From Bacteroidales bacterium (GTDB taxonomy: Bacteria > Bacteroidota > Bacteroidia > Bacteroidales > VadinHA17): 64,000 bases of DNA. Shown here piece after piece: positions 1 to 64,000 of this stretch (position 1 is the first letter of the stretch; every line of letters begins with the position of its first letter). The position numbers were made by a program, and so were the translations under genes. Below the pieces are notes generated by a model. It did not search any database. It was not told the DNA's origin and worked only from the letters and a program-made list of their open reading frames with translations. The stretch lies in contig PLLO01000005.1 of NCBI GenBank assembly GCA_003142255.1, positions 1 through 64,000 on the forward strand, in the 5' to 3' direction.

Positions 1-193
1 AAAGCGGAATGCTCTACCAACTGAGCTACTAAATCAAATATTTAAAATCAAATTCTCAAATTCAAAGAACCCTTGGACCCTTCCGCAAAGCGGAATGCCC
101 TACCAACTGAGCTACTAAATCAAATATTCATAAAAAAAGAGCCCTTGGATCCTTCCGCGAAGCGGAATGCTCTACCAACTGAGCTACTAAATC
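1..193 (-). repeat. Three tandem tRNA-like 5' halves with a hairpin in place of the anticodon arm
   Basis: On the minus strand three copies (139-193, 67-121 and 1-35, the last cut by the window edge) begin like a tRNA: a 7-nt acceptor-like start, TA, and a D arm with GCTC and GAGC stems around AGTTGGTA. Copy 67-121 has GGGC in place of GAGC. Instead of a 17-nt anticodon arm there is a 15-nt perfect hairpin, TTCCGC-TTT/TTC-GCGGAA (plus-strand 81-95 and 153-167), then GGATCC or GGGTCC and the start of a T arm that breaks off. There is no 3' acceptor strand and no usable anticodon, so these are not functional tRNAs. Copies are spaced 86 and 72 bp end to end, with AT-rich spacers. Confidence 0.75.
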
Positions 194-347
194 ATCCTGA
201 TAAATTTGCGAGTGCAAATGTATGATAATTTTAAATTATTGCAAAGCACGAATCCATTTTTTCATTTTTTGTTTATTGGAATGAACAGCAAATTGATAAC
301 TATTGTATTTTTACATGGAATACAAGAATTTTGAATCTGTCAACCCC

Positions 348-1157
348 ATGTTTAAAGATAAGGTAGTTATAGTCACCGGCGCCTCATTCGGAATTGGTGA
401 GGCGATAGCGCGCGAATTCGCAGCTAACGGGAGCAAGGTGATGCTGGCCGCAAGGTCGGTTGAGAAACTCTCTGCCATTGTTGCTGACCTTAAAGCAAAA
501 AACCTTGAAGCATCCTATGTTAAAACAGATGTAACTATCGAAGGAGAATGCAGGAACCTTGTTGAAAAGACTGTTGAAAAATATGGCACTGTGAATATCC
601 TCGTCAATAATGCAGGAATTTCAATGCGGGCCTTATTCGATGATGCCGACCTCAAAGTCCTTCACAGGTTAATGGATGTGAACTTTTGGGGTACGGTTTA
701 TTGTACGAAATATGCTCTTCCATACCTGGTTGCGAACAAAGGATCCCTGGTTGCAATATCTTCGGTAGCCGGTTTCCATGGATTACCTGGCCGAACAGGG
801 TATTCCGCCTCAAAATTTGCAATTCATGGCTTCATGGAGACTATTAGGATAGAAAACCTGAAAAAAGGCTTGCATGTAATGATCCTTGCCCCTGGATATA
901 CCGAATCTGAGATCAGGAAACATGCGCTTATCGCAGATGGATCGGAACAGGGTTCATCGCCCAGGAACGAAGACAAGCTTATGTCTCCTCAACATGTCGC
1001 AAAATGGGTGCTTAAAGGCATAAGAAAGAAGAAAAGAAATAAGATATTGACATGGGAAGGCAGATTTACAGCCCTCTTCCAGCGAATTGTCCCGACACTT
1101 ATTGACAGAGGATATTATTATTCAATTTCCAGGGAACCAGGTTCTCCGATAAAGTAA
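348..1157 (+). CDS. Short-chain dehydrogenase/reductase (classical SDR)
   Basis: NAD(P)-dependent oxidoreductase of the classical SDR family; the substrate cannot be told from sequence. The Rossmann glycine motif TGASFGIG is at the N-terminus, NNAG follows near residue 91, and the catalytic Tyr-Lys pair lies in YSASK with the preceding Ser in SSVAG. Length of 269 residues is normal. The ATG at 348 is preferred over upstream TTG (303) and ATG (315) because it places the nucleotide-binding strand at the usual distance from the N-terminus. It resembles SDRs that act on acyl or sugar substrates, but no partner gene lies next to it. It stands alone between the tRNA-like repeats and the DUF4252 locus. 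Confidence 0.9.
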   Translation: MFKDKVVIVTGASFGIGEAIAREFAANGSKVMLAARSVEKLSAIVADLKAKNLEASYVKTDVTIEGECRNLVEKTVEKYGTVNILVNNAGISMRALFDDADLKVLHRLMDVNFWGTVYCTKYALPYLVANKGSLVAISSVAGFHGLPGRTGYSASKFAIHGFMETIRIENLKKGLHVMILAPGYTESEIRKHALIADGSEQGSSPRNEDKLMSPQHVAKWVLKGIRKKKRNKILTWEGRFTALFQRIVPTLIDRGYYYSISREPGSPIK

Positions 1158-1265
1158 AAGCTCGCCTGTTTTCTTTTTTGAAAAATTTCCGGATTTTATT
1201 GTAATGAAATGGTCACTCGATCGTCTTCATCAGAAAACTTTATTAATCAACTTAAACAAGTTATT

Positions 1266-1760
1266 ATGAAAAGATTGTTTTGTGCCATTTTAATGGTGAT
1301 ATCTGTTGCAGCATGTGGACAGAGGTCCGTTGACAGGCTTTTTGATTCGTATTCCGGTAAGGATAACTTTTATACCATGCATCTGAGCGGAAATCTGCTG
1401 AGATTTGTGGCAAACAGCGATAATGACGATGAAGAAGGCTTGCCGCAGGAAGTTACCGAGTTCAGGCTGATTGCCCAGAAGGATGATCAGGTAAAGGTCA
1501 CGGACTTCTACAATATGGTGATGAAGAACCTGGATACAGAAGGGTACGAAGAATTCATGCGCATCAAAAGCTTTGACCAGAACACAATCCTGCTCGTTAA
1601 GGGTCACGGTAAAGAATTCTATGAATTCCTGATGGTTGCGGGAGGTAAACACAATGTTGTGATCCAGATCAAAGGCTCATTTTCAGTTCAGGATGCAAAG
1701 AAGTTTTCAGTAAACATTAAGAAAGATCATTGCAGGAACCTGACTTGCACTGTGGACTGA
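1266..1760 (+). CDS. DUF4252-family lipoprotein
   Basis: A 164-residue exported protein of the DUF4252 type, function unknown. The N-terminus is a short lipoprotein signal: two basic residues, a hydrophobic stretch, and a lipobox reading VAAC near residue 16. The body shows the family pattern (RLFDSYSGKDNFYTM near the start, a strand-rich core, and a conserved GKEFYEFLMV stretch). The ATG at 1266 is chosen over 1209 because it starts directly at the signal peptide. It is a paralogue of the protein at 2907-3431, and the sigma/anti-sigma pair sits between them, which suggests one envelope-related regulon. Confidence 0.8.
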   Translation: MKRLFCAILMVISVAACGQRSVDRLFDSYSGKDNFYTMHLSGNLLRFVANSDNDDEEGLPQEVTEFRLIAQKDDQVKVTDFYNMVMKNLDTEGYEEFMRIKSFDQNTILLVKGHGKEFYEFLMVAGGKHNVVIQIKGSFSVQDAKKFSVNIKKDHCRNLTCTVD

Positions 1761-1773
1761 ACTATGATGTTTG

Positions 1774-1781
1774 TATCTTTG
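1774..1781 (+). promoter_or_regulatory. -7 box of sigma-factor operon promoter
   Basis: TATCTTTG matches the Bacteroidota TAnnTTTG consensus. It would put the start of transcription roughly 20-25 nt before the ATG at 1812. No well-spaced TTG was found upstream, so only the -7 part is supported. Confidence 0.45.
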
Positions 1782-1811
1782 AGCTGAAATAGCATAAAGC
1801 TGTCATGACTG

Positions 1812-2354
1812 ATGACCCGGAAAAGATTTGATGAAATAATCCATTCGCAATACAGGAAACTGTTCATGATAGCATTCAGGATTGTTAAGAACAAGCCGGA
1901 AGCCGAAGATGCCGTTCAGGAGGTTTTCTTGAAAATGTGGACAATGGGAGAAAAGCTCGATGAATATGATGATATTGAAGCAATTACCGTTACAATAGTT
2001 AAGAATAAATGTATCGATGTGGTCAGAAGAAGAAAGTTTAGTGATGGAGGAGTTGAAATGCCCGCAGTAATGAACTTTGAAAATCCGGTTTCACCTTACG
2101 AACAGATGGCATCAAATGAAACAAATGAGATAGTCAGAAAGATAATATCCGGACTGGCTCCAAATTTCAGGGAACTGGTGCAGTTAAGGGAAATAGACGG
2201 GCTTTCGTACGAGGAGATAGCATCAATCACCGGAGCAAATGTTAACAGCATAAGGGTATCCGTATCAAGGGCACGGCAGATTATTAAAGAGGAATATTTA
2301 AAACATTCATATGAAAGAGGAACTTCTGAAAGAACTTCTGGAGAAGTATTATAA
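1812..2354 (+). CDS. RNA polymerase ECF sigma factor
   Basis: Sigma-70 family, group IV (ECF), 180 residues. Region 2 is clear: an aromatic and basic N-terminal helix, then the EAEDAVQEVFLKMW stretch (residues about 31-44) that contacts the RNA polymerase clamp, and VKNKCIDVVRRRK, which recognises the -10 element. Region 4 near the C-terminus contains LREIDGLSYEEIASITG followed by the recognition helix NSIRVSVSRARQ. It ends 44 bp inside the next gene, so the two are probably translationally coupled. The neighbour has the layout of an anti-sigma factor. The promoters it controls cannot be identified from this window. Confidence 0.9.
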   Translation: MTRKRFDEIIHSQYRKLFMIAFRIVKNKPEAEDAVQEVFLKMWTMGEKLDEYDDIEAITVTIVKNKCIDVVRRRKFSDGGVEMPAVMNFENPVSPYEQMASNETNEIVRKIISGLAPNFRELVQLREIDGLSYEEIASITGANVNSIRVSVSRARQIIKEEYLKHSYERGTSERTSGEVL

Positions 2355-2889
2355 CGGAGAGACTTCAATTGAAGAGGAGCTGAGACTTAAAGAATATTTC
2401 TCGGGCAAAGATGTTCTGCCAGGTTATGAAGCCGAAAAGGAGATTTTCCGGCTCTATTCAGCGTCAGGTCAAATTGCTGCTCCCGATGATGAACTCGAAG
2501 CAAGAATCAAGATTGCCATTGATCATCTTGAAGAGCCAAAGATGAAGCGGATTCCTGTAATCCGAAGATATACAATAATGAGCATTGCAGCTGGATTACT
2601 GATACTAATTGCTTCTTATTTCATGCTGAAGCATCATGCTGAACCCAAAGATACCTTTTCTGATCCTCGCCTGGCATATGCCGAAACAATGAAGATACTG
2701 AACGAGGTTTCGTATAAGCTAAACAAAGGAACATCGGCGCTTGAACCTGTAAGAAAGGTTGCCAGAGCTGCTCAGTCCGGACTTGGTTCGGTCAGCAAAT
2801 CTGCTTCAGTTCTTACTGACAACCTTAAGCAAATAAGGATGATTGACAAAATTTCAAATGCAAATCTTGGAAGTATAAATAGAAAATAA
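2311..2889 (+). CDS. Membrane protein, probable anti-sigma factor
   Basis: A 192-residue protein with one transmembrane helix (about residues 91-107, from IMSIAAGLLILIASYFML). The acidic, charged 90-residue N-terminal part would lie in the cytoplasm and the C-terminal 85 residues outside. That layout, together with a 44-bp overlap with the ECF sigma gene, is the usual arrangement for an anti-sigma factor. No zinc-binding HxxxCxxC motif is present, so it is not a ZAS-type protein. The role is inferred from position and topology, not from a recognised domain. Confidence 0.7.
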   Translation: MKEELLKELLEKYYNGETSIEEELRLKEYFSGKDVLPGYEAEKEIFRLYSASGQIAAPDDELEARIKIAIDHLEEPKMKRIPVIRRYTIMSIAAGLLILIASYFMLKHHAEPKDTFSDPRLAYAETMKILNEVSYKLNKGTSALEPVRKVARAAQSGLGSVSKSASVLTDNLKQIRMIDKISNANLGSINRK

Positions 2890-2906
2890 TATAAATAACG
2901 GTCGAA

Positions 2907-3431
2907 ATGAAAAAGTCATTATTGATATTTACAGCGCTTTTGTTCTGCCTGGCAGTCAGGGCACAGACTAATCCGATAGATGAGTTGTTCGATAAGTATT
3001 CAGATAAGGAAGGATTCACATCTGTCTATATCTCCGGCAAGATGCTTGGAATGTTTGCCGAGATGAGCGGAGATGAAAACAGTAAGGATAATCCGGTACC
3101 AAAGATTACGTCCATAAGGATACTTACTGAGGATTCATTGAATCTCAACAAGGTTAACTTTTATACCGAGCTTTCAAAAAAGATTGATTTCTCTGCTTAT
3201 GAAGAACTTATGGTTGTTAAGGAACAGAAGGAGGTCACCAAGTTCCTTGTTCGCAAGAGCGGAAAAACAATATCGGAGTTCCTTTTAATCACCGGAGGCG
3301 ATAATAAAAACTCTCTTATATCCATCAGAGGCGATATAGATCTGAAAAAATTATCACAAATTTCGAAAGAGACCGGAATAGGTGAGTTGGAACAGCTGGA
3401 TAATGCTGAAAAGAAGAAACCTGAAAAATAG
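2907..3431 (+). CDS. DUF4252-family secreted protein
   Basis: A 174-residue DUF4252 protein with a cleavable signal peptide (hydrophobic stretch LLIFTALLFCLAV, then RAQT, consistent with signal peptidase I cleavage after an Ala-x-Ala-like site). Unlike its paralogue at 1266-1760 it has no lipobox. Shared family positions include DELFDKYSDKEGF near the N-terminus and GKTISEFLLITGG in the second half. It follows the anti-sigma-like gene by 17 bp, so it is probably the last gene of the sigma operon. The C-terminus ends in a lysine-rich tail. The molecular function of DUF4252 is not known. Confidence 0.8.
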   Translation: MKKSLLIFTALLFCLAVRAQTNPIDELFDKYSDKEGFTSVYISGKMLGMFAEMSGDENSKDNPVPKITSIRILTEDSLNLNKVNFYTELSKKIDFSAYEELMVVKEQKEVTKFLVRKSGKTISEFLLITGGDNKNSLISIRGDIDLKKLSQISKETGIGELEQLDNAEKKKPEK

Positions 3432-3524
3432 AAGTTTTCTTCTGTTTCCTATGCAACCTTTACACCTCTTGATTTGTTATTGGATAGAGGAAATCATCCT
3501 GACAGTTTTATATCAGGATTTTTC

Positions 3525-3532
3525 TATATTTG
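3525..3532 (+). promoter_or_regulatory. -7 box before the barrel-like protein gene
   Basis: TATATTTG, a perfect TAnnTTTG match, 29 bases before the ATG at 3562. No good -33 TTG at the right distance; a TTTT stretch lies where it would be. Confidence 0.5.
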
Positions 3533-3561
3533 TTAAATAAACAGAACTAACCAATAAAGAA

Positions 3562-4641
3562 ATGAGCAAGCCAACTAACAGACGAGTCACAGCTTTGATA
3601 TTTACTTCATTATTTATCTCTTCAGCTGCATTCTCACAATTCAACAACGTCGACTTCCTGCGCAGCGCTCCTGCTGATGCAGCTAAATTTGTACAGGCCT
3701 ACATTTCGCCCTGGGCAAATGCTTTCGGGGCCGGACTGAACGGAAGCTGGTATAATACAGCAAAGCCCCATAAACTTGGTGGATTTGATGTTACTGCCTC
3801 ATTCAATGTCGGCATGGTTCCCAGCTCTGCAGGGACATTCGATGTTACTAAAATCGGACTCTCTTCAGCTTTATCGGTAACGGGAGCAGGATCAGGAACG
3901 ACATCAAGCATTTCAGGTCCTAATAAACAGGGTCCCCAAATGGCCTATAAGTCAGGCGTATATACTCTTGCTACCTTCAACACTCCTCCGGGAACTAACT
4001 GGAAGTATATTCCAGTGCCGATGGTGCAGGTAGGAATAGGTCTGCCCCTTGGTACCGAATTAAAGGTAAGATTCCTGCCGAAAATTCCTATTAGGGGAGG
4101 TGATGTTTCTATGTGGGGTGTCGGATTGATGCACAGCATCATGCAATATATACCTGGTAATAAGCTCCTGCCTTTGGATCTTTCCCTTTTTGCAGGCTAT
4201 ACAAGACTTACCGCTAATGTTCCCATCAGCCTTCAGCCTGATGGATCCGTTACCCAGAATTATACAACAATCGATCCTTTGACCTATTTCAGCAACCAGA
4301 ACCTTAACGCTATGGTAGGAGCTCTGAATATAAGCGCAATAGGTTCTGTCAACCTGAAAATAATCACTTTCTATGCCGGTCTCGGGTACAGCAAAACAAA
4401 AACTTCAGTAAAACTTCAGGGTAATTTTCCTTCTCCAAAATTGTATGGAACATCAGTCGAATACAGGGATGATGGTGTAAGAACCGGTGCTGATTTTTCA
4501 AACATGAACATTGAAAACTTTTCCGGACTAAGGGCTAATGCAGGTTTCAGGATTAAACTTGCAGTAATAACGATTTTTGCTGATTACACCAGGGCACAAT
4601 ATAATGTTGTTTCAACAGGCCTGGGAATTTCTTTTAGATAA
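3562..4641 (+). CDS. Secreted, probable outer-membrane beta-barrel protein (DUF6588-like)
   Basis: A 359-residue protein of unknown function. A signal peptide (residues 1-25, ending near SAAFSQ) is followed by FNNVDFLRSAPADAAKFVQAYISP, a pattern I associate with the Bacteroidota DUF6588 family. The rest alternates hydrophobic and polar residues, is Gly-rich and ends in a strand with a terminal aromatic and Arg, as in outer-membrane barrels. It has its own -7 box and a strong terminator directly downstream, so it is probably monocistronic. The barrel assignment is an inference from composition and the C-terminus; the family label is from memory. Confidence 0.65.
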   Translation: MSKPTNRRVTALIFTSLFISSAAFSQFNNVDFLRSAPADAAKFVQAYISPWANAFGAGLNGSWYNTAKPHKLGGFDVTASFNVGMVPSSAGTFDVTKIGLSSALSVTGAGSGTTSSISGPNKQGPQMAYKSGVYTLATFNTPPGTNWKYIPVPMVQVGIGLPLGTELKVRFLPKIPIRGGDVSMWGVGLMHSIMQYIPGNKLLPLDLSLFAGYTRLTANVPISLQPDGSVTQNYTTIDPLTYFSNQNLNAMVGALNISAIGSVNLKIITFYAGLGYSKTKTSVKLQGNFPSPKLYGTSVEYRDDGVRTGADFSNMNIENFSGLRANAGFRIKLAVITIFADYTRAQYNVVSTGLGISFR

Positions 4642-4662
4642 TCTATGATATTAAATTACAAG

Positions 4663-4698
4663 ATCCCCGGGCTGCAGGAAGTTCCGGGGATTTTTTTT
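4663..4698 (+). terminator. Rho-independent terminator
   Basis: An 8-bp perfect stem, ATCCCCGG / CCGGGGAT (4663-4670 and 4684-4691), with a 13-nt loop, followed by a run of T. It lies 21 bp after the stop of the barrel-like gene. Confidence 0.85.
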
Positions 4699-4728
4699 AA
4701 GAATAACACAACTAATTGCAGGTTCATA

Positions 4729-4736
4729 TATATTTG
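4729..4736 (+). promoter_or_regulatory. -7 box of the RelA/SpoT gene
   Basis: TATATTTG, a perfect TAnnTTTG match, 35 bases before the TTG start at 4771. The nearest upstream TTG (4716) is too close for a standard -33. Confidence 0.45.
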
Positions 4737-4770
4737 TGCTGATCTCTTGGAACAATAATTCAGGATTAAT

Positions 4771-6945
4771 TTGGAACTTGAAAAGATTCAATCGGGATAC
4801 AGGGCTCTTCTCAGAGCCTCAAGAAACTCAGTCGCTGCGGAAGACAATAAAGTGATCAGGAGAGCTCTTGACCTTGCTGTTAAGGCGTGTGGCGATAAAG
4901 TAATCCTTACAGGTGAACCGCAGATACTCCACGCTCTTTCTGTGGCCAGGATCATCGCCGGGGAGATGGGATTAGGGCTTACTTCAATAGTCACAGCTCT
5001 TCTTCATGATTCGGTCGATAACCTTGATATCAGCAAAAAGGATATTGAAAAGGAATTCGGCAGAAAGGTTGTGGAAATACTCGATGGCTTTTCAAGGGTC
5101 ACTGGAATAGACTCGATGCAGTCGTCGTACCAGGCTGAGAACTTTCGGAAACTGTTGCTCAGCCTTGCAGATGACGTCCGAGTTATACTTATTAAACTTG
5201 TAGAAAGGCTTGAATATATGCGCAACCTCGACAATGCGCCTGAAAAAGAGAGGTTGCCGCTTGCGTCAGAAACATATTTTCTCTACGCGCCCCTGGCGCA
5301 CCGCCTCGGATTTTATAACATTAAATCGGAACTCGAAGATCTGGCAGTAAAGTACCTTGAACCGGAACAATATCAATATGTAGAGAACCGCCTGAAGCAG
5401 ACAACCGCTTCAAGGAACAGGTTTATTAAGGAATTTTCAGTTCCGCTGCAGAAAAATCTTAAAAAGCAAAACTTTAGATTCACAATCAAAAGCCGCACAA
5501 AATCAATCCATTCCATAATGCTTAAAATGAAAAAGCAAGGTGTTGATTTTGAAGAGGTGTACGATCTTTTTGCTGTCAGGATAATTCTCGAAAGCGATGA
5601 AAAAAGTGAGAAGTCAGAATGCTGGAGAGCATATTCTGTTGTAACCGACCTTTACCAGCCAAACCCGAGCAGGCTTCGGGACTGGATATCGGTGCCCAAA
5701 TCAAACGGATATGAATCGCTGCACACTACGGTAATAGGCCCAAGAGGCAAATGGGTCGAAGTGCAGATACGGTCGGAGAAAATGGACGAGATTGCCGAAA
5801 AAGGAATGGCTGCACATTTTCTGTATAAGGGCATTAAGGGAGAAGGAGGGCTCGAGACATGGCTAACCAAAATGAGGGAAATCCTTGAGTCCCCTGAGAA
5901 GGAGGATACAGCATTTCTTGACCAGGTAAGGTCTGGTCTTTATACTGATGAAATATTCGTCTTTACTCCCAAAGGTGACCTGAGACAACTGCCTGCAGGT
6001 GCCACTGTTCTTGATTTTGCATTTGATATTCATACTGAGGTTGGCTCTTCATGTGTTGGCGGTAAAGTGAATGGAAAGAATGTCACAATAAGATATGTTC
6101 TTCAAAATGGCGATCATGTCGATATAATCAGATCAAAGAATCAAAAGCCTAAGCAGGACTGGCTTTCGTTTGTCATAACCAATAAGGCCAGGACCAAGAT
6201 AAAGCAAGTCCTGAATGAAGAGAAAGTCAGGGCTGCTGCCGAAGGGAAGGAGATCCTGTTACGCAGGCTGAAGAATTGGAAGATTCCATATGGTGACACA
6301 TTGATTCAGAAGCTGATTAACCATTACGACTTAAAGACGGCACAGGATCTGTATTTCCTGATCGAAGAGGGTAAAATTGAGCTTCTCGAGATTAAAGAGG
6401 TCCTGTTGAAAGAGGAAGCCCCTGCACTTCCTGAACCGGCATCATTAATGCAGGAAAAAGAAACTAAGGAAATACCTGAATCTCAATATTCTGATTTTCT
6501 TGTAATTGAAGATAGGGTGGAGGGTCTGGATTACCATCTGGCAAAATGCTGTAATCCTGTTTTCGGAGATTCAATATTTGGATTCGTCACCATCTCAGAA
6601 GGGATTAAGATACACAGGCGTGGCTGTCCGAATGCCCATAACATGATGTCGAGATATCCTTACAGGGTGGTCTCGGCAAAGTGGACCAAATCAAAAGCTG
6701 CTCCTTCTTTCGTAGCATCTGTAAAAATTACCGGAATTGAAGATATGGGAATGGTTAACCGGATAGCAGATATCCTTGCAGTTAACAATGTTACCATACG
6801 AAGCTTTAACTATAAAATGGATGATGGTATGTTCGAAGGAATGCTTCATATAATGGTGCCTAATAATGATATTCTTCATGGAGTTATGAGAAAGATTAAT
6901 TCTATCAAAGGTATCCTAAAAGTAACACGATCCGATAGTGCCTGA
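4771..6945 (+). CDS. relA: Long RelA/SpoT-family (p)ppGpp synthetase, hydrolase site degraded
   Basis: Makes the alarmone (p)ppGpp. Full RSH layout in 724 residues: HD domain (about 25-190), synthetase domain (about 230-375) with KSIHSIMLKM, EEVYDLFAVR, PKSNGYESLHTT and VEVQIR, then TGS (about 390-455), a Cys-containing linker (AKCCNP) and a C-terminal ACT domain. Synthetase residues look intact. In the HD domain His54, His79 and Asp80 remain, but the Glu-Asp pair after HD reads Asp83-Asn84, and the KLADRLHN motif reads KLVERLEY, so the metal-binding Asp is Glu145 and the Asn is Tyr149. This predicts little or no hydrolase activity. The start is TTG; no ATG lies nearby in frame. Confidence 0.9.
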   Translation: MELEKIQSGYRALLRASRNSVAAEDNKVIRRALDLAVKACGDKVILTGEPQILHALSVARIIAGEMGLGLTSIVTALLHDSVDNLDISKKDIEKEFGRKVVEILDGFSRVTGIDSMQSSYQAENFRKLLLSLADDVRVILIKLVERLEYMRNLDNAPEKERLPLASETYFLYAPLAHRLGFYNIKSELEDLAVKYLEPEQYQYVENRLKQTTASRNRFIKEFSVPLQKNLKKQNFRFTIKSRTKSIHSIMLKMKKQGVDFEEVYDLFAVRIILESDEKSEKSECWRAYSVVTDLYQPNPSRLRDWISVPKSNGYESLHTTVIGPRGKWVEVQIRSEKMDEIAEKGMAAHFLYKGIKGEGGLETWLTKMREILESPEKEDTAFLDQVRSGLYTDEIFVFTPKGDLRQLPAGATVLDFAFDIHTEVGSSCVGGKVNGKNVTIRYVLQNGDHVDIIRSKNQKPKQDWLSFVITNKARTKIKQVLNEEKVRAAAEGKEILLRRLKNWKIPYGDTLIQKLINHYDLKTAQDLYFLIEEGKIELLEIKEVLLKEEAPALPEPASLMQEKETKEIPESQYSDFLVIEDRVEGLDYHLAKCCNPVFGDSIFGFVTISEGIKIHRRGCPNAHNMMSRYPYRVVSAKWTKSKAAPSFVASVKITGIEDMGMVNRIADILAVNNVTIRSFNYKMDDGMFEGMLHIMVPNNDILHGVMRKINSIKGILKVTRSDSA

Positions 6946-6966
6946 TGCCCAATGCCTAATGCCTTC

Positions 6967-9900
6967 TTAGTATCTCTTATCCGCTTTTATCGGCAGCTTT
7001 GCCAGCTTTTCGACCTCAACTGACGGATATCCGAACTCTTCAACTACTTTTCCCATGATCAGGTACGTCCCGGCGCCTTTAAATGGATAATACTTAAGCG
7101 ATTGCGGAAAATGCGTCGTATCGAAAAAACTCCCTTCCGGATCAATAAAGCATCCGAAGTTCATCCATTCCTTCTTTATTGTCTTTATGTACTTGATTGT
7201 CACGAGGTGGCCGACCAGCCTGATCTTTTTCCCAACGTGTTTAATAAGATCTTTGGCAGCAACTTCGCCGCGGAACGATGTTTCGAGCATATCGAACCAT
7301 GTGAGCGATACAGGGAAGCTCAGCAGTTCGATCTCGTCGTAGGCATCATCGAGCCTGCTGTATTCAAGGTCGGGAAGGTTGAAATTGCGGGGAGGAGAGG
7401 AGAAAAGCTGCTTCATGGGTTCAGGCTTGCTCTTGTTCATCATCATATGGGCTTCCCAGAGAAGTGTCGCTTTTTTCTTCCCGGTGAACCTGAAAGCACC
7501 GGCCCTGATAAGCAGCATCATCTGTTCCAGTCCGGGATTCAGCCTGGCAATGAAATCGCTCATCCCGTCGAACTCTCCCTCTGAATTGCGATTCTCTTCA
7601 ATTGCCATCGCCAGGTTGCTCTCGAGGCTCATGATGTGTATAAACCCGAGGTATATATCTGATCCATAAATTGTTGTCTTGTAATTGCTTTTGTTGACGC
7701 AGGGCAGCTGTATAGCGGCCCCGTATCTCTTTGCCTCGTGCACGTATACCCATGTCCTGTAAAAACCACCGAAATTATTGATCACGGCCACCATGAACTC
7801 GAGCGGGTAATGAGCTTTCAGGTAGAGGCTCTGGAAGCTCTCAACAGCATAGGATGCCGAGTGGGCCTTGGAGAATGAGTATCCGGCAAACGACTCAATC
7901 TGGCGCCACACCTCTTTGGTGACTTCCTCACTATATCCCTTTTCGCGGCAGTTTGAGAAGAACTTATCGACTATCCTCTGCATCTCCTGTTTTGACCTGT
8001 ACTTGCCGCTCATTGCGCGCCGCAGCGTATCGGCATCTGCCAGGTCGAGGCCTGCAAAGTGATGGCATACCTTCAGAACATCCTCCTGGTAGACCATTAC
8101 GCCGAAGGTCTCTTCGAGCTGCTCCTTCATCACAGGATGCAGGTATTTGAATTTATCAGGGTTATGGAACCGGTAAATATACTCGCGCATCATCCCGGAA
8201 CGTGCAACTCCCGGCCTGATTATCGAGCTGGCAGCAACAAGAGTTGTATAATCATCGCACTTCAGCTTCTGCAGGAGCCCGCGCATCGAAGGGCTTTCGA
8301 CATAGAAGCATCCCTTTGTCTCGCCGGTTTTCAGATACTCCTTGATCTTAGGGTCGCTCTTGAACTTCTGAATTGCATGCACATCGACATCGACTGAGCG
8401 GTTCCGGAGTATTATCTCAGCGCTCTCGCGTATATGCCCTATACCGCGCTGGCTCAGGATGTCGAGCTTCTCAAAGCCGATTTCCTCGGCAGTATACATA
8501 TCCCACTGTGTGGTGGGAAACCCCTTTGGAGGCATATCCAGTGCGGTGAATGATGCCATTGGCTCTTCAGATATAAGGATTCCGCCGGCATGGATACTGC
8601 GCATGTTCGGGAAATCGGCAATCTTCAGTCCTGTTGAGAAGATTATGTCGGTGATCTCGTTGCTGTTTCGTTCCGCTGAAGGATTATCTATAAGTGAATC
8701 AATCTCCTCTTTTGGCAGACCATGGACCTTTCCGAGTTCCCTCACGATCGACTTGCCCCTGAAGGTGCTTATTGTGCCCAGGAGGGCGGTATGATTATAC
8801 CCGTATCTTTTGAAGATGTAATCGATAACCTCATCTCTCTCTTTCCATGAATAGTCTATGTCGAAATCGGGGGGACTGCTCCGTTTAGGGTTTATGAATC
8901 TCTCAAAGTAAAGGTTCAGGTCGATAGGGTCAACATTGGTGATTTTCAGGCAATAAGCAACTATGGAATTTGCGCCGCTTCCCCTTCCAACGTGGTAGAA
9001 GCCTCTTGCCATCGAGTACCTTATAATATCCCATGTTATCAGAAAATAGGCAGAGAAGCCGAGCCTGTCGATTATTTCCAGTTCATGGCTTATCCTTCTT
9101 CTTGCCTCGCCGTTATGTTTGCCATATCTGTACTCCATACCGTCCCAGGCAAGCTTCTCGAGCAGCAGCTTGTCGTCGTACCTGCTTGCCGAGAATATCT
9201 TTTTGTTTTTCTGGCTCTCGCGGTCAAATGCCAGGCTGCAGTCATCCAGCAGATCGCAGGTATTCCTTATGATCTCAGGGTATCCGGAAAACACTCTTTT
9301 AATGTCGCCGGGTGAGAGAAAGAACTCATCCTCACCGGCACACTGTGATGGTTTCAGGTGGCTGAGAAGAATGTTGTTGTCGACTGCCCTGAGGCTCCTG
9401 TGAATGAATATATCGTCTTTACCGGCAAATGTGACCGGCTGCATGATAACCATTTTGTTCCTCAGCGCAGACGCAACCGGCAGCAGCCTGTTGATATACG
9501 CGATCCTTATGCCAGTGCGCTCATTGTCGTACATCCGGCGTCGGGGAGGATTTGTGAACGGGTAGATGACATATGAATCTGAAAAACGGGGGGCAGGGAA
9601 GGGAACCTCTGTTTTTTCGAAATTACATTTTGAAAGGAATTCGTTCAGCTCCCTCAATCCCTTGTTATTGCGGGCAATGCCGGTGTAGAGCAGGTCGTTG
9701 CCGATCCTGAATTCAATTCCCGCTACCGGCCTTATGTTGTTTTTAGTGCACTCACCTGCAAATTCAGGTATTGCCGTTGAATTATTTATATCTGTCAGGA
9801 CTATAGTGCCGGCTTGTGCAGCAGATGCTTTCTGCACAAGCTGTTCCACTGACATGGTGCCGTAGCGGAGACTGTAATATGAATGACAATTCAGGTACAT
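6967..9900 (-). CDS. dnaE2: DNA polymerase III alpha-type, error-prone DnaE2-like
   Basis: C-family DNA polymerase of 977 residues, clearly shorter than a replicative DnaE (about 1,150 or more). Catalytic aspartates are present: PDFDID at 344-349 (Asp345 and Asp347) and EKLD with Asp480. The N-terminal PHP domain is recognisable, but the usual HxHS reads NCHS and TDH reads TDI, so its metal site is probably lost, as in DnaE2 proteins. A helix-hairpin-helix region and an OB fold (near residue 905, RLVGHLVTIKYIKT) follow. It is 76 bp downstream of a Y-family polymerase and the pair is divergent from a LexA-like repressor, which points to translesion synthesis. It ends 22 bp from the convergent relA stop. 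Confidence 0.85.
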   Translation of the reverse strand: MYLNCHSYYSLRYGTMSVEQLVQKASAAQAGTIVLTDINNSTAIPEFAGECTKNNIRPVAGIEFRIGNDLLYTGIARNNKGLRELNEFLSKCNFEKTEVPFPAPRFSDSYVIYPFTNPPRRRMYDNERTGIRIAYINRLLPVASALRNKMVIMQPVTFAGKDDIFIHRSLRAVDNNILLSHLKPSQCAGEDEFFLSPGDIKRVFSGYPEIIRNTCDLLDDCSLAFDRESQKNKKIFSASRYDDKLLLEKLAWDGMEYRYGKHNGEARRRISHELEIIDRLGFSAYFLITWDIIRYSMARGFYHVGRGSGANSIVAYCLKITNVDPIDLNLYFERFINPKRSSPPDFDIDYSWKERDEVIDYIFKRYGYNHTALLGTISTFRGKSIVRELGKVHGLPKEEIDSLIDNPSAERNSNEITDIIFSTGLKIADFPNMRSIHAGGILISEEPMASFTALDMPPKGFPTTQWDMYTAEEIGFEKLDILSQRGIGHIRESAEIILRNRSVDVDVHAIQKFKSDPKIKEYLKTGETKGCFYVESPSMRGLLQKLKCDDYTTLVAASSIIRPGVARSGMMREYIYRFHNPDKFKYLHPVMKEQLEETFGVMVYQEDVLKVCHHFAGLDLADADTLRRAMSGKYRSKQEMQRIVDKFFSNCREKGYSEEVTKEVWRQIESFAGYSFSKAHSASYAVESFQSLYLKAHYPLEFMVAVINNFGGFYRTWVYVHEAKRYGAAIQLPCVNKSNYKTTIYGSDIYLGFIHIMSLESNLAMAIEENRNSEGEFDGMSDFIARLNPGLEQMMLLIRAGAFRFTGKKKATLLWEAHMMMNKSKPEPMKQLFSSPPRNFNLPDLEYSRLDDAYDEIELLSFPVSLTWFDMLETSFRGEVAAKDLIKHVGKKIRLVGHLVTIKYIKTIKKEWMNFGCFIDPEGSFFDTTHFPQSLKYYPFKGAGTYLIMGKVVEEFGYPSVEVEKLAKLPIKADKRY

Positions 9901-9912
9901 GTTTCTGTTTTA

Positions 9913-9962
9913 ATTCCCCCTTTGAAGAGCCTGTCCCGCTTCGGCGGGAGGGTGAGGGGGAT
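9913..9962 (-). repeat. Short nested palindromic (REP-like) element
   Basis: Outer arms ATTCCCCC and GGGGGAT enclose the perfect hairpin TCCCGC-TTCG-GCGGGA (9934-9949). It lies between the two polymerase genes. The same inner hairpin occurs in the element at 27145-27226, which adds a second hairpin. Confidence 0.6.
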
Positions 9963-9976
9963 GCCTTTGCACCGTT

Positions 9977-11248
9977 CTAATGTCCAAACCCGTACATCAT
10001 ATACCCCCGGAGTCGTTCTTCCATCATTTCCTGCTCTTTACGGGCATTTTCGAGCTGTTTACGGGCTTTTTCTTCTCTTTCGCTGCTGGTCATCACCCCG
10101 GCAGCCCTTCGCACCGCATCGCGTCCGAAACGCTTCCTGAGCTTATCCATGGCCATATAGAGGCTCACCTTCTCGGGAGTATCGTCGAACATGTCGAGCT
10201 GCTGTACTCCGCGAACCATGTGGCTGAACCTTACGCCTATGAGCCTGATGAGCATGCGCCGCTGGTATAGTCTGCCGAAGAGCTCCTTGGTGATATCCGA
10301 GAGAACATGGTCGAATGCTGTATAGGATACCCGCTTCTGCAGGGTGTGAGTGTCGAAATTCGAATACCTTATTTTAACTGTTACGCACGATGTGAGCTTC
10401 TCCTGCTTTCGAAGCTCGTAGGCGATCTTCTCCACCATGCTTACGAGCAGCTGGTTAAGCCTGGTCATATCGGTGGTATCTTTTTCGAAGGTATGCTCTG
10501 TGCTTATCGATTTTTGTTCCGAGTAGCTTATGACGGGAGTTGAATCTATCCCGTTGGCTCTTTTCCACACTTCAATGCCGTTTTTGCCCATAAGCTTTTC
10601 GAGCATCTCGGCAGGTATATTCCTTAATGTATAAATTGTTGCTATGCCCATTGAGCGGAGCACATGATAAGTTTTTTGCCCGATCATCGGTATCTTGCTT
10701 ATCGAAAGCGGGTCGAGGAAGGGGAGGACTATCTCTTTTCTTACCTCTATCTCGCCGTTTGGCTTCGCCTCTCCGGTAGCTATTTTAGAGACTGTCTTGT
10801 TTACTGAAAGTCCGATCGATATCGGGAGGCCGGTCTCTTTTATTATCTGCTGGCGCAATTCATGCGACCACTGATAACAGCCGTAGAAGCGATCCATCCC
10901 GGTGATGTCTACATAATGCTCGTCGATCGATGATTTCTCATAGAGCGGCGATTTTTCAGCAATTATCTCAGTAACAAGGTTTGAGTAATTGCTGTATGCC
11001 TCCATGTCGCCGCGTATAACTATGGCCTCGGGACACATATTCCTGGCCATTTTCATGGGCATTGCAGAGTTTACCCCGTATTTTCTTGCCTCGTAGCTGC
11101 AGCTCGATACCACACCACGGTCCGACATGCCGCCTATTATGACAGGCTTGCCTGTAAGCCTGCTGTTGCGGAGCCTTTCCACCGATACGAAGAATGTGTC
11201 GAGATCGAGGTGCAGTATTGAGCGTTCTATGTTGCCGGCTAGAAACAT
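9977..11248 (-). CDS. dinB: Y-family DNA polymerase (DinB / ImuB-like position)
   Basis: Translesion DNA polymerase of 423 residues. Catalytic acids are intact: Asp15 in HLDLDTFF and Asp109-Glu110 in SSIDE. A helix-hairpin-helix region (IPMIGQKTYHVLRSMG, about 198-213) and a little-finger domain follow. The motif QLDMF at 350-354 looks like a beta-clamp binding peptide. The C-terminal 40 residues are a charged, probably coiled, tail. Classical ImuB proteins lack catalytic residues; this one keeps them, so it should be an active polymerase although it sits in an ImuB-like gene order. The start at ATG 11248 is the first reasonable one. Confidence 0.9.
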   Translation of the reverse strand: MFLAGNIERSILHLDLDTFFVSVERLRNSRLTGKPVIIGGMSDRGVVSSCSYEARKYGVNSAMPMKMARNMCPEAIVIRGDMEAYSNYSNLVTEIIAEKSPLYEKSSIDEHYVDITGMDRFYGCYQWSHELRQQIIKETGLPISIGLSVNKTVSKIATGEAKPNGEIEVRKEIVLPFLDPLSISKIPMIGQKTYHVLRSMGIATIYTLRNIPAEMLEKLMGKNGIEVWKRANGIDSTPVISYSEQKSISTEHTFEKDTTDMTRLNQLLVSMVEKIAYELRKQEKLTSCVTVKIRYSNFDTHTLQKRVSYTAFDHVLSDITKELFGRLYQRRMLIRLIGVRFSHMVRGVQQLDMFDDTPEKVSLYMAMDKLRKRFGRDAVRRAAGVMTSSEREEKARKQLENARKEQEMMEERLRGYMMYGFGH

Positions 11249-11269
11249 TGTTAAGTTTTATAGGTACCT

Positions 11270-11344
11270 CTTTGTGCCCTTTGTGGTTAAAGGCTTTCTT
11301 TTTAACCACGAAGGACACAAAGTTCATACTAAGGGACACAAAGG
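11270..11344. repeat. Inverted repeat of the CACGAAGGACACAAAG type
   Basis: Two 22-bp arms (11270-11291 and 11301-11322) are near-perfect reverse complements, each carrying a CTTTGTG...TGTGGTTAAA-like core, followed by a third partial copy at 11331-11344 (AGGGACACAAAGG). This is an interspersed-repeat style sequence, here lying in the leader region of the polymerase operon. Confidence 0.6.
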
Positions 11345-11383
11345 CTCTTTCTTTATAATTCTCAAAAAAATATTTTAAAAAAC

Positions 11384-11414
11384 TTGCATATATTAATAGT
11401 ATGCTTTATTTTTG
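11384..11414 (+). promoter_or_regulatory. Promoter of the LexA-like repressor gene
   Basis: TTG at 11384-11386, 20-nt spacer, TATTTTTG at 11407-11414: a full match to the Bacteroidota -33/-7 consensus. Transcription would start near 11421, inside the first palindrome listed at 11413-11452. Confidence 0.65.
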
Positions 11415-11452
11415 ATTAGAATTTAATCAATATTATGATTACAATATAATCA
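11413..11452. promoter_or_regulatory. Two 17-bp operator palindromes for the HTH-S24 repressor
   Basis: TGATTA-gaatt-TAATCA (11413-11429) and TGATTA-caata-TAATCA (11436-11452) have identical 6-bp half sites and a 5-bp spacer, with centres 23 bp apart. The first overlaps the -7 box and predicted start site of the repressor gene; the second lies 10-26 bp before its ATG. This is what an autoregulated dimeric HTH repressor would bind. Confidence 0.7.
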
Positions 11453-11461
11453 ATTTACATT

Positions 11462-12289
11462 ATGTACTTCGCTTCCAACATAAAATTTTTAAGAAAAAGA
11501 AGGGGCAGGACACAGGATGATGTTGCTGTGGCCCTTAACCTCAAGCGTTCAACCCTCAGCGGTTATGAGAACGGCGTGGCCCAGCCCGGGATTGATGTCC
11601 TGGTCTCGTTTTCGCGATACTTCAACCTGTCGATCGACACAATGCTGAAGATCAGCATCCCTGACCTTTCCGAGAGCCAGCTTGGCGAACTCGAAAGAGG
11701 ATATGATGCCTATATCAAAGGGAGCAACCTCAGGGTACTCGCAACAACTGTCAACTCCGACAACCTCGAAAACATAGAGCTTGTTCCGGAAAAGGCAAAG
11801 GCAGGTTATGCTACCGGATATGCCGACCCTGAATTCATCGGTGAGCTGCCCAGGTTCCGGCTCCCGTTCCTGTCGGAAAAAAGAAAGTACAGGACCTTCC
11901 AGCTAAAAGGCGACTCTATGATTCCGATCCCCGAAGGCTCATGGGTCACTGGCGAGTTTGTCCAGGACTGGCGTGAGATAATAAGCGGAAAAGCCTATGT
12001 GATCTTCACAATAAATGACGGAATTGTCTTTAAGGTAGTGGAGAACAACCTCTCAAACGACGGCAAGCTGATTCTCTATTCGCTGAACCCCATTTATGAG
12101 CCTTATGAAGTTCATATCAGCGAGGTAAAGGAAATTTGGAAATTCGTGCACTTCATCAGCAGCGAGCTTCCCGACCCGGTTCTTCCCGAAAAACAGCTTA
12201 TCCAGGCAGTTGCAGCAATGAAGAACGACCTCGAAAGAATCAAGGCAAAAATAGGAAGTGATATTTCCGATATAAGGGAATCAAACTGA
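11462..12289 (+). CDS. LexA-like HTH-S24 repressor (self-cleaving type)
   Basis: A 275-residue regulator: XRE-type HTH (about 5-60, with RTQDDVAVALNLKRSTLSGYENG) joined to an S24/LexA peptidase domain (about 110-230). The nucleophile is Ser152 in KGDSM and the general base Lys191 in GIVFKVV. An Ala114-Gly115 bond in KAKAGYATGY is in the right place for autocleavage. A coiled-coil-like C-terminal tail follows. It diverges from the two polymerase genes and has a matched promoter and operator pair in front. The likely role is an SOS-type switch cleaved upon RecA activation, by analogy with LexA and lambda-type repressors; cleavage is not shown here. Confidence 0.85.
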   Translation: MYFASNIKFLRKRRGRTQDDVAVALNLKRSTLSGYENGVAQPGIDVLVSFSRYFNLSIDTMLKISIPDLSESQLGELERGYDAYIKGSNLRVLATTVNSDNLENIELVPEKAKAGYATGYADPEFIGELPRFRLPFLSEKRKYRTFQLKGDSMIPIPEGSWVTGEFVQDWREIISGKAYVIFTINDGIVFKVVENNLSNDGKLILYSLNPIYEPYEVHISEVKEIWKFVHFISSELPDPVLPEKQLIQAVAAMKNDLERIKAKIGSDISDIRESN

Positions 12290-12832
12290 TCAGTCGAACA
12301 GGGTATTGAATGCCCATCTCCCGTCACTGAAGCTGAAGGGAAGACGCTCTATTTTATTAAGATCATTCAGCTTCATCAATACATGAGGCAACTTTAGCAA
12401 TTTATTGATATCTTTATTATTATCTGCTCCTTCCGCCTTCATTATAATAAAAATGCCGGGGTCGAGAAAGTACCTGAGACCGGGCGACTCACATACAATC
12501 GGTGTACCGTCAGGTACAAACCTTATTATTTCTGTGAAAGCATTCAGAAGGTTATTATCGGTGACTTTTGCAAAGTAGACCTTTTGAGCCCCGGCACTAA
12601 GCATCCGGGAAGTATCCTTTCCTGATTGCGAGTCCAGTTCTTCATATATGGAATAACCTTTATTTTCAGATACAAGGAGAAGTCCCGGCGTCGTTTCATG
12701 AAAGTGAGGAGTGATCTTGACCGCTGTAATTCCGCATTGACGGAATTGCTCAATAACCCTGCAGGCAAGTGTAGTCTTTCCCGATTTATTGCCGGTTCCG
12801 GCTATGAGTAACAGGTTTGGGATAGTTAACAT
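12290..12832 (-). CDS. MobB-like P-loop NTPase
   Basis: A 181-residue protein starting MLTIPNLLLIAGTG, with Walker A GNKSGKTT at residues about 13-20 directly after the first strand, and ITPHFHE near residue 40, where MobB proteins carry a basic/His stretch. MobB binds GTP in molybdenum-cofactor maturation, but no other molybdopterin gene is nearby, so the function stays open. The upstream start at 12925 would add 31 residues with no domain and is not preferred. It ends base-to-base with the convergent repressor gene. Confidence 0.65.
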   Translation of the reverse strand: MLTIPNLLLIAGTGNKSGKTTLACRVIEQFRQCGITAVKITPHFHETTPGLLLVSENKGYSIYEELDSQSGKDTSRMLSAGAQKVYFAKVTDNNLLNAFTEIIRFVPDGTPIVCESPGLRYFLDPGIFIIMKAEGADNNKDINKLLKLPHVLMKLNDLNKIERLPFSFSDGRWAFNTLFD

Positions 12833-12894
12833 TGTATAAAAAAAAACCTGTGGCATTCTGTGTCTTCTCATGATTTCTTCCGTGTAATTTACCA

Positions 12895-12948
12895 TGACTA
12901 ACACAGAGTTCCACAGAACAAACATAGAATACCACAGAGTAATTTACA
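12895..12948. repeat. CACAGAGTTCCACAGA-type interspersed repeat
   Basis: Imperfect tandem copies of a CCACAGAGT-like unit lie between the MobB-like and YtfJ-like genes. It resembles, but is not identical to, the repeat at 11270-11344. Confidence 0.4.
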
Positions 12949-12959
12949 TCGAGATTCTG

Positions 12960-13499
12960 TTATTCTTTTGTAAGTGCTATTATCAACTGAATGATCTTCT
13001 CATTTTCCGATTCTGGAATTTTCCCTTTATATATAGCCCTGCAAATCCTGTTTTTATCAAGTATAACCACACTGTAACTGTCTTTTGGCAGACCCCACAA
13101 ATGCTGCAATTTGGCATCATAATCAAACAGAATAGTTGTTTGGAACTTTTTGGCTTTGTTTCCGGCAATTATACGTATAGCGCCATTAGGTAGCCAGGTT
13201 GATTTGCAATCAGTAATTCCAAAACCCTTAAAGAGAAGACTATCAATTCTTTTATCCACTTTTACTGCCTTATCAAGAACCTCATTATATGGTTCATTCA
13301 TATCCTTCTCATCAGGATCGACGTAGTTGACTTGCAGGACCCTGCCAGACCACGAATTCATTGTAAAAGGCTTATTGCTAGCATCAGTGAATGTCCAGTC
13401 GGGCGCTTTCATGCCTACTTCAAGCTTTGCACTGGTCTGCCCGTGTACCGATATCATAGTCAGGGCGGTGAATAGAAGTGTGAAGATCGTTTTTTTCAT
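12960..13499 (-). CDS. YtfJ-family thioredoxin-fold periplasmic protein
   Basis: A 179-residue exported protein: signal peptide MKKTIFTLLFTALTMISVHGQ, then a thioredoxin/peroxiredoxin-like fold (EVGMKAPDWTFTDASNKPF, VLQVNYVDPDEKDMN, SYSVVILDKNRICRAIYKG). The VDPDEKD and KSTWLPN stretches resemble YtfJ-type proteins. There is no CxxC; one Cys lies in GITDCKSTW and one in NRICRA, so redox activity is doubtful. The ATG at 13499 is chosen because it starts the signal peptide; the longer frame from 13589 reads through AT-rich intergenic sequence. Confidence 0.65.
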   Translation of the reverse strand: MKKTIFTLLFTALTMISVHGQTSAKLEVGMKAPDWTFTDASNKPFTMNSWSGRVLQVNYVDPDEKDMNEPYNEVLDKAVKVDKRIDSLLFKGFGITDCKSTWLPNGAIRIIAGNKAKKFQTTILFDYDAKLQHLWGLPKDSYSVVILDKNRICRAIYKGKIPESENEKIIQLIIALTKE

Positions 13500-13592
13500 A
13501 TAATAACTTTTATGATTAGAAACTAAATATATGAATTTTTTATAATAAACCGATTTTAATCTGTTTATTACAATTATTACCGCTAACAATAT

Positions 13593-13600
13593 TATTTTTG
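13593..13600 (+). promoter_or_regulatory. -7 box of typA
   Basis: TATTTTTG matches TAnnTTTG and lies 18 bases before the ATG at 13618, giving a very short leader. It supports that ATG over the TTG at 13606. No clear -33 TTG. Confidence 0.45.
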
Positions 13601-13617
13601 CAGTCTTGAATTTTTCT

Positions 13618-15399
13618 ATGCAGCCAATACGAAATATAGCAATAATTGCTCATGTCGACCACGGCAAAACAACCCTGGTCGACCGGATCATCCAGGAATG
13701 TAAGGTGATGGACCAAAGGAAGGATGCCGGTGAACTAATACTCGACAGCAACGATCTGGAGAGAGAGAGGGGAATAACAATCATTTCAAAGAACGTTTCA
13801 GTTAATTATAAAGGCGTTAAGATCAATATAATTGATACTCCGGGTCATGCTGATTTCGGAGGCGAGGTGGAACGCGTCCTGAAAATGGCCGACGGTGTCC
13901 TCCTCCTTGTCGATGCTTTTGAGGGTCCTATGCCTCAAACCAGGTTTGTCCTGGGAAAGGCTATAATCCTTGGTCTGAAGCCAATTGTGGTTGTAAACAA
14001 GGTTGACAAGGAGAATTGCCGGCCGGATGATGTTCAGCAGGATATATTCGACCTTATGTTCAACCTTGATGCTTCTGAAGATCAGCTTAATTTTGAGACG
14101 GTTTTTGGCTCGTCGAAGTTTGGCTGGATGGGCAAAGACTGGAGGAATCCGACAAAGGACATTACTTATCTTCTCGACACAATTCTGGAGCAGATACCTG
14201 AACCTCCATATGTAGAAGGAACAGCACAGATGCAGATCGCATCCCTCGATTATTCAAGCTATGTGGGAAGAATAGCTATCGGCCGTGTTTTCAGAGGAAT
14301 AATACAGACCGGGGTCGATTATACATTATGTAAAAAGGACGGAAAAGTAAAAAAAGAAAGAGTAAAAGAGCTTTATGTCTTTGAAGGACTTGGAAGGGTC
14401 AAGACAGATAGCGTCCGTTGCGGTGACCTCTGTGCAATCGTTGGTCTTGAGGATTTTGAAATAGGCGATACGCTTGCCGACCTGCTGGCTCCGGAAGCAC
14501 TTCAGAGAATTGAGGTTGACGAACCTACCATGAGCATGGTTTTTACAATAAATAATTCACCTCTGTTTGGCAAGGAAGGCAAATTTGTGACATCGAGACA
14601 TTTAAGAACCAGGCTGTTCAGGGAGACTGAGAAAAACCTGGCCCTGAAAGTGGAAGAGACAAATTCTGAAGATACGTTCAATGTCTTTGGCCGCGGCATT
14701 CTTCATCTTTCAATTTTAATAGAAACGATGAGACGTGAAGGATATGAATTCCAGATCGGAAAGCCAAAAGTGATATTAAAAAATATAAATGGTATTAAAT
14801 CAGAGCCTTATGAAACTCTGACAGTTGATGTCCCTGCCGAGCAGTCAGGAAAGGCTATTGAGCTGATTACACAAAGAAAAGGTGAAATGACAATCATTGA
14901 ACCTAAAGGCGACCTTATCCATCTCGAGTTTGACATTCCGTCAAGAGGTATTATCGGTCTGAGGAACAATATGCTTACTGCTACATCAGGTGAGGCCGTA
15001 ATGTACCACAGGTTCAGGGCATATGATAAATATAAAGGTGATGATCTGTTACCAAAGCCAAACGGTTCCCTTGTCTCGCTTGAACAGGGGATGGCCACGG
15101 GATACGCAATCGACAGGCTCCAGGACAGGGGCAGGTTCTTTATTGATCCGGGAGAACAGGTTTACAAGGGACAGGTAGTGGGAGAGTACACCCGCCCTAA
15201 TGATGTAGATGTTAATGTTGTAAAAGGCAAGAAGCTTACCAATATGAGGGCTTCCGGTTCAGACGATAGCCTGAAGATTTCTCCGAAGCTGAAGTTCTCC
15301 CTCGAAGAACTTATGGAACAGATTAAGGATGACGAATACCTCGAGGTTACTCCGCTAAACCTTCGTATAAGAAAGATTCCCGGGAAAAGGAATCTTTAA
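13618..15399 (+). CDS. typA: Ribosome-associated translational GTPase TypA/BipA
   Basis: Translation-factor GTPase that binds the ribosome and assists 50S assembly and stress or cold adaptation. G1 is AHVDHGKTT near the N-terminus, G2 RERGITI, G3 DTPGHAD and G4 NKVD. EF-G-like domains II, III and V follow, then the BipA-specific C-terminal domain (VVKGKKLTNMRASGSD, where the family places ribosome contacts). Length of 593 residues from ATG 13618 is normal. The last four bases overlap the convergent DUF2461 gene. Confidence 0.95.
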   Translation: MQPIRNIAIIAHVDHGKTTLVDRIIQECKVMDQRKDAGELILDSNDLERERGITIISKNVSVNYKGVKINIIDTPGHADFGGEVERVLKMADGVLLLVDAFEGPMPQTRFVLGKAIILGLKPIVVVNKVDKENCRPDDVQQDIFDLMFNLDASEDQLNFETVFGSSKFGWMGKDWRNPTKDITYLLDTILEQIPEPPYVEGTAQMQIASLDYSSYVGRIAIGRVFRGIIQTGVDYTLCKKDGKVKKERVKELYVFEGLGRVKTDSVRCGDLCAIVGLEDFEIGDTLADLLAPEALQRIEVDEPTMSMVFTINNSPLFGKEGKFVTSRHLRTRLFRETEKNLALKVEETNSEDTFNVFGRGILHLSILIETMRREGYEFQIGKPKVILKNINGIKSEPYETLTVDVPAEQSGKAIELITQRKGEMTIIEPKGDLIHLEFDIPSRGIIGLRNNMLTATSGEAVMYHRFRAYDKYKGDDLLPKPNGSLVSLEQGMATGYAIDRLQDRGRFFIDPGEQVYKGQVVGEYTRPNDVDVNVVKGKKLTNMRASGSDDSLKISPKLKFSLEELMEQIKDDEYLEVTPLNLRIRKIPGKRNL

Positions 15400-16058
15400 T
15401 AATCGTTTAAAAAGTCGATCATCGGTTTCATCGCCCGGCATCCTCTGATAATCAGGCTGAAATAATCTTTTCCAAGGGCTGTTTCGTCCTGGAACAGCGT
15501 GGTGGCAAGAAAGCTTTTATATTTGAGAAGTTCTATGAACTTGTGATCCTTTGGATAGCCTTTCGGAGCAGTTTTAAGCTTTTCTCCCTCAATTTTTCCG
15601 AAATATTTGATAAAATCCTTGTTGCTGGCTATCTTCAGTAACTCATCGCCATGCTCATCAATCTTTTCTCTTATTTCAGATAGCCTTGAAGTCGGTGGTA
15701 TGTAGGCACCTCCTGAAAGCATGCAATTTCCTGGCTCTATATGAATATAATAACCGGCATATGCATGCATGTTCTTATTTCCGCCTCTGAGAATAAAGGC
15801 TCCAAAATGTGTTTTATAAGGTGATTTATCATTTGAGAATCGGATATCACGGTTGATCCTGTAAATACAGCTCTTCGCCTCTAATCCCTTGAGTATAGGA
15901 TCGAAGGATGTAATTTCGTTAATCGTTGCCTGAATAAAATCAGTAAAGTTACCCTTGGCTTCTTCATACCTTTTTCTGTTGGCAAGGAACCATTCCCTCT
16001 CATTATGCTTCTTGAGGTCAGAGAGGAACTGCATTGTCGATTTCTCTATTTTTACCAT
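15396..16058 (-). CDS. DUF2461-family protein
   Basis: A 220-residue cytoplasmic protein of the DUF2461 (TIGR02453) family, function unknown. Family features are WFLANRKRYEEAKGNF near the N-terminus, RINRDIRFSNDKSPYKTHFGAFI in the middle, and GYYIHIEPGNCMLSGGAYIPP. No signal peptide or membrane helix. It is convergent with typA and divergent from the serine hydrolase, so it is probably transcribed alone. Confidence 0.9.
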   Translation of the reverse strand: MVKIEKSTMQFLSDLKKHNEREWFLANRKRYEEAKGNFTDFIQATINEITSFDPILKGLEAKSCIYRINRDIRFSNDKSPYKTHFGAFILRGGNKNMHAYAGYYIHIEPGNCMLSGGAYIPPTSRLSEIREKIDEHGDELLKIASNKDFIKYFGKIEGEKLKTAPKGYPKDHKFIELLKYKSFLATTLFQDETALGKDYFSLIIRGCRAMKPMIDFLNDY

Positions 16059-16143
16059 AATATAAAGGTTTATTTCACTGATACAAGTTTAATAAAGTTT
16101 CCCGGAATTTAGTGCATTGAAAATATGAACTGATTCAAATGTA

Positions 16144-16175
16144 TTGAATTTTATACTTGTTTTTGGTTATCTTTG
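16144..16175 (+). promoter_or_regulatory. Promoter of the serine hydrolase gene
   Basis: TTG at 16144-16146, 21-nt spacer, TATCTTTG at 16168-16175. The predicted start site lies after the ATG at 16178, which supports ATG 16211 as the translation start. Confidence 0.6.
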
Positions 16176-16210
16176 AAATGAATAGGAATAACTACTTAAA
16201 ATTATTCATA

Positions 16211-17566
16211 ATGACAAGGAAAAGAGTATTTTATGGAATATTGATCACACTGTTTATTATTCTCTCGGGTGCAGCCATATACATGAATTCAGTGTTGCCA
16301 ATAATTACCGGCTATGCCGCAAAGACTCTCTGTTCCGATATTTTTATATCGGACAGAACCCAACAGGATGTAGAATCGATAGATATGAACTTCTCGTTCA
16401 TTAAATTTACTAAGAATAAAGTGGATTTTACTGAGAAGAGTGTTATAAGTCGACTCCTCTGGGGTAAATCAAAAGCTATTTACAGGGACGGTTTCGGTGT
16501 TACGGTTTTAACTGAAATTCCTGAGTCAATCCTGCGTAAAACCTTTTACCCACATAATATTCTGCCCGGGTATTCACAGGATACCATTGCCTGGCCGCTT
16601 GGTGACGTTTTAACCGGACCTCTAAGTGGTATAAACATGGAAGAGCTGAAAAACATTTCAAAACGACTGATAACTGATAACGCATATAGCGGTGACGCTT
16701 TTGCATTTATGGTGCTATATAAAGGTATTCCGGTTGCAGAGGCATACAAGCCTCAGTTTAACCAGCAAACAAGGTTTCTGAGCTGGTCAATGGCTAAAAG
16801 TTTTACTAATACACTTGTTGGTATAATGGTAAAACAAGGTATAATGGATATTTCAGCACCTATTGGCATAAAAGAATGGCAGGGCGATGACAGAAGCAAA
16901 ATTACCCTGAACGATCTTCTCCAGATGCAGAGCGGACTTAAATGGAATGAGGATTATGGAAGCAGGTCGGACGTAAACCTGATGCTTTTTACGAAAGCAG
17001 ATAAGGGTGAGTTTGCAATCAGCCAGTCTTTGGAATATCCTGCAGGTACTCACTGGTATTATTCATCCGGCAACGTAAATCTTGTAACCCGACTCATCAG
17101 GAAGCAGTTTAAAGAAGACTCATTATATTATTCATTTGTACACACACAGCTTTTTAACAGGATCGGGGCACCTGATATCGTTTTTGAGGTCGATCCGTCA
17201 GGCACTTTTATCGGTTCTGCATATCTGTATGCAACAGCCCGCGATTATGCAAGGTTCGGATTATTATATCTGAATGATGGTGTATTTAATGGGGAAAGAA
17301 TCTTACCTGAAGGATGGGTAAAGTATACAACCACACCTGCATCAGACAGCAAAGGCCAGTATGGGGCATTCTTCTGGCTGAACTTATCAAACGAATATCC
17401 CTCAGCTCCTAAAGATATGTTCTCAGCCGAAGGTCATGATGGTCAGCAGATCTTCATAATCCCTTCAAAAGAGATGGTGATCGTGATACTTGGTTGTTCT
17501 CCAAGGTCAAATAGGATGGATTTCGACAGGCTGCTGGCCGACATCCTCAAAACAGTTAATGATTAA
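16211..17566 (+). CDS. Beta-lactamase-family (class C-like) serine hydrolase
   Basis: A 451-residue membrane-anchored or secreted serine hydrolase of the Beta-lactamase (PF00144) type. An N-terminal hydrophobic segment (VFYGILITLFIILSGAAIYM) would act as an anchor or signal. The catalytic SxxK is SMAK within SWSMAKS, the second motif Tyr is in YYSSGNVN, and an HDGQQ stretch replaces the KTG-like motif. Members include esterases, D-aminopeptidases and penicillin-binding-like proteins, so the substrate is open. It is 22 bp upstream of the Memo-family gene and likely cotranscribed with it. Confidence 0.85.
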   Translation: MTRKRVFYGILITLFIILSGAAIYMNSVLPIITGYAAKTLCSDIFISDRTQQDVESIDMNFSFIKFTKNKVDFTEKSVISRLLWGKSKAIYRDGFGVTVLTEIPESILRKTFYPHNILPGYSQDTIAWPLGDVLTGPLSGINMEELKNISKRLITDNAYSGDAFAFMVLYKGIPVAEAYKPQFNQQTRFLSWSMAKSFTNTLVGIMVKQGIMDISAPIGIKEWQGDDRSKITLNDLLQMQSGLKWNEDYGSRSDVNLMLFTKADKGEFAISQSLEYPAGTHWYYSSGNVNLVTRLIRKQFKEDSLYYSFVHTQLFNRIGAPDIVFEVDPSGTFIGSAYLYATARDYARFGLLYLNDGVFNGERILPEGWVKYTTTPASDSKGQYGAFFWLNLSNEYPSAPKDMFSAEGHDGQQIFIIPSKEMVIVILGCSPRSNRMDFDRLLADILKTVND

Positions 17567-17588
17567 GTCTTTATTTTATTAAAATAAG

Positions 17589-18662
17589 ATGAGGCGTTCA
17601 TTACAGATAATAGCTGTATCATTAATACTTGGAGTATTATCAGGTTGCGGGACTACCAATTCCGGATCTGATGAGGCTAAGAATATCAGGCATCTGGTTG
17701 ATACTGTAGGTTTTGCACAATATTCCTGGCAGATGGACAGCCTCATGGCAAGACTGGACAGAGGAGGCTGGGAAAAAAAGGATGGTTTGCCCTGGAAGCT
17801 GGTGATCTGTCCGCATGACGATTACACTTATGTCGGCAAGCTATATCCTGAACTTCTGCAGAATGTAAAGGCAAAAAACCTTATATTAATTGGAGTTGCG
17901 CATAAAGCTGCGCGGCTTGGGGTTGCAGACTCACTTGTTTTTGGCTCATATAGCTTCTGGAAAGCTCCATGGAAGGCGGTTCCGGTCTCACCTGCAAATG
18001 ATGAGCTATTCAGCTTGCTGAAGGGAAGATATGCAATGCGGAGTGACACTCTTCAGAAGGTCGAGCATTCACTCGAAGCAATGATTCCCTTTCTTCAATA
18101 CTTTAATAAGGATATATCAATAATCCCTATCCTTGTTCCGGCAATGAGCCCTGACAGGATGCAGGAGTGCGGAAAGGCACTGGCAGAGGCAATAAGGCAA
18201 ATAGCTATAAAGCATAGGTGGGAGTGGGGCAGAGATTTTGCCATTGTAGCTACGACCGACGCTGTTCATTACGGCAACCAGGATTGGAACGGAGCCGATA
18301 TGGCATTTTTCGGTTGCGATTCAACCGGGAATAAAAAAGCTCTTCAACATGAGGATGAGATCATTCAAAAATGCCTGATAGGAAATGTCATGTTGGATAA
18401 CTTTAGATTATTTAGTTCATATACATTAAAATCAGATAATTATAAAGAGTATAAATGGACATGGTGTGGCAGGTATAGTGTACCGGCAGCACTTTATACT
18501 ACGTATTTTTTAAATGATTCAAAGCCATTGAACGGAGAACTGGTAGGTTATTCAACAAGCATTACTTCTGATCATATTCCTGTTGACGACATCAGGATGG
18601 GAAGGACAGCCATTGCTACTGATTGCCACTGGGTTGGATATGCAGCAATTGGTTACAGATAA
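17589..18662 (+). CDS. Memo-family (AmmeMemoRadiSam protein B-like) lipoprotein
   Basis: A 357-residue Memo-type protein. Family landmarks: ICPHDDYTYVG (usually PHAGY.YSG), LIGVAHK, EHSLEAMIPFLQ, and TTDAVHYG. Memo proteins resemble extradiol-type dioxygenases and use His ligands; the His residues of PHDD, EHS and VHYG are retained. Here the N-terminus is a lipoprotein signal (IIAVSLILGVLSGCG), so the protein is envelope-anchored, unlike the usual cytoplasmic members. No AMMECR1 or radical-SAM partner gene is adjacent. It follows the serine hydrolase by 22 bp. Confidence 0.75.
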   Translation: MRRSLQIIAVSLILGVLSGCGTTNSGSDEAKNIRHLVDTVGFAQYSWQMDSLMARLDRGGWEKKDGLPWKLVICPHDDYTYVGKLYPELLQNVKAKNLILIGVAHKAARLGVADSLVFGSYSFWKAPWKAVPVSPANDELFSLLKGRYAMRSDTLQKVEHSLEAMIPFLQYFNKDISIIPILVPAMSPDRMQECGKALAEAIRQIAIKHRWEWGRDFAIVATTDAVHYGNQDWNGADMAFFGCDSTGNKKALQHEDEIIQKCLIGNVMLDNFRLFSSYTLKSDNYKEYKWTWCGRYSVPAALYTTYFLNDSKPLNGELVGYSTSITSDHIPVDDIRMGRTAIATDCHWVGYAAIGYR

Positions 18663-19133
18663 GAATGCTTTGAGATTATTAAGACAATTATTGCGCAGTT
18701 TATTTAAATCTCTCTTAAATCGGAGCTATGCACAATATTTGCCATTTTTTGTGCACAGGTCAGATCTATGCACAATCGTTGTGCTCAGGTTACCATGTTT
18801 GTTCAGGAACAGGCAAAAGAATTCTTCATGAAGCAAATCTATCTTCTGCGTTTGTGCAGGTGTTAATCGGCTCACTATTGATCGCGAGCTTTAATTAGTG
18901 ACTAACAGCGTTGTTTCGCCTCCAGGCAGGCAAGATCTCGTTAAAGAAAAGTGGTGGGGCCCGGCCGAATGCGGGGGTAACGATTTTGTGGTGACGATGT
19001 TCTTACGGGTTTTCATATAGTTTTATATTTTCCAATAAATGCCTATAATTAATATTATGTAAAATAGCATTATTTTATATCTGATCTGATTTCATTTTAG
19101 GCCAGGAAATTCCTCTTCCCTTCCTGGTACTAT
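18663..19133. other. Gene-free stretch with two dyad repeats
   Basis: No convincing gene. Two related dyads lie 40 bp apart: GCACAA...TTGTGC with a 13-nt gap (18730-18754) and GCACAA-TCG-TTGTGC (18770-18784), each preceded by TAT and followed by a CAGGT. A third partial copy (TTTGTGCAGGT) is near 18851-18861. A weak hairpin, CCAGGAA...TTCCTGG, lies at 19102-19127. Confidence 0.5.
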
Positions 19134-19160
19134 AAAAAAAGGGATACCAGCCGGCATCCC
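19134..19160 (-). terminator. Terminator of the TPR-protein gene
   Basis: Read on the minus strand: stem GGGAT...ATCCC with inner CC/GG pairs, followed by seven T. It lies 24 bp after the stop of the gene ending at 19184. Confidence 0.8.
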
Positions 19161-19183
19161 TCCTTTTATATACTTCTTTTTAA

Positions 19184-20344
19184 TTACTTCTGATCCAGAA
19201 CGTCAAGCTTTGCTTTGGTCGCATTGTATTTGTCAGTCATCTTAAGCCTGTAATAGAGTTCCTTTAGGCTTCTCAATGCAAAAGCATCATCAGGTTTCAG
19301 GTCAAGAGCCTTCTCCATAAAAGGTAAAGCTTTTGCATAAATACCATTAGCTTCATCAATGGCAGCCGTATATTTGGTTACATCCATGATGTCGTTGGCT
19401 TTAACGAACATTGCAGCAGCCTTATTGATATAGGCAACCCCCATTGCATACTGGAGATCATAAACGTCGCTCTTCAGTTCAACAGCTTTTGACAATTCAA
19501 CAATAGCATCATCAAATTTGTTCATGTTAAGGAACATAATGCCTGATGCAAAATAGAGGCTGTAATTTCCCGGATCCTGTTCCTTGGCAACTTTGATATA
19601 CTTGAATGCTTCGTCATATTTGTTGCTCTTTATATAAAGGTCAATCAGCTGGAGGGTAACAGTATTATCACCAGGGAATTTATTCGGAAGGTCAAGTAAA
19701 AAAGATTCAGCTTTTATGGTATCACCAAGATTCATATAGCACTGGTACATCTGGTAATACGGAGTTATGCCAAGGTACTTAAGATCTGCACACTTCTGGA
19801 AATAATTAACGGCTTCGTTGTATTTTGAAGCATTTACAGCTGCAAGACCTGCATTATAATACATTCCGGTATCGAGTGCGCCTGCATAATTCGGACCTTC
19901 AGAGATTTTAATCTGAGTTGAGAAAGACTTAAGTGCTCCCTCATAATCCTTTGCTTCAAACCTCTTGCTTCCCTGATTATAAAGGTTATTGGCAAGAGAA
20001 GAATACACCAGGCCTGTAAGAATTTTTTTCTTTGCAGCACCTTTTTCATCAAGAGCCAAAGCCTTCTCATACGCTTCATATGCCTCTGCCAGAGGATCGG
20101 CATAATATGAATTGTACTTGGGATTATCGGCAATGTAAATTGCCTGGCACAGTTTCCCCTTTGCAAAATATGTGTTGAACCAGTCTTTTGATTTTGGATC
20201 AGTAAAAGCCTGATCCAGAGATTCTTTAGCTTTGTCCAGCATATTCTGGTCAATGTAACTTAAAGCCGCAGTTACTTTACCTTTTTGTGAAAATGCTCCT
20301 AAGGAAATGCATACAGCTGCTATGAGCAGAAAAACCTTTTTCAT
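19184..20344 (-). CDS. Secreted tetratricopeptide-repeat protein
   Basis: A 386-residue protein with a signal peptide (MKKVFLLIAAVCISLGAFSQ) followed by about nine TPR-like helix pairs; clear ones include YNEAVNYFQKCADLKYLGIT and FDDAIVELSKAVELKSDVYD. TPR proteins scaffold protein complexes; the partner is unknown. It has its own promoter at the very end of gyrA and a terminator behind, so it is monocistronic. No catalytic domain is visible. Confidence 0.85.
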   Translation of the reverse strand: MKKVFLLIAAVCISLGAFSQKGKVTAALSYIDQNMLDKAKESLDQAFTDPKSKDWFNTYFAKGKLCQAIYIADNPKYNSYYADPLAEAYEAYEKALALDEKGAAKKKILTGLVYSSLANNLYNQGSKRFEAKDYEGALKSFSTQIKISEGPNYAGALDTGMYYNAGLAAVNASKYNEAVNYFQKCADLKYLGITPYYQMYQCYMNLGDTIKAESFLLDLPNKFPGDNTVTLQLIDLYIKSNKYDEAFKYIKVAKEQDPGNYSLYFASGIMFLNMNKFDDAIVELSKAVELKSDVYDLQYAMGVAYINKAAAMFVKANDIMDVTKYTAAIDEANGIYAKALPFMEKALDLKPDDAFALRSLKELYYRLKMTDKYNATKAKLDVLDQK

Positions 20345-20384
20345 GATTATAATTTTAATTTGTTTGTTGTCTTAAATTTTTTTT

Positions 20385-20415
20385 CAAATTTATAATAATA
20401 GTTATTAATCTTCAA
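20385..20415 (-). promoter_or_regulatory. Promoter of the TPR-protein gene
   Basis: On the minus strand TTG (20415-20413), 20-nt spacer, TAAATTTG (20392-20385). The -33 triplet lies within the last codons of gyrA. Confidence 0.6.
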
Positions 20416-22939
20416 ATTCTTTGCCATTTTCATTTTTTGAAGGAATATTTTCATCATCCGGCACATTTTCAGCGTCAATAATTTCTTCAGTGTCCTCATT
20501 TACAAGCACACACGCAACTGATGCTATGATATCATTTTCCTTCAGGTTTATCAGTCTTACTCCCTGAGTAGCCCTTCCCATTACACGCAAAGCCTTAACA
20601 GGGCTTCTGAGAATGTTGCCGAATTGAGTAATAATCATAAGGTCGTGGTTATCCGTAACATCCTTCAAGGCAATAAGGGAGCCTGTTTTTTCTGTTATTT
20701 TTATAGTTCTGACTCCTTTTCCACCCCTGTTAGTTATCCTGTATTTATCAATATCTGACCTTTTACCATAACCTTTCTCAGAAACTACCAGGATATCTTT
20801 TTCCTTGTTTTCAATAGTAATCATGCCGACAACAAAATCATTTTTATCATCTGCCAGCCTGATACCTCTTACACCCGAAGCTGTACGTCCCATGGGCCTG
20901 ACTGAAGATTCAGGGAAACGGATCGCGCGGCCTGATTTAATTGCGAGCATTATCTGGTAGTTCCCGTTAGTCATCCTTGCTTCCAGCAGTTCATCGCCTT
21001 CCCGTACTGTTATGGCATTTACTCCATTTGCCCGTGGCCTGGAATATGCCTTGAGTGATGTCTTTTTGATAATTCCCTTTGTTGTGCAGAGGACAATATA
21101 ATTATGGTTGATATAATCAGGATCATTAAGATTTTTAACATTAATGAAGGCCCTGACCTTATCATCGGGTTCTATATTTATGAGGTTTTGCATAGCTCTT
21201 CCCTTTGATATCCTGGAACCCTCCGGAATGCTGTAGACCTTGAGCCAGAAGCATTTACCCTTGCTTGTAAAGAAGAGCATGGTGTTATGCATTGTCGCAA
21301 TGTAGAGATGCTCAATGAAATCCTCGTCTCTTGTGCTCCCTCCTTTTGCCCCGGTACCTCCCCTGTTTTGCCTCCTGAATTCAGTCAGCGGGGTTCTTTT
21401 GATATAACCCATGTGTGATATGGTTATTACCATTTCATCATCGGCATAAAAGTCTTCCGGGTTGAATTCTTCAGCGTTAGGAACTATTTCACTCCGTCTG
21501 TCGTCGCCGTATTTCTCCTTAATTTCAAGAAGCTCATCCTTGATTATCTTCATCTGAAGGGCTTCATCTGCCAGCACACTTTTAAGATAATCAATCAGAT
21601 CCATTATTTCTTTGTATTCGGCCCGGAGCTTATCCTGTTCAAGCCCTGTAAGCTGACGAAGCCTCATGTCAACGATCGCCCTCGACTGAATTTCCGAGAG
21701 GTTAAATCTTTCCATGAGTCTTTCCCTTGCTGCATCAGGATTTGGTGATGCTTTGATGATAGCAATTACCTCATCAATATTGTCACTTGCAATAATCAGA
21801 CCCTGAAGTATATGTGCTCTCTTTTCAGCCTGGTCAAGATCAAACTTCGTCCTCCTGAGAATAACGTCATGACGGTGTTTTACAAAATAATGTATCAGCT
21901 CTTTTGTGCTCAGCATCTTCGGTCTGCCTTTAACCAGAGCTATATTATTGACGTTGAATGCAGTCTGTAATGAAGAGAGTTTATACAGGTGATTAAGAAC
22001 CACATTGGCTGTGGCATCTTTCTTGAGGATGATGACTATCCTCATCCCGTTCCTGTCAGATTCGTCATTAATATAGGATATTCCTTCAAGCTTCTTTTCA
22101 TTGATAAGATCAGCGATCTTCCTTATCATTTCGGCTTTGTTGACCATGTAAGGTATCTCTGTCACTATAATGCATTCACGTCCGGAATGTGTCAATTCGA
22201 TTTCGGTCTTTGCCCTTACGACTATTCTGCCCCTGCCCGTTTCACATGCATCGCGGATACCCTGCTGTCCGTATATAATGCCGCCTGTTGGAAAATCCGG
22301 ACCCTTGATGTACTGAAGGATCTCATCGGTGGTTAAATCATTATTATCAATATAGGCTATGGTGGCATCTATTACTTCTGAAAGGTTATGCGGTGCCATG
22401 TTGGTAGCCATACCGACTGCGATACCGGATGCCCCGTTTACAAGCAGATTTGGTATTCTTGTAGGTAGTACTATGGGTTCTTGAAGCGAGTCATCAAAAT
22501 TTGGCTGGAAATCAACAGTTCCCTTATCGATATCTGCAAGAGTCTCCTCGGCAATTTTCTTTAGTTTGGCTTCCGTATACCTCATTGCAGCAGGGCTGTC
22601 TCCGTCAACTGACCCGAAGTTTCCCTGACCGTCAACCAGCGGATACCTCATCGACCACTCCTGTGCCATTCTGACCATTGCATCATAAACAGAAGTATCT
22701 CCGTGGGGATGATACTTTCCAAGCACCTCTCCCACTATCCTGGCAGACTTTTTATATCCCTTGTTCGACATCACTCCCAGCTCCGACATTCCGAAAAGAA
22801 CACGCCTGTGAACAGGTTTCAAACCATCTCTCACATCAGGTAATGCTCTCGAAACTATGACCGACATCGAATAATCGATATATGCCGACTTCATTTCCTC
22901 CTCGATATTTACCTGAATTATCCTCTCTCTCTCTGACAT
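20405..22939 (-). CDS. gyrA: DNA gyrase subunit A
   Basis: Breakage-reunion subunit of DNA gyrase, 844 residues. The catalytic Tyr is Tyr121 in AAMRYTE. The quinolone-determining region reads [17 protein letters not shown], with Thr82 at the position of E. coli Ser83 and Asp86 at that of Asp87. The C-terminal half has the six-bladed pinwheel with a GyrA-box-like sequence ([10 protein letters not shown] near residue 520) and repeated GRxxxGVR motifs. The acidic tail is typical. The start at 22939 gives the normal [20 protein letters not shown] opening. Divergent from clpC. Confidence 0.97.
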
Positions 22940-23074
22940 AATTGATTAATAGTTAATTAATTACAAAATAATAATCCCTTCCGGGATTTGAACTACGAAA
23001 ATAGTAAAAATTTGGCTATTTTTGAGCTATTATATGTGTGAATTTTTAACATGCATTGTTAATAAATGGGCATG

Positions 23075-23101
23075 ATTATTGCAAATCATAATTATTGCAA
23101 A
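23075..23101. repeat. Direct repeat ATTATTGCAAA x2 between gyrA and clpC
   Basis: Two perfect 11-bp copies (23075-23085 and 23091-23101) with 16-bp spacing sit in the divergent intergenic region upstream of the clpC promoter. Possibly a regulator site, but nothing in the window identifies the regulator. Confidence 0.4.
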
Positions 23102-23109
23102 ATTTAACT

Positions 23110-23136
23110 TTGAAATTCTCGTTATCGGTATTTTTG
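23110..23136 (+). promoter_or_regulatory. Candidate clpC promoter
   Basis: TATTTTTG at 23129-23136 matches TAnnTTTG; TTG at 23110-23112 is only 16 nt upstream, a little shorter than usual. The leader would be about 58 nt. Confidence 0.4.
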
Positions 23137-23200
23137 TCGGGAGCTTTCTGACATAATGACACATAACGAAAAAATGTACGGTAATTGACTAAAATATAAT

Positions 23201-25750
23201 ATGGATTCACAATTTTCACAAAGAGTAAAAGATATACTTGGCTACAGTAAGGAAGAGGCAATAAGGCTGGGTAACAGCCATATAAGCCCGGAGCACCTTT
23301 TTCTTGGAATTCTGAGGGATGGCGAAGGAGCCGCTATTGAGATTCTTATGTCAAAGGGCATTGATCTGATGGTTCTTAAGGGATCGCTCGAAAAAAGCAT
23401 TAAGGTCGAAACCCCTGTCCCGGTAGCCGATCATGAAGTAATACCATTGCTGAGAAGTACCGAAAGGATTCTTAAGCTGGTTTATCTTGAAGCAAAAGCA
23501 CTGAAAAGTCCTACAATTGAATCAGAGCACCTGCTTCTTGCAATCCTTAAGGATGAAAATACCCTGGTTACAAGGTTCCTGTCCGAAATGGATGTTGATT
23601 ACACTGCTGTAAAGCGTATGGTTGAAACTGAATCACCCAGTGCAAGGGCTGACTATCCCCGTGACGAGGATGATGAAGGACAGGGATTCGGAGCCCAGGG
23701 AAAAGGTCCCTCGGGTGGTGCTTCCTCAGCTCCTAAATCATCATCAGATACTCCCGTCCTTGATAATTTCGGAATAGATCTTACGAAAGCTGCTGACGAA
23801 GGACGGCTTGATCCTGTAGTTGGAAGAGAGCGCGAGATTGAACGTCTGGCACAGATATTATCGCGCAGAAAGAAAAATAACCCTGTTCTTATCGGCGAAC
23901 CGGGAGTTGGAAAATCAGCTATTGCTGAAGGTCTTGCACTGCGCATTTCCAAGAAGAATGTCTCAAGGGTCCTTTTTAATAAAAGGGTCGTGGCTCTTGA
24001 CCTGGCTTCAATTGTGGCCGGAACAAAGTATAGGGGTCAGTTCGAGGAGAGAATGAAGGCCATATTGAATGAGCTTTCCAAGAATAATAACATAATTCTT
24101 TTTATCGACGAAATACATACGATCGTCGGAGCCGGCGGAGCTACAGGGTCGCTTGATGCAGCAAACATGCTTAAACCTGCTCTCGCCCGGGGTGAGATCC
24201 AGTGCATTGGTGCAACAACTCTCGACGATTACAGACAGCATATCGAAAAGGACGGAGCGCTCGAAAGAAGATTTCAGAAGGTGCTTGTAGAACCAACTTC
24301 AATTGAGGAAACAATTGTCATTCTTCATAATATAAAGGAGAAATATGAAGAACACCATAATGTAATTTATACCGACGACGCAATTGAGGCTTGCGTCAGG
24401 CTGACAAACAGGTATATTTCTGACAGACACCTCCCGGACAAGGCAATTGATGCTCTTGATGAATCAGGGGCGAGAGTTCACATTTCGAATATTGTCGTGC
24501 CAGAGAGGATACTTTCTCTTGAAAAGCAGCTTGAGGAGACGAAAAAGGAAAAGATGACAGCTGTAAAGAACCAGAATTTTGAAAAAGCTGCCAGTTTCCG
24601 CGACCGTGAGAAGGATTTTCTTGATTCGATAGACCTCGAGAAGAAAAAGTGGGAGAAGGAACTTTCTGTGAACCGTGAAACAGTTGATGCTGAAAAAGTT
24701 GCTGAGGTTGTTGCAATGATGACAGGAGTACCTGTACAGAGAATAGCACAGACTGAAGGAACAAGGCTTCTGCAAATGGCTGACGAGCTTAAGGGAAGCG
24801 TCATCGGCCAGGATGAAGCAATTCAGAAAGTTGTAAAATCAATTCAGAGAAACAGGGCCGGACTTAAAGATCCCAATAAGCCCATCGGTACTTTCATTTT
24901 CCTTGGTCCTACCGGAGTGGGAAAGACACAGCTTGCCAAAGTGCTTGCCAAATTCCTTTTTGATACAACTGACAACCTTGTCAGGATCGATATGAGCGAA
25001 TATATGGAGAAATTCTCTGTATCAAGGCTCGTCGGAGCGCCTCCCGGATACGTCGGATATGAAGAGGGCGGACAGCTTACTGAAAAAGTAAGAAGGAAAC
25101 CTTATTCGGTGGTACTTCTTGATGAGATTGAAAAAGCACATCCGGACGTGTTCCATATTCTGCTCCAGGTACTCGACGAAGGACAGCTCACAGACAGCCT
25201 GGGCCGGCGGATAGATTTCAAGAATACTATTGTCATTCTGACTTCAAATATAGGAACAAGGCAGATTTCAGAATTTGGCCACGGCATCGGTTTCGATACC
25301 CAGAACAAAAAGGCTACAAGGGATGAACAGACGAGAAGCATTCTGCAGAAAGCTCTTCAGAAAACATTTGCTCCTGAATTCCTGAACAGGATTGATGATG
25401 TAATTATATTCAATTCACTTGGGAAAGAGGAGATTAACAAGATAATTGACCTTGAACTGAAGGGCCTCTACGAACGTGTTAAATCACTCGGTTACCAGTT
25501 AAAGATAGCTTCAGCTGCACGCGATTATATTGCTGAGCGTGGATTTGACGCAAATTTTGGAGCCCGTCCACTGAAAAGAGCAATTCAGAAGTATCTTGAA
25601 GACCCGATGGCTGAGCTCCTGATAAAAGCAGGTCCAAGCGACGGCGATATCATAAATGTGGGATTCAACAGCGACAAATCGGAAATCAAGATGAAGATCC
25701 ATAAGAAAAAGGATTCCGGTGAGGAAAAAGATGAAGATACAGATTCCTGA
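23201..25750 (+). CDS. clpC: ATP-dependent Clp protease ATPase subunit ClpC
   Basis: Hsp100 unfoldase, 849 residues. Two N-terminal Clp_N repeats (about 5-145), a Gly/Ser-rich linker, AAA+ D1 with Walker A GEPGVGKS (about 233), a middle domain with a UVR-like coiled segment (EKAASFRDREK), and AAA+ D2 with Walker A GPTGVGKT (about 568). The short middle domain separates it from ClpB. Ile696-Gly697-Phe698 in HGIGFD is the tripeptide loop that docks on ClpP, so it should work with a ClpP encoded elsewhere. The lysine- and acid-rich C-terminal tail is not conserved. Confidence 0.95.
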   Translation: MDSQFSQRVKDILGYSKEEAIRLGNSHISPEHLFLGILRDGEGAAIEILMSKGIDLMVLKGSLEKSIKVETPVPVADHEVIPLLRSTERILKLVYLEAKALKSPTIESEHLLLAILKDENTLVTRFLSEMDVDYTAVKRMVETESPSARADYPRDEDDEGQGFGAQGKGPSGGASSAPKSSSDTPVLDNFGIDLTKAADEGRLDPVVGREREIERLAQILSRRKKNNPVLIGEPGVGKSAIAEGLALRISKKNVSRVLFNKRVVALDLASIVAGTKYRGQFEERMKAILNELSKNNNIILFIDEIHTIVGAGGATGSLDAANMLKPALARGEIQCIGATTLDDYRQHIEKDGALERRFQKVLVEPTSIEETIVILHNIKEKYEEHHNVIYTDDAIEACVRLTNRYISDRHLPDKAIDALDESGARVHISNIVVPERILSLEKQLEETKKEKMTAVKNQNFEKAASFRDREKDFLDSIDLEKKKWEKELSVNRETVDAEKVAEVVAMMTGVPVQRIAQTEGTRLLQMADELKGSVIGQDEAIQKVVKSIQRNRAGLKDPNKPIGTFIFLGPTGVGKTQLAKVLAKFLFDTTDNLVRIDMSEYMEKFSVSRLVGAPPGYVGYEEGGQLTEKVRRKPYSVVLLDEIEKAHPDVFHILLQVLDEGQLTDSLGRRIDFKNTIVILTSNIGTRQISEFGHGIGFDTQNKKATRDEQTRSILQKALQKTFAPEFLNRIDDVIIFNSLGKEEINKIIDLELKGLYERVKSLGYQLKIASAARDYIAERGFDANFGARPLKRAIQKYLEDPMAELLIKAGPSDGDIINVGFNSDKSEIKMKIHKKKDSGEEKDEDTDS

Positions 25751-25755
25751 TAATT

Positions 25756-25830
25756 TGCCCCCCATCCCCCCTGAAGGGGGGCCATCCTTGCACTTTTATT
25801 TACTCCCCCTTTAGGGGGTCGGGGGGCACA
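25756..25830. terminator. Inverted pair of GC-rich palindromes between convergent clpC and rimO
   Basis: Two hairpins face each other: CCCCCC-TGAA-GGGGGG (25766-25781) and CCCCC-TTTA-GGGGG (25805-25818), each with an extra GCCCCCC arm on its outer side. They can serve as a bidirectional terminator, though U-runs are short. The second supplies the last codons and stop of rimO. Confidence 0.6.
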
Positions 25831-27119
25831 GGTTTCCCGAATAAATCAAATTCAGTGGTTTGTGTGATCAGAACCTGGTAGAAATTACCAGGTTTCAGAT
25901 CATATTCTGCAGGTATCAGTACCTCCTGGTCGACCTCGGGGGAGTCATACTCCGTCCTTCCGGCAAAAAACTCTCCTTCCCTCCTGTCGATCAATACCTT
26001 AAGAACTTTACCTGCAAACTTTTCATTCAGTTCGGCGGATATGCCTTGTTGAAGCTCCATAATTGCGGATACCCGTGATTCTTTTACTTCCTCAGGTATC
26101 TCATCCTTGTAATTATTGTATGAGAAGGTATCCTCTTCATGAGAATATGCGAAGACTCCGAGCCTGTCGAACCTGAACTCCCTGACGAACTCCATAAGCT
26201 CATTGAAGTCATCTTCTGTCTCACCTGGATGTCCTGCAATCAGGGTTGTCCTGATTACTGAGCCCGGTATTCCCTCCCTTAATTTATGAAGGACTGACAA
26301 AGTCTCTGAACGGTTATGTGATCTTTTCATCATCCCCAGCATCTTATCAGAAATATGCTGGACAGGAATATCAATATAGCGGCAGATCCTTGGATTATCC
26401 CTGATTATCGGGATTAGTTCCATTGGAAAATTGGCCGGATAAAGATAATGGAGTCTTATCCATTCGAAAGATTCTATCTTGAGAAGCTCGGTCACCAGTT
26501 CAGGCAGTTTTTGGGTCTTGTAAAGATCAAGACCATAATAACTAAGATCCTGGGCGATGAGTATAAGTTCCTTTACACCTGCATCTGCAAGATATCTTGC
26601 TTCACTAATAAGCTCTTCGAGCGGTCTCGAGACACACTTGCCCCTGATGGCCGGAATAGCACAGAATGAACAGCTACGGTCGCAACCCTCAGATACTTTA
26701 AGGTATGCGTAATGTCCGGGACCAGAGATCTCGCGCTGGAATCTCAGGTCATCGCGGTACTTTATTCCCAGTTCATTAAGAATGTCATTCATGTTATTGA
26801 CACCGAAGTATCGTTTTACTCCGGGGATCTCGGTCTTAAGATCATCCATATAACGTTCAGACAGGCAACCCATTACATAAAGATAATCTATATCGCCTCT
26901 TTCTCTTGCCCTGACATATTTAAGGATTGTATCAACACTCTCTTCCTTTGCTTCGTTAATGAATCCGCAGGTATTTATTATGACTGTCCCTGCCGATAGA
27001 TCATCGGAGTTATGGGTAATCTCGTACCCTCCCGATCTGATCTGCCTCAGGAGTTTCTCAGAGTCGACCAGGTTCTTGGAGCAACCGAGGGTAATAATAT
27101 TGATTTTTTTATTTTTCAT
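25800..27119 (-). CDS. rimO: Ribosomal protein uS12 methylthiotransferase RimO
   Basis: Radical-SAM enzyme that adds a methylthio group to an Asp of ribosomal protein S12. The N-terminal UPF0004 domain has LGCSKN, INTCGF and VMGCL, whose three Cys bind the auxiliary cluster; the radical-SAM motif is GCDRSCSFCAIP (Cx3Cx2C); a C-terminal TRAM domain follows. The start at ATG 27119 (MKNKKINIITLGC) is the family's usual beginning. The final eight residues, PPDPLKGE, are encoded by the GC-rich repeat at 25805-25830 and are not part of the normal family end. Confidence 0.95.
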   Translation of the reverse strand: MKNKKINIITLGCSKNLVDSEKLLRQIRSGGYEITHNSDDLSAGTVIINTCGFINEAKEESVDTILKYVRARERGDIDYLYVMGCLSERYMDDLKTEIPGVKRYFGVNNMNDILNELGIKYRDDLRFQREISGPGHYAYLKVSEGCDRSCSFCAIPAIRGKCVSRPLEELISEARYLADAGVKELILIAQDLSYYGLDLYKTQKLPELVTELLKIESFEWIRLHYLYPANFPMELIPIIRDNPRICRYIDIPVQHISDKMLGMMKRSHNRSETLSVLHKLREGIPGSVIRTTLIAGHPGETEDDFNELMEFVREFRFDRLGVFAYSHEEDTFSYNNYKDEIPEEVKESRVSAIMELQQGISAELNEKFAGKVLKVLIDRREGEFFAGRTEYDSPEVDQEVLIPAEYDLKPGNFYQVLITQTTEFDLFGKPVPPDPLKGE

Positions 27120-27144
27120 GAAGAGAATTCTCAAAGACTATGGC

Positions 27145-27226
27145 TTTACCCCCATCCCAACCTTCCCCCACGGGGGAAGGAGATTCTTATAGCCTCCCGC
27201 TTCGGCGGGACGGGAAAGGGGGTAAA
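27145..27226. repeat. Nested palindromic (REP-like) element upstream of rimO
   Basis: Outer arms TTTACCCCC and GGGGGTAAA enclose two hairpins: a perfect 9-bp stem with loop AC at 27161-27180 and TCCCGC-TTCG-GCGGGA at 27195-27210. The second hairpin is identical to that at 9934-9949. Confidence 0.65.
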
Positions 27227-27278
27227 AGAATAAATTATGAAAGGATACATTGAGTTATTAAAAAATCTGAATTTATTT

Positions 27279-28232
27279 TCATTTTGAGCTGAAGAGCGAA
27301 TCGACGAATTCTGCCGGGTTGAAAACCAGGAGATCATCGAGCTTTTCGCCTATTCCGATATAACGGACCGGGATCTTGAACTGATCTGATATTCCGATTA
27401 CGACGCCTCCTTTTGCAGTGCCGTCAAGCTTGGTAATGCAGAGTCCGGTGACATCCGTTGCAGCAGTGAACTGACTGGCCTGTTCAAAAGCATTCTGGCC
27501 GGTCGATCCGTCAAGAACGAGGAGAACCTCCTGTGGCACACCAGGAATGACCTTTTCCATTACTCTCTTGATCTTTGAAAGCTCGGTCATCAGGTTAATC
27601 TTGTTATGGAGTCTGCCGGCAGTATCGATTATTGCGATGTCATATCCGCCTGCTACGGCCGATTTTACTGTATCATATGCTACTGAAGCCGGATCGGAAC
27701 CCATCTGTTGTTTTACCAATGAAACACCTGTTCTGTCGGCCCAGATCTGAAGCTGTTCAATTGCTGCAGCCCTGAAGGTATCGGCAGCGCCAAGTAGTAC
27801 TTTTTTACCGGCATTTTTATACTGATATGCCAGTTTCGCAATAGTCGTTGTTTTGCCCGATCCGTTTACACCAACGATCATAATTACGTGAGGCACAGAC
27901 TTAAGAGGTGATGAAAAATCAGGTGCCGTGCCTGAAGGGTTGCTTTCAAGAAGACCAACAATCTCTTCTTTAAGAATTGAATTCAGCTCTCCTGAATTAA
28001 TGTACTTATCCCTTGCAACCCTGGCTTCAATTCTCTCAATTATCCTTAAGGTGGTGGCTACTCCGACATCAGATGATACAAGTATCTCCTCAAGGTTATC
28101 AAGAACTTCATCATCGACTTTGGATTTGCCGATGACCGCGCGTGACAGCTTTGCGAAAACCGATTCTTTAGTTTTCTCGAGCCCTTTATCAAGGCTCTCT
28201 TTCTTTTCCCTGGAGAGGAATCCCAAAGCCAT
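27279..28232 (-). CDS. ftsY: Signal recognition particle receptor FtsY
   Basis: SRP receptor GTPase that docks ribosome-SRP complexes at the inner membrane. The 317 residues comprise a short charged N-terminal segment, the helical N domain, and the G domain with P-loop GVNGSGKTTT, DTFRAAA, DTAGR and TKLDGTAKGG. The long acidic A domain of E. coli is absent, as is common. A terminator lies between it and the upstream DUF4295 gene, so part of its expression probably comes from its own promoter; TATATTTA just after that terminator is a one-mismatch -7 box. Confidence 0.95.
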   Translation of the reverse strand: MALGFLSREKKESLDKGLEKTKESVFAKLSRAVIGKSKVDDEVLDNLEEILVSSDVGVATTLRIIERIEARVARDKYINSGELNSILKEEIVGLLESNPSGTAPDFSSPLKSVPHVIMIVGVNGSGKTTTIAKLAYQYKNAGKKVLLGAADTFRAAAIEQLQIWADRTGVSLVKQQMGSDPASVAYDTVKSAVAGGYDIAIIDTAGRLHNKINLMTELSKIKRVMEKVIPGVPQEVLLVLDGSTGQNAFEQASQFTAATDVTGLCITKLDGTAKGGVVIGISDQFKIPVRYIGIGEKLDDLLVFNPAEFVDSLFSSK

Positions 28233-28261
28233 TCTTTATTAAATTTTGGAATTGTAAATAT

Positions 28262-28292
28262 AAAAAAAGCTTTCTTCAGCATTGAAGAAAGC
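28262..28292 (-). terminator. Terminator between DUF4295 and ftsY
   Basis: On the minus strand a perfect 10-bp stem GCTTTCTTCA / TGAAGAAAGC with a 4-nt loop, followed by seven T. It separates the ribosomal-protein genes from ftsY. Confidence 0.85.
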
Positions 28293-28321
28293 CCTGGATA
28301 TCTTCTGTTTAAGAGTTATAG

Positions 28322-28477
28322 TTATTTCTTGGAGAAAAAGTCCTTGACATGATCGTTATGGACAATCTCTTCCTTAAACTGATAGGCACCTGACTTATCA
28401 GATTTTATCATCTTGATGCATTTGCTGAATGTCCTGCCTGCTCCTGTTTTTAATGTTGCACTAACCTTCTTTGCCAT
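28322..28477 (-). CDS. DUF4295-family small basic protein
   Basis: A 51-residue lysine-rich protein, MAKKVSATLKTGAGRTFSKC at the start and ending KDFFSKK. This is the DUF4295 family, found in Bacteroidota directly between rpmG and ftsY, as here. Its position among ribosomal proteins and its basic composition suggest a ribosome-associated role, but that is inference. It begins 12 bp after the rpmG stop and is part of the rpmB-rpmG unit, which ends at the terminator behind it. Confidence 0.85.
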   Translation of the reverse strand: MAKKVSATLKTGAGRTFSKCIKMIKSDKSGAYQFKEEIVHNDHVKDFFSKK

Positions 28478-28489
28478 GGTATTATCTGT

Positions 28490-28678
28490 TTACTTAATTT
28501 CTCTGTGAAGTGTATGTTTCTTAAGGACAGGATTGTATTTCATCAATTCCATCCTGTCAGGACTGTTTTTCCTGTTTTTAGTGGTAATGTACCTTGACAT
28601 TCCGGGAAGTCCGCTCTCCTTATGTTCTGTGCATTCCAGGATTACCTGCTGCCTGTTTCCTTTTGCCTTCTTTGCCAT
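28490..28678 (-). CDS. rpmG: 50S ribosomal protein L33 (bL33)
   Basis: A 62-residue bL33. The opening [20 protein letters not shown] and the C-terminal [15 protein letters not shown] match the family. It lacks the CxxC pairs that bind zinc in some L33 proteins (only one Cys), so it is the zinc-free form. Lies 12 bp after rpmB in one operon. Confidence 0.93.
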
Positions 28679-28690
28679 TTCCTGCTTTTT

Positions 28691-28933
28691 TTAGTAATTC
28701 AAAATGTAACCTTTTTCCTTTGCTTCCTTGAGGGCTGTTGTAAGGCCCTTCTTGCTGATGAGACGGATTCCTGCGGCCGATATTTTGAGAGATATCCATC
28801 TCTCTTCTTCCGGCAGGTAGTATTTTTTAACAAAAAGATTTGGATAGAATTTTCTTTTAGTCCTCCTCTTTGAATGCGATACGTTATTTCCGACCATCGC
28901 TTTCTTCCCTGTAACCTGACAAATCCTTGACAT
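28691..28933 (-). CDS. rpmB: 50S ribosomal protein L28 (bL28)
   Basis: An 80-residue bL28 with [20 protein letters not shown] at the N-terminus and [15 protein letters not shown], the family signature. The CxxC zinc pairs of some L28 proteins are absent. It is the first gene of the rpmB-rpmG-DUF4295 unit; the 123-bp region before it is AT-rich. Confidence 0.95.
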
Positions 28934-29056
28934 TGATATTTATTTTACTTCTTAACTGACTTTATGTCTTTAAAAATGAAGCGCAAAATACGTGATTTTT
29001 ATCTGATTAACCAAATTTTTCAACCACTTTTTTTCAACTGCCTGATTAATTAAGTT

Positions 29057-30298
29057 TCATTGGCCTATAATCTGCTTCCTTGCAAGGCTTAGTGCGGCAA
29101 TGGAAAACCTATTGATATTAATTATCCTCTCATTTCCGTAAACATGTTTTTCAGAAACTGTTCCATGCGCAGATGCAACGGCAATGCAAATTGTTCCTAC
29201 CGGCTTTGACTCAGTTCCCCCGTCGGGACCCGCTATTCCGGTAGTTGCAACTGCAAAGTCTGTTCCCATAATACGCCTTGCTCCTTCTGCCATCAGCCTG
29301 GCTACCTCTTCACTGACAGCACCATACTTAGAGATAACTTCAGCCGGGACGCCAAGGATATTTTCCTTCACTTTATTATCGTAAGCGACAACAGATCCTA
29401 TAAAATAACGTGAGCTTCCGGGTACGCTTGTCAGCAAATGGGCAATGTTTCCTCCCGTGCAGCTCTCAGCAGTACAGATTGTCTGCTTCCTTTCCAGAAG
29501 CAGATTCCCCGTCACGACCTCAAATGGCTCCTCATTCTCGCCAAAGATCAGATGAGGTATAATTTTATAGAGTTTCATGACATTTTCTTCCATTGCCTTA
29601 TCAAGCGCCTTTCTATCTGTTCCTGTCCCGGTAAGTCTCAGTTTAATAATTCCTGAGGCAGGAAGATAGGCTAGCCTGATATATGATGGAAGCGATGATT
29701 CAAACCCTTCGAGCAGCTCGGCAAGCTTAGCTTCAGGTGCTCCATATGTCATTATGTTTCTGTGAATTATAACTTGTGAAGTAAACCGTTTCTTTAGTTC
29801 CGGGATTACATGCTCCTTCATCAGATATTTCATCTCATAAGGGACTCCCGGCATAAAAGCGAATATGGCCTTATCCTTCTCGAACCACATACCCGGGGCG
29901 GTTCCTGCTTCGTTTTTCAGCACCAGGCATGATTCAGGTACCTCTGCCTGTCTGCGGTTATTCTCATTCACAGGAAAGTTCCGCTTCTTCATCATTTCAG
30001 TGACCATTGCAAGAACTTCATTGTTCATGATCAGCCTTGTTCCGAAGAATTCGCATATAGTCTGCTTTGTAATATCATCGCTGGTGGGTCCCAGTCCGCC
30101 GGTTATAAGCACTACCTCTGACTTTCCGGCTGTTTCAGCCAAAGCTTCAAGGATATCTTTCCGGAGGTCGTGGATTGATATTTTACGGATAATGTCGAAG
30201 CCGATATTGCTCAGCTCAGCACCCATCCAAGCTGAATTTGTATCCACTGTCTGGCCTATTAAAAGTTCATCTCCGATAGTTATTATAATTGCTTTCAT
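29057..30298 (-). CDS. cinA: CinA-family protein (NMN deamidase / ADP-ribose pyrophosphatase type)
   Basis: CinA of 413 residues. The N-terminal molybdopterin-binding-like domain (MKAIIITIGDELLIGQ, TGGLGPTSDDITK) acts in the family as a COG1058 pyrophosphatase; the C-terminal CinA domain (TAESCTGGNIAHLLTSVPGSS, TTGIAGPDGG) is a nicotinamide-mononucleotide deamidase that recycles NMN. Both are complete. The start at ATG 30298 opens directly on the first strand. It diverges from the HD-hydrolase gene and has a well-formed promoter. Confidence 0.93.
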   Translation of the reverse strand: MKAIIITIGDELLIGQTVDTNSAWMGAELSNIGFDIIRKISIHDLRKDILEALAETAGKSEVVLITGGLGPTSDDITKQTICEFFGTRLIMNNEVLAMVTEMMKKRNFPVNENNRRQAEVPESCLVLKNEAGTAPGMWFEKDKAIFAFMPGVPYEMKYLMKEHVIPELKKRFTSQVIIHRNIMTYGAPEAKLAELLEGFESSLPSYIRLAYLPASGIIKLRLTGTGTDRKALDKAMEENVMKLYKIIPHLIFGENEEPFEVVTGNLLLERKQTICTAESCTGGNIAHLLTSVPGSSRYFIGSVVAYDNKVKENILGVPAEVISKYGAVSEEVARLMAEGARRIMGTDFAVATTGIAGPDGGTESKPVGTICIAVASAHGTVSEKHVYGNERIININRFSIAALSLARKQIIGQ

Positions 30299-30325
30299 GA
30301 TTGCTGGCATCCGTATTTGGGTTTA

Positions 30326-30356
30326 CAAAAATATATTTTGTAAGTTCATCTGGCAA
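30326..30356 (-). promoter_or_regulatory. cinA promoter within a divergent palindromic region
   Basis: On the minus strand TTG (30356-30354), 20-nt spacer, TATTTTTG (30333-30326). The -7 box is half of the palindrome ACAAAA-atata-TTTTGT (30325-30341), whose other half could serve the divergent HD gene with one base too many in the spacer. Confidence 0.6.
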
Positions 30357-30370
30357 TTAAATAGACCGAA

Positions 30371-31006
30371 ATGAGCACAAATAATGCAGAATTAGCAGAA
30401 AGGTTTGTGAAGGAACACCTTTCAGGATATGACAGCGGGCACGATTGGTGGCACATTGCAAGGGTTCGGGATATGGCAGTTCACATTCATGAAGCTGAAA
30501 GAAAAGGTAATAAAACCATTATTGAATTTGGTGCGTTGATGCACGACCTGGGAGATAGTAAATTCAAAAAAAAGGATGATCCCGACCCTGGTGAAGTTAT
30601 TTCAGAATTCCTTAATGGTCTTGGTATTGATAATGAGCAAATTACTGAAGTGATACGTATAAACAGGTATATTTCTTTCAGCTCGCGTGAGAAAAACAAT
30701 AAAATGAGTGACGAATTTATGATCGTCCAGGATGCCGACAGGCTCGATGCCATTGGTGCAATTGGTATTGCAAGGGCTTTCAGTTATGGCGGATTCAGGA
30801 ATAATCCTATTTATATCCCTGATGAAATATCATCTGGCGCCAGCAGGTCAACTATTGGCCATTTTAATGATAAGCTCCTGAAGCTTAAGGATATGATGAA
30901 TACTGCAACAGGAAGGAAGATTGCTGAAGATAGACATAAGATCCTGGAGCGGTTCCTTGAGGAGTTTTATGATGAATGGAATTTCACACAAAAAGTGAAA
31001 GCTTGA
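30371..31006 (+). CDS. HD-domain metal-dependent phosphohydrolase
   Basis: A 211-residue HD-superfamily protein of the YpgQ/YedJ-like type. Metal ligands are visible: His in GHDWWHIARV, the His-Asp pair in LMHDLGDSKF, and Asp in VQDADRLDAIGAIGIAR. Related proteins are nucleotide or inorganic pyrophosphohydrolases; the substrate here is unknown. No signal peptide. Divergent from cinA. Confidence 0.85.
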   Translation: MSTNNAELAERFVKEHLSGYDSGHDWWHIARVRDMAVHIHEAERKGNKTIIEFGALMHDLGDSKFKKKDDPDPGEVISEFLNGLGIDNEQITEVIRINRYISFSSREKNNKMSDEFMIVQDADRLDAIGAIGIARAFSYGGFRNNPIYIPDEISSGASRSTIGHFNDKLLKLKDMMNTATGRKIAEDRHKILERFLEEFYDEWNFTQKVKA

Positions 31007-31032
31007 TTTTATAGCAATGAATATGGCTAAAT

Positions 31033-31192
31033 ATGAATAACCCCCGGTGTAACCGGGGGTATAAGAATACCCGGAATTGTAAAACCCTGAAGGGGTTTAA
31101 TATTTTATTTTATAATGAGGATATTCAGCTCCTTCAGAGTTGAACTTGTTATTTAGTCCTCTACACCCCCGGTTTCACCGGGAGTTATTCAT
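31033..31192. repeat. 160-bp near-palindromic interspersed element
   Basis: Ends ATGAATAAC and GTTATTCAT are inverted, each followed inward by an ACCCCCGGT...ACCGGG(G/A)GT hairpin (31040-31060 and 31165-31185), and further in by related AACCCTGAAGGGGTTT-like sequences (31082-31098 and near 31128-31146). The two halves are imperfect reverse complements around an AT-rich centre. No ORF. It has the form of a miniature inverted-repeat element. Confidence 0.65.
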
Positions 31193-31387
31193 TTCAGTCT
31201 CTTTCAGAGCCTAGTCAACAGAACTTATTCTTTTTACGGACTGATTTTTAGTAGTATATGCAAGAGTGTAATTACTGGTGGAATGTGTACTGCCACCTGC
31301 CCTGGAACAATTTAAAAACAGCATTTGGATTGATGGATGATTTTGCCTTATCTTTGCAACTTCTCCTGATATGCCGGGGTATAGAAT

Positions 31388-31441
31388 GCGGGAGTAGCTC
31401 AGTGGTAGTCCCGCCATGGCGGGATCCCAATCTGAGGGTCG
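31388..31441 (+). pseudogene. tRNA-Gly mimic with hairpin replacing the anticodon arm
   Basis: The first 21 nt are identical to the tRNA-Gly at 31455. Then TCCCGC-CATG-GCGGGA (31409-31424) replaces the end of the D arm and the 5' anticodon stem, followed by TCCCAATCTGAGGGTCGC, which matches the tRNA from its anticodon onward except one base, and then the sequence breaks off. It cannot fold as a tRNA. Confidence 0.8.
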
Positions 31442-31454
31442 CTCTAAAATAAAT

Positions 31455-31526
31455 GCGGGAGTAGCTCAGTGGTAGAGCATCAGCTTCCCAAGCTGAGGGT
31501 CGCGGGTTCGACCCCCGTTTCCCGCT
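31455..31526 (+). tRNA. tRNA-Gly (CCC)
   Basis: Complete cloverleaf: acceptor GCGGGAG / TTCCCGC, D arm GCTC / GAGC, anticodon stem TCAGC / GCTGA with loop TTCCCAA (anticodon CCC), T arm GCGGG / CCCGT with loop TTCGACC, discriminator T. CCA is not encoded. Confidence 0.93.
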
Positions 31527-31583
31527 CTGGAATTAAAAGGTCAATTATAAAAAAGACGGGCAATTTGTCCGTCCTTTTTTTTG

Positions 31584-31656
31584 AGCCTCCAATGGGACTC
31601 GAACCCACGACCTGCTCATTACGAATGAGCTGCTCTACCAACTGAGCTAAGGAGGC
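31584..31656 (-). tRNA. tRNA-Thr (CGT)
   Basis: Read on the minus strand: acceptor GCCTCCT / TGGAGGC (last pair is T-T), D arm GCTC / GAGC, anticodon stem GCTCA / TGAGC with loop TTCGTAA (anticodon CGT), T arm GTGGG / CCCAT with loop TTCGAGT, discriminator T. CCA is not encoded. Confidence 0.92.
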
Positions 31657-31682
31657 AGAAAACGCCGCAAATATAAAAAAAT

Positions 31683-32909
31683 TCATTCCAATTTCTCCAA
31701 CCTCTTCAATAAAGGAGGATGTGAATAATGGAAAAAGACGTAGACACTGTGAGGAAGCATATTTGAAAGGTTCTTTACAGATAACTTCTTAAGTGCTCCT
31801 GCCAGCATTTCGGGCTTATAATTTTCCTTTGCAAACCTGTCGGCCGCAAATTCATTTCTTCGCGATACATAATTGGTAACCAGGCCGATAATCAGTGAAA
31901 GAGGGCTGTAAAGTATACCGAATACGATCAAACCGAGATGGAAGCTTGATTTTTCAGTACCTAGCGCCTGGGATAATTCAGGGTGATCAACGACGACAGA
32001 GAATAGAAAAAGCATGAATCCTGTGAGAATGAATGAAAACAGAAGTGACAGCAGAACATGTTTTTTCCTGTAATGCCCGATTTCATGTGCAAGCACGGCA
32101 ACAATCTCTTCTTCTGTCATTTCCTTCATTAGAGTGTCGTACAGAACGATCCTCTTTTTAGGACCGAATCCTGAAAAATATGCATTGCTTTTTGTACTTC
32201 TTTTCGATCCGTCAATTACATATATATTCCTGAGCCTGAAACCAGTTCTTGTTGCAAATTCTTCAATTTTATCCCTTAATGATCCGGTTTCAAGAGGTGT
32301 TTGCTTATTAAATAAAGGAACTATCAGTTCGGAATAGAAGAAGTTCATGAAGATGGAGAATACAGTAATTAAGCCCCATGCATAAAGCCAGAAATTATGT
32401 CCGGTCTTATAATAGAACCATGTAATAAGCCCCAGTACCGGAATACCTACCAAAAGGGCAATAAACCACGACTTTATATGGTCAGTAACAAATGTTCTCA
32501 GAGTCATCGTGTTGAATCCATACCTCTTTTCGATTATGAAGGTTTCGTATAGGCTGAACGGGATATTTATCAGATCGGAAGCAAATCCGATTATTCCAAA
32601 GAATACAAGGGCAACGATGACAAGGTTGGTGCTGAAGCCTCTGGCAATACTATCGGCATAAGCAAATCCGCCTGCAATGATCATTGCAAGTATTATCGCC
32701 AGGTTAAATAAAGAAGACCAGAACGATAGTCTTTTATTATCCTTATCGTAAAGCTGCGATTTTCTGTACTCCTCCTCCCCGCAAATGCCCTTCAGCTTAT
32801 CAGGAAGGGTACCAGACCACATTTTGCCATTAAGATATTCAAGGTACCGTTCAACCAGGAATCCGGCCACAGGGATAATGATTATCAGGAAGAATATGGT
32901 ATTGTGCAT
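31683..32909 (-). CDS. M48-family (Ste24/CAAX-type) membrane zinc metalloprotease
   Basis: A 408-residue integral membrane protease. The zinc motif HExxH is HEIGH in VAVLAHEIGHYRKKH, and the third ligand Glu lies in SRRNEFAADRFA, where the family has ExxAD. About seven transmembrane helices are spread over the chain, as in Ste24. In bacteria these proteins act in membrane-protein quality control. It starts with a hydrophobic helix, MHNTIFFLIIIIPVAGFLVE. A possible structured terminator of the upstream fabG gene separates the two. Confidence 0.9.
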   Translation of the reverse strand: MHNTIFFLIIIIPVAGFLVERYLEYLNGKMWSGTLPDKLKGICGEEEYRKSQLYDKDNKRLSFWSSLFNLAIILAMIIAGGFAYADSIARGFSTNLVIVALVFFGIIGFASDLINIPFSLYETFIIEKRYGFNTMTLRTFVTDHIKSWFIALLVGIPVLGLITWFYYKTGHNFWLYAWGLITVFSIFMNFFYSELIVPLFNKQTPLETGSLRDKIEEFATRTGFRLRNIYVIDGSKRSTKSNAYFSGFGPKKRIVLYDTLMKEMTEEEIVAVLAHEIGHYRKKHVLLSLLFSFILTGFMLFLFSVVVDHPELSQALGTEKSSFHLGLIVFGILYSPLSLIIGLVTNYVSRRNEFAADRFAKENYKPEMLAGALKKLSVKNLSNMLPHSVYVFFHYSHPPLLKRLEKLE

Positions 32910-32927
32910 AATATTAAGGGGTAATAA

Positions 32928-33014
32928 AAAAAGAAGCAGGGTGTCTGTTTAAAATAAGTGTGGAATAAATATGTCTCGCTGCATTTCCTCGTGCTAAAAG
33001 GATAGACACCCTGC
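32928..33014 (-). terminator. Long-loop terminator or structured RNA after fabG
   Basis: On the minus strand GCAGGGTGTCT (33014-33004) pairs perfectly with AGACACCCTGC (32946-32936); a TTCTTTTTTT run follows directly. The 57-nt loop is unusually long and contains its own small helix (UCCU / AGGA). It sits 25 bp after the fabG stop. Confidence 0.6.
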
Positions 33015-33038
33015 GAAGCTGTAAATATAATAAATATT

Positions 33039-33785
33039 TTAAGTTAACATACCTCCGCAGACATGAATTGTTTGTCCGCTTACATAAGATGATAATTCCG
33101 AGGCAAGGTACAGTGCTGTATTTGCCACGTCATCTGGGGTTCCACCCCTTCTTAAAGGGATTTTATTTATCCACTCCGCTTTTACATCTTCAGGCAGTTT
33201 CTCCGTCATTTCAGTGATGATGAAACCTGGAGCAATTGCATTGCACCGTATGTTTCTCGAGCCTATCTCTTTTGCAACACTTTTTGTAAAACCAATGATC
33301 CCGGCCTTTGAAGCTGAATAGTTGCTCTGCCCTGCATTTCCTGAAACGCCAACTACGGAGCTCATATTAATGATCGACCCGCTTTTCTGCTTGAGCATTA
33401 CAGGGACAACTGCCTTTGTAATATTGAAGACTGATTTAAGGTTGACGGTTATTACTGAATCCCACTGATCCTCGCTCATTCTCATGAGAAGGGAATCTCT
33501 CGTGATCCCTGCATTATTTACAAGGATATCGATTCTTGTGAAATCCTTTACTATTTCATTGATCACATTCTGGGAATCGTCAAATTTTGCGGCATTTGAC
33601 ACATACCCCTTAACCTTCACACCACAAGCCTCAATTTCCTTTATTGCATTTCTGAACTCATCGTCATCAGTAATATTTGTTATTGCTATATCGGCTCCTT
33701 CACGGGCAAATAAAAGTGCTATAGCCTTCCCGATTCCTCTTGAAGCCCCCGTTATAAGAGCAGTTTTTCCTTTTAATAGTCCCAT
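33039..33785 (-). CDS. fabG: 3-oxoacyl-[acyl-carrier-protein] reductase FabG
   Basis: NADPH-dependent ketoreductase of fatty-acid elongation, 248 residues. TGASRGIG binds the cofactor, NNAGITRD is the family pattern, and the catalytic Ser, Tyr and Lys lie in INMSSVVG and YSASKAG; the C-terminus QTIHVCGGM is typical of FabG. The ATG at 33785 gives the normal MGLLKGKTALITGAS opening; a longer frame from 33851 reads through 9-bp repeats and is rejected. It follows sucD by 93 bp. Confidence 0.93.
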   Translation of the reverse strand: MGLLKGKTALITGASRGIGKAIALLFAREGADIAITNITDDDEFRNAIKEIEACGVKVKGYVSNAAKFDDSQNVINEIVKDFTRIDILVNNAGITRDSLLMRMSEDQWDSVITVNLKSVFNITKAVVPVMLKQKSGSIINMSSVVGVSGNAGQSNYSASKAGIIGFTKSVAKEIGSRNIRCNAIAPGFIITEMTEKLPEDVKAEWINKIPLRRGGTPDDVANTALYLASELSSYVSGQTIHVCGGMLT

Positions 33786-33820
33786 AACCTGAATTTTAAA
33801 TTTCGTGCAAATATATGAAA

Positions 33821-33887
33821 AAGCTTTAAAGGCTTTAAAGGCAAGACTCATTTTTAGCCTCTATAGCCTCTATAGCTTTTAAAGCTT
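33821..33887. repeat. Inverted arrays of 9-bp GCTWTARAG units between sucD and fabG
   Basis: GCTTTAAAG occurs twice in tandem on the plus strand (33823-33840), and GCTATAGAG twice in tandem on the minus strand (within 33856-33876), with GCTTTTAAAGC beside it. The sucD stop codon lies inside the array. Confidence 0.55.
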
Positions 33888-34757
33888 CTTCTTAAGGACA
33901 GAAGCTACAGTAATTCCGATATCCCCAGGTGATTCGACCACATGGATCCCGCACTCTTTCATTATTGCCTTTTTTGCAGCTGCAGTATCATTCTTTCCAC
34001 CGATAATGGCACCCGCATGGCCCATTCTCCTTCCTTTCGGGGCTGTCTGACCAGCAATAAAGCCTATAACCGGTTTGGTGCCGTGTTCTTTGATCCATTC
34101 AGCCGCTTCACTTTCCATATTACCGCCAATTTCTCCGATAATTACGATTGCTTCGGTATCCTTGTCGGCCATCAGCAGCTTTACTGCATCAAGGGTTGTT
34201 GTTCCGATTACAGGATCGCCGCCAATTCCTATACAGGTCGACTGTCCCAGACCAAGTTTTGTGACCTGGTCTACAGCCTCATAGGTAAGAGTGCCGGACC
34301 TGGATATTATTCCCACTGTGCCCTTTTTATGAATGAATCCTGGCATTATCCCAACCTTGGCCTCTCCCGGAGTGATTATACCCGGGCAATTTGGCCCAAT
34401 CAGGCGGCAGTTGTAAGATTTGATGTATTCCTTGACTATTACCATATCGGCAACTGGTATCCCTTCAGTGATTGCGACAATAAGCTTTATACCTGAGCTG
34501 GCGGCTTCCATAATTGAATCAGCAGCAGACTGTGGCGGAACGAAAATTACCGATACATCAGCATTGGTGCTGTTTACGGCATCCCTGACGCAATTGAATA
34601 CAGGCAGTCCAAGATGTTGCTGTCCCCCCTTGCCGGGAGTGACACCGCCAACGACATTTGTACCGTACTCAATCATCTGGGTGGCATGGAAGGTGCCTTC
34701 GCTTCCTGTAAAACCCTGGACAATAATTTTTGAATTTTTGTTCAGTAGGATGCTCAT
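33879..34757 (-). CDS. sucD: Succinyl-CoA ligase, alpha subunit
   Basis: Alpha subunit of succinyl-CoA synthetase (TCA cycle, substrate-level phosphorylation), 292 residues. The CoA-binding domain opens with [27 protein letters not shown] lies in the middle, and the phosphorylated His is in [18 protein letters not shown] and GEIGG are also as expected. The beta subunit gene sucC is not in the window, so the pair is split in this genome. Divergent from the AraC-type regulator. Confidence 0.95.
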
Positions 34758-34831
34758 ATTAATGATGTTTATTGTTAATTAATTAACACTACGGCTCTTC
34801 CGGCAGTGCAACTCTGAAGCATGCCGGAATT

Positions 34832-34839
34832 CAAAAATA
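34832..34839 (-). promoter_or_regulatory. -7 box of sucD
   Basis: Minus-strand TATTTTTG, a TAnnTTTG match, 75 bases before the sucD ATG. No standard -33 triplet found. Confidence 0.4.
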
Positions 34840-34862
34840 CCTAAATATTGGCATGTTTTCAT

Positions 34863-34870
34863 TATATTTG
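34863..34870 (+). promoter_or_regulatory. -7 box of the AraC-type regulator gene
   Basis: TATATTTG, a perfect match, 19 bases before ATG 34889; it makes the upstream start at 34853 unlikely. Confidence 0.45.
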
Positions 34871-34888
34871 GTTATAAAATATTTGTCT

Positions 34889-36010
34889 ATGGTTAATATT
34901 GATCCTGTGTTGTACATAGGCATTTCTCAGTCATTCTTTGCAGGCTTGCTCATCTCAACGAAGAAGCCCTATTCGACAGCCAACAGGTTAATGGCTGCAT
35001 GGCTTTTTCTGATATGTTTTGAACTTATTTTTGCACTTCTGAATTCAAGGGTCATTGAAATGTACGCCTTTCCGTTCGTAGCTTTTACTTATGGTCCTCT
35101 CCTTTACCTGTATGTAAAATACATGACGAACCCCGGAAAAAAATTCAACTGGCTTGAGTTTCTTCATTTTATTCCTTTCCTGGTCTTTTTTGTGGTTTCA
35201 GTGGTTTTCCGGACTGTTCCGCTTATGAAGGACCTTAGAACTTTTTTCACTCCCGACAGGTTTATCTCCTTAAGAATAGTTTATAGTTCCACATTTCTTC
35301 TGTCAGTTACGGTCTATAGCATCCTTTCATTCATTGAAATCAAGCGACATCAGGCCACGCTTAAAAACCTCGTCTCTTACACATCGGGTGTCATTACGCT
35401 GAACTGGCTGAAAATATTATCAATAAGCTTCTACATAGCTTTTCTTATCCTCTTTATCCTGGGAGGGCTGAACATGATTGGTGATTTCATTCCCTTTGAT
35501 CCGTACTTTGTGGTCTTTGGCTTTATTGCCATCTTCTCCTTTATATACAGTTTCTATGTAATAAAACAGCCGGCGATTTTTGGAGAAGAAGGAAAATTGA
35601 AATATGAAGAGAAGAAAGATGGTGAAAAATACATAAAGAGCGGACTTAAGGATGACCAGGCACAGGCCTATCTTGAAAAGCTTATCAGGTTTGTAGAGGA
35701 GAAAAAGCCATACCTTGACAGGGATCTTAGCATACAGAATCTTTCGGAAATGACAGAAATCCCGCGTCATCATATTACTCAGGTACTAAATGAAAAGCAC
35801 GGCAAGAATTTTTTCACCTTCATAAATGAATACAGGGTCCGGGAGGTAATTTCAAAGTTCGGAATCCCTAAAAACAATAACTTCACAATCCTTGCAATTG
35901 CCTATGATTCAGGTTTTAACTCAAAAACCACTTTTAACTCCATCTTTAAAAGCCAGACCGGCATGACACCCAGTGAATACAGGGAAAATGCAACCGGCAT
36001 AAAGGAGTAA
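34889..36010 (+). CDS. Membrane-bound AraC-family transcriptional regulator
   Basis: A 373-residue protein with seven or so N-terminal transmembrane helices (about residues 8-225) joined to a C-terminal AraC DNA-binding domain with two HTH motifs: DLSIQNLSEMTEIPRHHITQ and FTILAIAYDSGFNSKTTFNS, then the typical FKSQTGMTPSEYRE. This is a common Bacteroidota design, presumably sensing something in the membrane. It precedes the outer-membrane / RND / LolA-like trio in the same direction and may control it, but no operator was identified. Confidence 0.88.
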   Translation: MVNIDPVLYIGISQSFFAGLLISTKKPYSTANRLMAAWLFLICFELIFALLNSRVIEMYAFPFVAFTYGPLLYLYVKYMTNPGKKFNWLEFLHFIPFLVFFVVSVVFRTVPLMKDLRTFFTPDRFISLRIVYSSTFLLSVTVYSILSFIEIKRHQATLKNLVSYTSGVITLNWLKILSISFYIAFLILFILGGLNMIGDFIPFDPYFVVFGFIAIFSFIYSFYVIKQPAIFGEEGKLKYEEKKDGEKYIKSGLKDDQAQAYLEKLIRFVEEKKPYLDRDLSIQNLSEMTEIPRHHITQVLNEKHGKNFFTFINEYRVREVISKFGIPKNNNFTILAIAYDSGFNSKTTFNSIFKSQTGMTPSEYRENATGIKE

Positions 36011-36121
36011 CCTGTGCGTTCCGTGCGGGACGGACCAGTTAATTCAATTCTTAAGGTTCGGGAATAGCGGATGAGACGACACGTCTTCTCCAATGATGTT
36101 AATTTGCCGGAAAAGCTTCTG

Positions 36122-37498
36122 ATGAATACCAGATTATTAAAACTCTCCGGCCTCTTTCTCATTTTTTCGTCATTCCTCTATGGTCAGGTCGATTCAGCAA
36201 AGACTGAAAGGACGACAATCTATGGTTTTACCCGGGCAGGATTCTATGGTAATTATAAACATAACGATAATCCATTCATATCCAGTGCATTTTCCGATTT
36301 TGGATTGAAGGTTGAAACTGGTGATGGATTGAATTACAAGGCCTTTGCTGACATCAGATTGAGGTACGGGACAGAGTTTTTTAATCAGGTCAGCAGTTTT
36401 GAAATAAGAGAAGCTTATATAAAAATTAATGGCAGGCGCTGGGATCTGACGGCAGGTCAGAAAATCCTTAAATGGGGCCGCGCAGACTTTACAAACCCAA
36501 CCTCCAGGCTTTCCCCAAAAAACCTGGTATTCCGCTCTCCTGACCCGGAGGATATGGATCTTGGCAACCTGCTTATCAGTGGAAGGTATTATCCTTCTTC
36601 CAGATTAACTTTTGAGGGTGTGGCAATACCCTTTTACAGATCGTCTGTACTTATGATCAAACCTCTTTCCCTGCCATCCTATGTTAAGATAAATCAAATA
36701 GATTCGCTCGTTACAGGACCCGGAATGTTCAGTTACGGTTTTAAAACTGACATTCACTTAAATGGGATTGACATGAGCCTTTCCTGGTTTGATGGTTTTA
36801 ACCCTATGCCCGGCACGGCTCTGACAGGATTTAACCTCGATCTCTCCGGCCCTCTCCCGTTGCCATATACAGAGCTTTCTTTCACACCGTACAAGATCAG
36901 GAACATCGGCTTAGATTTCGAGACAAGTGTCGGGAATTTCGGTCTGAGGGGTGAAGCTGCGTACACACTTCCTTACAAATCGTACAAAGAGTATGAATAT
37001 GTTCCATGCCGCGAAATAAGCTGGGTTACCGGATTCGACTGGAGTTCAGGTAACTGGCGCTTCACAGGCGAATATTCCGGCAAAGCCATTCCGGACTTTA
37101 TAGCTCCTTCCGTTGACCCGTTTATAGGAACGGAGATGGATCTGGCTCAGCTGGCTCTTCTGATGGGAACTCCCGGGTTCGATCTCAGGGAATATGTCCG
37201 CCAGGAAGTAAGCTCATTTAACAGGCTCTATAATTACCAGCTTAAGAGATCGTACCATTCTGCTGCGTTCAGAGTAGAGACAGATCTTTTATACAGCAAA
37301 CTGACAGCCTCGGTATTTACACTTTACAACATAACGACCCGTGACCTTCTCGTTATGCCAGAGTTAAGATATAAGCCGTCTGATGGTGTCACCATAAGTG
37401 CTGGTGCTGATTATTATTCCGGCAGGAAAGGCTCACTATATGATATAGTCGATGATTTCATGAATTGCATCAGAATTGGAGTAAGAGTTGATTTTTAA
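36122..37498 (+). CDS. Outer-membrane protein (DUF1302-like) of an RND lipid-export locus
   Basis: A 458-residue secreted barrel-like protein: signal peptide ending in FSSFLYGQ, then alternating strands rich in aromatic residues, with YGFTRAGFYGNY near the start and GVRVDF at the end. In Proteobacteria, DUF1302 outer-membrane proteins sit beside RND exporters and LolA-like proteins; this gene has the same neighbours, and the resemblance is my basis for the label. ATG 36122 is chosen because it begins the signal peptide. It ends 4 bp before the RND gene starts. Confidence 0.65.
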   Translation: MNTRLLKLSGLFLIFSSFLYGQVDSAKTERTTIYGFTRAGFYGNYKHNDNPFISSAFSDFGLKVETGDGLNYKAFADIRLRYGTEFFNQVSSFEIREAYIKINGRRWDLTAGQKILKWGRADFTNPTSRLSPKNLVFRSPDPEDMDLGNLLISGRYYPSSRLTFEGVAIPFYRSSVLMIKPLSLPSYVKINQIDSLVTGPGMFSYGFKTDIHLNGIDMSLSWFDGFNPMPGTALTGFNLDLSGPLPLPYTELSFTPYKIRNIGLDFETSVGNFGLRGEAAYTLPYKSYKEYEYVPCREISWVTGFDWSSGNWRFTGEYSGKAIPDFIAPSVDPFIGTEMDLAQLALLMGTPGFDLREYVRQEVSSFNRLYNYQLKRSYHSAAFRVETDLLYSKLTASVFTLYNITTRDLLVMPELRYKPSDGVTISAGADYYSGRKGSLYDIVDDFMNCIRIGVRVDF

Positions 37499-37502
37499 AA
37501 CT

Positions 37503-39866
37503 ATGACACAGTTTATAATTAAATATCGCTGGTATATAATAATATCCTGTTTCCTGATAGGGATCGCCTTTGCTTGTCTTATCCCGTTGTCAAAGACTGA
37601 TCCGGAAATCAGAAATTATATTCCCGCCGGATTGAAATCGAGGGTTGAGACAGACAAGATCGAGAAAGAGTTTGGCGTACAGGATATGGTAATGCTTCTC
37701 TTTCAGGATTCATCAATAATCACACATGATAACCTGAAGCAGATCAAAGAGATTGACCATGATATCTCAACCATGAGTGATATTGCCAGCAGGATATCGC
37801 CATTTACAGTGAAGAGCATAATCAGTTCGGAAGGGATGATGAAAGTCGACCCTATGATAAGAAGGATCCCCACTGACGCTGAAGAAACTTCTGCACTGAA
37901 AAAGGATATTCTGGATAACCGGTTTGCGCGCGACATAGTTGTCTCATCAGACATGACTGCAGCTGCAATCACTGCTACAATCGACAACCCGGGTAATGAG
38001 CGAACCACCCTTCATAAGATTGACTCGATAATAGCTGCTCATCCCGGCAAAGCCAGAGTGCTTAAGGGTGGACTACCTTACATCAGGCAGCATATTATGA
38101 AGGATGTTCGCAGAGATGCTGTGATCCTTGTACCGCTTGCCCTGCTGATCATGCTCCTGGTTCTAAAGCTCACATTAGGTGAATGGGAGAGCGTAATGAT
38201 GCCTTTTACAGTCGTACTGCTTTCGACCTGCCTGAGCATGGGATTAATACCGTTGCTTGGGTGGAAAATGTCAATAATCACACTACTTGTCCCGGTGATA
38301 CTTATCGGAGTAGCCAATAACTATGGGATCTATCTTGTAGCACGTTTCCAGGAAATAAGTCTAAGTCATGCTGAATATTCCCGTGATCAGATAATCAGGG
38401 AGCTGACAGGGTCGCTTAATATGCCTATCCTGTTCAGCGGACTGACGACAATCGCAGGCATCCTCGGATTGCTTACACATTCAATAATACCTGCCAGGCA
38501 GGTCGGAGTACTTGCTGCAACCGGAGTTACTGTCGCACTGCTTATGAGTCTTTTTTTTATTCCTGCTCTTATATTCATGCGCAGAAAAGGTTATACAGCC
38601 AGGAAAAAGGGCAAAACTGATTCCATAATGTTCACCAGGCTTACCGATTTTCTCTCCCGTATCACAACGAGACATCCTGGCAAGGTGATTATCATATCCT
38701 CATTTCTGACATTGATAATATCATCAGGCATATTTCTGCTTAAAACCGAGACAAATCAGGAAAACTACTTTCCAAAGAATAATCCGATAAAGCAGGCTTC
38801 GAAAGTAATAAACGGTAAGTTCGGAGGGTCACAGACAATTTCTGTAATGGTAGCCGGTGATATAAAAGACCCGGCAATTATGAATGGAATAGATAAACTT
38901 ACACGGCAGGTTGAAAACATGAAAGGTGTTGGTGAAGTATTTTCAATATCTCAGGCGGTCAGGGAAATGAGCAAAGCTCTCTTTACTCCAGGGGAAGATG
39001 GCTATGACCATATCCCTTCAACCGCTGAAGGTATTGCCCAGATGTTTGAACTTTACAATATGAGCGGCGATCCAGCCGATTTTAAACAGCTTATAAACCC
39101 TGAAAACAGCAAGGCTCATATACTGATCAAGCTAACTGACCCGGAAAAGAGTACAATTACTGATCTGGTAAAAAAGATCTCAGAGCTAACTGCTCAGGTA
39201 CCTGCTGAAATTACAATTGGCGGATATGCAATAATAATGGCCGATTTTACAGGATCGCTGATCCGTGGACAGATATCTTCTCTCCTCTTTGCACTGATCA
39301 CAGTGGCCATACTGCTCACTATAATATTCAGATCATTAAAGGGTGGTTTGATTGGTTCAATCCCGCTGGCAGCTTCAATCCTGATCCTTTTCGGGTTCAT
39401 GGGATATACCGGAATTGCCCTTGATAGTGCAACTGCGCTTCTTTCATCTATAATGATCGGTGTAGGTGTTGATTTCACAATTCAGTATATCTGGTGCTTT
39501 AATATCCACATCAGGAAAGGATTATCTTATGAAGAATCGACCAGGGCTTCACTCTCAACTATTGGCCGAAGCATACTGATCAATGCATTCAGCGTCATGG
39601 CAGGATTCTCGGCTCTTATATTTTCAGGCTTTACGTCAATAAGATTCTTTGGTTATTTGGTCATAATTTCAATTGGATCATGCCTGATAGGCGCAATTGT
39701 ACTTATCCCTGCAATAATTGTTTGGTTCAGACCTAGTTTTATTGAAAATGATATGAGTAATTCAAAAAAGAAAAAATATGAAAAAAGGAATAGTGATATT
39801 AATGTTTCTGCTACCCCTTTTGCAGGTCTCAGGCCAGCAGCAGGATGCAGGACAGATTATGAGTAA
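37503..39866 (+). CDS. RND-superfamily (MMPL/HpnN-like) exporter
   Basis: A 787-residue inner-membrane exporter with two repeated halves, each one helix, a large periplasmic loop and a five-helix bundle (first-half bundle about residues 205-360, second about 600-745). Conserved spots include GVANNYGIYLV and IGVGVDFTIQYIW, one per half, as expected for SSD-like MMPL proteins. Relatives move lipids or hydrophobic compounds. The reading frame overlaps the next gene by 89 bp; near the end, A AAA AAG (39764-39770) lies in slippery phase, and a -1 shift would stop at the TGA at 39779-39781. The last 30 residues in the zero frame look non-family. Confidence 0.88.
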   Translation: MTQFIIKYRWYIIISCFLIGIAFACLIPLSKTDPEIRNYIPAGLKSRVETDKIEKEFGVQDMVMLLFQDSSIITHDNLKQIKEIDHDISTMSDIASRISPFTVKSIISSEGMMKVDPMIRRIPTDAEETSALKKDILDNRFARDIVVSSDMTAAAITATIDNPGNERTTLHKIDSIIAAHPGKARVLKGGLPYIRQHIMKDVRRDAVILVPLALLIMLLVLKLTLGEWESVMMPFTVVLLSTCLSMGLIPLLGWKMSIITLLVPVILIGVANNYGIYLVARFQEISLSHAEYSRDQIIRELTGSLNMPILFSGLTTIAGILGLLTHSIIPARQVGVLAATGVTVALLMSLFFIPALIFMRRKGYTARKKGKTDSIMFTRLTDFLSRITTRHPGKVIIISSFLTLIISSGIFLLKTETNQENYFPKNNPIKQASKVINGKFGGSQTISVMVAGDIKDPAIMNGIDKLTRQVENMKGVGEVFSISQAVREMSKALFTPGEDGYDHIPSTAEGIAQMFELYNMSGDPADFKQLINPENSKAHILIKLTDPEKSTITDLVKKISELTAQVPAEITIGGYAIIMADFTGSLIRGQISSLLFALITVAILLTIIFRSLKGGLIGSIPLAASILILFGFMGYTGIALDSATALLSSIMIGVGVDFTIQYIWCFNIHIRKGLSYEESTRASLSTIGRSILINAFSVMAGFSALIFSGFTSIRFFGYLVIISIGSCLIGAIVLIPAIIVWFRPSFIENDMSNSKKKKYEKRNSDINVSATPFAGLRPAAGCRTDYE
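39764..39781 (+). other. Candidate -1 frameshift site with ATGA coupling
   Basis: In the RND frame the codons read TCA AAA AAG, giving the heptamer A AAA AAG in the phase used at E. coli dnaX. After a -1 slip the next codons are GAA AAA ATA TGA; the TGA (39779-39781) overlaps the ATG of the next gene (39778-39780). No clear downstream pseudoknot or upstream SD was identified. Confidence 0.45.
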
Positions 39867-40548
39867 AAGCCGCGAGCTTACCCTTACAAATTCATTGAGC
39901 GCTACATTAAGCCTCTCGATTACGGAAAAAAACGGGTCTGTGAGGAACAGAACCATTTCCATGACATCAAAAAGCTTCCCTGAAGGTGTGGAAAAGAGAT
40001 TCATTAAATTTCTTAATCCCGCAGATGTGAGAGGCACAGCAATGCTGATCTTTGATAATAAGAATTCGGCAGATGAGATGTGGATCTACCTCCCGGCTTT
40101 GAAGAAGACACGCCGCATCGTATCGTCTGAAAAAGGAAAGAGCTTCATGAGCTCTGAATTTTCGAATGCAGATATGAGCTCTCCTTCTCTCTCCGATTTT
40201 ACAAACAAACATATCGGATCTTCCGGAAAAGATAACCAATGGGTCATAGAGAGCATCCCGGTAAGCCAGGACAAGGCAGCTGAATATGGTTATTCAAGGA
40301 AGATAACCTGGTTCAGCATGGATAAATGCCAGGTAAATAAAATGGAATTCTATAATTTTGATAATGAGCTGTTCAAAATAATTGAAATTAAAAGCGTTCA
40401 TCCTTTACCTGAAGGAAAGTATCTAATCCAGGAGATGACTGCAAGTAATGTCCTGACAGGAAGAAAATCAGCCATTTCCTTCACCAATATCTATGATAAT
40501 CCAAAGATTGATGATTCAGTGTTTACCGTTCAGAACCTTGAACGCTAG
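39778..40548 (+). CDS. LolA-like outer-membrane lipoprotein-sorting protein
   Basis: A 256-residue exported protein: signal peptide MKKGIVILMFLLPLLQVSGQ, then a LolA-like fold (DUF1329/LolA_like type). Typical spots are VEKRFIKFLNPADVRGTAML, DEMWIYLPALKKTRRI and a following MSSEFSNADMSS. In related loci such proteins carry a lipid across the periplasm for an RND exporter, which fits the two upstream genes. No lipobox. Confidence 0.82.
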   Translation: MKKGIVILMFLLPLLQVSGQQQDAGQIMSKSRELTLTNSLSATLSLSITEKNGSVRNRTISMTSKSFPEGVEKRFIKFLNPADVRGTAMLIFDNKNSADEMWIYLPALKKTRRIVSSEKGKSFMSSEFSNADMSSPSLSDFTNKHIGSSGKDNQWVIESIPVSQDKAAEYGYSRKITWFSMDKCQVNKMEFYNFDNELFKIIEIKSVHPLPEGKYLIQEMTASNVLTGRKSAISFTNIYDNPKIDDSVFTVQNLER

Positions 40549-40585
40549 TATCTCAGCTCTGTTTTATCACCTCGATTAAGTTTTC

Positions 40586-40593
40586 TACATTTG
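40586..40593 (+). promoter_or_regulatory. -7 box of mnmE
   Basis: TACATTTG matches TAnnTTTG, 16 bases before ATG 40609; it overlaps the TTG at 40591, ruling that start out. Confidence 0.45.
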
Positions 40594-40608
40594 CATCAAA
40601 GTGGTTTT

Positions 40609-42012
40609 ATGATCAGAACCGGCGAAACTATTTGTGCTCCGGCTTCGGGAAACGGCGGTGCAATAGCAGTTATAAGAGTCAGCGGTCCGCAAAGTCTGGC
40701 AATATGCGGAAAGATATTCTTTCCCTCCGATATTAAAATTAAACTGGAGGAGCAGAAGGGATATTCTATCGTTTACGGTGAAATAAGGACTGGAGATGAT
40801 ATCATTGATGAAGTGTTGGTCAGCGTTTTCAGGGCTCCTCACTCCTATACAGGAGAAGAATCTATTGAGATATCTTGCCATGCATCAAAATACATTCAGC
40901 AAAAGGTTCTTGAACTGTTAATCAGAAATGGAGCTGTTGCGGCACAGCCGGGTGAATTCACCCAAAGGGCATTCCTGAATGGCAAGATGGATTTGTCGCA
41001 GGCTGAAGCCGTTGCCGACCTTATTGCAGCGGAATCAGGTAAGGCTCACAGGATTGCTATCAACCAGATGCGCGGAACATTCTCCGATGAGATCAGCATA
41101 CTCAGAGCCGACCTTCTTCATTTTGCATCACTAATAGAACTTGAACTTGATTTCGGAGAAGAAGATGTTGAATTTGCCGACAGAAACCAGCTCAGGGAGA
41201 TAGTATTAAAAGTGCTTTCCATTACAAAGGATCTTACTTCATCATTCAATTTAGGTAATGCAATTAAAAACGGTGTTCCTGTGGTAATTACAGGAAGAAC
41301 AAACACAGGTAAATCGACACTCCTGAACCTGCTTCTCAAGGATGAAAAAGCTATTGTTTCAGAGATTCCGGGAACCACAAGGGACTATATCGAAGATACA
41401 ATTGTGATAGACGGCATATTATATCGGTTTATTGATACTGCAGGGTTAAGGAAGTCGGGCGATATTATCGAAAACCTTGGAATTAAGAGGACATACAAAA
41501 AGATCAGTGAAGCCTCAATTGTACTCCTGGTGGCAGATGTAAATGAAGGCTTTCCCCCACTTGATGGCACTCTGCAAGATTTGCGAAGGCAGCAAACTGG
41601 TTCAAACAGAAAACTGATTATCCTGGTAAACAAAATTGACGACGACAGAAATAATTTAAGGAATGAATACACTCGTAAATCCCTCCTTCAGGATAATGAG
41701 CAGATACTGTTTATCTCAGCAAAGACAGGTTCGGGAATTGATGAACTGAAGTTGAAGCTTGGTGAAATTGCAGGTAATGAAAAGGTTGAGGAAGAAAGTA
41801 TAATAATCACAAATATAAGGCATTATGATGCGTTACTGAAAGTGTCAGAGAGCCTTGAAAGAGTATTGTCCGGACTTGATAATAAGATCCCTGAGGATCT
41901 CATCGCTATTGATGTACGGCAAGCAATTCACTATCTTGGAGAGATATCAGGGGAGATTACAACCGATGAAATTTTAGGCAATATTTTTAAAAATTTCTGT
42001 ATTGGAAAATAG
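40609..42012 (+). CDS. mnmE: tRNA modification GTPase MnmE
   Basis: With MnmG it installs the 5-carboxymethylaminomethyl group on U34 of several tRNAs. The 467 residues show the N-terminal folate-binding domain (TICAPASGNGGAIAVIRVSG), the helical domain, and the inserted G domain with GRTNTGKST, a DTAGLR switch II and NKID. The chain ends in FCIGK, the conserved CxGK motif whose Cys is needed for activity. Partner mnmG is not in the window. Confidence 0.97.
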   Translation: MIRTGETICAPASGNGGAIAVIRVSGPQSLAICGKIFFPSDIKIKLEEQKGYSIVYGEIRTGDDIIDEVLVSVFRAPHSYTGEESIEISCHASKYIQQKVLELLIRNGAVAAQPGEFTQRAFLNGKMDLSQAEAVADLIAAESGKAHRIAINQMRGTFSDEISILRADLLHFASLIELELDFGEEDVEFADRNQLREIVLKVLSITKDLTSSFNLGNAIKNGVPVVITGRTNTGKSTLLNLLLKDEKAIVSEIPGTTRDYIEDTIVIDGILYRFIDTAGLRKSGDIIENLGIKRTYKKISEASIVLLVADVNEGFPPLDGTLQDLRRQQTGSNRKLIILVNKIDDDRNNLRNEYTRKSLLQDNEQILFISAKTGSGIDELKLKLGEIAGNEKVEEESIIITNIRHYDALLKVSESLERVLSGLDNKIPEDLIAIDVRQAIHYLGEISGEITTDEILGNIFKNFCIGK

Positions 42013-42026
42013 ATTTCCGTAATTAT

Positions 42027-42236
42027 ATGCAAAAAACGGACAAATTGACCACCCTTCCGGGTGGCGGTCGTAATATGGATGGTGATTTCGTCGACGTTGG
42101 GAATAACGGTATCTGGTGGACTTCTTCGAAGAACTATCGGGCAGTGATCTTAAATAGCGACGATGTATTAAGCAGTGGTGTCACAGACTGGGTGTTGGAG
42201 AGAGTTGGTTTTTCTGTTCGTTGTATTAAAGATTAG
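42027..42236 (+). pseudogene. C-terminal fragment of a FISUMP-domain protein
   Basis: A 69-residue ORF that matches the last part of the FISUMP (Fibrobacter succinogenes major paralogous) domain: TTLPGGGRNMDGDFVDVGNNG, then IWWTSS, and the end GFSVRCIKD. The first part of the domain, with its WRLPT pattern, and any signal peptide are missing. It is most likely a 5'-truncated remnant left between mnmE and the TPR lipoprotein gene. Confidence 0.65.
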
Positions 42237-42260
42237 GATTGATTACAGCCTATTGCCAGT

Positions 42261-42287
42261 CCTCGGATCAGCTCCGGGGCTTTTTAT
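42261..42287 (+). terminator. Terminator behind the FISUMP fragment
   Basis: CCTCGGA pairs with TCCGGGG (one G-T pair) around a 5-nt loop, followed by CTTTTTATT. Confidence 0.6.
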
Positions 42288-42430
42288 TAATAGAAAACCA
42301 GCACCCCTTAGAATGTCATAAATTAATCCCACAATTTGGAAGTTAAATGAAAGGATGCTGGCAGAATCAAAGATAATAAATTTTTTAATTCAATTAAATC
42401 GCAATAACAGAAGTTCATTCATGCCATCAT

Positions 42431-42461
42431 TTGCGTTGCTTTGCAGCATTTCATACATTTA
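42431..42461 (+). promoter_or_regulatory. Candidate promoter of the TPR lipoprotein gene
   Basis: TTG at 42431-42433, 20-nt spacer, TACATTTA at 42454-42461 (last base differs from TAnnTTTG). It lies 16 bases before ATG 42478. Confidence 0.4.
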
Positions 42462-42477
42462 TAGAAAATATATAATT

Positions 42478-43275
42478 ATGAAAAGAATATTTTATTTAAT
42501 AATTGTATTGTCAATAACATTTGTAGGATGTAGCCCAAATCCGAGGAAGTACGTTGAGAGAGGGATTGATAAGTTTGCTCACAAAGACTTTGAAGGAGCA
42601 ATTCTTGACTATAATAAGGCATTAGAAATTAACCCTGAATTTTCAGATGCTTTTTATTGCAGAGGATCTGCAAAGGATGATCTGAAAGACTATATGGGTG
42701 CAATTTCTGACTATAATAAGGCAATTGAACTTAACCCTAATAAGGAAGCAGAACCTTATTTTAGCAGAGGAGTTGCAAAGCGCCATCTTGAAGACTACAA
42801 TGGAGCAATTGACGACTATACAAAGGCTATCGAGCTTAATCCCAAGTATACATATTATTATTTTCGAGGATTTGCTAAGGATCATCTTCAAGACTATCAA
42901 GGAGCAATTGACGACTATACAAAGGCTATCGAGCTTGATCCTGAAGATGCAAATGTTTATTATGATCGAGGACTTGCTAAGGATCATCTTCAAGACTATC
43001 ATGGAGAACTTGACGACTTTACAAAGGCTTTCGAGCTTGATCCTGAAAATGTAGATGCTGATAATTATTATAATCGAGGAAGTGCAAAAGAACACCTAAA
43101 ATACTATTTGGGTGCAATGGATGATTATACTGAAGCAATTGACATTGATCCTCAATTTTCAAAGGCTTATCATAATAGAGGGATGTTAAAAATAAAAATA
43201 GGGCTGAAAGACAGTGGGGATTCTGATTTATCAAAAGCGGCAGAATTAGATTCCATAAGCTTAGGAAGAAATTAA
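42478..43275 (+). CDS. TPR lipoprotein with near-identical internal repeats
   Basis: A 265-residue protein with a lipoprotein-like signal (MKRIFYLIIVLSITFVGCS; the -3 residue is Phe, tolerated but not ideal) and seven TPR units of about 34 residues, each with a core like DYNGAIDDYTKAIELNP. At DNA level the units covering 42780-43050 are nearly identical over about 100 bp, so recent repeat expansion or gene conversion is likely. Sel1/TPR lipoproteins of this kind have no assigned function. Start at ATG 42478 begins the signal. Confidence 0.8.
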   Translation: MKRIFYLIIVLSITFVGCSPNPRKYVERGIDKFAHKDFEGAILDYNKALEINPEFSDAFYCRGSAKDDLKDYMGAISDYNKAIELNPNKEAEPYFSRGVAKRHLEDYNGAIDDYTKAIELNPKYTYYYFRGFAKDHLQDYQGAIDDYTKAIELDPEDANVYYDRGLAKDHLQDYHGELDDFTKAFELDPENVDADNYYNRGSAKEHLKYYLGAMDDYTEAIDIDPQFSKAYHNRGMLKIKIGLKDSGDSDLSKAAELDSISLGRN

Positions 43276-43376
43276 GAAATACTGCCAATAAACAAGCTAT
43301 TACCATAAAGTTGTAATAACAGAACTAGAATATTATCTGTAATTTGTCAGCATAGCCATCAGTACTTCAGGTGTCT

Positions 43377-43529
43377 TTAATTTGCTTTATCCGCGAAGCC
43401 AAATCCTTTTGAATAGATCATTGCCTCATTGTCGATGACAGATATACTTGCACCAGTAATCTTATGAATTTTAATGTTTTGAAGGATAATTTTGTCTATC
43501 CTGTCTAAGATGTCATTATTGATCGACAT
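43377..43529 (-). pseudogene. N-terminal fragment of a beta-lactamase-family serine hydrolase
   Basis: A 50-codon ORF whose second half, KITGASISVIDNEAMIYSKG followed by FGFAD, matches the first strands of PF00144 serine hydrolases. It stops before the region that would hold the SxxK nucleophile. No continuation was found in the other frames downstream, so this is probably a truncated remnant. Confidence 0.5.
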
Positions 43530-43643
43530 AAATTTGTTAATGTTTGTGTTTCAAATATAGAAATATATTTGCTCGATGGCCTACAATCTGAAGCAGAGAT
43601 CAAAATACTTACTACCTTGCAAATAATATAATAGTTTAATAGA

Positions 43644-44279
43644 ATGACGGATCTCGCATTATTTCTACCTACTGTTTTTCTTGGATTCTTCGCAATGTTA
43701 AACCCGATTGGCAATACTCCTGTATTTATATCTATGGTCGGCAATGCTGACAGATCGATAATTAAAAAAGTTGCTTTCAGGGCTGTGTTGACTGCGTTTA
43801 TTATAATTACAATCTTCAGTCTTTTCGGACATCTGATTTTCAGGATGTTTGGCATTACCCTTCCTGCTTTTCAGATTGCCGGAGGAATAATTGTGTTTTT
43901 TATCGGCTATAATCTGCTTCAGGGTAAAGTATCCGGAGCACTACATTCTAAAGTACAGGTTACTTTAAGTTCATATGAAGACATGGCAATTTCGCCTCTT
44001 GGGATTCCTCTTCTTGCAGGACCAGGGACAATATCAACAGCAATGAACTTTGTAGGTGAAGGGAAAAGCTTTCTTTACACAATACTCATAGTTCTGATCT
44101 TCGCCCTGGTATGCGGGATTACATATCTTATGTTCATACTGAGCCAAAAAATTGCAGACAGACTCAGCCAGTCAATCATAAAAGTAATATCGAGAATAAT
44201 GGGGTTGATCCTTGCCGTCATAGCTGTCCAGATGTTTATAAACGGGATATTTAATGTGATTAAAGAGTTTCCCAGGTGA
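43644..44279 (+). CDS. MarC-family integral membrane protein
   Basis: A 211-residue protein with six transmembrane helices, of the MarC/UPF0056 family. Typical family stretches are FFAMLNPIGNTPVFISM in the first helix, QIAGGIIVFFIGYNLLQG, and the re-entrant-like PLGIPLLAGPGTISTAM. The substrate is not established for the family. It stands alone. Confidence 0.9.
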   Translation: MTDLALFLPTVFLGFFAMLNPIGNTPVFISMVGNADRSIIKKVAFRAVLTAFIIITIFSLFGHLIFRMFGITLPAFQIAGGIIVFFIGYNLLQGKVSGALHSKVQVTLSSYEDMAISPLGIPLLAGPGTISTAMNFVGEGKSFLYTILIVLIFALVCGITYLMFILSQKIADRLSQSIIKVISRIMGLILAVIAVQMFINGIFNVIKEFPR

Positions 44280-44388
44280 CGGTCACTTTATATGTAAATC
44301 TCGAAGAGTTTTCAGGTATAAAATAAAAGCTGTGCAACGATAACCCTGAACTATTGTCATTCAGAAGACATCTTCCTTTAAGACCATT

Positions 44389-47300
44389 TTACCAGATCTT
44401 CCAGTCGAAATTAACTGATTCTTTCCTGACGGTGGGTTTCTGCTTCCCTCCTGTCAGAAGCTGTACCTGCTTAATTGAGTAATCTTTCAGTTCAGAAATT
44501 GTGATAACACCATTCTTGTTTTTATCTGCTGCTTTGTTTTTCAAGCCATTCAGAATACTGTAGGTAAAGACTCCATTGTTCCATTGAGGCGATTCAAGAG
44601 CATATCCTTTGCCGGCAGCCGCTGAAATAACAGTGGCTCCGGTTCCCTGATCCAGCCCTGCAAAAAGTTCCTGCATCAATTCGAAAGAATTATTTAAACT
44701 TATGCCCGATTGAGTAGTTTTGGAGTCAATGCCTTTGAAATTATATTCTTTTACATTCCCTCTGAATGTTATATCTGATGATTTTTCCGTGTTTGAAGCA
44801 AGCATATCGTTTGTTTCTTCTTTATCAACTTCTCCGCTATGACAGGCATCCATCATCAGCAGTTTTTTTCTTGCAGGAATACCGTCAAGAATACTTTCAA
44901 GATCATCAAAGGATATCCCTCTTTTTTCAGGATTCCTGAAATCAATATCATAAGTAGCAAAATAAAAGTCCATCTCTTTATCCAGCAATCCATGGCCGGA
45001 AACATACACTACAACCTCGTCATCGACCTTTGAGGCTGAAAGTTTTTGTTTGAGATTAAAAAAATTCTTTCTAATCGCTCTTTTGTTGAAAAGAGTATCA
45101 ATAAATACTTTCCCATAATCGCCTTCCGGAGCTGCCAGCGAACCGAACAGGGATGCGATGTCGTTTCCATCCTTGGCAGCATACCGGAGATCAAACCGTT
45201 TATCCTTATAATCTGATACACTCATTGCAATAATATAGAGATCAGGTTTTGCAGGTTTTTGAGGATTATAGACAATATCTGCAGATTCTTTTAATGATTC
45301 AACCCCTTTATCATTCACGCATGAGACTTTGATATTATTATCACCTGTTGAAAGATTAATGTTAATCATTTTGACTATGGAGTCAGTTTTCTTTTCAAGA
45401 AGAGACAATCCATTGGCCCCATATAACGGAACATCATTAACCCACACCTGTAAGCGGTTGAGATAATATTTGCTATCGGTTCCACAGATTTCCAGGTGAA
45501 GGATGGATTGATCAGTTAGACTATTCAGAATATCGGAATTAAGGATTTTAATTTCCGGGGTATGCCATTCCGAGGAAAACATCGCTTCATTGAATCCTGC
45601 TTTCCTCAGACGTTTTTCATAAGCCTTCCTGTACATTTTTATCAAAGCAGTGTCGGGATTACCAAGCCGCTCAAGAACTATATCGGGTCTGTTATACTGC
45701 AGATCAAACTGATCAAAACTATACAATCGATCACCGACCAGCCATGATAGTTTGCTGGCAGCATTCTTTGAGCACATGTAATATTTGTCAGGTGTCAGTA
45801 CAAGATAATCTGCTGAGTCAATGGCTATTAATGAATAGAGCTTCTCTCCCGTTCCGATATCGAAAAAGACAAGTTGTGAATTATCATGGACGATAATCTT
45901 TTCACTCTTTCCATCTATATCACAAAAAGTGCCTGAAAAATAAATCGCACTTTTGAGCCGGCCATCCCGGGCATCCCAGATTTTCACCGAATCATGACTT
46001 AAAGTAAGAATGTTCTTTCCATCCGGGCTGAACCTGGCGCTGCCCAATTCAAATTTATCCTTCTCCAGACTGAAAAGTTTTTCTCCGGTCTTTGTATCAT
46101 ATAATACAGGAAAAGCACCTTCATCATTATAGTCAAATGTTAAAATCCTGGTTCCATCAGGATTAATTACAGCTCTGTTACCGCTGAAACTATTGAGCTT
46201 AGAACCATTTTGAACGTCCCAAAGTCTTTCAGAAAAGCTCCAACCCTCGGGATCAATTAATGTTTTCCCGTCAGCGCTGAATTCGACATCTTTTATTTTC
46301 CCTGTCACCCACATTTTTGCTTCATCAGATAACTTCTCAAATGACATTTCTGGTGTAACAATTATTACTTTTTGTACTGAATTACCTAAAGAATCAATAT
46401 CCATAATCTGATATCCTACTGTATCTCCATTTTCTTCCGGATCCCTGAAGGTATATATCAATCTGCCGCTTTCAACATCCCAGATATTGATGAAATCGAA
46501 CCATGATGTAGCAGCTAAAGTCTTACTGTCAGGGGAATATTTTATATTACCAACAGATCCGGTTAACCTGTGCAATTCCTTACCGGTTTTTGCATCAAGG
46601 ATCTTTGCTATGTAATTTGAATCAATAGCCACAACGGTTTTATTATCCGGACTGAAAACACAATTAATTACGCTGTCGGCCTGTAATTCAGTTGTATTCA
46701 ACAATTTCCCGGTCAGCGCATCCCATGTTTTAACTATTGAATTTTCTGAACCCGGTTTAGTATAAGTGTTTATTGCTGATCCGTCATCACAAAATTTTGC
46801 ACTTTCCCATTCCGGCCCCTCAAAACTATTGAGGATCTTACCATTAATAAGATCCCAGATTTTTGTTGCAGAGTTATTGTAAAGAGATTTTGTTAACACG
46901 TTTTTGCCATCAGAACTGAAAACAGCTTCAGAAACAGGGGAGGAATGACCAGTCAAATCCAGCCTGATCTCTCCTTTTAATGCATCCCGGATATTTAATG
47001 ATTTATTATTTAATGAAATAATATAAAAGTTTCTGCCGTTTGGACTTAGAGAGGCAGTGGGAATTATATATTCATTGCTTTCAAGCCTGTTGTAAATCCG
47101 AAAATTTGGTTTATCATATGTATGCAATAAGCTGCCATTTGAGGCATCATATAATCCGCATGAGTCTCTTGATATTATAAAAATTCTTTTACAATCGGGA
47201 GTGTAAGTAACGCTGGTATAATTGTCAAACTGCCCATCTATGGAGAATAATAGAATTCCATGTTCTGCATCCCATATTCTGCATTTATCGGATACTATAT

Positions 47301-48303
47301 AAATGTTTTTATTCTCGGGGCTGAAACCAATCTTATAAAAAGGGACGTTGTTCCCAACATATTCATTTTGAGTGTCGATAGTTGCCGAGTCAATATACGT
47401 TTTTAACAGTTTGCCATTTGTGGCATCATATAATCCGGGAATAGGCCCCCAAAATCCACCCGAATCAACAGTAAAAGAAAGAGTTACTTCAGATTCCTTT
47501 TTCCATTTGCCGTTACGCTGATATAAGTTGCCAACTGATAATATTCTTTTTCCATCAGGGCTGAAGCACGGCAATGCTTCTGAATCGGAATATAAGGTGA
47601 ACAAAAGATTTCCGGTTTCAGTATCAGATACCTTTACCTCCCCCTTTGAAACAGTCATGAAGTTTTTGCCATCAGGACTGAATAAAGCTCCCGATAAATC
47701 TCGATATTCTCTCTTGCCATCAAGAATACGGATCAAATTATTGTTATAAGCATTCCAAATCCTTGTGGTACCATCAAGAGAGGTTAGAATAGTTTTTCTA
47801 TCGGGACTGGAAATAAATGATTGAATTCCGGTATGGAGTAGCTTCTTTCCCTGAATATCCCACATATTTATTACAGAATCCTGAATCTGGAGAAGGTATT
47901 TACCATCCGGACTATATTCAACACGAGATAGATAAAAGACACTATCATTGAATTTATAAAGAAGGTTACCATTGTCCGAATCCCAAATTCTGACAGATTG
48001 ATCCTCAGATATCGTCGCAATGGATTTGTTATCAGGGCTGAATTTGACGTAACTTAGATTAGTGAAATCAGTAAATCCATCTATAGTAAGAAGTAGTCTG
48101 CCGTTCTCAGCGTTCCATATCTTAACTGTTCTGTCACCTGAAGCTGTTGCAATTCTTTTTCCATCAGGGCTATAGCTGGCGTCTCTTATATAGTCCGAAT
48201 GGCCAATTGGCAATAATAATTCAGGAACCTGCCCCTGAAGAACAGACATTTTAAAGATTAAAACAATAATAGTGACTGACAAACCAGGTGAGTATAGCTT
48301 CAT
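44389..48303 (-). CDS. Exported WD40-repeat / caspase-like (C14) protein with EF-hand loop
   Basis: A 1,304-residue protein. A signal-like N-terminus (SVTIIVLIFKMSVLQGQ) is followed by some 17 WD40-type repeats (about residues 30-830; e.g. ASYSPDGKRIATASGDRTVK ending IWNA), a linker with an Ig-like look, and a caspase/peptidase C14 domain (about 1019-1215). The catalytic dyad is His1104 in VSGHG and Cys1154 in MDACHSG. Near the end, 1260-1271 reads DKNKNGVITISE, a canonical 12-residue EF-hand loop. Metacaspases are often calcium-activated, so calcium control is plausible here. Flanked by unrelated genes; no toxin or partner gene is evident. The ATG at 48303 is preferred to the TTG-like start at 48321. 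Confidence 0.88.
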   Translation of the reverse strand: MKLYSPGLSVTIIVLIFKMSVLQGQVPELLLPIGHSDYIRDASYSPDGKRIATASGDRTVKIWNAENGRLLLTIDGFTDFTNLSYVKFSPDNKSIATISEDQSVRIWDSDNGNLLYKFNDSVFYLSRVEYSPDGKYLLQIQDSVINMWDIQGKKLLHTGIQSFISSPDRKTILTSLDGTTRIWNAYNNNLIRILDGKREYRDLSGALFSPDGKNFMTVSKGEVKVSDTETGNLLFTLYSDSEALPCFSPDGKRILSVGNLYQRNGKWKKESEVTLSFTVDSGGFWGPIPGLYDATNGKLLKTYIDSATIDTQNEYVGNNVPFYKIGFSPENKNIYIVSDKCRIWDAEHGILLFSIDGQFDNYTSVTYTPDCKRIFIISRDSCGLYDASNGSLLHTYDKPNFRIYNRLESNEYIIPTASLSPNGRNFYIISLNNKSLNIRDALKGEIRLDLTGHSSPVSEAVFSSDGKNVLTKSLYNNSATKIWDLINGKILNSFEGPEWESAKFCDDGSAINTYTKPGSENSIVKTWDALTGKLLNTTELQADSVINCVFSPDNKTVVAIDSNYIAKILDAKTGKELHRLTGSVGNIKYSPDSKTLAATSWFDFINIWDVESGRLIYTFRDPEENGDTVGYQIMDIDSLGNSVQKVIIVTPEMSFEKLSDEAKMWVTGKIKDVEFSADGKTLIDPEGWSFSERLWDVQNGSKLNSFSGNRAVINPDGTRILTFDYNDEGAFPVLYDTKTGEKLFSLEKDKFELGSARFSPDGKNILTLSHDSVKIWDARDGRLKSAIYFSGTFCDIDGKSEKIIVHDNSQLVFFDIGTGEKLYSLIAIDSADYLVLTPDKYYMCSKNAASKLSWLVGDRLYSFDQFDLQYNRPDIVLERLGNPDTALIKMYRKAYEKRLRKAGFNEAMFSSEWHTPEIKILNSDILNSLTDQSILHLEICGTDSKYYLNRLQVWVNDVPLYGANGLSLLEKKTDSIVKMININLSTGDNNIKVSCVNDKGVESLKESADIVYNPQKPAKPDLYIIAMSVSDYKDKRFDLRYAAKDGNDIASLFGSLAAPEGDYGKVFIDTLFNKRAIRKNFFNLKQKLSASKVDDEVVVYVSGHGLLDKEMDFYFATYDIDFRNPEKRGISFDDLESILDGIPARKKLLMMDACHSGEVDKEETNDMLASNTEKSSDITFRGNVKEYNFKGIDSKTTQSGISLNNSFELMQELFAGLDQGTGATVISAAAGKGYALESPQWNNGVFTYSILNGLKNKAADKNKNGVITISELKDYSIKQVQLLTGGKQKPTVRKESVNFDWKIW

Positions 48304-48516
48304 ATTGTTATGGTTAACCATTGTAAATTTAGAAATAATTTCAATCAGAATATTTTAGAAATTGTGAACCATGTTATCTTAGACCCTATTGTAGACAAAC
48401 TCTATCCGACATTGACTTATTAAATTAGTGTGACGATATTATTCTATTACAAAAGCAATTCTTCGGGATAAATATTAATTTATTGAAAATAAATATGATA
48501 TACCGATTATTATGAG

Positions 48517-48524
48517 TATATTTG
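48517..48524 (+). promoter_or_regulatory. -7 box of the cold-shock gene
   Basis: TATATTTG, a perfect match, 23 bases before ATG 48548. The leader would be about 17 nt, so there is no long cold-shock-type 5' UTR. Confidence 0.5.
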
Positions 48525-48547
48525 CGCCATTAATTTAAAATTATATT

Positions 48548-48739
48548 ATGAGTAATGGAACAGTAAAATTCTTTAATGTATCGAAAGGATTCGGTTTTAT
48601 TAAAGAAGCAAATTCAGACAAAGAGTACTTTGTGCATTCATCAGGCTTGAATGATAACATCACCGAGAATGATGAGGTGACTTTTGACCTTGAACAAGGT
48701 AAGAAAGGATTAAATGCAGTAAATGTTAAACTAGCTTAG
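48548..48739 (+). CDS. CspA-family cold-shock protein
   Basis: A 63-residue cold-shock domain protein that binds single-stranded RNA or DNA. RNP1 is KGFGFI and RNP2 is FVHS; the opening NGTVKFFNVSKGFGFI is canonical. It has its own -7 box and a strong terminator 31 bp downstream. Confidence 0.95.
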   Translation: MSNGTVKFFNVSKGFGFIKEANSDKEYFVHSSGLNDNITENDEVTFDLEQGKKGLNAVNVKLA

Positions 48740-48769
48740 TTTATCGATTATAAACATTTAAAATCTTTG

Positions 48770-48797
48770 GTCCCGCCAAAAGCGGGACTTTTTTTTT
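48770..48797 (+). terminator. Terminator of the cold-shock gene
   Basis: A perfect 7-bp stem GTCCCGC / GCGGGAC with loop CAAAA and nine T. Its stem contains the same TCCCGC / GCGGGA found in the REP-like elements. Confidence 0.9.
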
Positions 48798-48815
48798 CTT
48801 AAATTAATTTATTGT

Positions 48816-48974
48816 ATGTACGAAAAGAAACCATCTGTTTATAAGTCGCCTGACCTGAATACTCTGAAGGCAGTAGTTATTGATCACAGGACAACTATTT
48901 ATATCGCTCAGGACCTTGACCCGGAAGAGGCAAAAATTCGATATCTATCCCGCATAGCAAACAGGAAACCATAG
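48816..48974 (+). CDS. Small hypothetical protein (52 aa)
   Basis: A 52-codon ORF from ATG to TAG: MYEKKPSVYKSPDLNTLKAV at the start, then VIDHRTTIYIAQDLDPEEAK and a basic end. Its composition is protein-like (mixed charged and hydrophobic, with a DPEEAKIRYLSR amphipathic helix) and it fits the gap between the terminator and the maturase promoter. No family recognised, no signal peptide. A real gene is likely but not certain. Confidence 0.5.
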   Translation: MYEKKPSVYKSPDLNTLKAVVIDHRTTIYIAQDLDPEEAKIRYLSRIANRKP

Positions 48975-49021
48975 GTTCCTACCTTCACTTTCTTATCTGA
49001 CTCTTTATTTAGGAAGACCTC

Positions 49022-49051
49022 TTGTTCTTCTTCCCCGGATTGATAATTTTG
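49022..49051 (+). promoter_or_regulatory. Promoter of the sulfatase-maturase gene
   Basis: TTG at 49022-49024, 19-nt spacer, TAATTTTG at 49044-49051; the ATG is 24 bases further on. Confidence 0.6.
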
Positions 49052-49074
49052 CAATATTATTATTATCAATCCTT

Positions 49075-50316
49075 ATGGATATCCTATTTTCTGATGCTCT
49101 GAAGATTCAAGGACCCAATTCCTTTCAAATTGTTGTAAAACCAGCCGGGGCTTCATGCAATCTCAGCTGCACTTATTGTTATTACCTGGAAAAGAGGAAA
49201 CTCTACCCGGGGATTAACGAATTCAGGATGAGTGATGTGTTGCTTGAAAAAATTATTAAAGAGTTTATTGAAGCTCATGAAGTGCCAGTTGTAACATTTA
49301 CCTGGCAGGGAGGTGAACCCACTTTGATGGGTCTTGATTTTTTTAAAAAAGCAATTCGTTACCAGAAAAAATATTCACGCGGAAGAACCATTGAAAATGC
49401 CTTTCAGACAAATGGGACAAAACTCAACAGTGATTGGTGTAAGTTTTTCAAAGACAATAATATACTTATAGGCATCTCAATTGATGGTAAAGAACATAAT
49501 CATGATCATTACAGAAGGACATTTTCGGGTTCTCCCACCTTCAGAAAGGTAATGGACGGAATAAATCTGCTACACAGGAATAGCGTTGAATTCAATACAC
49601 TCAGTACAGTAAATGACTATAGTGTCAGGTTTGCTTCAGAAACTTATAGGTTCCTGAAGGAGGCAGGAAGCGGATACATGCAGTTTCTTCCCGTAGTGGA
49701 ACGCGCAGCATTAAACCATCGTGACATGGGTTTAGAACTCCTCGCTCCTGTTCATGGAAATGGTTCCGTTACCAGATGGTCTGTCGGCCCTGCTGACTAT
49801 GGTGAGTTTCTTATTACAATATTTGATGAGTGGGTTCGCAGTGATGTCGCAAGGTATTTTGTTCAGATATTCGATGCTACCCTTGCAAATTATGTCGGCG
49901 ATAATCCTGGCATCTGTGTCTTTGGTGAGACTTGCGGAGACGCCATGGCAATGGAGTATAACGGCGATCTGTATTCGTGCGATCATTTTGTTTATCCTGA
50001 ATATCTCCTTGGAAATATAGCCAAAACTCCTCTCCTTGATATGGTAAAATCGAAGCAACAGCTCGATTTCGGGATTATTAAAAGGAGCTCCCTGCCAGGA
50101 TATTGCCTTGATTGTGATGTACTCTATACCTGCCATGGAGAGTGTCCGAAACACAGATTTCTTGCTACACCGGGAGGGGAAACCGGGTTAAACTACCTTT
50201 GTGAAGGTTATAAAATGTTCTTCATGCATGTTGAGCCATTCATGCACTTCATGGCAGAAGAGCTTAAGAATGAAAGACCTCCTGCAAATGTCATGAAATG
50301 GTGCAATGAGCAGTGA
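49075..50316 (+). CDS. Anaerobic sulfatase-maturating enzyme (radical SAM, SPASM)
   Basis: Converts the active-site Cys or Ser of sulfatases to formylglycine without oxygen. The radical-SAM motif is Cys28-x3-Cys32-x2-Cys35 (CNLSCTYCYY); the C-terminal SPASM part holds further Cys residues in CVFGETCGDA, LYSCDHFVYPEYLLGNI and YCLDCDVLYTCHGECPKHRF. The FQTNGT and GEPTLMG-like stretches are typical. Length of 413 residues is normal. The Ser-type sulfatase at 54007-55440 is its obvious client within the window. Confidence 0.92.
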   Translation: MDILFSDALKIQGPNSFQIVVKPAGASCNLSCTYCYYLEKRKLYPGINEFRMSDVLLEKIIKEFIEAHEVPVVTFTWQGGEPTLMGLDFFKKAIRYQKKYSRGRTIENAFQTNGTKLNSDWCKFFKDNNILIGISIDGKEHNHDHYRRTFSGSPTFRKVMDGINLLHRNSVEFNTLSTVNDYSVRFASETYRFLKEAGSGYMQFLPVVERAALNHRDMGLELLAPVHGNGSVTRWSVGPADYGEFLITIFDEWVRSDVARYFVQIFDATLANYVGDNPGICVFGETCGDAMAMEYNGDLYSCDHFVYPEYLLGNIAKTPLLDMVKSKQQLDFGIIKRSSLPGYCLDCDVLYTCHGECPKHRFLATPGGETGLNYLCEGYKMFFMHVEPFMHFMAEELKNERPPANVMKWCNEQ

Positions 50317-50353
50317 CATTTCAATCTTGTCTCACGAAAAGCGATAAATATAT

Positions 50354-50361
50354 TATCTTTG
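50354..50361 (+). promoter_or_regulatory. -7 box before the small lipoprotein gene
   Basis: TATCTTTG matches TAnnTTTG, 29 bases before the GTG start at 50390; a TTG at 50327 is 24 nt upstream, slightly far. Confidence 0.45.
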
Positions 50362-50389
50362 ATATATTGATAAATAAAAATGTTTTGCC

Positions 50390-50773
50390 GTGAAGAAGTC
50401 TGTTTCAATAATATTTCTCTGCCTGATTTTGTTTGTACTGATCAGATGTAAAAAGGACCTTACTGTTACATCAATTGATCAGATACCGGGCACCTGGAGG
50501 TGGGAATACTCATGCGGAGGGGCAAATGATACATGTATATATGGCTCGAAATCCAATTATGCCACAATTGAATTCAGGTCCGACGGGAAATACGTTGAAA
50601 AGCACAATGATACTATTTACCTGCAGACAAATTATACTCTTATTAATACTGACTACACTTTTGGATCACTTGTTCTGGATAGCCCGGCAGTCAGCCTTCC
50701 TATAGCAATATTGGATAATCTGCTACTGATTACAAGGGGAAATTATCTTGATACCTACAAGAAGATAAAGTAG
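50390..50773 (+). CDS. Small exported lipocalin-like protein
   Basis: A 127-residue protein starting at GTG (no ATG in frame). A hydrophobic signal (SIIFLCLILFVLI) ends at RCKKD, where the Cys could be lipidated although Arg at -1 is unusual. The rest, with IPGTWRWEYSCGG, IEFRSDGKYVEK and an ending RGNYLDTYKKIK, has the pattern of Bacteroidota lipocalin-like proteins. Function unknown. Confidence 0.65.
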   Translation: MKKSVSIIFLCLILFVLIRCKKDLTVTSIDQIPGTWRWEYSCGGANDTCIYGSKSNYATIEFRSDGKYVEKHNDTIYLQTNYTLINTDYTFGSLVLDSPAVSLPIAILDNLLLITRGNYLDTYKKIK

Positions 50774-50824
50774 GCGGAAGGGCCGTATAAAAGGGATAAA
50801 AGCTTTGGATTTAAATCAATAAAT

Positions 50825-51463
50825 TCAGTTACGGGACTGGTTTCCGGTTACCTTCAATGTTTTTACCATAATAAACCTGGTCAGGTAGTACTGAAGTGCA
50901 ACCAGCATTATCCCTCCTATAATTATTAAGCTTACCAGAAGAGGCCGGGTAATTTCGGAATTAATATGGAACATCCCCCTCAGGTCCTCGGGTGTTGATT
51001 TGCTTAAAAGAGCTATAAGTGCTGAAGATATACAGACAAGTGCGGTGACAGATGAGGTAAATATCGAAATTCTATGAACATCCCTCCTATTGTTATTCAG
51101 TTCATTACGGTTCGAAATCCTTTTTACCCAATAATATCCTGCAAGTGCTCCAGCAGCAAGATTAAAAACCGGCACCCCCATGAAAAACCCTAAAATGCAA
51201 ATATTGTAAAAAAGGTAAATAAGAATCAGGACCGGAATTGGTAATTTGTAGACATCAGGCTTAAGAATGAACCTTACAAGAAGGCTTACGGTCAATCCTA
51301 CGGAAAACCCCAGCAGAGCTGCAGTAAATATAGTTTTTTCAGGAGAAGAACTCACAAATGCTATCCATACAGCGACCTCAAATCCAAACAAAGGCAAAAC
51401 CAGTCCAAACAGAAAATTGAAGAAAATCCTGTCTGTTTTGCTCATTATATAAAACGTGTTCAT
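50825..51463 (-). CDS. Integral membrane protein of unknown function
   Basis: A 212-residue protein with about six transmembrane helices (e.g. FFNFLFGLVLPLFGFEVAVW, AALLGFSVGLTVSLLV, PLLVSLIIIGGIMLVALQYY). No family recognised. Its ATG overlaps the stop of the VOC-family gene in a TGATG junction, so it is translationally coupled to it. Confidence 0.75.
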   Translation of the reverse strand: MNTFYIMSKTDRIFFNFLFGLVLPLFGFEVAVWIAFVSSSPEKTIFTAALLGFSVGLTVSLLVRFILKPDVYKLPIPVLILIYLFYNICILGFFMGVPVFNLAAGALAGYYWVKRISNRNELNNNRRDVHRISIFTSSVTALVCISSALIALLSKSTPEDLRGMFHINSEITRPLLVSLIIIGGIMLVALQYYLTRFIMVKTLKVTGNQSRN

Positions 51464-51843
51464 CAGGTTCTTTTTTTAAATTCAATAAGTTCTACAGGAG
51501 CGCCGTTATGCTCAATCATGGCAACCTTCGTACCTGAACCCGGCGAATTTGGCGGGGTGATAATTTTAAATTTATGTCTTTTCAGCTCAAGATCAAGATT
51601 ATCAACCTCAAAAGCTATATGAGGAACTCTCTTAATGAGTTCATGGATAGTGTTGCCGGGTTCATACCGCATCCACTCAATGCCATAAGGACTTGAATCA
51701 AATCCCCCGGTGAAGAGCTTAAACTTTGGCATATATTTTTCTCCGGCAATGGAACCGGTTGTAGGAATGCCGATGTGGTGGTAACGCCATCCCCATTCCT
51801 TTACTGCCAGCGGCAGTTCATAATCCATTCGCTTTTTTCTCAT
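51463..51843 (-). CDS. VOC-family (glyoxalase/bleomycin-resistance fold) protein
   Basis: A 126-residue single-domain VOC protein. The core runs from WRYHHIGIPTT, with a metal-ligand His, to VPHIAFEVDNLDLELKRH and ends in APVELIEFKK, where the Glu is a usual third ligand. The substrate is unknown. Coupled to the membrane-protein gene downstream and 12 bp after the iron-sulfur gene. Confidence 0.8.
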   Translation of the reverse strand: MRKKRMDYELPLAVKEWGWRYHHIGIPTTGSIAGEKYMPKFKLFTGGFDSSPYGIEWMRYEPGNTIHELIKRVPHIAFEVDNLDLELKRHKFKIITPPNSPGSGTKVAMIEHNGAPVELIEFKKRT

Positions 51844-51855
51844 TTTATAATGATA

Positions 51856-52563
51856 CTAGTTTTTATTCTTTTTCCCTAACGGGCATATCGCAACACATAA
51901 ACCACATATTCTCTCATCGACATTTAGTCTTTGCCTTGCAAGTTCAGAGCACTTTTTCCTGCATTTCTGAGCATCAAAGAATTCATCCCTGTGCGTAGAT
52001 ATGTTCCATAATTTGCCGGAAGCAGCCTTCGCAGGGCATTTCTCGACACAAATGGCACATCCTCCGCATCTGCTTTCATCAACGGGAACAGCTACAGTTC
52101 CGGTATACTGCTTCAGTAATATGCTGACCAGCCTAAGCCTGGGACCAAGTTTTTCAGAGATAAACAGATCGGTTTTACCTATCCATCCCAGTCCGGCTCT
52201 TGTTGCAACAAGTTTATGAGAAATATCGACAGTCAATGTTTTCAGGTAATCCTTGTACTTTTCCTCCTCATGCGTAACGGTTGGTTCAATGACCATCGAT
52301 TCCACTCCGGATTCAATCAGATCAGACTTTATTCTCCGGGTCAGTTCAGCTAATTCTTTGTTTACCTGGTTATAGTAATTGTAATATTCAATAGTGGGAC
52401 CTTCTATAATATTATCTATTATTCTGTCATCGAGCCTTTTACCAATTGAAATTCCATACCTGTACTCATCGAATTTCATGGAGATAAGCCCGTTAAGGTC
52501 AGCAAAGCCAAAGATAAAATCAGCCTCGGGATTTAAGTTCCTTTTAACGATATCGCTTATCAT
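51856..52563 (-). CDS. 4Fe-4S protein related to epoxyqueuosine reductase
   Basis: A 235-residue protein with two ferredoxin-type motifs, CGGCAICVEKCPAKA and, after KCRKKCSELARQ, CGLCVAICPLG. The segment KLVATRAGLGWIGKTDLFISE resembles the QueG/COG1600 family. It is shorter than QueG and lacks the usual N-terminal cobalamin-binding part, so a queuosine role is doubtful. The start at ATG 52563 leaves one base after the GH140-like stop. Confidence 0.75.
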   Translation of the reverse strand: MISDIVKRNLNPEADFIFGFADLNGLISMKFDEYRYGISIGKRLDDRIIDNIIEGPTIEYYNYYNQVNKELAELTRRIKSDLIESGVESMVIEPTVTHEEEKYKDYLKTLTVDISHKLVATRAGLGWIGKTDLFISEKLGPRLRLVSILLKQYTGTVAVPVDESRCGGCAICVEKCPAKAASGKLWNISTHRDEFFDAQKCRKKCSELARQRLNVDERICGLCVAICPLGKKNKN

Positions 52564-52564
52564 T

Positions 52565-53995
52565 TTATTTTTTTTCAAGGATCAATACCCAATCATTTCC
52601 GTTTGTTTTCTCTCCGGGAGGATTAAAAGCTGTTATTCCTGAATTTTTACTGTTACCGTAATAAGTCACTTTTCCGTTGCGAGGATCGAACCATGATACT
52701 TTATACTCAGTCCATGATAACATTTTCATATCCAAAGATATTTCACTTCCATTACATGTATATGCAAAAACGTAATCTTTTCCCCTGGTGATGGCAATAT
52801 AATCATATTTAGAGCCTTGCTTCCCGGCAAGCAATTCCCCGGCCGGAACTCTTTCAAAGTACGGTTTTGAAAGCATAAGCTTTTTGAGATACTTCATTTG
52901 TGATGCCCCGGGAGCATTTATTGCAATGTTCCAGTATTCCTTAACTCCGTATGCCGGGTTCTGGTCCGACGGTTTATAGAACTGCATTATCGAATTATTG
53001 CCATATGTAAACCCACAGCATCCTGCAAAGACCGACCAGTATGCATATCGTCTGACATCAGTGTCGGTCCAGTATGGCTGGGTAGTATCATGCAGCCCCT
53101 GCGGAATTCCTTCATAGGATGGTTCCCCATCAATTGTAGGCTTAACGGGTTTCCTTGAATAATCATCAGATGCATATTTCCAATTATCCTCACCATAAGC
53201 AAGGCCGGTGGTATCCTGATCATATCTCCTGTGACCCGATTGGAACATGTTTATATCGAGCCAGGGCTCATTGTGAAACCAGGTTGAGGATTGTGTCCTG
53301 CCGAAGGGATGATAAGTGATTAACTGATTTTTACAGGTTTTCCGGATGGAGGATCCAATGATATTCCAGATAGCAGTAGAATCATCACCCCTTACATCGC
53401 CACCATTGATCCAGATAATATTGTTTCGGTTTTTATATCTTTCAGCCAGCCACAAGGCGTAATTCTCTGCCTGTTCCCTTGTAACAAGACCGCTTCTTAC
53501 ATTGGATCCCCAGACTGGAACTAAAGCTATATATATTCCTTTCTGCCCAGCCAGATCAATGACATAATCAATATTATCCCAGTAGTCATATTGTTCCGGA
53601 TCATCGAACGAATTTCCAGGCGTCACTTTTGGCTGATCAATCCTATTGTCTATAAGTGCTGTGTCTCCATAAGCATTAACTTCATTTCTTACACCATGCA
53701 GTACCATTACCTGTATTACATTGAAGCCTTTCAGCCTTCTGTTCTCCAGATACTGTTCCGCCTCCGCGCGATTAAGCTTGGTGAACAGCAGCCAGCCGGT
53801 ATCACCAAGCCAGAAAAACGGATCTCCTGCCGCTGTGGCAATAAATCTTCTGTTTTGTGATATGGTAAGTACAGGCGTAAGATCAGTATGAGTGAATGAT
53901 TTACAAGAGGATAAAACCAGGATAGAACTCATTATAATAAACCTCGACAACGCGACGCATGAACACTTGGAAATTTTAATATTGATTATTTTCAT
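52565..53995 (-). CDS. GH140-like (DUF4038) glycoside hydrolase lipoprotein
   Basis: A 476-residue exported enzyme. A lipoprotein signal ends in LVLSSCKS (Cys31). The (beta/alpha)8 domain opens with DPFFWLGDTGWLLFTKLNR, a DUF4038 signature; a beta-sandwich follows at the C-terminus (SWTEYKVSWFDPRNGKV). Asp200 in INGGDVRG and Glu291 in IDGEPSYEG are where I would place the catalytic acids of GH140 apiosidases. The substrate is open. The neighbouring sulfatase suggests a sulfated or decorated glycan. Confidence 0.8.
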   Translation of the reverse strand: MKIINIKISKCSCVALSRFIIMSSILVLSSCKSFTHTDLTPVLTISQNRRFIATAAGDPFFWLGDTGWLLFTKLNRAEAEQYLENRRLKGFNVIQVMVLHGVRNEVNAYGDTALIDNRIDQPKVTPGNSFDDPEQYDYWDNIDYVIDLAGQKGIYIALVPVWGSNVRSGLVTREQAENYALWLAERYKNRNNIIWINGGDVRGDDSTAIWNIIGSSIRKTCKNQLITYHPFGRTQSSTWFHNEPWLDINMFQSGHRRYDQDTTGLAYGEDNWKYASDDYSRKPVKPTIDGEPSYEGIPQGLHDTTQPYWTDTDVRRYAYWSVFAGCCGFTYGNNSIMQFYKPSDQNPAYGVKEYWNIAINAPGASQMKYLKKLMLSKPYFERVPAGELLAGKQGSKYDYIAITRGKDYVFAYTCNGSEISLDMKMLSWTEYKVSWFDPRNGKVTYYGNSKNSGITAFNPPGEKTNGNDWVLILEKK

Positions 53996-54006
53996 GATGC
54001 TGAAAT

Positions 54007-55440
54007 TTACCTGGAGGGTTCAGATGCAAACGGGAAAACTATTGATGGCGTATGTGCCTGTTTCATAATGTCTTCCAGTTTAATTACAATATCAGGATTT
54101 TGTGAAGCAATATTTCGTGCTTCAGATGGATCATTTGAAAGATCGTACAATTCAGTGGCATTACCAGGGCTTTTATCAACATTAAGCTTTATTGCCTTCC
54201 AGTTTCCCTGCCTGACCGCCATTTTCCCACCTTGCTCGTGAAACTCCCAATAGAGGTAATCATGCTCTTTTTGATGCTTCTTCCCCAGAAGTGAAGGGAG
54301 AAAAGAGATACCGTCAATGTTTTCCGGAGGCTTTGCACCTGTTATTTCAGCAAGAGTTGGCATTATATCCCAGAATGCTGAGACATGGTTTGAAACAGAA
54401 CCAGGCTTAATCTTTCCCTGCCATTTTACGATGAAGGGAATTCTGATTCCACCTTCATACAGATCGCGCTTATGGCCTTTTAATCCGCCGTTGCTTTTAA
54501 AATAATCGGGATCACCACCACCTTCCATATGCGGCCCGTTATCTGATGAGAAAATAATAACTGTATTCTTCTCTATTCCTAGCGTCCTGAGCTTATCAAT
54601 TATTTCACCCACATAATCATCCAGCTCCTTTATCATTGCTGCAAAAGCTGCATGAGAATCCGGCTGGGATCCATAAGGACCAAGACGGAATGAGGGTCCG
54701 CTATCAGTTCCTTTAAAAGATTTCTCAGGTTCATATTTACCGAGGAATTGCTTCAGGTAATCATCTTTTGCAGCCAGTTCGGCATGAGGTATCGTAGTAG
54801 CATAATAGAGAAAAAACGGTTTGCCCTTGTTCTTTTCAATGAAATCGATTGCTGCTTTATGAATCAGATCTGCGCTATATGCTCCTTTTTTTCCGCTGTC
54901 GTTCTCTTGTAAAATTACCTTATCATGATTATGCCACAGGTGGTCAGGGTAGTAGTTATGCGCCAGACTCTGACAATTGTAACCATAGAACTCATCAAAC
55001 CCTTGTGAGTTGGGGTCGCCTTCAGTATCAATATAGCCAAGTCCCCATTTGCCAACAGCACAAGTGGTGTATCCCCGGGACTTCAGCATTTCAGCTATTG
55101 TAAATGATTCTGAGGGCATTGGCCACTGCCCTTCAGGTTTCCACTCCTTATTGCCGCGGATTGGTGTATGCCCGGTATGCATGCCTGTAAGAAGTGAGGA
55201 ACGCGATGGAGCACTGACGGTACATCCGGCATAATGCTGCCTGAAAAGCATACCCTGATTTGCAAGTCTGTCGATATTGGGAGTTGAAAACTTTTGCTGA
55301 CCATAACAGCTCAGATCGCCGTATCCAAGGTCGTCAGCAAGAATGAAGACTATATTCGGATGAGCTTTTTCCCTTCCCGTCTGAGAATATGATACTGCTG
55401 CAAGCGATGCAAATAAAACTACCGGCAAGTTTCTTTTCAT
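54007..55440 (-). CDS. Secreted arylsulfatase, Ser-type (S1 family)
   Basis: A sulfate-ester hydrolase of 477 residues with signal peptide MKRNLPVVLFASLAAVSYSQ. Metal-binding NIVFILADDLGYGDL opens the domain. The modification motif is Ser76-Ala-Pro78-Ser-Arg80 followed by SSLLTG, so the residue converted to formylglycine is a Ser rather than Cys. FSSDNGPHMEGG and GGIRIPFIVKW are further family signatures. Activation would require an anaerobic maturase such as the one at 49075-50316. An inverted repeat lies directly before the ATG. Confidence 0.92.
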   Translation of the reverse strand: MKRNLPVVLFASLAAVSYSQTGREKAHPNIVFILADDLGYGDLSCYGQQKFSTPNIDRLANQGMLFRQHYAGCTVSAPSRSSLLTGMHTGHTPIRGNKEWKPEGQWPMPSESFTIAEMLKSRGYTTCAVGKWGLGYIDTEGDPNSQGFDEFYGYNCQSLAHNYYPDHLWHNHDKVILQENDSGKKGAYSADLIHKAAIDFIEKNKGKPFFLYYATTIPHAELAAKDDYLKQFLGKYEPEKSFKGTDSGPSFRLGPYGSQPDSHAAFAAMIKELDDYVGEIIDKLRTLGIEKNTVIIFSSDNGPHMEGGGDPDYFKSNGGLKGHKRDLYEGGIRIPFIVKWQGKIKPGSVSNHVSAFWDIMPTLAEITGAKPPENIDGISFLPSLLGKKHQKEHDYLYWEFHEQGGKMAVRQGNWKAIKLNVDKSPGNATELYDLSNDPSEARNIASQNPDIVIKLEDIMKQAHTPSIVFPFASEPSR

Positions 55441-55477
55441 TTATGGCAGGTCAATAGGATTAATTCTCCTGCCATAA
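55441..55477 (-). promoter_or_regulatory. Perfect 10-bp inverted repeat abutting the sulfatase start codon
   Basis: TTATGGCAGG and CCTGCCATAA (55441-55450 and 55468-55477) are perfect reverse complements with a 17-nt gap. On the minus strand the second arm ends right at the sulfatase ATG. No U-run follows, so a terminator is unlikely; an operator or an RNA hairpin at the ribosome-binding site fits better. Confidence 0.55.
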
Positions 55478-55500
55478 AATTAGAAAAATTTTGCCGAACA

Positions 55501-57168
55501 TTATTTATAGGAATCAACATGGACGCTTTTCACAGCACGTCCAGACGGGTCTATCATGTTTTTAAATGAGGCATCCCAGGCAAGGGCTTCAGCCGTGCTG
55601 CAGGCGACAGAAGGAACCGAAGGAACGCATGATGCAGCTGAATCTGAAGGGAAATGCTCAGCAAAAATCGACCTGTAATAGTACTCTTCTTTCGACATCG
55701 GTGGATTAATAGGGAAGCGATACTTGGCATTCTTCAGCTGATCGTCAGTAACCTCTTTTGCTGTAAGAGCCCTTAGCGTGTCTATCCAGTTATATCCCAC
55801 ACCGTCAGAAAACTGCTCTTTCTGGCGCCATGTTATGGAAGCAGGAAGATAATCCTCAAATGCTTTACGCAGTACCCATTTCTCCATCCTCTCCTTTGAG
55901 ATCATTTTTTCGTCGGGGTTCAGGCGCATGGCTACATCCATGAATTCCTTATCGAGAAATGGAACACGTCCTTCCACACCCCAGGCAGCAAGCGATTTAT
56001 TGGCCCTGAGGCAATCATAGAGATGAAGCTTGCTCAGCTTTCTCACTGTTTCTTCATGAAATGCCTGAGCTGAAGGTGCTTTATGAAAATAGAGATACCC
56101 ACCGAAAATTTCATCGGCACCTTCTCCGGAAAGAACCATCTTCACCCCCATCGATTTGATAACCCTTGCAAGCAGGTACATTGGCGTGGAGGCCCTTATT
56201 GTAGTAACGTCATAAGTTTCAATATGATATATTACATCACGCAATGCATCGAGCCCCTCCTGAACTGTGAAATTTATTTCATGGTGGATAGTGCCTATAT
56301 GCTTAGCAACCTTTCTGGCAGAAGCAAGATCGGGTGATCCTTCAAGCCCGATCGCAAAAGAATGGAGCTGAGGCCACCATGCTTCGCTTTTATCCTGCGA
56401 TTCTATTCTTTTCGGTGCAAATTTCTTGGCAATTGCCGATACTATTGATGAGTCGAGCCCTCCGGAGAGCAGAACTCCATATGGAACATCAGACATAAGC
56501 TGGCGATGAACCGATGCTTCAAGCGCGCTGCGAAGATCAGCAATTGAAGTTTCGTTCTTTTCTACAGATTTGTATTCCATCCAGTCGCGAGTGTACCACT
56601 TCTTCATCTTACCGTCCTTGCTGTAGAGGTAATGACCCGGGAGGAATTCCTCTATTTTGTTGCAAACGCCCTCAAGCGCCTTGAGCTCCGACGCTACATA
56701 AAAGTTGCCGAACTGATCCCATCCGATATAGAGCGGCACAATGCCAAGATGGTCGCGTGCAATAAGATAACAGTCATTTTCCTTGTCATAAAGCGCAAAT
56801 GCGAAAATACCGTTCATTTCCTCAAGAAATGCGGGACCTTTTTCCTTGTAGAGCGGAAGTATCACTTCACAGTCGGAATGAGTAAGGAACTCATAAGAAC
56901 CTTCGTATCGCTTGCGAATATCCTGATGATTATAAATCTCACCGTTAACTGCGAGAATAAGGTTTCCGTCACTACTGTAGAGGGGCTGTTTTCCTGACTG
57001 GGGATCGACAATCGAGAGCCTTTCATGGGCAAGAATCGCCTTTTCACAATAAAAAATGCCTGACCAGTCCGGACCACGATGCCGTAATTTTTTCGACATC
57101 TTCAGGACAACCGGCCTCAGGTCCATATAATTGCTCTTTAAATCAAATACTCCGACAATACCGCACAT
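55501..57168 (-). CDS. asnB: Asparagine synthase B (glutamine-hydrolysing)
   Basis: Makes asparagine from aspartate with ATP and glutamine. The N-terminal glutaminase starts MCGIVG with the nucleophile Cys2, RHRGPD and NGEIYNH; the synthetase domain has the PP-loop LLSGGLDSSI and SGEGADEIFGGY. 555 residues, normal for AsnB. The C-terminal 50 residues, rich in Ser and Ala (SDSAASCVPSVPSVACST), are as in other AsnB proteins. Transcribed alone or ahead of the sulfatase gene. Confidence 0.96.
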   Translation of the reverse strand: MCGIVGVFDLKSNYMDLRPVVLKMSKKLRHRGPDWSGIFYCEKAILAHERLSIVDPQSGKQPLYSSDGNLILAVNGEIYNHQDIRKRYEGSYEFLTHSDCEVILPLYKEKGPAFLEEMNGIFAFALYDKENDCYLIARDHLGIVPLYIGWDQFGNFYVASELKALEGVCNKIEEFLPGHYLYSKDGKMKKWYTRDWMEYKSVEKNETSIADLRSALEASVHRQLMSDVPYGVLLSGGLDSSIVSAIAKKFAPKRIESQDKSEAWWPQLHSFAIGLEGSPDLASARKVAKHIGTIHHEINFTVQEGLDALRDVIYHIETYDVTTIRASTPMYLLARVIKSMGVKMVLSGEGADEIFGGYLYFHKAPSAQAFHEETVRKLSKLHLYDCLRANKSLAAWGVEGRVPFLDKEFMDVAMRLNPDEKMISKERMEKWVLRKAFEDYLPASITWRQKEQFSDGVGYNWIDTLRALTAKEVTDDQLKNAKYRFPINPPMSKEEYYYRSIFAEHFPSDSAASCVPSVPSVACSTAEALAWDASFKNMIDPSGRAVKSVHVDSYK

Positions 57169-57443
57169 ACCAGCTTATTTTAATGGATATTCATTTTGTA
57201 ATTCCTGCAAAACTAATAAAAATATTATACTACAAAAATAAAATGATATTAAATATGATATTTATATATATATATTAAAGTAAAATAGGATATATAGTAA
57301 AATATATAAATAAATAAATGATAATATGTATATAATATTAATATGACAAATATCATTTAAATATCAAATAAACGGGCATGCAATTTAAATAGGTTTTATC
57401 CAAAGGCCGAATGATATATTTCAATTAAAATAATTAAAATGAA
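57169..57443. other. AT-rich gene-free region between asnB and the efflux regulator
   Basis: Very AT-rich, with TATATA runs and near-repeats of ATGATATT. No ORF or RNA gene found. It contains the divergent asnB promoter near 57208-57235. Confidence 0.5.
57208..57235 (-). promoter_or_regulatory. asnB promoter
   Basis: On the minus strand TTG (57235-57233), 17-nt spacer, TAGTTTTG (57215-57208); about 33 nt of leader before the ATG. Confidence 0.5.
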
Positions 57444-57468
57444 CTGACCATTTAAACAAATCGGTCAG
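57444..57468. promoter_or_regulatory. Operator palindrome of the TetR regulator
   Basis: CTGACC-N13-GGTCAG, perfect half sites, placed just upstream of the -7 box of the tetR-efflux operon, where binding would block RNA polymerase. Confidence 0.6.
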
Positions 57469-57477
57469 AAAGATTGT

Positions 57478-57485
57478 TATATTTG
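57478..57485 (+). promoter_or_regulatory. -7 box of the tetR-efflux operon
   Basis: TATATTTG, a perfect match. It lies inside the longest possible frame of the regulator (from TTG 57474) and so excludes that start; GTG 57504 fits. Confidence 0.55.
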
Positions 57486-57503
57486 CGGCTTAAATTTTTT
57501 GAA

Positions 57504-58124
57504 GTGGTAACTGACAGAGAACCGAAAGAAGATAAAGCAGATTTGATATTAAGTGCTGCTCAGAAACTTTTTGGCCTCTATGGAGCTGAAAAAACCTCCA
57601 TGAGGGAGATCGCAGATGATCTTCATATGTCGAAAGCCTCTCTCTATTATTATTTCCCGGATAAGGAAAATCTTTACAAGGCGGTCATTGAGAAAGAACA
57701 GGCCGAATTCCTGGATACGCTGGAGAAGGACATTCAGGATAATACGGATCCGGCAGAGAGCCTCAGGCGTTATGCCCTCAACCGCCTCTCCTATTTTAAA
57801 TATCTGGTGAACCTGGGAAGAATAGGTCCGGCATCGATTCCTGATTTCAAGCCGCTTATTGCAGATTCCTTCAAAGCTTTCAGGGAAAAGGAGAAAAAGA
57901 TTGTGATGCAGATCCTTGAGAAAGGGGAAAGCAGCGGGCAATTCAAAACGAATAACACTTATGAGGTAGCGACACTCTTTCTGGATATCATGAGAGGTCT
58001 CCGTAGCATATTTTTAAACAACAAAAAGCTCTTTTCAATAAATGATGAAGATTACAAGCAATTATCTCATCAGGTAGCTGCTGCTACAGATATTTTTATC
58101 AAAGGCTTGATGTACAAAGAATAA
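57504..58124 (+). CDS. TetR/AcrR-family regulator of the efflux operon
   Basis: A 206-residue repressor. The N-terminal HTH is complete: LILSAAQKLFGLYGAEKTSM, REIADDLHMSKASLYYYFPDKENLY. The C-terminal part is a helical ligand-binding domain without recognisable sequence. GTG 57504 is chosen because the promoter's -7 box covers the earlier codons. A 25-bp palindrome overlaps the promoter, so it most likely represses its own operon and is released by a substrate of the pump encoded behind it. Confidence 0.88.
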   Translation: MVTDREPKEDKADLILSAAQKLFGLYGAEKTSMREIADDLHMSKASLYYYFPDKENLYKAVIEKEQAEFLDTLEKDIQDNTDPAESLRRYALNRLSYFKYLVNLGRIGPASIPDFKPLIADSFKAFREKEKKIVMQILEKGESSGQFKTNNTYEVATLFLDIMRGLRSIFLNNKKLFSINDEDYKQLSHQVAAATDIFIKGLMYKE

Positions 58125-58152
58125 AAGTAATAATCTAATATTAATACAAAGA

Positions 58153-59160
58153 ATGGCACAGAATCCGAAGAAAAACAAGGTAAAAGTTTATATACCTCTG
58201 GGTATAGTAATAATTGCAGTACTTGTAGGTGCATGGTACTGGTATAGGGATTATTCAAGATATATAACGTCTGACGATGCCCGGATAGACGCCGATAATG
58301 TAACCATTGGTTCAAAGATGCTCGGAAGAATTGTGGCTGTTTATGCACAGGAAGGAGACGTCGTCGCGAAAGGCAAGCTTCTTGCCGAACTCGACAGCTC
58401 TGATTTGATTGCTCAAAGAAATCAGGCTATAGCTCTGAGGGAACAGGCTTTGACAAATCTTGGACAGTCAAATGCAAAGTTTGTGTCAGATCAGCAAAGC
58501 CTTAAAGTTGTTGAAATAAACCTCGAACGTGCGAAGGAAGACCTTGACAGAGCCAAAAAACAGTCAGAAGGCGGTGTTATAACCGATGAACAGTACGATC
58601 ATATCAAAAAAACGTACGAGGCAGCTTCAGCTCAGGTGGATGCTACAAAAGCCCTGATCGCCGTTTCAAAGTCGCAGATAAGCAGCGCATCTGCTGCAGT
58701 TGAAACTGCAAATGCACAGACTAAGGTTCTGGACACCCAGCTTAAGAATACCCGGCTCTGGTCGCCAGGGAACGGAGTTATCGCTAAAAGATGGCTTCTG
58801 CCGGGTGATGTCATTCAGCCAGGCCAATCGGCTTTCACCCTTACCGACGATAGCAGAAAATGGGTTATCAGCTACCTTGAAGAGACGAAAATATCAGAAA
58901 TTAAAAACGGTCAGGATGTAAAATTCACAATAGATGCTTTCCCTAATGTCAAATTTTACGGGAAGGTTTTCCTTACGGGCACGAGCACTGCGTCAGTATT
59001 TTCACTGATACCGGCAAGTAATGCATCAGGTAATTTCACCAAAGTAACTCAAAGGATCCCAGTAAGGATATCCATTGATTCAGCCAGTAACGGGAAGGAT
59101 ATTTCCTCTTTTAATATTTTACCTGGAATGTCAGCTGTTATCAAGATAACAAGAAATTAG
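58153..59160 (+). CDS. HlyD/EmrA-family membrane-fusion protein
   Basis: Periplasmic adaptor of a tripartite efflux pump, 335 residues. One N-terminal transmembrane helix (IPLGIVIIAVLVGAWYWY), a biotinyl-lipoyl half (DADNVTIGSKMLGRIVAVYA), a coiled-coil hairpin (about 80-195, with repeated Ala/Gln heptads), the second lipoyl half (RLWSPGNGVIAKRWLLPGDV) and a beta barrel. It starts 28 bp after tetR, and its stop overlaps the start region of the transporter gene. Confidence 0.92.
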   Translation: MAQNPKKNKVKVYIPLGIVIIAVLVGAWYWYRDYSRYITSDDARIDADNVTIGSKMLGRIVAVYAQEGDVVAKGKLLAELDSSDLIAQRNQAIALREQALTNLGQSNAKFVSDQQSLKVVEINLERAKEDLDRAKKQSEGGVITDEQYDHIKKTYEAASAQVDATKALIAVSKSQISSASAAVETANAQTKVLDTQLKNTRLWSPGNGVIAKRWLLPGDVIQPGQSAFTLTDDSRKWVISYLEETKISEIKNGQDVKFTIDAFPNVKFYGKVFLTGTSTASVFSLIPASNASGNFTKVTQRIPVRISIDSASNGKDISSFNILPGMSAVIKITRN

Positions 59161-59162
59161 TG

Positions 59163-60794
59163 ATGGAACGAAGGAGAACACCATCTCACAGGATCAGGAT
59201 GTTTTTCAGGAAACCTGATTCCATAATACATCCCCGGCACAAATCGTACAAATGGTTTTTGCTCGCGAACATTATGCTTGGGACATTTATGGCTGTTCTC
59301 GATGCTACGGTTGTAAATACGGGCCTTCCAAAGATCATGGCATCCTTTGGTGTTGGTCTCGACAAGATTGAGTGGGTTATTACCGCTTATATGCTTGCGA
59401 TGGCAGTGATGCTGCCCACTTCAGGATGGCTTGCAGACAGGTTCGGTTACAAGCGGATGTACTTCCTCGGTTTGCTCCTGTTCACCTCGGGTTCATTACT
59501 CTGCGGATTATCACAGGATGAGAATATGCTTATTATTTCGAGAGTGATTCAGGGTTTGGGGGCCGGAACACTTCAACCACTGGGAATGGCTATAATTACT
59601 CGGGAATTCCCGGTTAAACAACGCGGACTGGCTCTCGGATTCTGGGGAATTGCTGCTGCAGCATCTGTCTCATTCGGACCGACGATCGGCGGTTTCATTA
59701 TTGATAATTTTAGCTGGCAACTGATCTTTGACATCAATATCCCGATCGGTATTCTGGCGATGTTTTTTACAATTATTATTCAGGCTGAATATAAGCACCC
59801 AATAAGAAGGAAATTTGACCTGATTGGTTTTATATCGGTAACTATATTCCTACCCCTGTCACTTTACACGCTTTCAGAAGGCAATGCAGCAACAAACGCT
59901 GCAGGCTGGCATGCTCCTTATATTCTTTTATTCGCAGCCATTTCAGCCATTGCTCTTGCTGTTTTTGTTACTACAGAACTTACAGCAGAAGATCCGATTA
60001 TAGACCTGCGACTCCTTGGAAATCATAATTTCGGACTTGCAACCATAATAATGATCTTTTTCAGTATCGGGATGTTTGGGAGTACATTCCTGTTGCCGAT
60101 CTATCTTCAGAATTCGATGGGATATACAGCCCTTCAGGCTGGTTCAGTTTTCCTTCCTGTTGGAATTATACAAGGAGTTCTTGCTCCTGTTTCCGGCAGG
60201 ATTTCTGACAAGCTGAACCCAAAGGTTCCAATGACAATCGGGATTCTGCTGATGGCATTCAGCTTTTATCTTAACTCAAAGCTCTCATTCCTTAGCGAAA
60301 TGAAAGCAATAATGGTCTCCCTGTATGTCAGAGGAGTCGGGATGGGTCTCACTTTTACTGCATTGAGCACCATTGCGCTTATCGAAATCCCCCGCGAAAA
60401 AATGGCACAGGCAGCTGGTATTTCCAATTCTATCCGTCAGCTTGGCGGAAGCCTGGGAGTGGCTTTACTCGCAACTCTGTTGACGACGAGGGTGAATTAT
60501 CATGCTCAGCAGTACGGGATGGCATTAAATGCACGATCGGAAATTTATCAGCAAACAACAACGAATATAAGATATTATGCACAGCACGAAGCCGGGGCAT
60601 CTCCGGGTGATGCAGCAAAATATTCCCAGACAGCGATTCTGTCAAATATCAGCAAACAGGCTTATATTGAAGGGATTAATGACGACTTTCTTCTGGCTGG
60701 GGTAATAACGCTGCTGGGAGGTATTCCCATCATCTTTATGCGTACAAAAAAAACAAAAACCGTAAAAATTAAAGTTCATGAACAGACTGAATAA
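59163..60794 (+). CDS. MFS drug transporter, DHA2 (EmrB/QacA) family
   Basis: A 543-residue proton antiporter with 14 predicted helices. Motif A is GWLADRFGYKRMY after the second helix; motif C-like GFWGIAAAASVSFGPTIGG is in the fifth. DHA2 members work with EmrA-type adaptors and a TolC-like channel, both encoded alongside. ATG 59163 is preferred over GTG 59160, which shares a base with the upstream stop. The last 17 bp overlap the TolC-like gene. Confidence 0.93.
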   Translation: MERRRTPSHRIRMFFRKPDSIIHPRHKSYKWFLLANIMLGTFMAVLDATVVNTGLPKIMASFGVGLDKIEWVITAYMLAMAVMLPTSGWLADRFGYKRMYFLGLLLFTSGSLLCGLSQDENMLIISRVIQGLGAGTLQPLGMAIITREFPVKQRGLALGFWGIAAAASVSFGPTIGGFIIDNFSWQLIFDINIPIGILAMFFTIIIQAEYKHPIRRKFDLIGFISVTIFLPLSLYTLSEGNAATNAAGWHAPYILLFAAISAIALAVFVTTELTAEDPIIDLRLLGNHNFGLATIIMIFFSIGMFGSTFLLPIYLQNSMGYTALQAGSVFLPVGIIQGVLAPVSGRISDKLNPKVPMTIGILLMAFSFYLNSKLSFLSEMKAIMVSLYVRGVGMGLTFTALSTIALIEIPREKMAQAAGISNSIRQLGGSLGVALLATLLTTRVNYHAQQYGMALNARSEIYQQTTTNIRYYAQHEAGASPGDAAKYSQTAILSNISKQAYIEGINDDFLLAGVITLLGGIPIIFMRTKKTKTVKIKVHEQTE

Positions 60795-62118
60795 ATATAG
60801 AACATGCATTCTATTGATTGCCCTGGTCCTTATTGCCAGTTTATCTGCAAATTCACAGGATACGCAGGGAGCTATGGCTGCCGTTAAATCAGATTCACTC
60901 TCGCTTAAATCTTTAATAGCGGAAGTGGTTAGTACTCATCCTACTGTCAAAAGCGCTGAAGAAGCTTTAAAAAATGCCGATGCCAGGATAGGTGCAGCCA
61001 GGGCAGGTTATTATCCTGTCGTTGATGCCAATGCTAATTTTTCAAATATCGGGCCGGTCATGAAGATTTATATCCCATCCATGGGAACATTTCAGCTTTA
61101 TCCGGAGAACAATTACTCGGCAACAATAAATTTAAGGCAGGTGATATATGATTTCGGAAGAACAAAAACAAATATTGAATTAGAAAATGAGGGCAGGATA
61201 ATAGGCGAAAAAGCTCTCGACCAGGTAAGGCAGAAGATGGCAATGGCTACTGTCAACAACTTTTATACACTTGCCTTTTTGCAGCATGCAATTAAGATCA
61301 TGGATGAACAGCTTGCTACACTGCAGTCTCATCTGAAGTACATTGAAACACTTAAATCCACCGGATCTGCCACTGATTATCAGGTGCTTTCCACCAAGGT
61401 TAAAATTTCGACAGCCGAAAGCGAGAAATCAGACCTTATTGCAGCACTTGGAATCCAACAGGCTTATCTCTGTTCGTTGACAGGCAATAACAACCGGATA
61501 CCGGTTGTAAGGGAAGAACTTGAGGTTATTGCTCCAGTTGTAACTGGTGATTCACTCCTCAGCTTTGCTTACCATAACCGTGACGAGATGGCAATAAACC
61601 ACGAAAAGGCGGTTTTAGCAGGATTAAGATATCAGTTTACTAAGACTCTCGACAAGCCTGTTATTAATTTCATTGCCGCAGGAGGTGCCAAAAACGGATA
61701 CCTGCCGGACCTTAATCAGCTTAAGGCAAACTATGCTGTCGGAGTAGGTATTTCCGTCCCGATCTTTGATGGCATGAAGACTAAGTACAATCTTCAGCAA
61801 GCCGAATCGGCTATCAATTCACTGCATTTCGAGAATGAAGGAACCCAAAGAAACATTACATCAGAAGTCAGGGAGGCAGAAGAATATGTTGTTTCAGCAA
61901 AGCAGAAGGAAATGCAATTCAGGCTTCAGCTTGAACAGGCGCAAGAAGCATATTCCCTTGCTGAAACAAGCTTCAGGTCTGGTGTAATAACAAATCTTGA
62001 ACTGCTCGATGCAAATACGACAGTTTCGCAAAGCATGCTCATGCTGCTTAAGGCCAGGATTGACTATGCTGCCAGCATTTACAGACTTAAAGCTGCCCTT
62101 GGCGAGAGGCTCTATTAA
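60778..62118 (+). CDS. TolC-family outer-membrane efflux channel
   Basis: A 446-residue outer-membrane factor with signal peptide ending in LIASLSANSQ. Two repeated halves with long coiled helices: the first has TVKSAEEALKNADARIGAARAG and YPVVDANANFSNIG; the second FIAAGGAKNGYLPDLNQLKA and GISVPIFDGMKTKYNLQQAE. The last gene of the tetR-emrA-emrB-tolC-type operon, translationally coupled to the transporter. Confidence 0.93.
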   Translation: MNRLNKYRTCILLIALVLIASLSANSQDTQGAMAAVKSDSLSLKSLIAEVVSTHPTVKSAEEALKNADARIGAARAGYYPVVDANANFSNIGPVMKIYIPSMGTFQLYPENNYSATINLRQVIYDFGRTKTNIELENEGRIIGEKALDQVRQKMAMATVNNFYTLAFLQHAIKIMDEQLATLQSHLKYIETLKSTGSATDYQVLSTKVKISTAESEKSDLIAALGIQQAYLCSLTGNNNRIPVVREELEVIAPVVTGDSLLSFAYHNRDEMAINHEKAVLAGLRYQFTKTLDKPVINFIAAGGAKNGYLPDLNQLKANYAVGVGISVPIFDGMKTKYNLQQAESAINSLHFENEGTQRNITSEVREAEEYVVSAKQKEMQFRLQLEQAQEAYSLAETSFRSGVITNLELLDANTTVSQSMLMLLKARIDYAASIYRLKAALGERLY

Positions 62119-62129
62119 TGCCTTATTTT

Positions 62130-62798
62130 TCAGAGCTTAAGATTATAATTTAGTGAAATAATGTTGATGTCGGACAATTTTGGGAGATAATCGCGCTGAT
62201 AAATATATTCAACCTCAACAGAATGCATTTTTGATATTTTATATTCAAGGCCAAAAGAGAACCGGTTCTTCCCTATCAGCCTTTCAGAATTAGCAAACAT
62301 TGGAGAAAATGATTCATAGTAAACATACGGATTCAGAGGGAACGACTGGGTTCTGTACAACGTTTTAACCTTGAACCTTCCTGTGTAATCAGGAAATTTG
62401 TCTGTATAATATTCAAGGTAAGTCTTTACCCTTGTCTGGAACCTTAAACGTCCTGAAAATGTAAAATTGGAGAGCTTTACGTCTCCCTTGAGATCAAGGA
62501 ATGCCTTATGCTGAAAATGATATTTTGAATCATTTTCAAGAGCGGAGGTCAGCCTGTATGAAATTTCAGCGTCAATGTTCTTGGTTATCTTATAAGCTAA
62601 CCCCGTTTCAAGAAATCCCTGTTCGACTTTGGAAGCCTTCTGGAATGTTCTCAGCATACCCGAAGCTGCAAAGTCAAATTTATTTGATATTCCCTTTTTT
62701 ACTGAGGCTCCGTACCATATACCGAAGTCTTTATCCTGTGCCGAGAGTGACAGGGTTAAGACTCCCACGATTAGAACCGCCCCGAATCTTCTAATCAT
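62130..62798 (-). CDS. DUF2490-family outer-membrane protein
   Basis: A secreted protein of about 222 residues, mostly beta strands, ending in NIISLNYNLKL as in outer-membrane barrels; DUF2490 family, function unknown. The signal peptide is RRFGAVLIVGVLTLSLSAQ. Four ATG codons in a row of five triplets (62798-62810) could start translation; 62798 gives the shortest, cleanest signal. The gene overlaps the 3' end of the DUF4956 gene. Confidence 0.75.
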   Translation of the reverse strand: MIRRFGAVLIVGVLTLSLSAQDKDFGIWYGASVKKGISNKFDFAASGMLRTFQKASKVEQGFLETGLAYKITKNIDAEISYRLTSALENDSKYHFQHKAFLDLKGDVKLSNFTFSGRLRFQTRVKTYLEYYTDKFPDYTGRFKVKTLYRTQSFPLNPYVYYESFSPMFANSERLIGKNRFSFGLEYKISKMHSVEVEYIYQRDYLPKLSDINIISLNYNLKL

Positions 62799-63492
62799 CG
62801 TCATCATCATCGTCTTTGTCATTTTCAACTTCGCCGTCAATTCCCGCATTAGTATCAGTCTCTTCAAAATATATTGTAATGATGCAGGTATCTTTAAGGA
62901 AGTCAATCTTGCCTGTTTCGATCCTGCTGATATTCTTTATACCTGTCCTCTCCTTGAGGTCAGCAAGAAGCTCATTGTACTTTTCGGGTTTTATCAGATC
63001 TATTTTTTCATAGTTGATGATCCTCGATGCTTCATGGCGGAGAAGCCAGATCTTTTCAAAACCGAAAGTGAAAAACAGAATTATGATGTTGGTAAAGAGT
63101 ACTTCAGCTACACTTGTATTGGTATCGGCCAGCGCATTTATAATAGATAATCCAATCACCAGGAATAGATAGGTCATTTCCCTGATAGGCATTGCATTCG
63201 TCCTGTACCTTATAATGCCGAAAATGGCAAAAAGTCCCAGGGCAAAACCAAGCTGCAGCTTGACATTCGCAAGCAGGTAGCATAAAAGAAAGATGACACA
63301 TGAGATCAGGATATATGTGAAAAGGTAATCCTTTCTTCTTGTCGTTGAATAATATAGCCACCTGATCAGGATCAGTATAACGACCATGTTCAGCGAGAAA
63401 CGGATGAACATCTCAAGAAAACTTGAGAAATCAATTAGTTCTATGCTGCCAAATGTGATTTTATCAGGAGCCAGCAGATTTAAAATATTCAT
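62791..63492 (-). CDS. DUF4956-family membrane protein
   Basis: A 233-residue protein with about four to five transmembrane helices (NMVVILILIRWLYYS, YILISCVIFLLCYLLANV, LGFALGLFAIFGIIRYRT, YLFLVIGLSIINALAD) followed by a cytoplasmic domain, and ending in an unusual run of seven Asp. DUF4956 proteins are regularly found next to VTC-domain polyphosphate polymerases, as here, but their role is not settled. It overlaps the VTC gene by 29 bp. Confidence 0.85.
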   Translation of the reverse strand: MNILNLLAPDKITFGSIELIDFSSFLEMFIRFSLNMVVILILIRWLYYSTTRRKDYLFTYILISCVIFLLCYLLANVKLQLGFALGLFAIFGIIRYRTNAMPIREMTYLFLVIGLSIINALADTNTSVAEVLFTNIIILFFTFGFEKIWLLRHEASRIINYEKIDLIKPEKYNELLADLKERTGIKNISRIETGKIDFLKDTCIITIYFEETDTNAGIDGEVENDKDDDDDDD

Positions 63493-64000
63493 TTTCGATC
63501 TTATTTAATAATAGTAATCTCTGTTTTAATATATTTTTCCTTGGCACATCAAGAAGCAGCGCATTGCCAATGCAGTACTTGCTGAACCCCACCGGGTGAA
63601 TGCCCGATTTTATGACTGCTGATCTGAATGGTGAATGACATGCAAAGGTCTCGCTTTTCAATTCAACAATGGCAATGTAAGGCAGTCCTATGCTCTTTCC
63701 GTTCATAGCTGTGAAATCCATCATGTAATCTATTGTGATCCTCTCATGTGTTTCGGTACCTACAAGAGTACTCCTTGTAAACTTGTTGCGCATAACCGGA
63801 TTAAGATCAAGCGTATTGGTTAAAATATGTTCATGAATGAATTCGGAGGCTTCGTTATCGATTGGACCGGAATCAAAATTATTTTTTAACCTCCATTTTA
63901 TCGTTCTGTTTTTATTTGTCTTTCTCTTCACCTCAAGGTATGTCGCTCCGGTAGCTTCGTATGTACGGTACCTCACTTTATGTCTCGATAGATTGCCTGT
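63464..64000 (-). CDS. VTC-domain (polyphosphate polymerase-type) protein, 5' end outside the window
   Basis: The frame is open to the right edge, so the N-terminus is missing. The visible 178 residues include KVRYRTYEATGATYLEVKRK and NKNRTIKWRLKNNF, the basic strands of the VTC/CYTH-like tunnel, and the catalytic-type acid strand PYIAIVELKSE. In yeast this domain makes polyphosphate; in bacteria the activity is inferred. It is followed by the overlapping DUF4956 gene. Confidence 0.8.
   Translation of the reverse strand, partial: TGNLSRHKVRYRTYEATGATYLEVKRKTNKNRTIKWRLKNNFDSGPIDNEASEFIHEHILTNTLDLNPVMRNKFTRSTLVGTETHERITIDYMMDFTAMNGKSIGLPYIAIVELKSETFACHSPFRSAVIKSGIHPVGFSKYCIGNALLLDVPRKNILKQRLLLLNKIENEYFKSAGS

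Follow-up and report, generated by a model that had tools for sequence, protein, structure and literature searches.

A candidate tandem operator at the promoter of a LexA-like repressor in uncultured Bacteroidales

An earlier note on this DNA had described two 17-bp palindromes with identical arms, centred 23 bp apart, and both are present at 11413–11429 and 11436–11452 of the window (the whole stretch analysed, 64,000 nucleotides). Because the pair lies on the promoter of a LexA-like repressor gene and recurs at the same spot across many Bacteroidales families, it very probably switches an SOS-like response to DNA damage on and off, as judged from sequence comparison. Many uncultured families of the order probably possess their own group of SOS repressors, with a deeply conserved two-site operator that is fused to the -7 element and controls only the repressor itself and a divergent dinB-dnaE mutagenesis operon. 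A module of repressor, operator and polymerases is thus placed in many uncultured families of an order that a published survey of complete genomes set outside the Bacteroidetes SOS system (PMC8565304). Since the operator is given to the base, damage-induced mutagenesis in these families becomes directly testable.

Repressor, promoter and paired palindromes

The features of the locus are as follows.

6967–9900, minus strand: second, short DnaE-type polymerase alpha subunit of 977 aa, on the dinB strand and downstream of that gene
9977–11248, minus strand: DinB-type Y-family translesion polymerase (IMS and IMS_C; DNA polymerase IV models), divergent from the repressor
11270–11322, no strand: repeat-derived insert with inverted AACCACnAAGGACACAAAG arms, separating the promoter-operator module from dinB
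11384–11386, plus strand: TTG, the -33-type element of the repressor promoter, from its sequence and its conservation in the family
11407–11414, plus strand: -7 element TATTTTTG, fitting the Bacteroides consensus TAnnTTTG, its last 2 bp common to O1
11413–11429, no strand: candidate operator O1, TGATTAGAATTTAATCA, with GAATT between the arms and no mismatch to TGATTA-N5-TAATCA
11436–11452, no strand: candidate operator O2, TGATTACAATATAATCA, with the same arms around CAATA, the spacer also being conserved
11462–12289, plus strand: LexA-like repressor of 275 aa, with HTH_3 at residues 7–59 and Peptidase_S24 at residues 112–221
11801–11806, plus strand: Ala114-Gly115 codons, the predicted self-cleavage bond, invariant in 41 orthologues
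11915–11917, plus strand: Ser152 codon, the predicted nucleophile in a GDSM motif, invariant in 41 orthologues
12032–12034, plus strand: Lys191 codon, the predicted general base, invariant in 41 orthologues

The gene behind the palindromes is a LexA-like HTH-S24 gene, as the earlier note had read it. Its N-terminal domain matches HTH_3 (PF01381, E 4.3e-14) and its C-terminal part matches Peptidase_S24 (PF00717). The winged-helix domain LexA_DNA_bind (PF01726) has no match in the protein, and no canonical LexA DNA-binding domain was found in the window's genome or in 40 relatives, with 10 of 14 control genomes positive. The residues of the expected scissile bond and catalytic dyad (A114, G115, S152 and K191) are unchanged across the 41 aligned orthologues. 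A fold search likens the C-terminal part to the C-terminal domains of LexA and lambda CI, and the N-terminal part to SinR and DdrO; a C-terminal helix is also predicted. The AlphaFold model (mean pLDDT 62.5) is confident for the HTH domain only, and therefore serves as weak support. The repressor is single-copy in its genome. Its nearest named relatives are mostly from uncultured Bacteroidales, the best being isolate fen_958 at 98% identity.

The promoter of Bacteroides has the consensus TAnnTTTG at -7 and TTTG near -33 (PMC7366714). The proposed promoter of the form TTG-N20-TATTTTTG ahead of the palindromes is found as described, with TTG at 11384–11386 and the -7 box at 11407–11414. The order of promoter and palindrome is also correct, but the two are not adjacent, as had been supposed: O1 shares the TG at 11413–11414 with the -7 box. 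At 83 of 84 usable loci of the family, and at 35 of 39 from other families, the box TANNTTTG likewise terminates with the TG that opens O1; TTG stands 19–20 bp before this box in 80 of the 84. The rest of the intergenic DNA varies, but promoter and operator stay together as a single fused unit, and the attachment of the operator to the TANNTTTG box is seen across the order.

O1 and O2 are separated by a gap of 6 bp. They are the only exact copies of TGATTA-N5-TAATCA in the whole 3.73-Mb genome, which has no third, and shuffled windows contain a mean of 0.00 against the two of the real window. At two mismatches the pattern shows no enrichment in the window (10 found, 6.8 expected). The signal therefore consists of the exact tandem pair and not of scattered weak sites.

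Conservation, divergent polymerases and extent of the regulon

Of the 117 family genomes, 104 have an orthologue of the repressor; beyond the family, orthologues at about 50–67% identity are present in many families of the order. The earlier note would have given up the operator if the palindromes were lost at orthologous loci. They are retained as a tandem pair at 85 of 90 family loci and, among loci of the order's other families, at 46 of 66 (at most 3 mismatches over the 24 specified bases), the pair being missing or more diverged than this in the remaining 20. Also conserved, throughout the family and widely in the order, are the 23 bp from centre to centre, the two bases common to O1 and the -7 box, and the divergent position of dinB; the pair itself is kept down to about 55% protein identity of the repressor. 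All further near-matches within 400 bp of O1 lie at the 23-bp offset (113/113). In family loci with the pair, the arms hardly vary: their information content is 1.93 and 1.84 bits per position, whereas the region from -45 to -28 has 0.66.

The spacer of O2 (11442–11446) is nearly fixed in the family as CAATA or TAATA (1.82 bits) and is almost as conserved as the O2 arms. The spacer of O1 is looser.

The two polymerase genes said to diverge from the repressor are confirmed at 9977–11248 and 6967–9900, both on the minus strand. A separate DnaE is encoded elsewhere in the genome by a 1207-aa open frame, which makes the copy in the window accessory. A dinB-like gene diverges from the repressor in each of the 82 family loci whose upstream sequence is long enough, a count that leaves unscored eight of the 90 where the contig edge is too near; in the other families it does so in 54 of 66. 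Within the family, 92–824 bp of intergenic DNA lie between the two genes. A search of the minus strand for a shared dinB promoter (TTG-N18-22-TANNTTTG) gave no consistent position. In L097, L116, L123, L129, L137, L145 and L149, where the intergenic region is long, the operators remain on the dinB side and the inserted gene lies between them and the repressor. This position fits a switch that serves both sides.

The intergenic region is an insertion hotspot, with inserts that differ by genome and lie on either strand (examples are L008, L035, L049, L097, L116, L123, L129, L137, L142, L145 and L149). The inserts include open frames of the 23S_rRNA_IVP/four-helix-bundle type (PF05635 confirmed in several, one below the cut-off), a PDDEXK_3 gene and an IS200-like transposase. 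Some, placed immediately behind the promoter and operator, may come under the same control. At the place of the window's insert, beside the dinB start, other genomes of the family have short repeats, tandem or dispersed, that are unrelated to it.

With at most 3 mismatches allowed, 17 of 18 genomes have the tandem pair exactly once, and the reversed control pattern is found in none. Upstream of recA, no site within one mismatch was found in 30 loci, so a full SOS regulon is unsupported. With recA lacking a site, the pair present once per genome and a site near parE unconserved, the regulon looks minimal: the repressor and, presumably, dinB-dnaE. The search of genome and relatives for the motif at repair genes, suggested earlier, thus succeeded at the repressor/dinB locus and failed for a wider repair regulon, with none at recA.

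Sites with one mismatch number 27 in the window's genome, against 5 for the reversed control pattern, and not all of them are explained. Half of the 22 examined are inside genes. One lies 250 bp upstream of parE, and parCE is among the reported targets of non-canonical LexA (PMC8565304). This site is missing from the 29 other loci examined and is hence taken as chance. Another, TGATTACAAAATAATCC, precedes a dnaA-like gene by about 279 bp (L307, position 1575; G000:C11:98474-98490).

Proposed switch and competing explanations

There is a strong likelihood that the pair is the operator of the adjacent non-canonical LexA-class repressor, taking the explanation as a whole. For this clade, binding and its cooperativity, self-cleavage, induction by damage and the control of dinB are predictions. 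In undamaged cells, two repressor dimers would occupy O1 and O2, probably cooperatively; the 17-bp sites and their 6-bp gap recall the lambda operators, which suggests such binding by analogy. A dimer on O1, which extends over part of the -7 box and the start region of the repressor promoter, would block that promoter, with O2 just downstream strengthening the block. The bound pair would probably also silence the divergent dinB-dnaE operon. Upon DNA damage, the RecA filament would induce the repressor to cut itself at the Ala114-Gly115 bond, with Ser152 and Lys191 as the catalytic dyad. The dimers would then leave, and the repressor and two damage-tolerance polymerases would be made. Because no dinB promoter is consistently recognised, repression of dinB through O1 and O2 is putative, above all in the window, where the repeat insert lies between.

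This last step is the one questioned by an unlikely but not negligible alternative, by which the repressor controls only itself through O1 and O2, and dinB-dnaE is read from an independent, unregulated promoter. The sites are indeed phased to the repressor promoter and not to any recognisable dinB promoter, and repeats or whole genes part dinB from the operators in many genomes. However, the divergent pairing is without exception in the testable family loci, and in the shortest arrangements (71–130 bp, 30 loci) any dinB promoter must overlap or abut the operators. Several of the loci with large inserts keep the operators beside dinB and have the repressor displaced. The homologous locus of E. 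anophelis, moreover, has a divergent polymerase that is damage-induced (PMC8565304).

Two further explanations dispense with an SOS role or with DNA binding. By one, the gene is a captured prophage or mobile-element repressor, with an operator for phage function and the polymerases as chance neighbours. The CI-like HTH_3 domain agrees with this, as do 17-bp sites with a 6-bp gap, close to lambdoid operator spacing, but the distribution of the gene is vertical, with one copy per genome in most of the family and widely in the order. Its neighbourhood with dinB is fixed, and no phage genes adjoin it, the neighbours being a RelA/SpoT gene, the polymerases and a TypA-like GTPase gene; a phage origin is accordingly very improbable. 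Still less credence is due to the idea that the inverted repeats are hairpins in the leader of the repressor transcript and not protein-binding DNA. Both palindromes do lie at or after the expected transcription start, within the leader. Against this, the arms are held in sequence and not just in pairing, with near-invariant bases, the -7 box already contains the beginning of the first arm, and the spacing of 23 bp does not vary. Such dyads are also bound as DNA by closely related regulators (PMC8565304).

Relation to known repressors

The non-canonical LexA proteins of Bacteroidetes are HTH_3 and S24 repressors that bind CTAA-N5-TTAG or GGA-N5-TCC, and both groups are reported absent from Bacteroidales in a survey of complete genomes (Sanchez-Osuna et al. 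2021, PMC8565304). The same study describes close relatives in the class that mitomycin induces and that recognise a dyad-N5-dyad site in front of their own genes; it accepts diverged motifs, TTAC-N5-GTAA for example, and its regulons range from large ones that include recA to small ones. The present locus is best explained as a further, diverged group of this class, outside both published subgroups since it lacks the motif of either. The operator sequence and the host order are new, not the kind of system, in a comparison with the main text of PMC8565304. The earlier note had proposed an SOS-type operator unlike the LexA box of E. coli, which is CTGT-N8-ACAG (PMC8565304). That difference stands, and applies also to the two published Bacteroidetes motifs. 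The repressor is no longer unplaced, its class being non-canonical LexA, and the SOS role is a prediction from sequence.

In a tree of 122 related repressors, built without the two validated reference proteins and with the GGA group not identified among its rows, TGATTA-N5-TAATCA is confined to one clade, where 50 of 74 rows have it; the 48 rows elsewhere have none. CTAA-N5-TTAG sites belong to a separate clade of this tree, which includes rows from the window's order. A third, distant clade holds L211, with TTACAAATTGTAA beside a divergent dinB-like gene. The recognition-helix region reads KRSTLSGYEN in TGATTA-type repressors and NRAMIGSYEE in CTAA-type relatives of the same order. The arms-N5-arms geometry is common to all groups compared, whereas the half-site differs. 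TGATTA thus becomes a third well-supported half-site for the repressor class, in which specificity has drifted and the N5 geometry is fixed.

The repressor resembles the CTAA-N5-TTAG group in its HTH_3 and S24 domains, its length (about 260–275 aa), the dyad-N5-dyad site at its own promoter and its error-prone polymerase targets, which are putative here; the predicted C-terminal helix likewise has a counterpart in the extra C-terminal helix described for that group (PMC8565304). In contrast, it has TGATTA-N5-TAATCA sites, usually in tandem at a fixed 23 bp, falls in a separate clade and has no recA site. E. anophelis has TTAC-AAATT-GTAA in the repressor promoter, and both the repressor and the divergent error-prone polymerase gene are induced by mitomycin C (PMC8565304). 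The promoter palindrome and divergent polymerase gene are shared with the present locus, and L211 has both the site and the arrangement of E. anophelis. The half-site and the distant clade set E. anophelis apart, as does the single palindrome reported for it. The minimal SOS systems of HdiR and UmuDAb, as presented in PMC8565304, are similar in that an S24 regulator acts mainly on error-prone polymerases (putatively so here) and not on the whole repair set. They differ in their unrelated lineage and operator, and in the dinB-dnaE pair found here.

A final likeness concerns phage repressors. Lambda CI has an HTH_3-type domain and an S24 self-cleavage domain, and its 17-bp OR and OL operators lie 6–7 bp apart and overlap promoters. 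Domains, site length, the 6-bp gap and promoter overlap are all matched at the present locus. Unlike lambda, the locus is chromosomal without phage context and has nearly identical half-sites, 6-bp arms around N5, and two operators instead of three.

Some relatives from the same order, at about 36–46% identity, carry CTAA-N5-TTAG sites. The CTAA group is therefore not absent from the order, contrary to the published survey (PMC8565304). These sites were seen upstream of distant paralogues in L170, L171, L175, L179 and L180. Some genomes with a CTAA-type paralogue, such as G180 and G330, also hold a TGATTA-type repressor.
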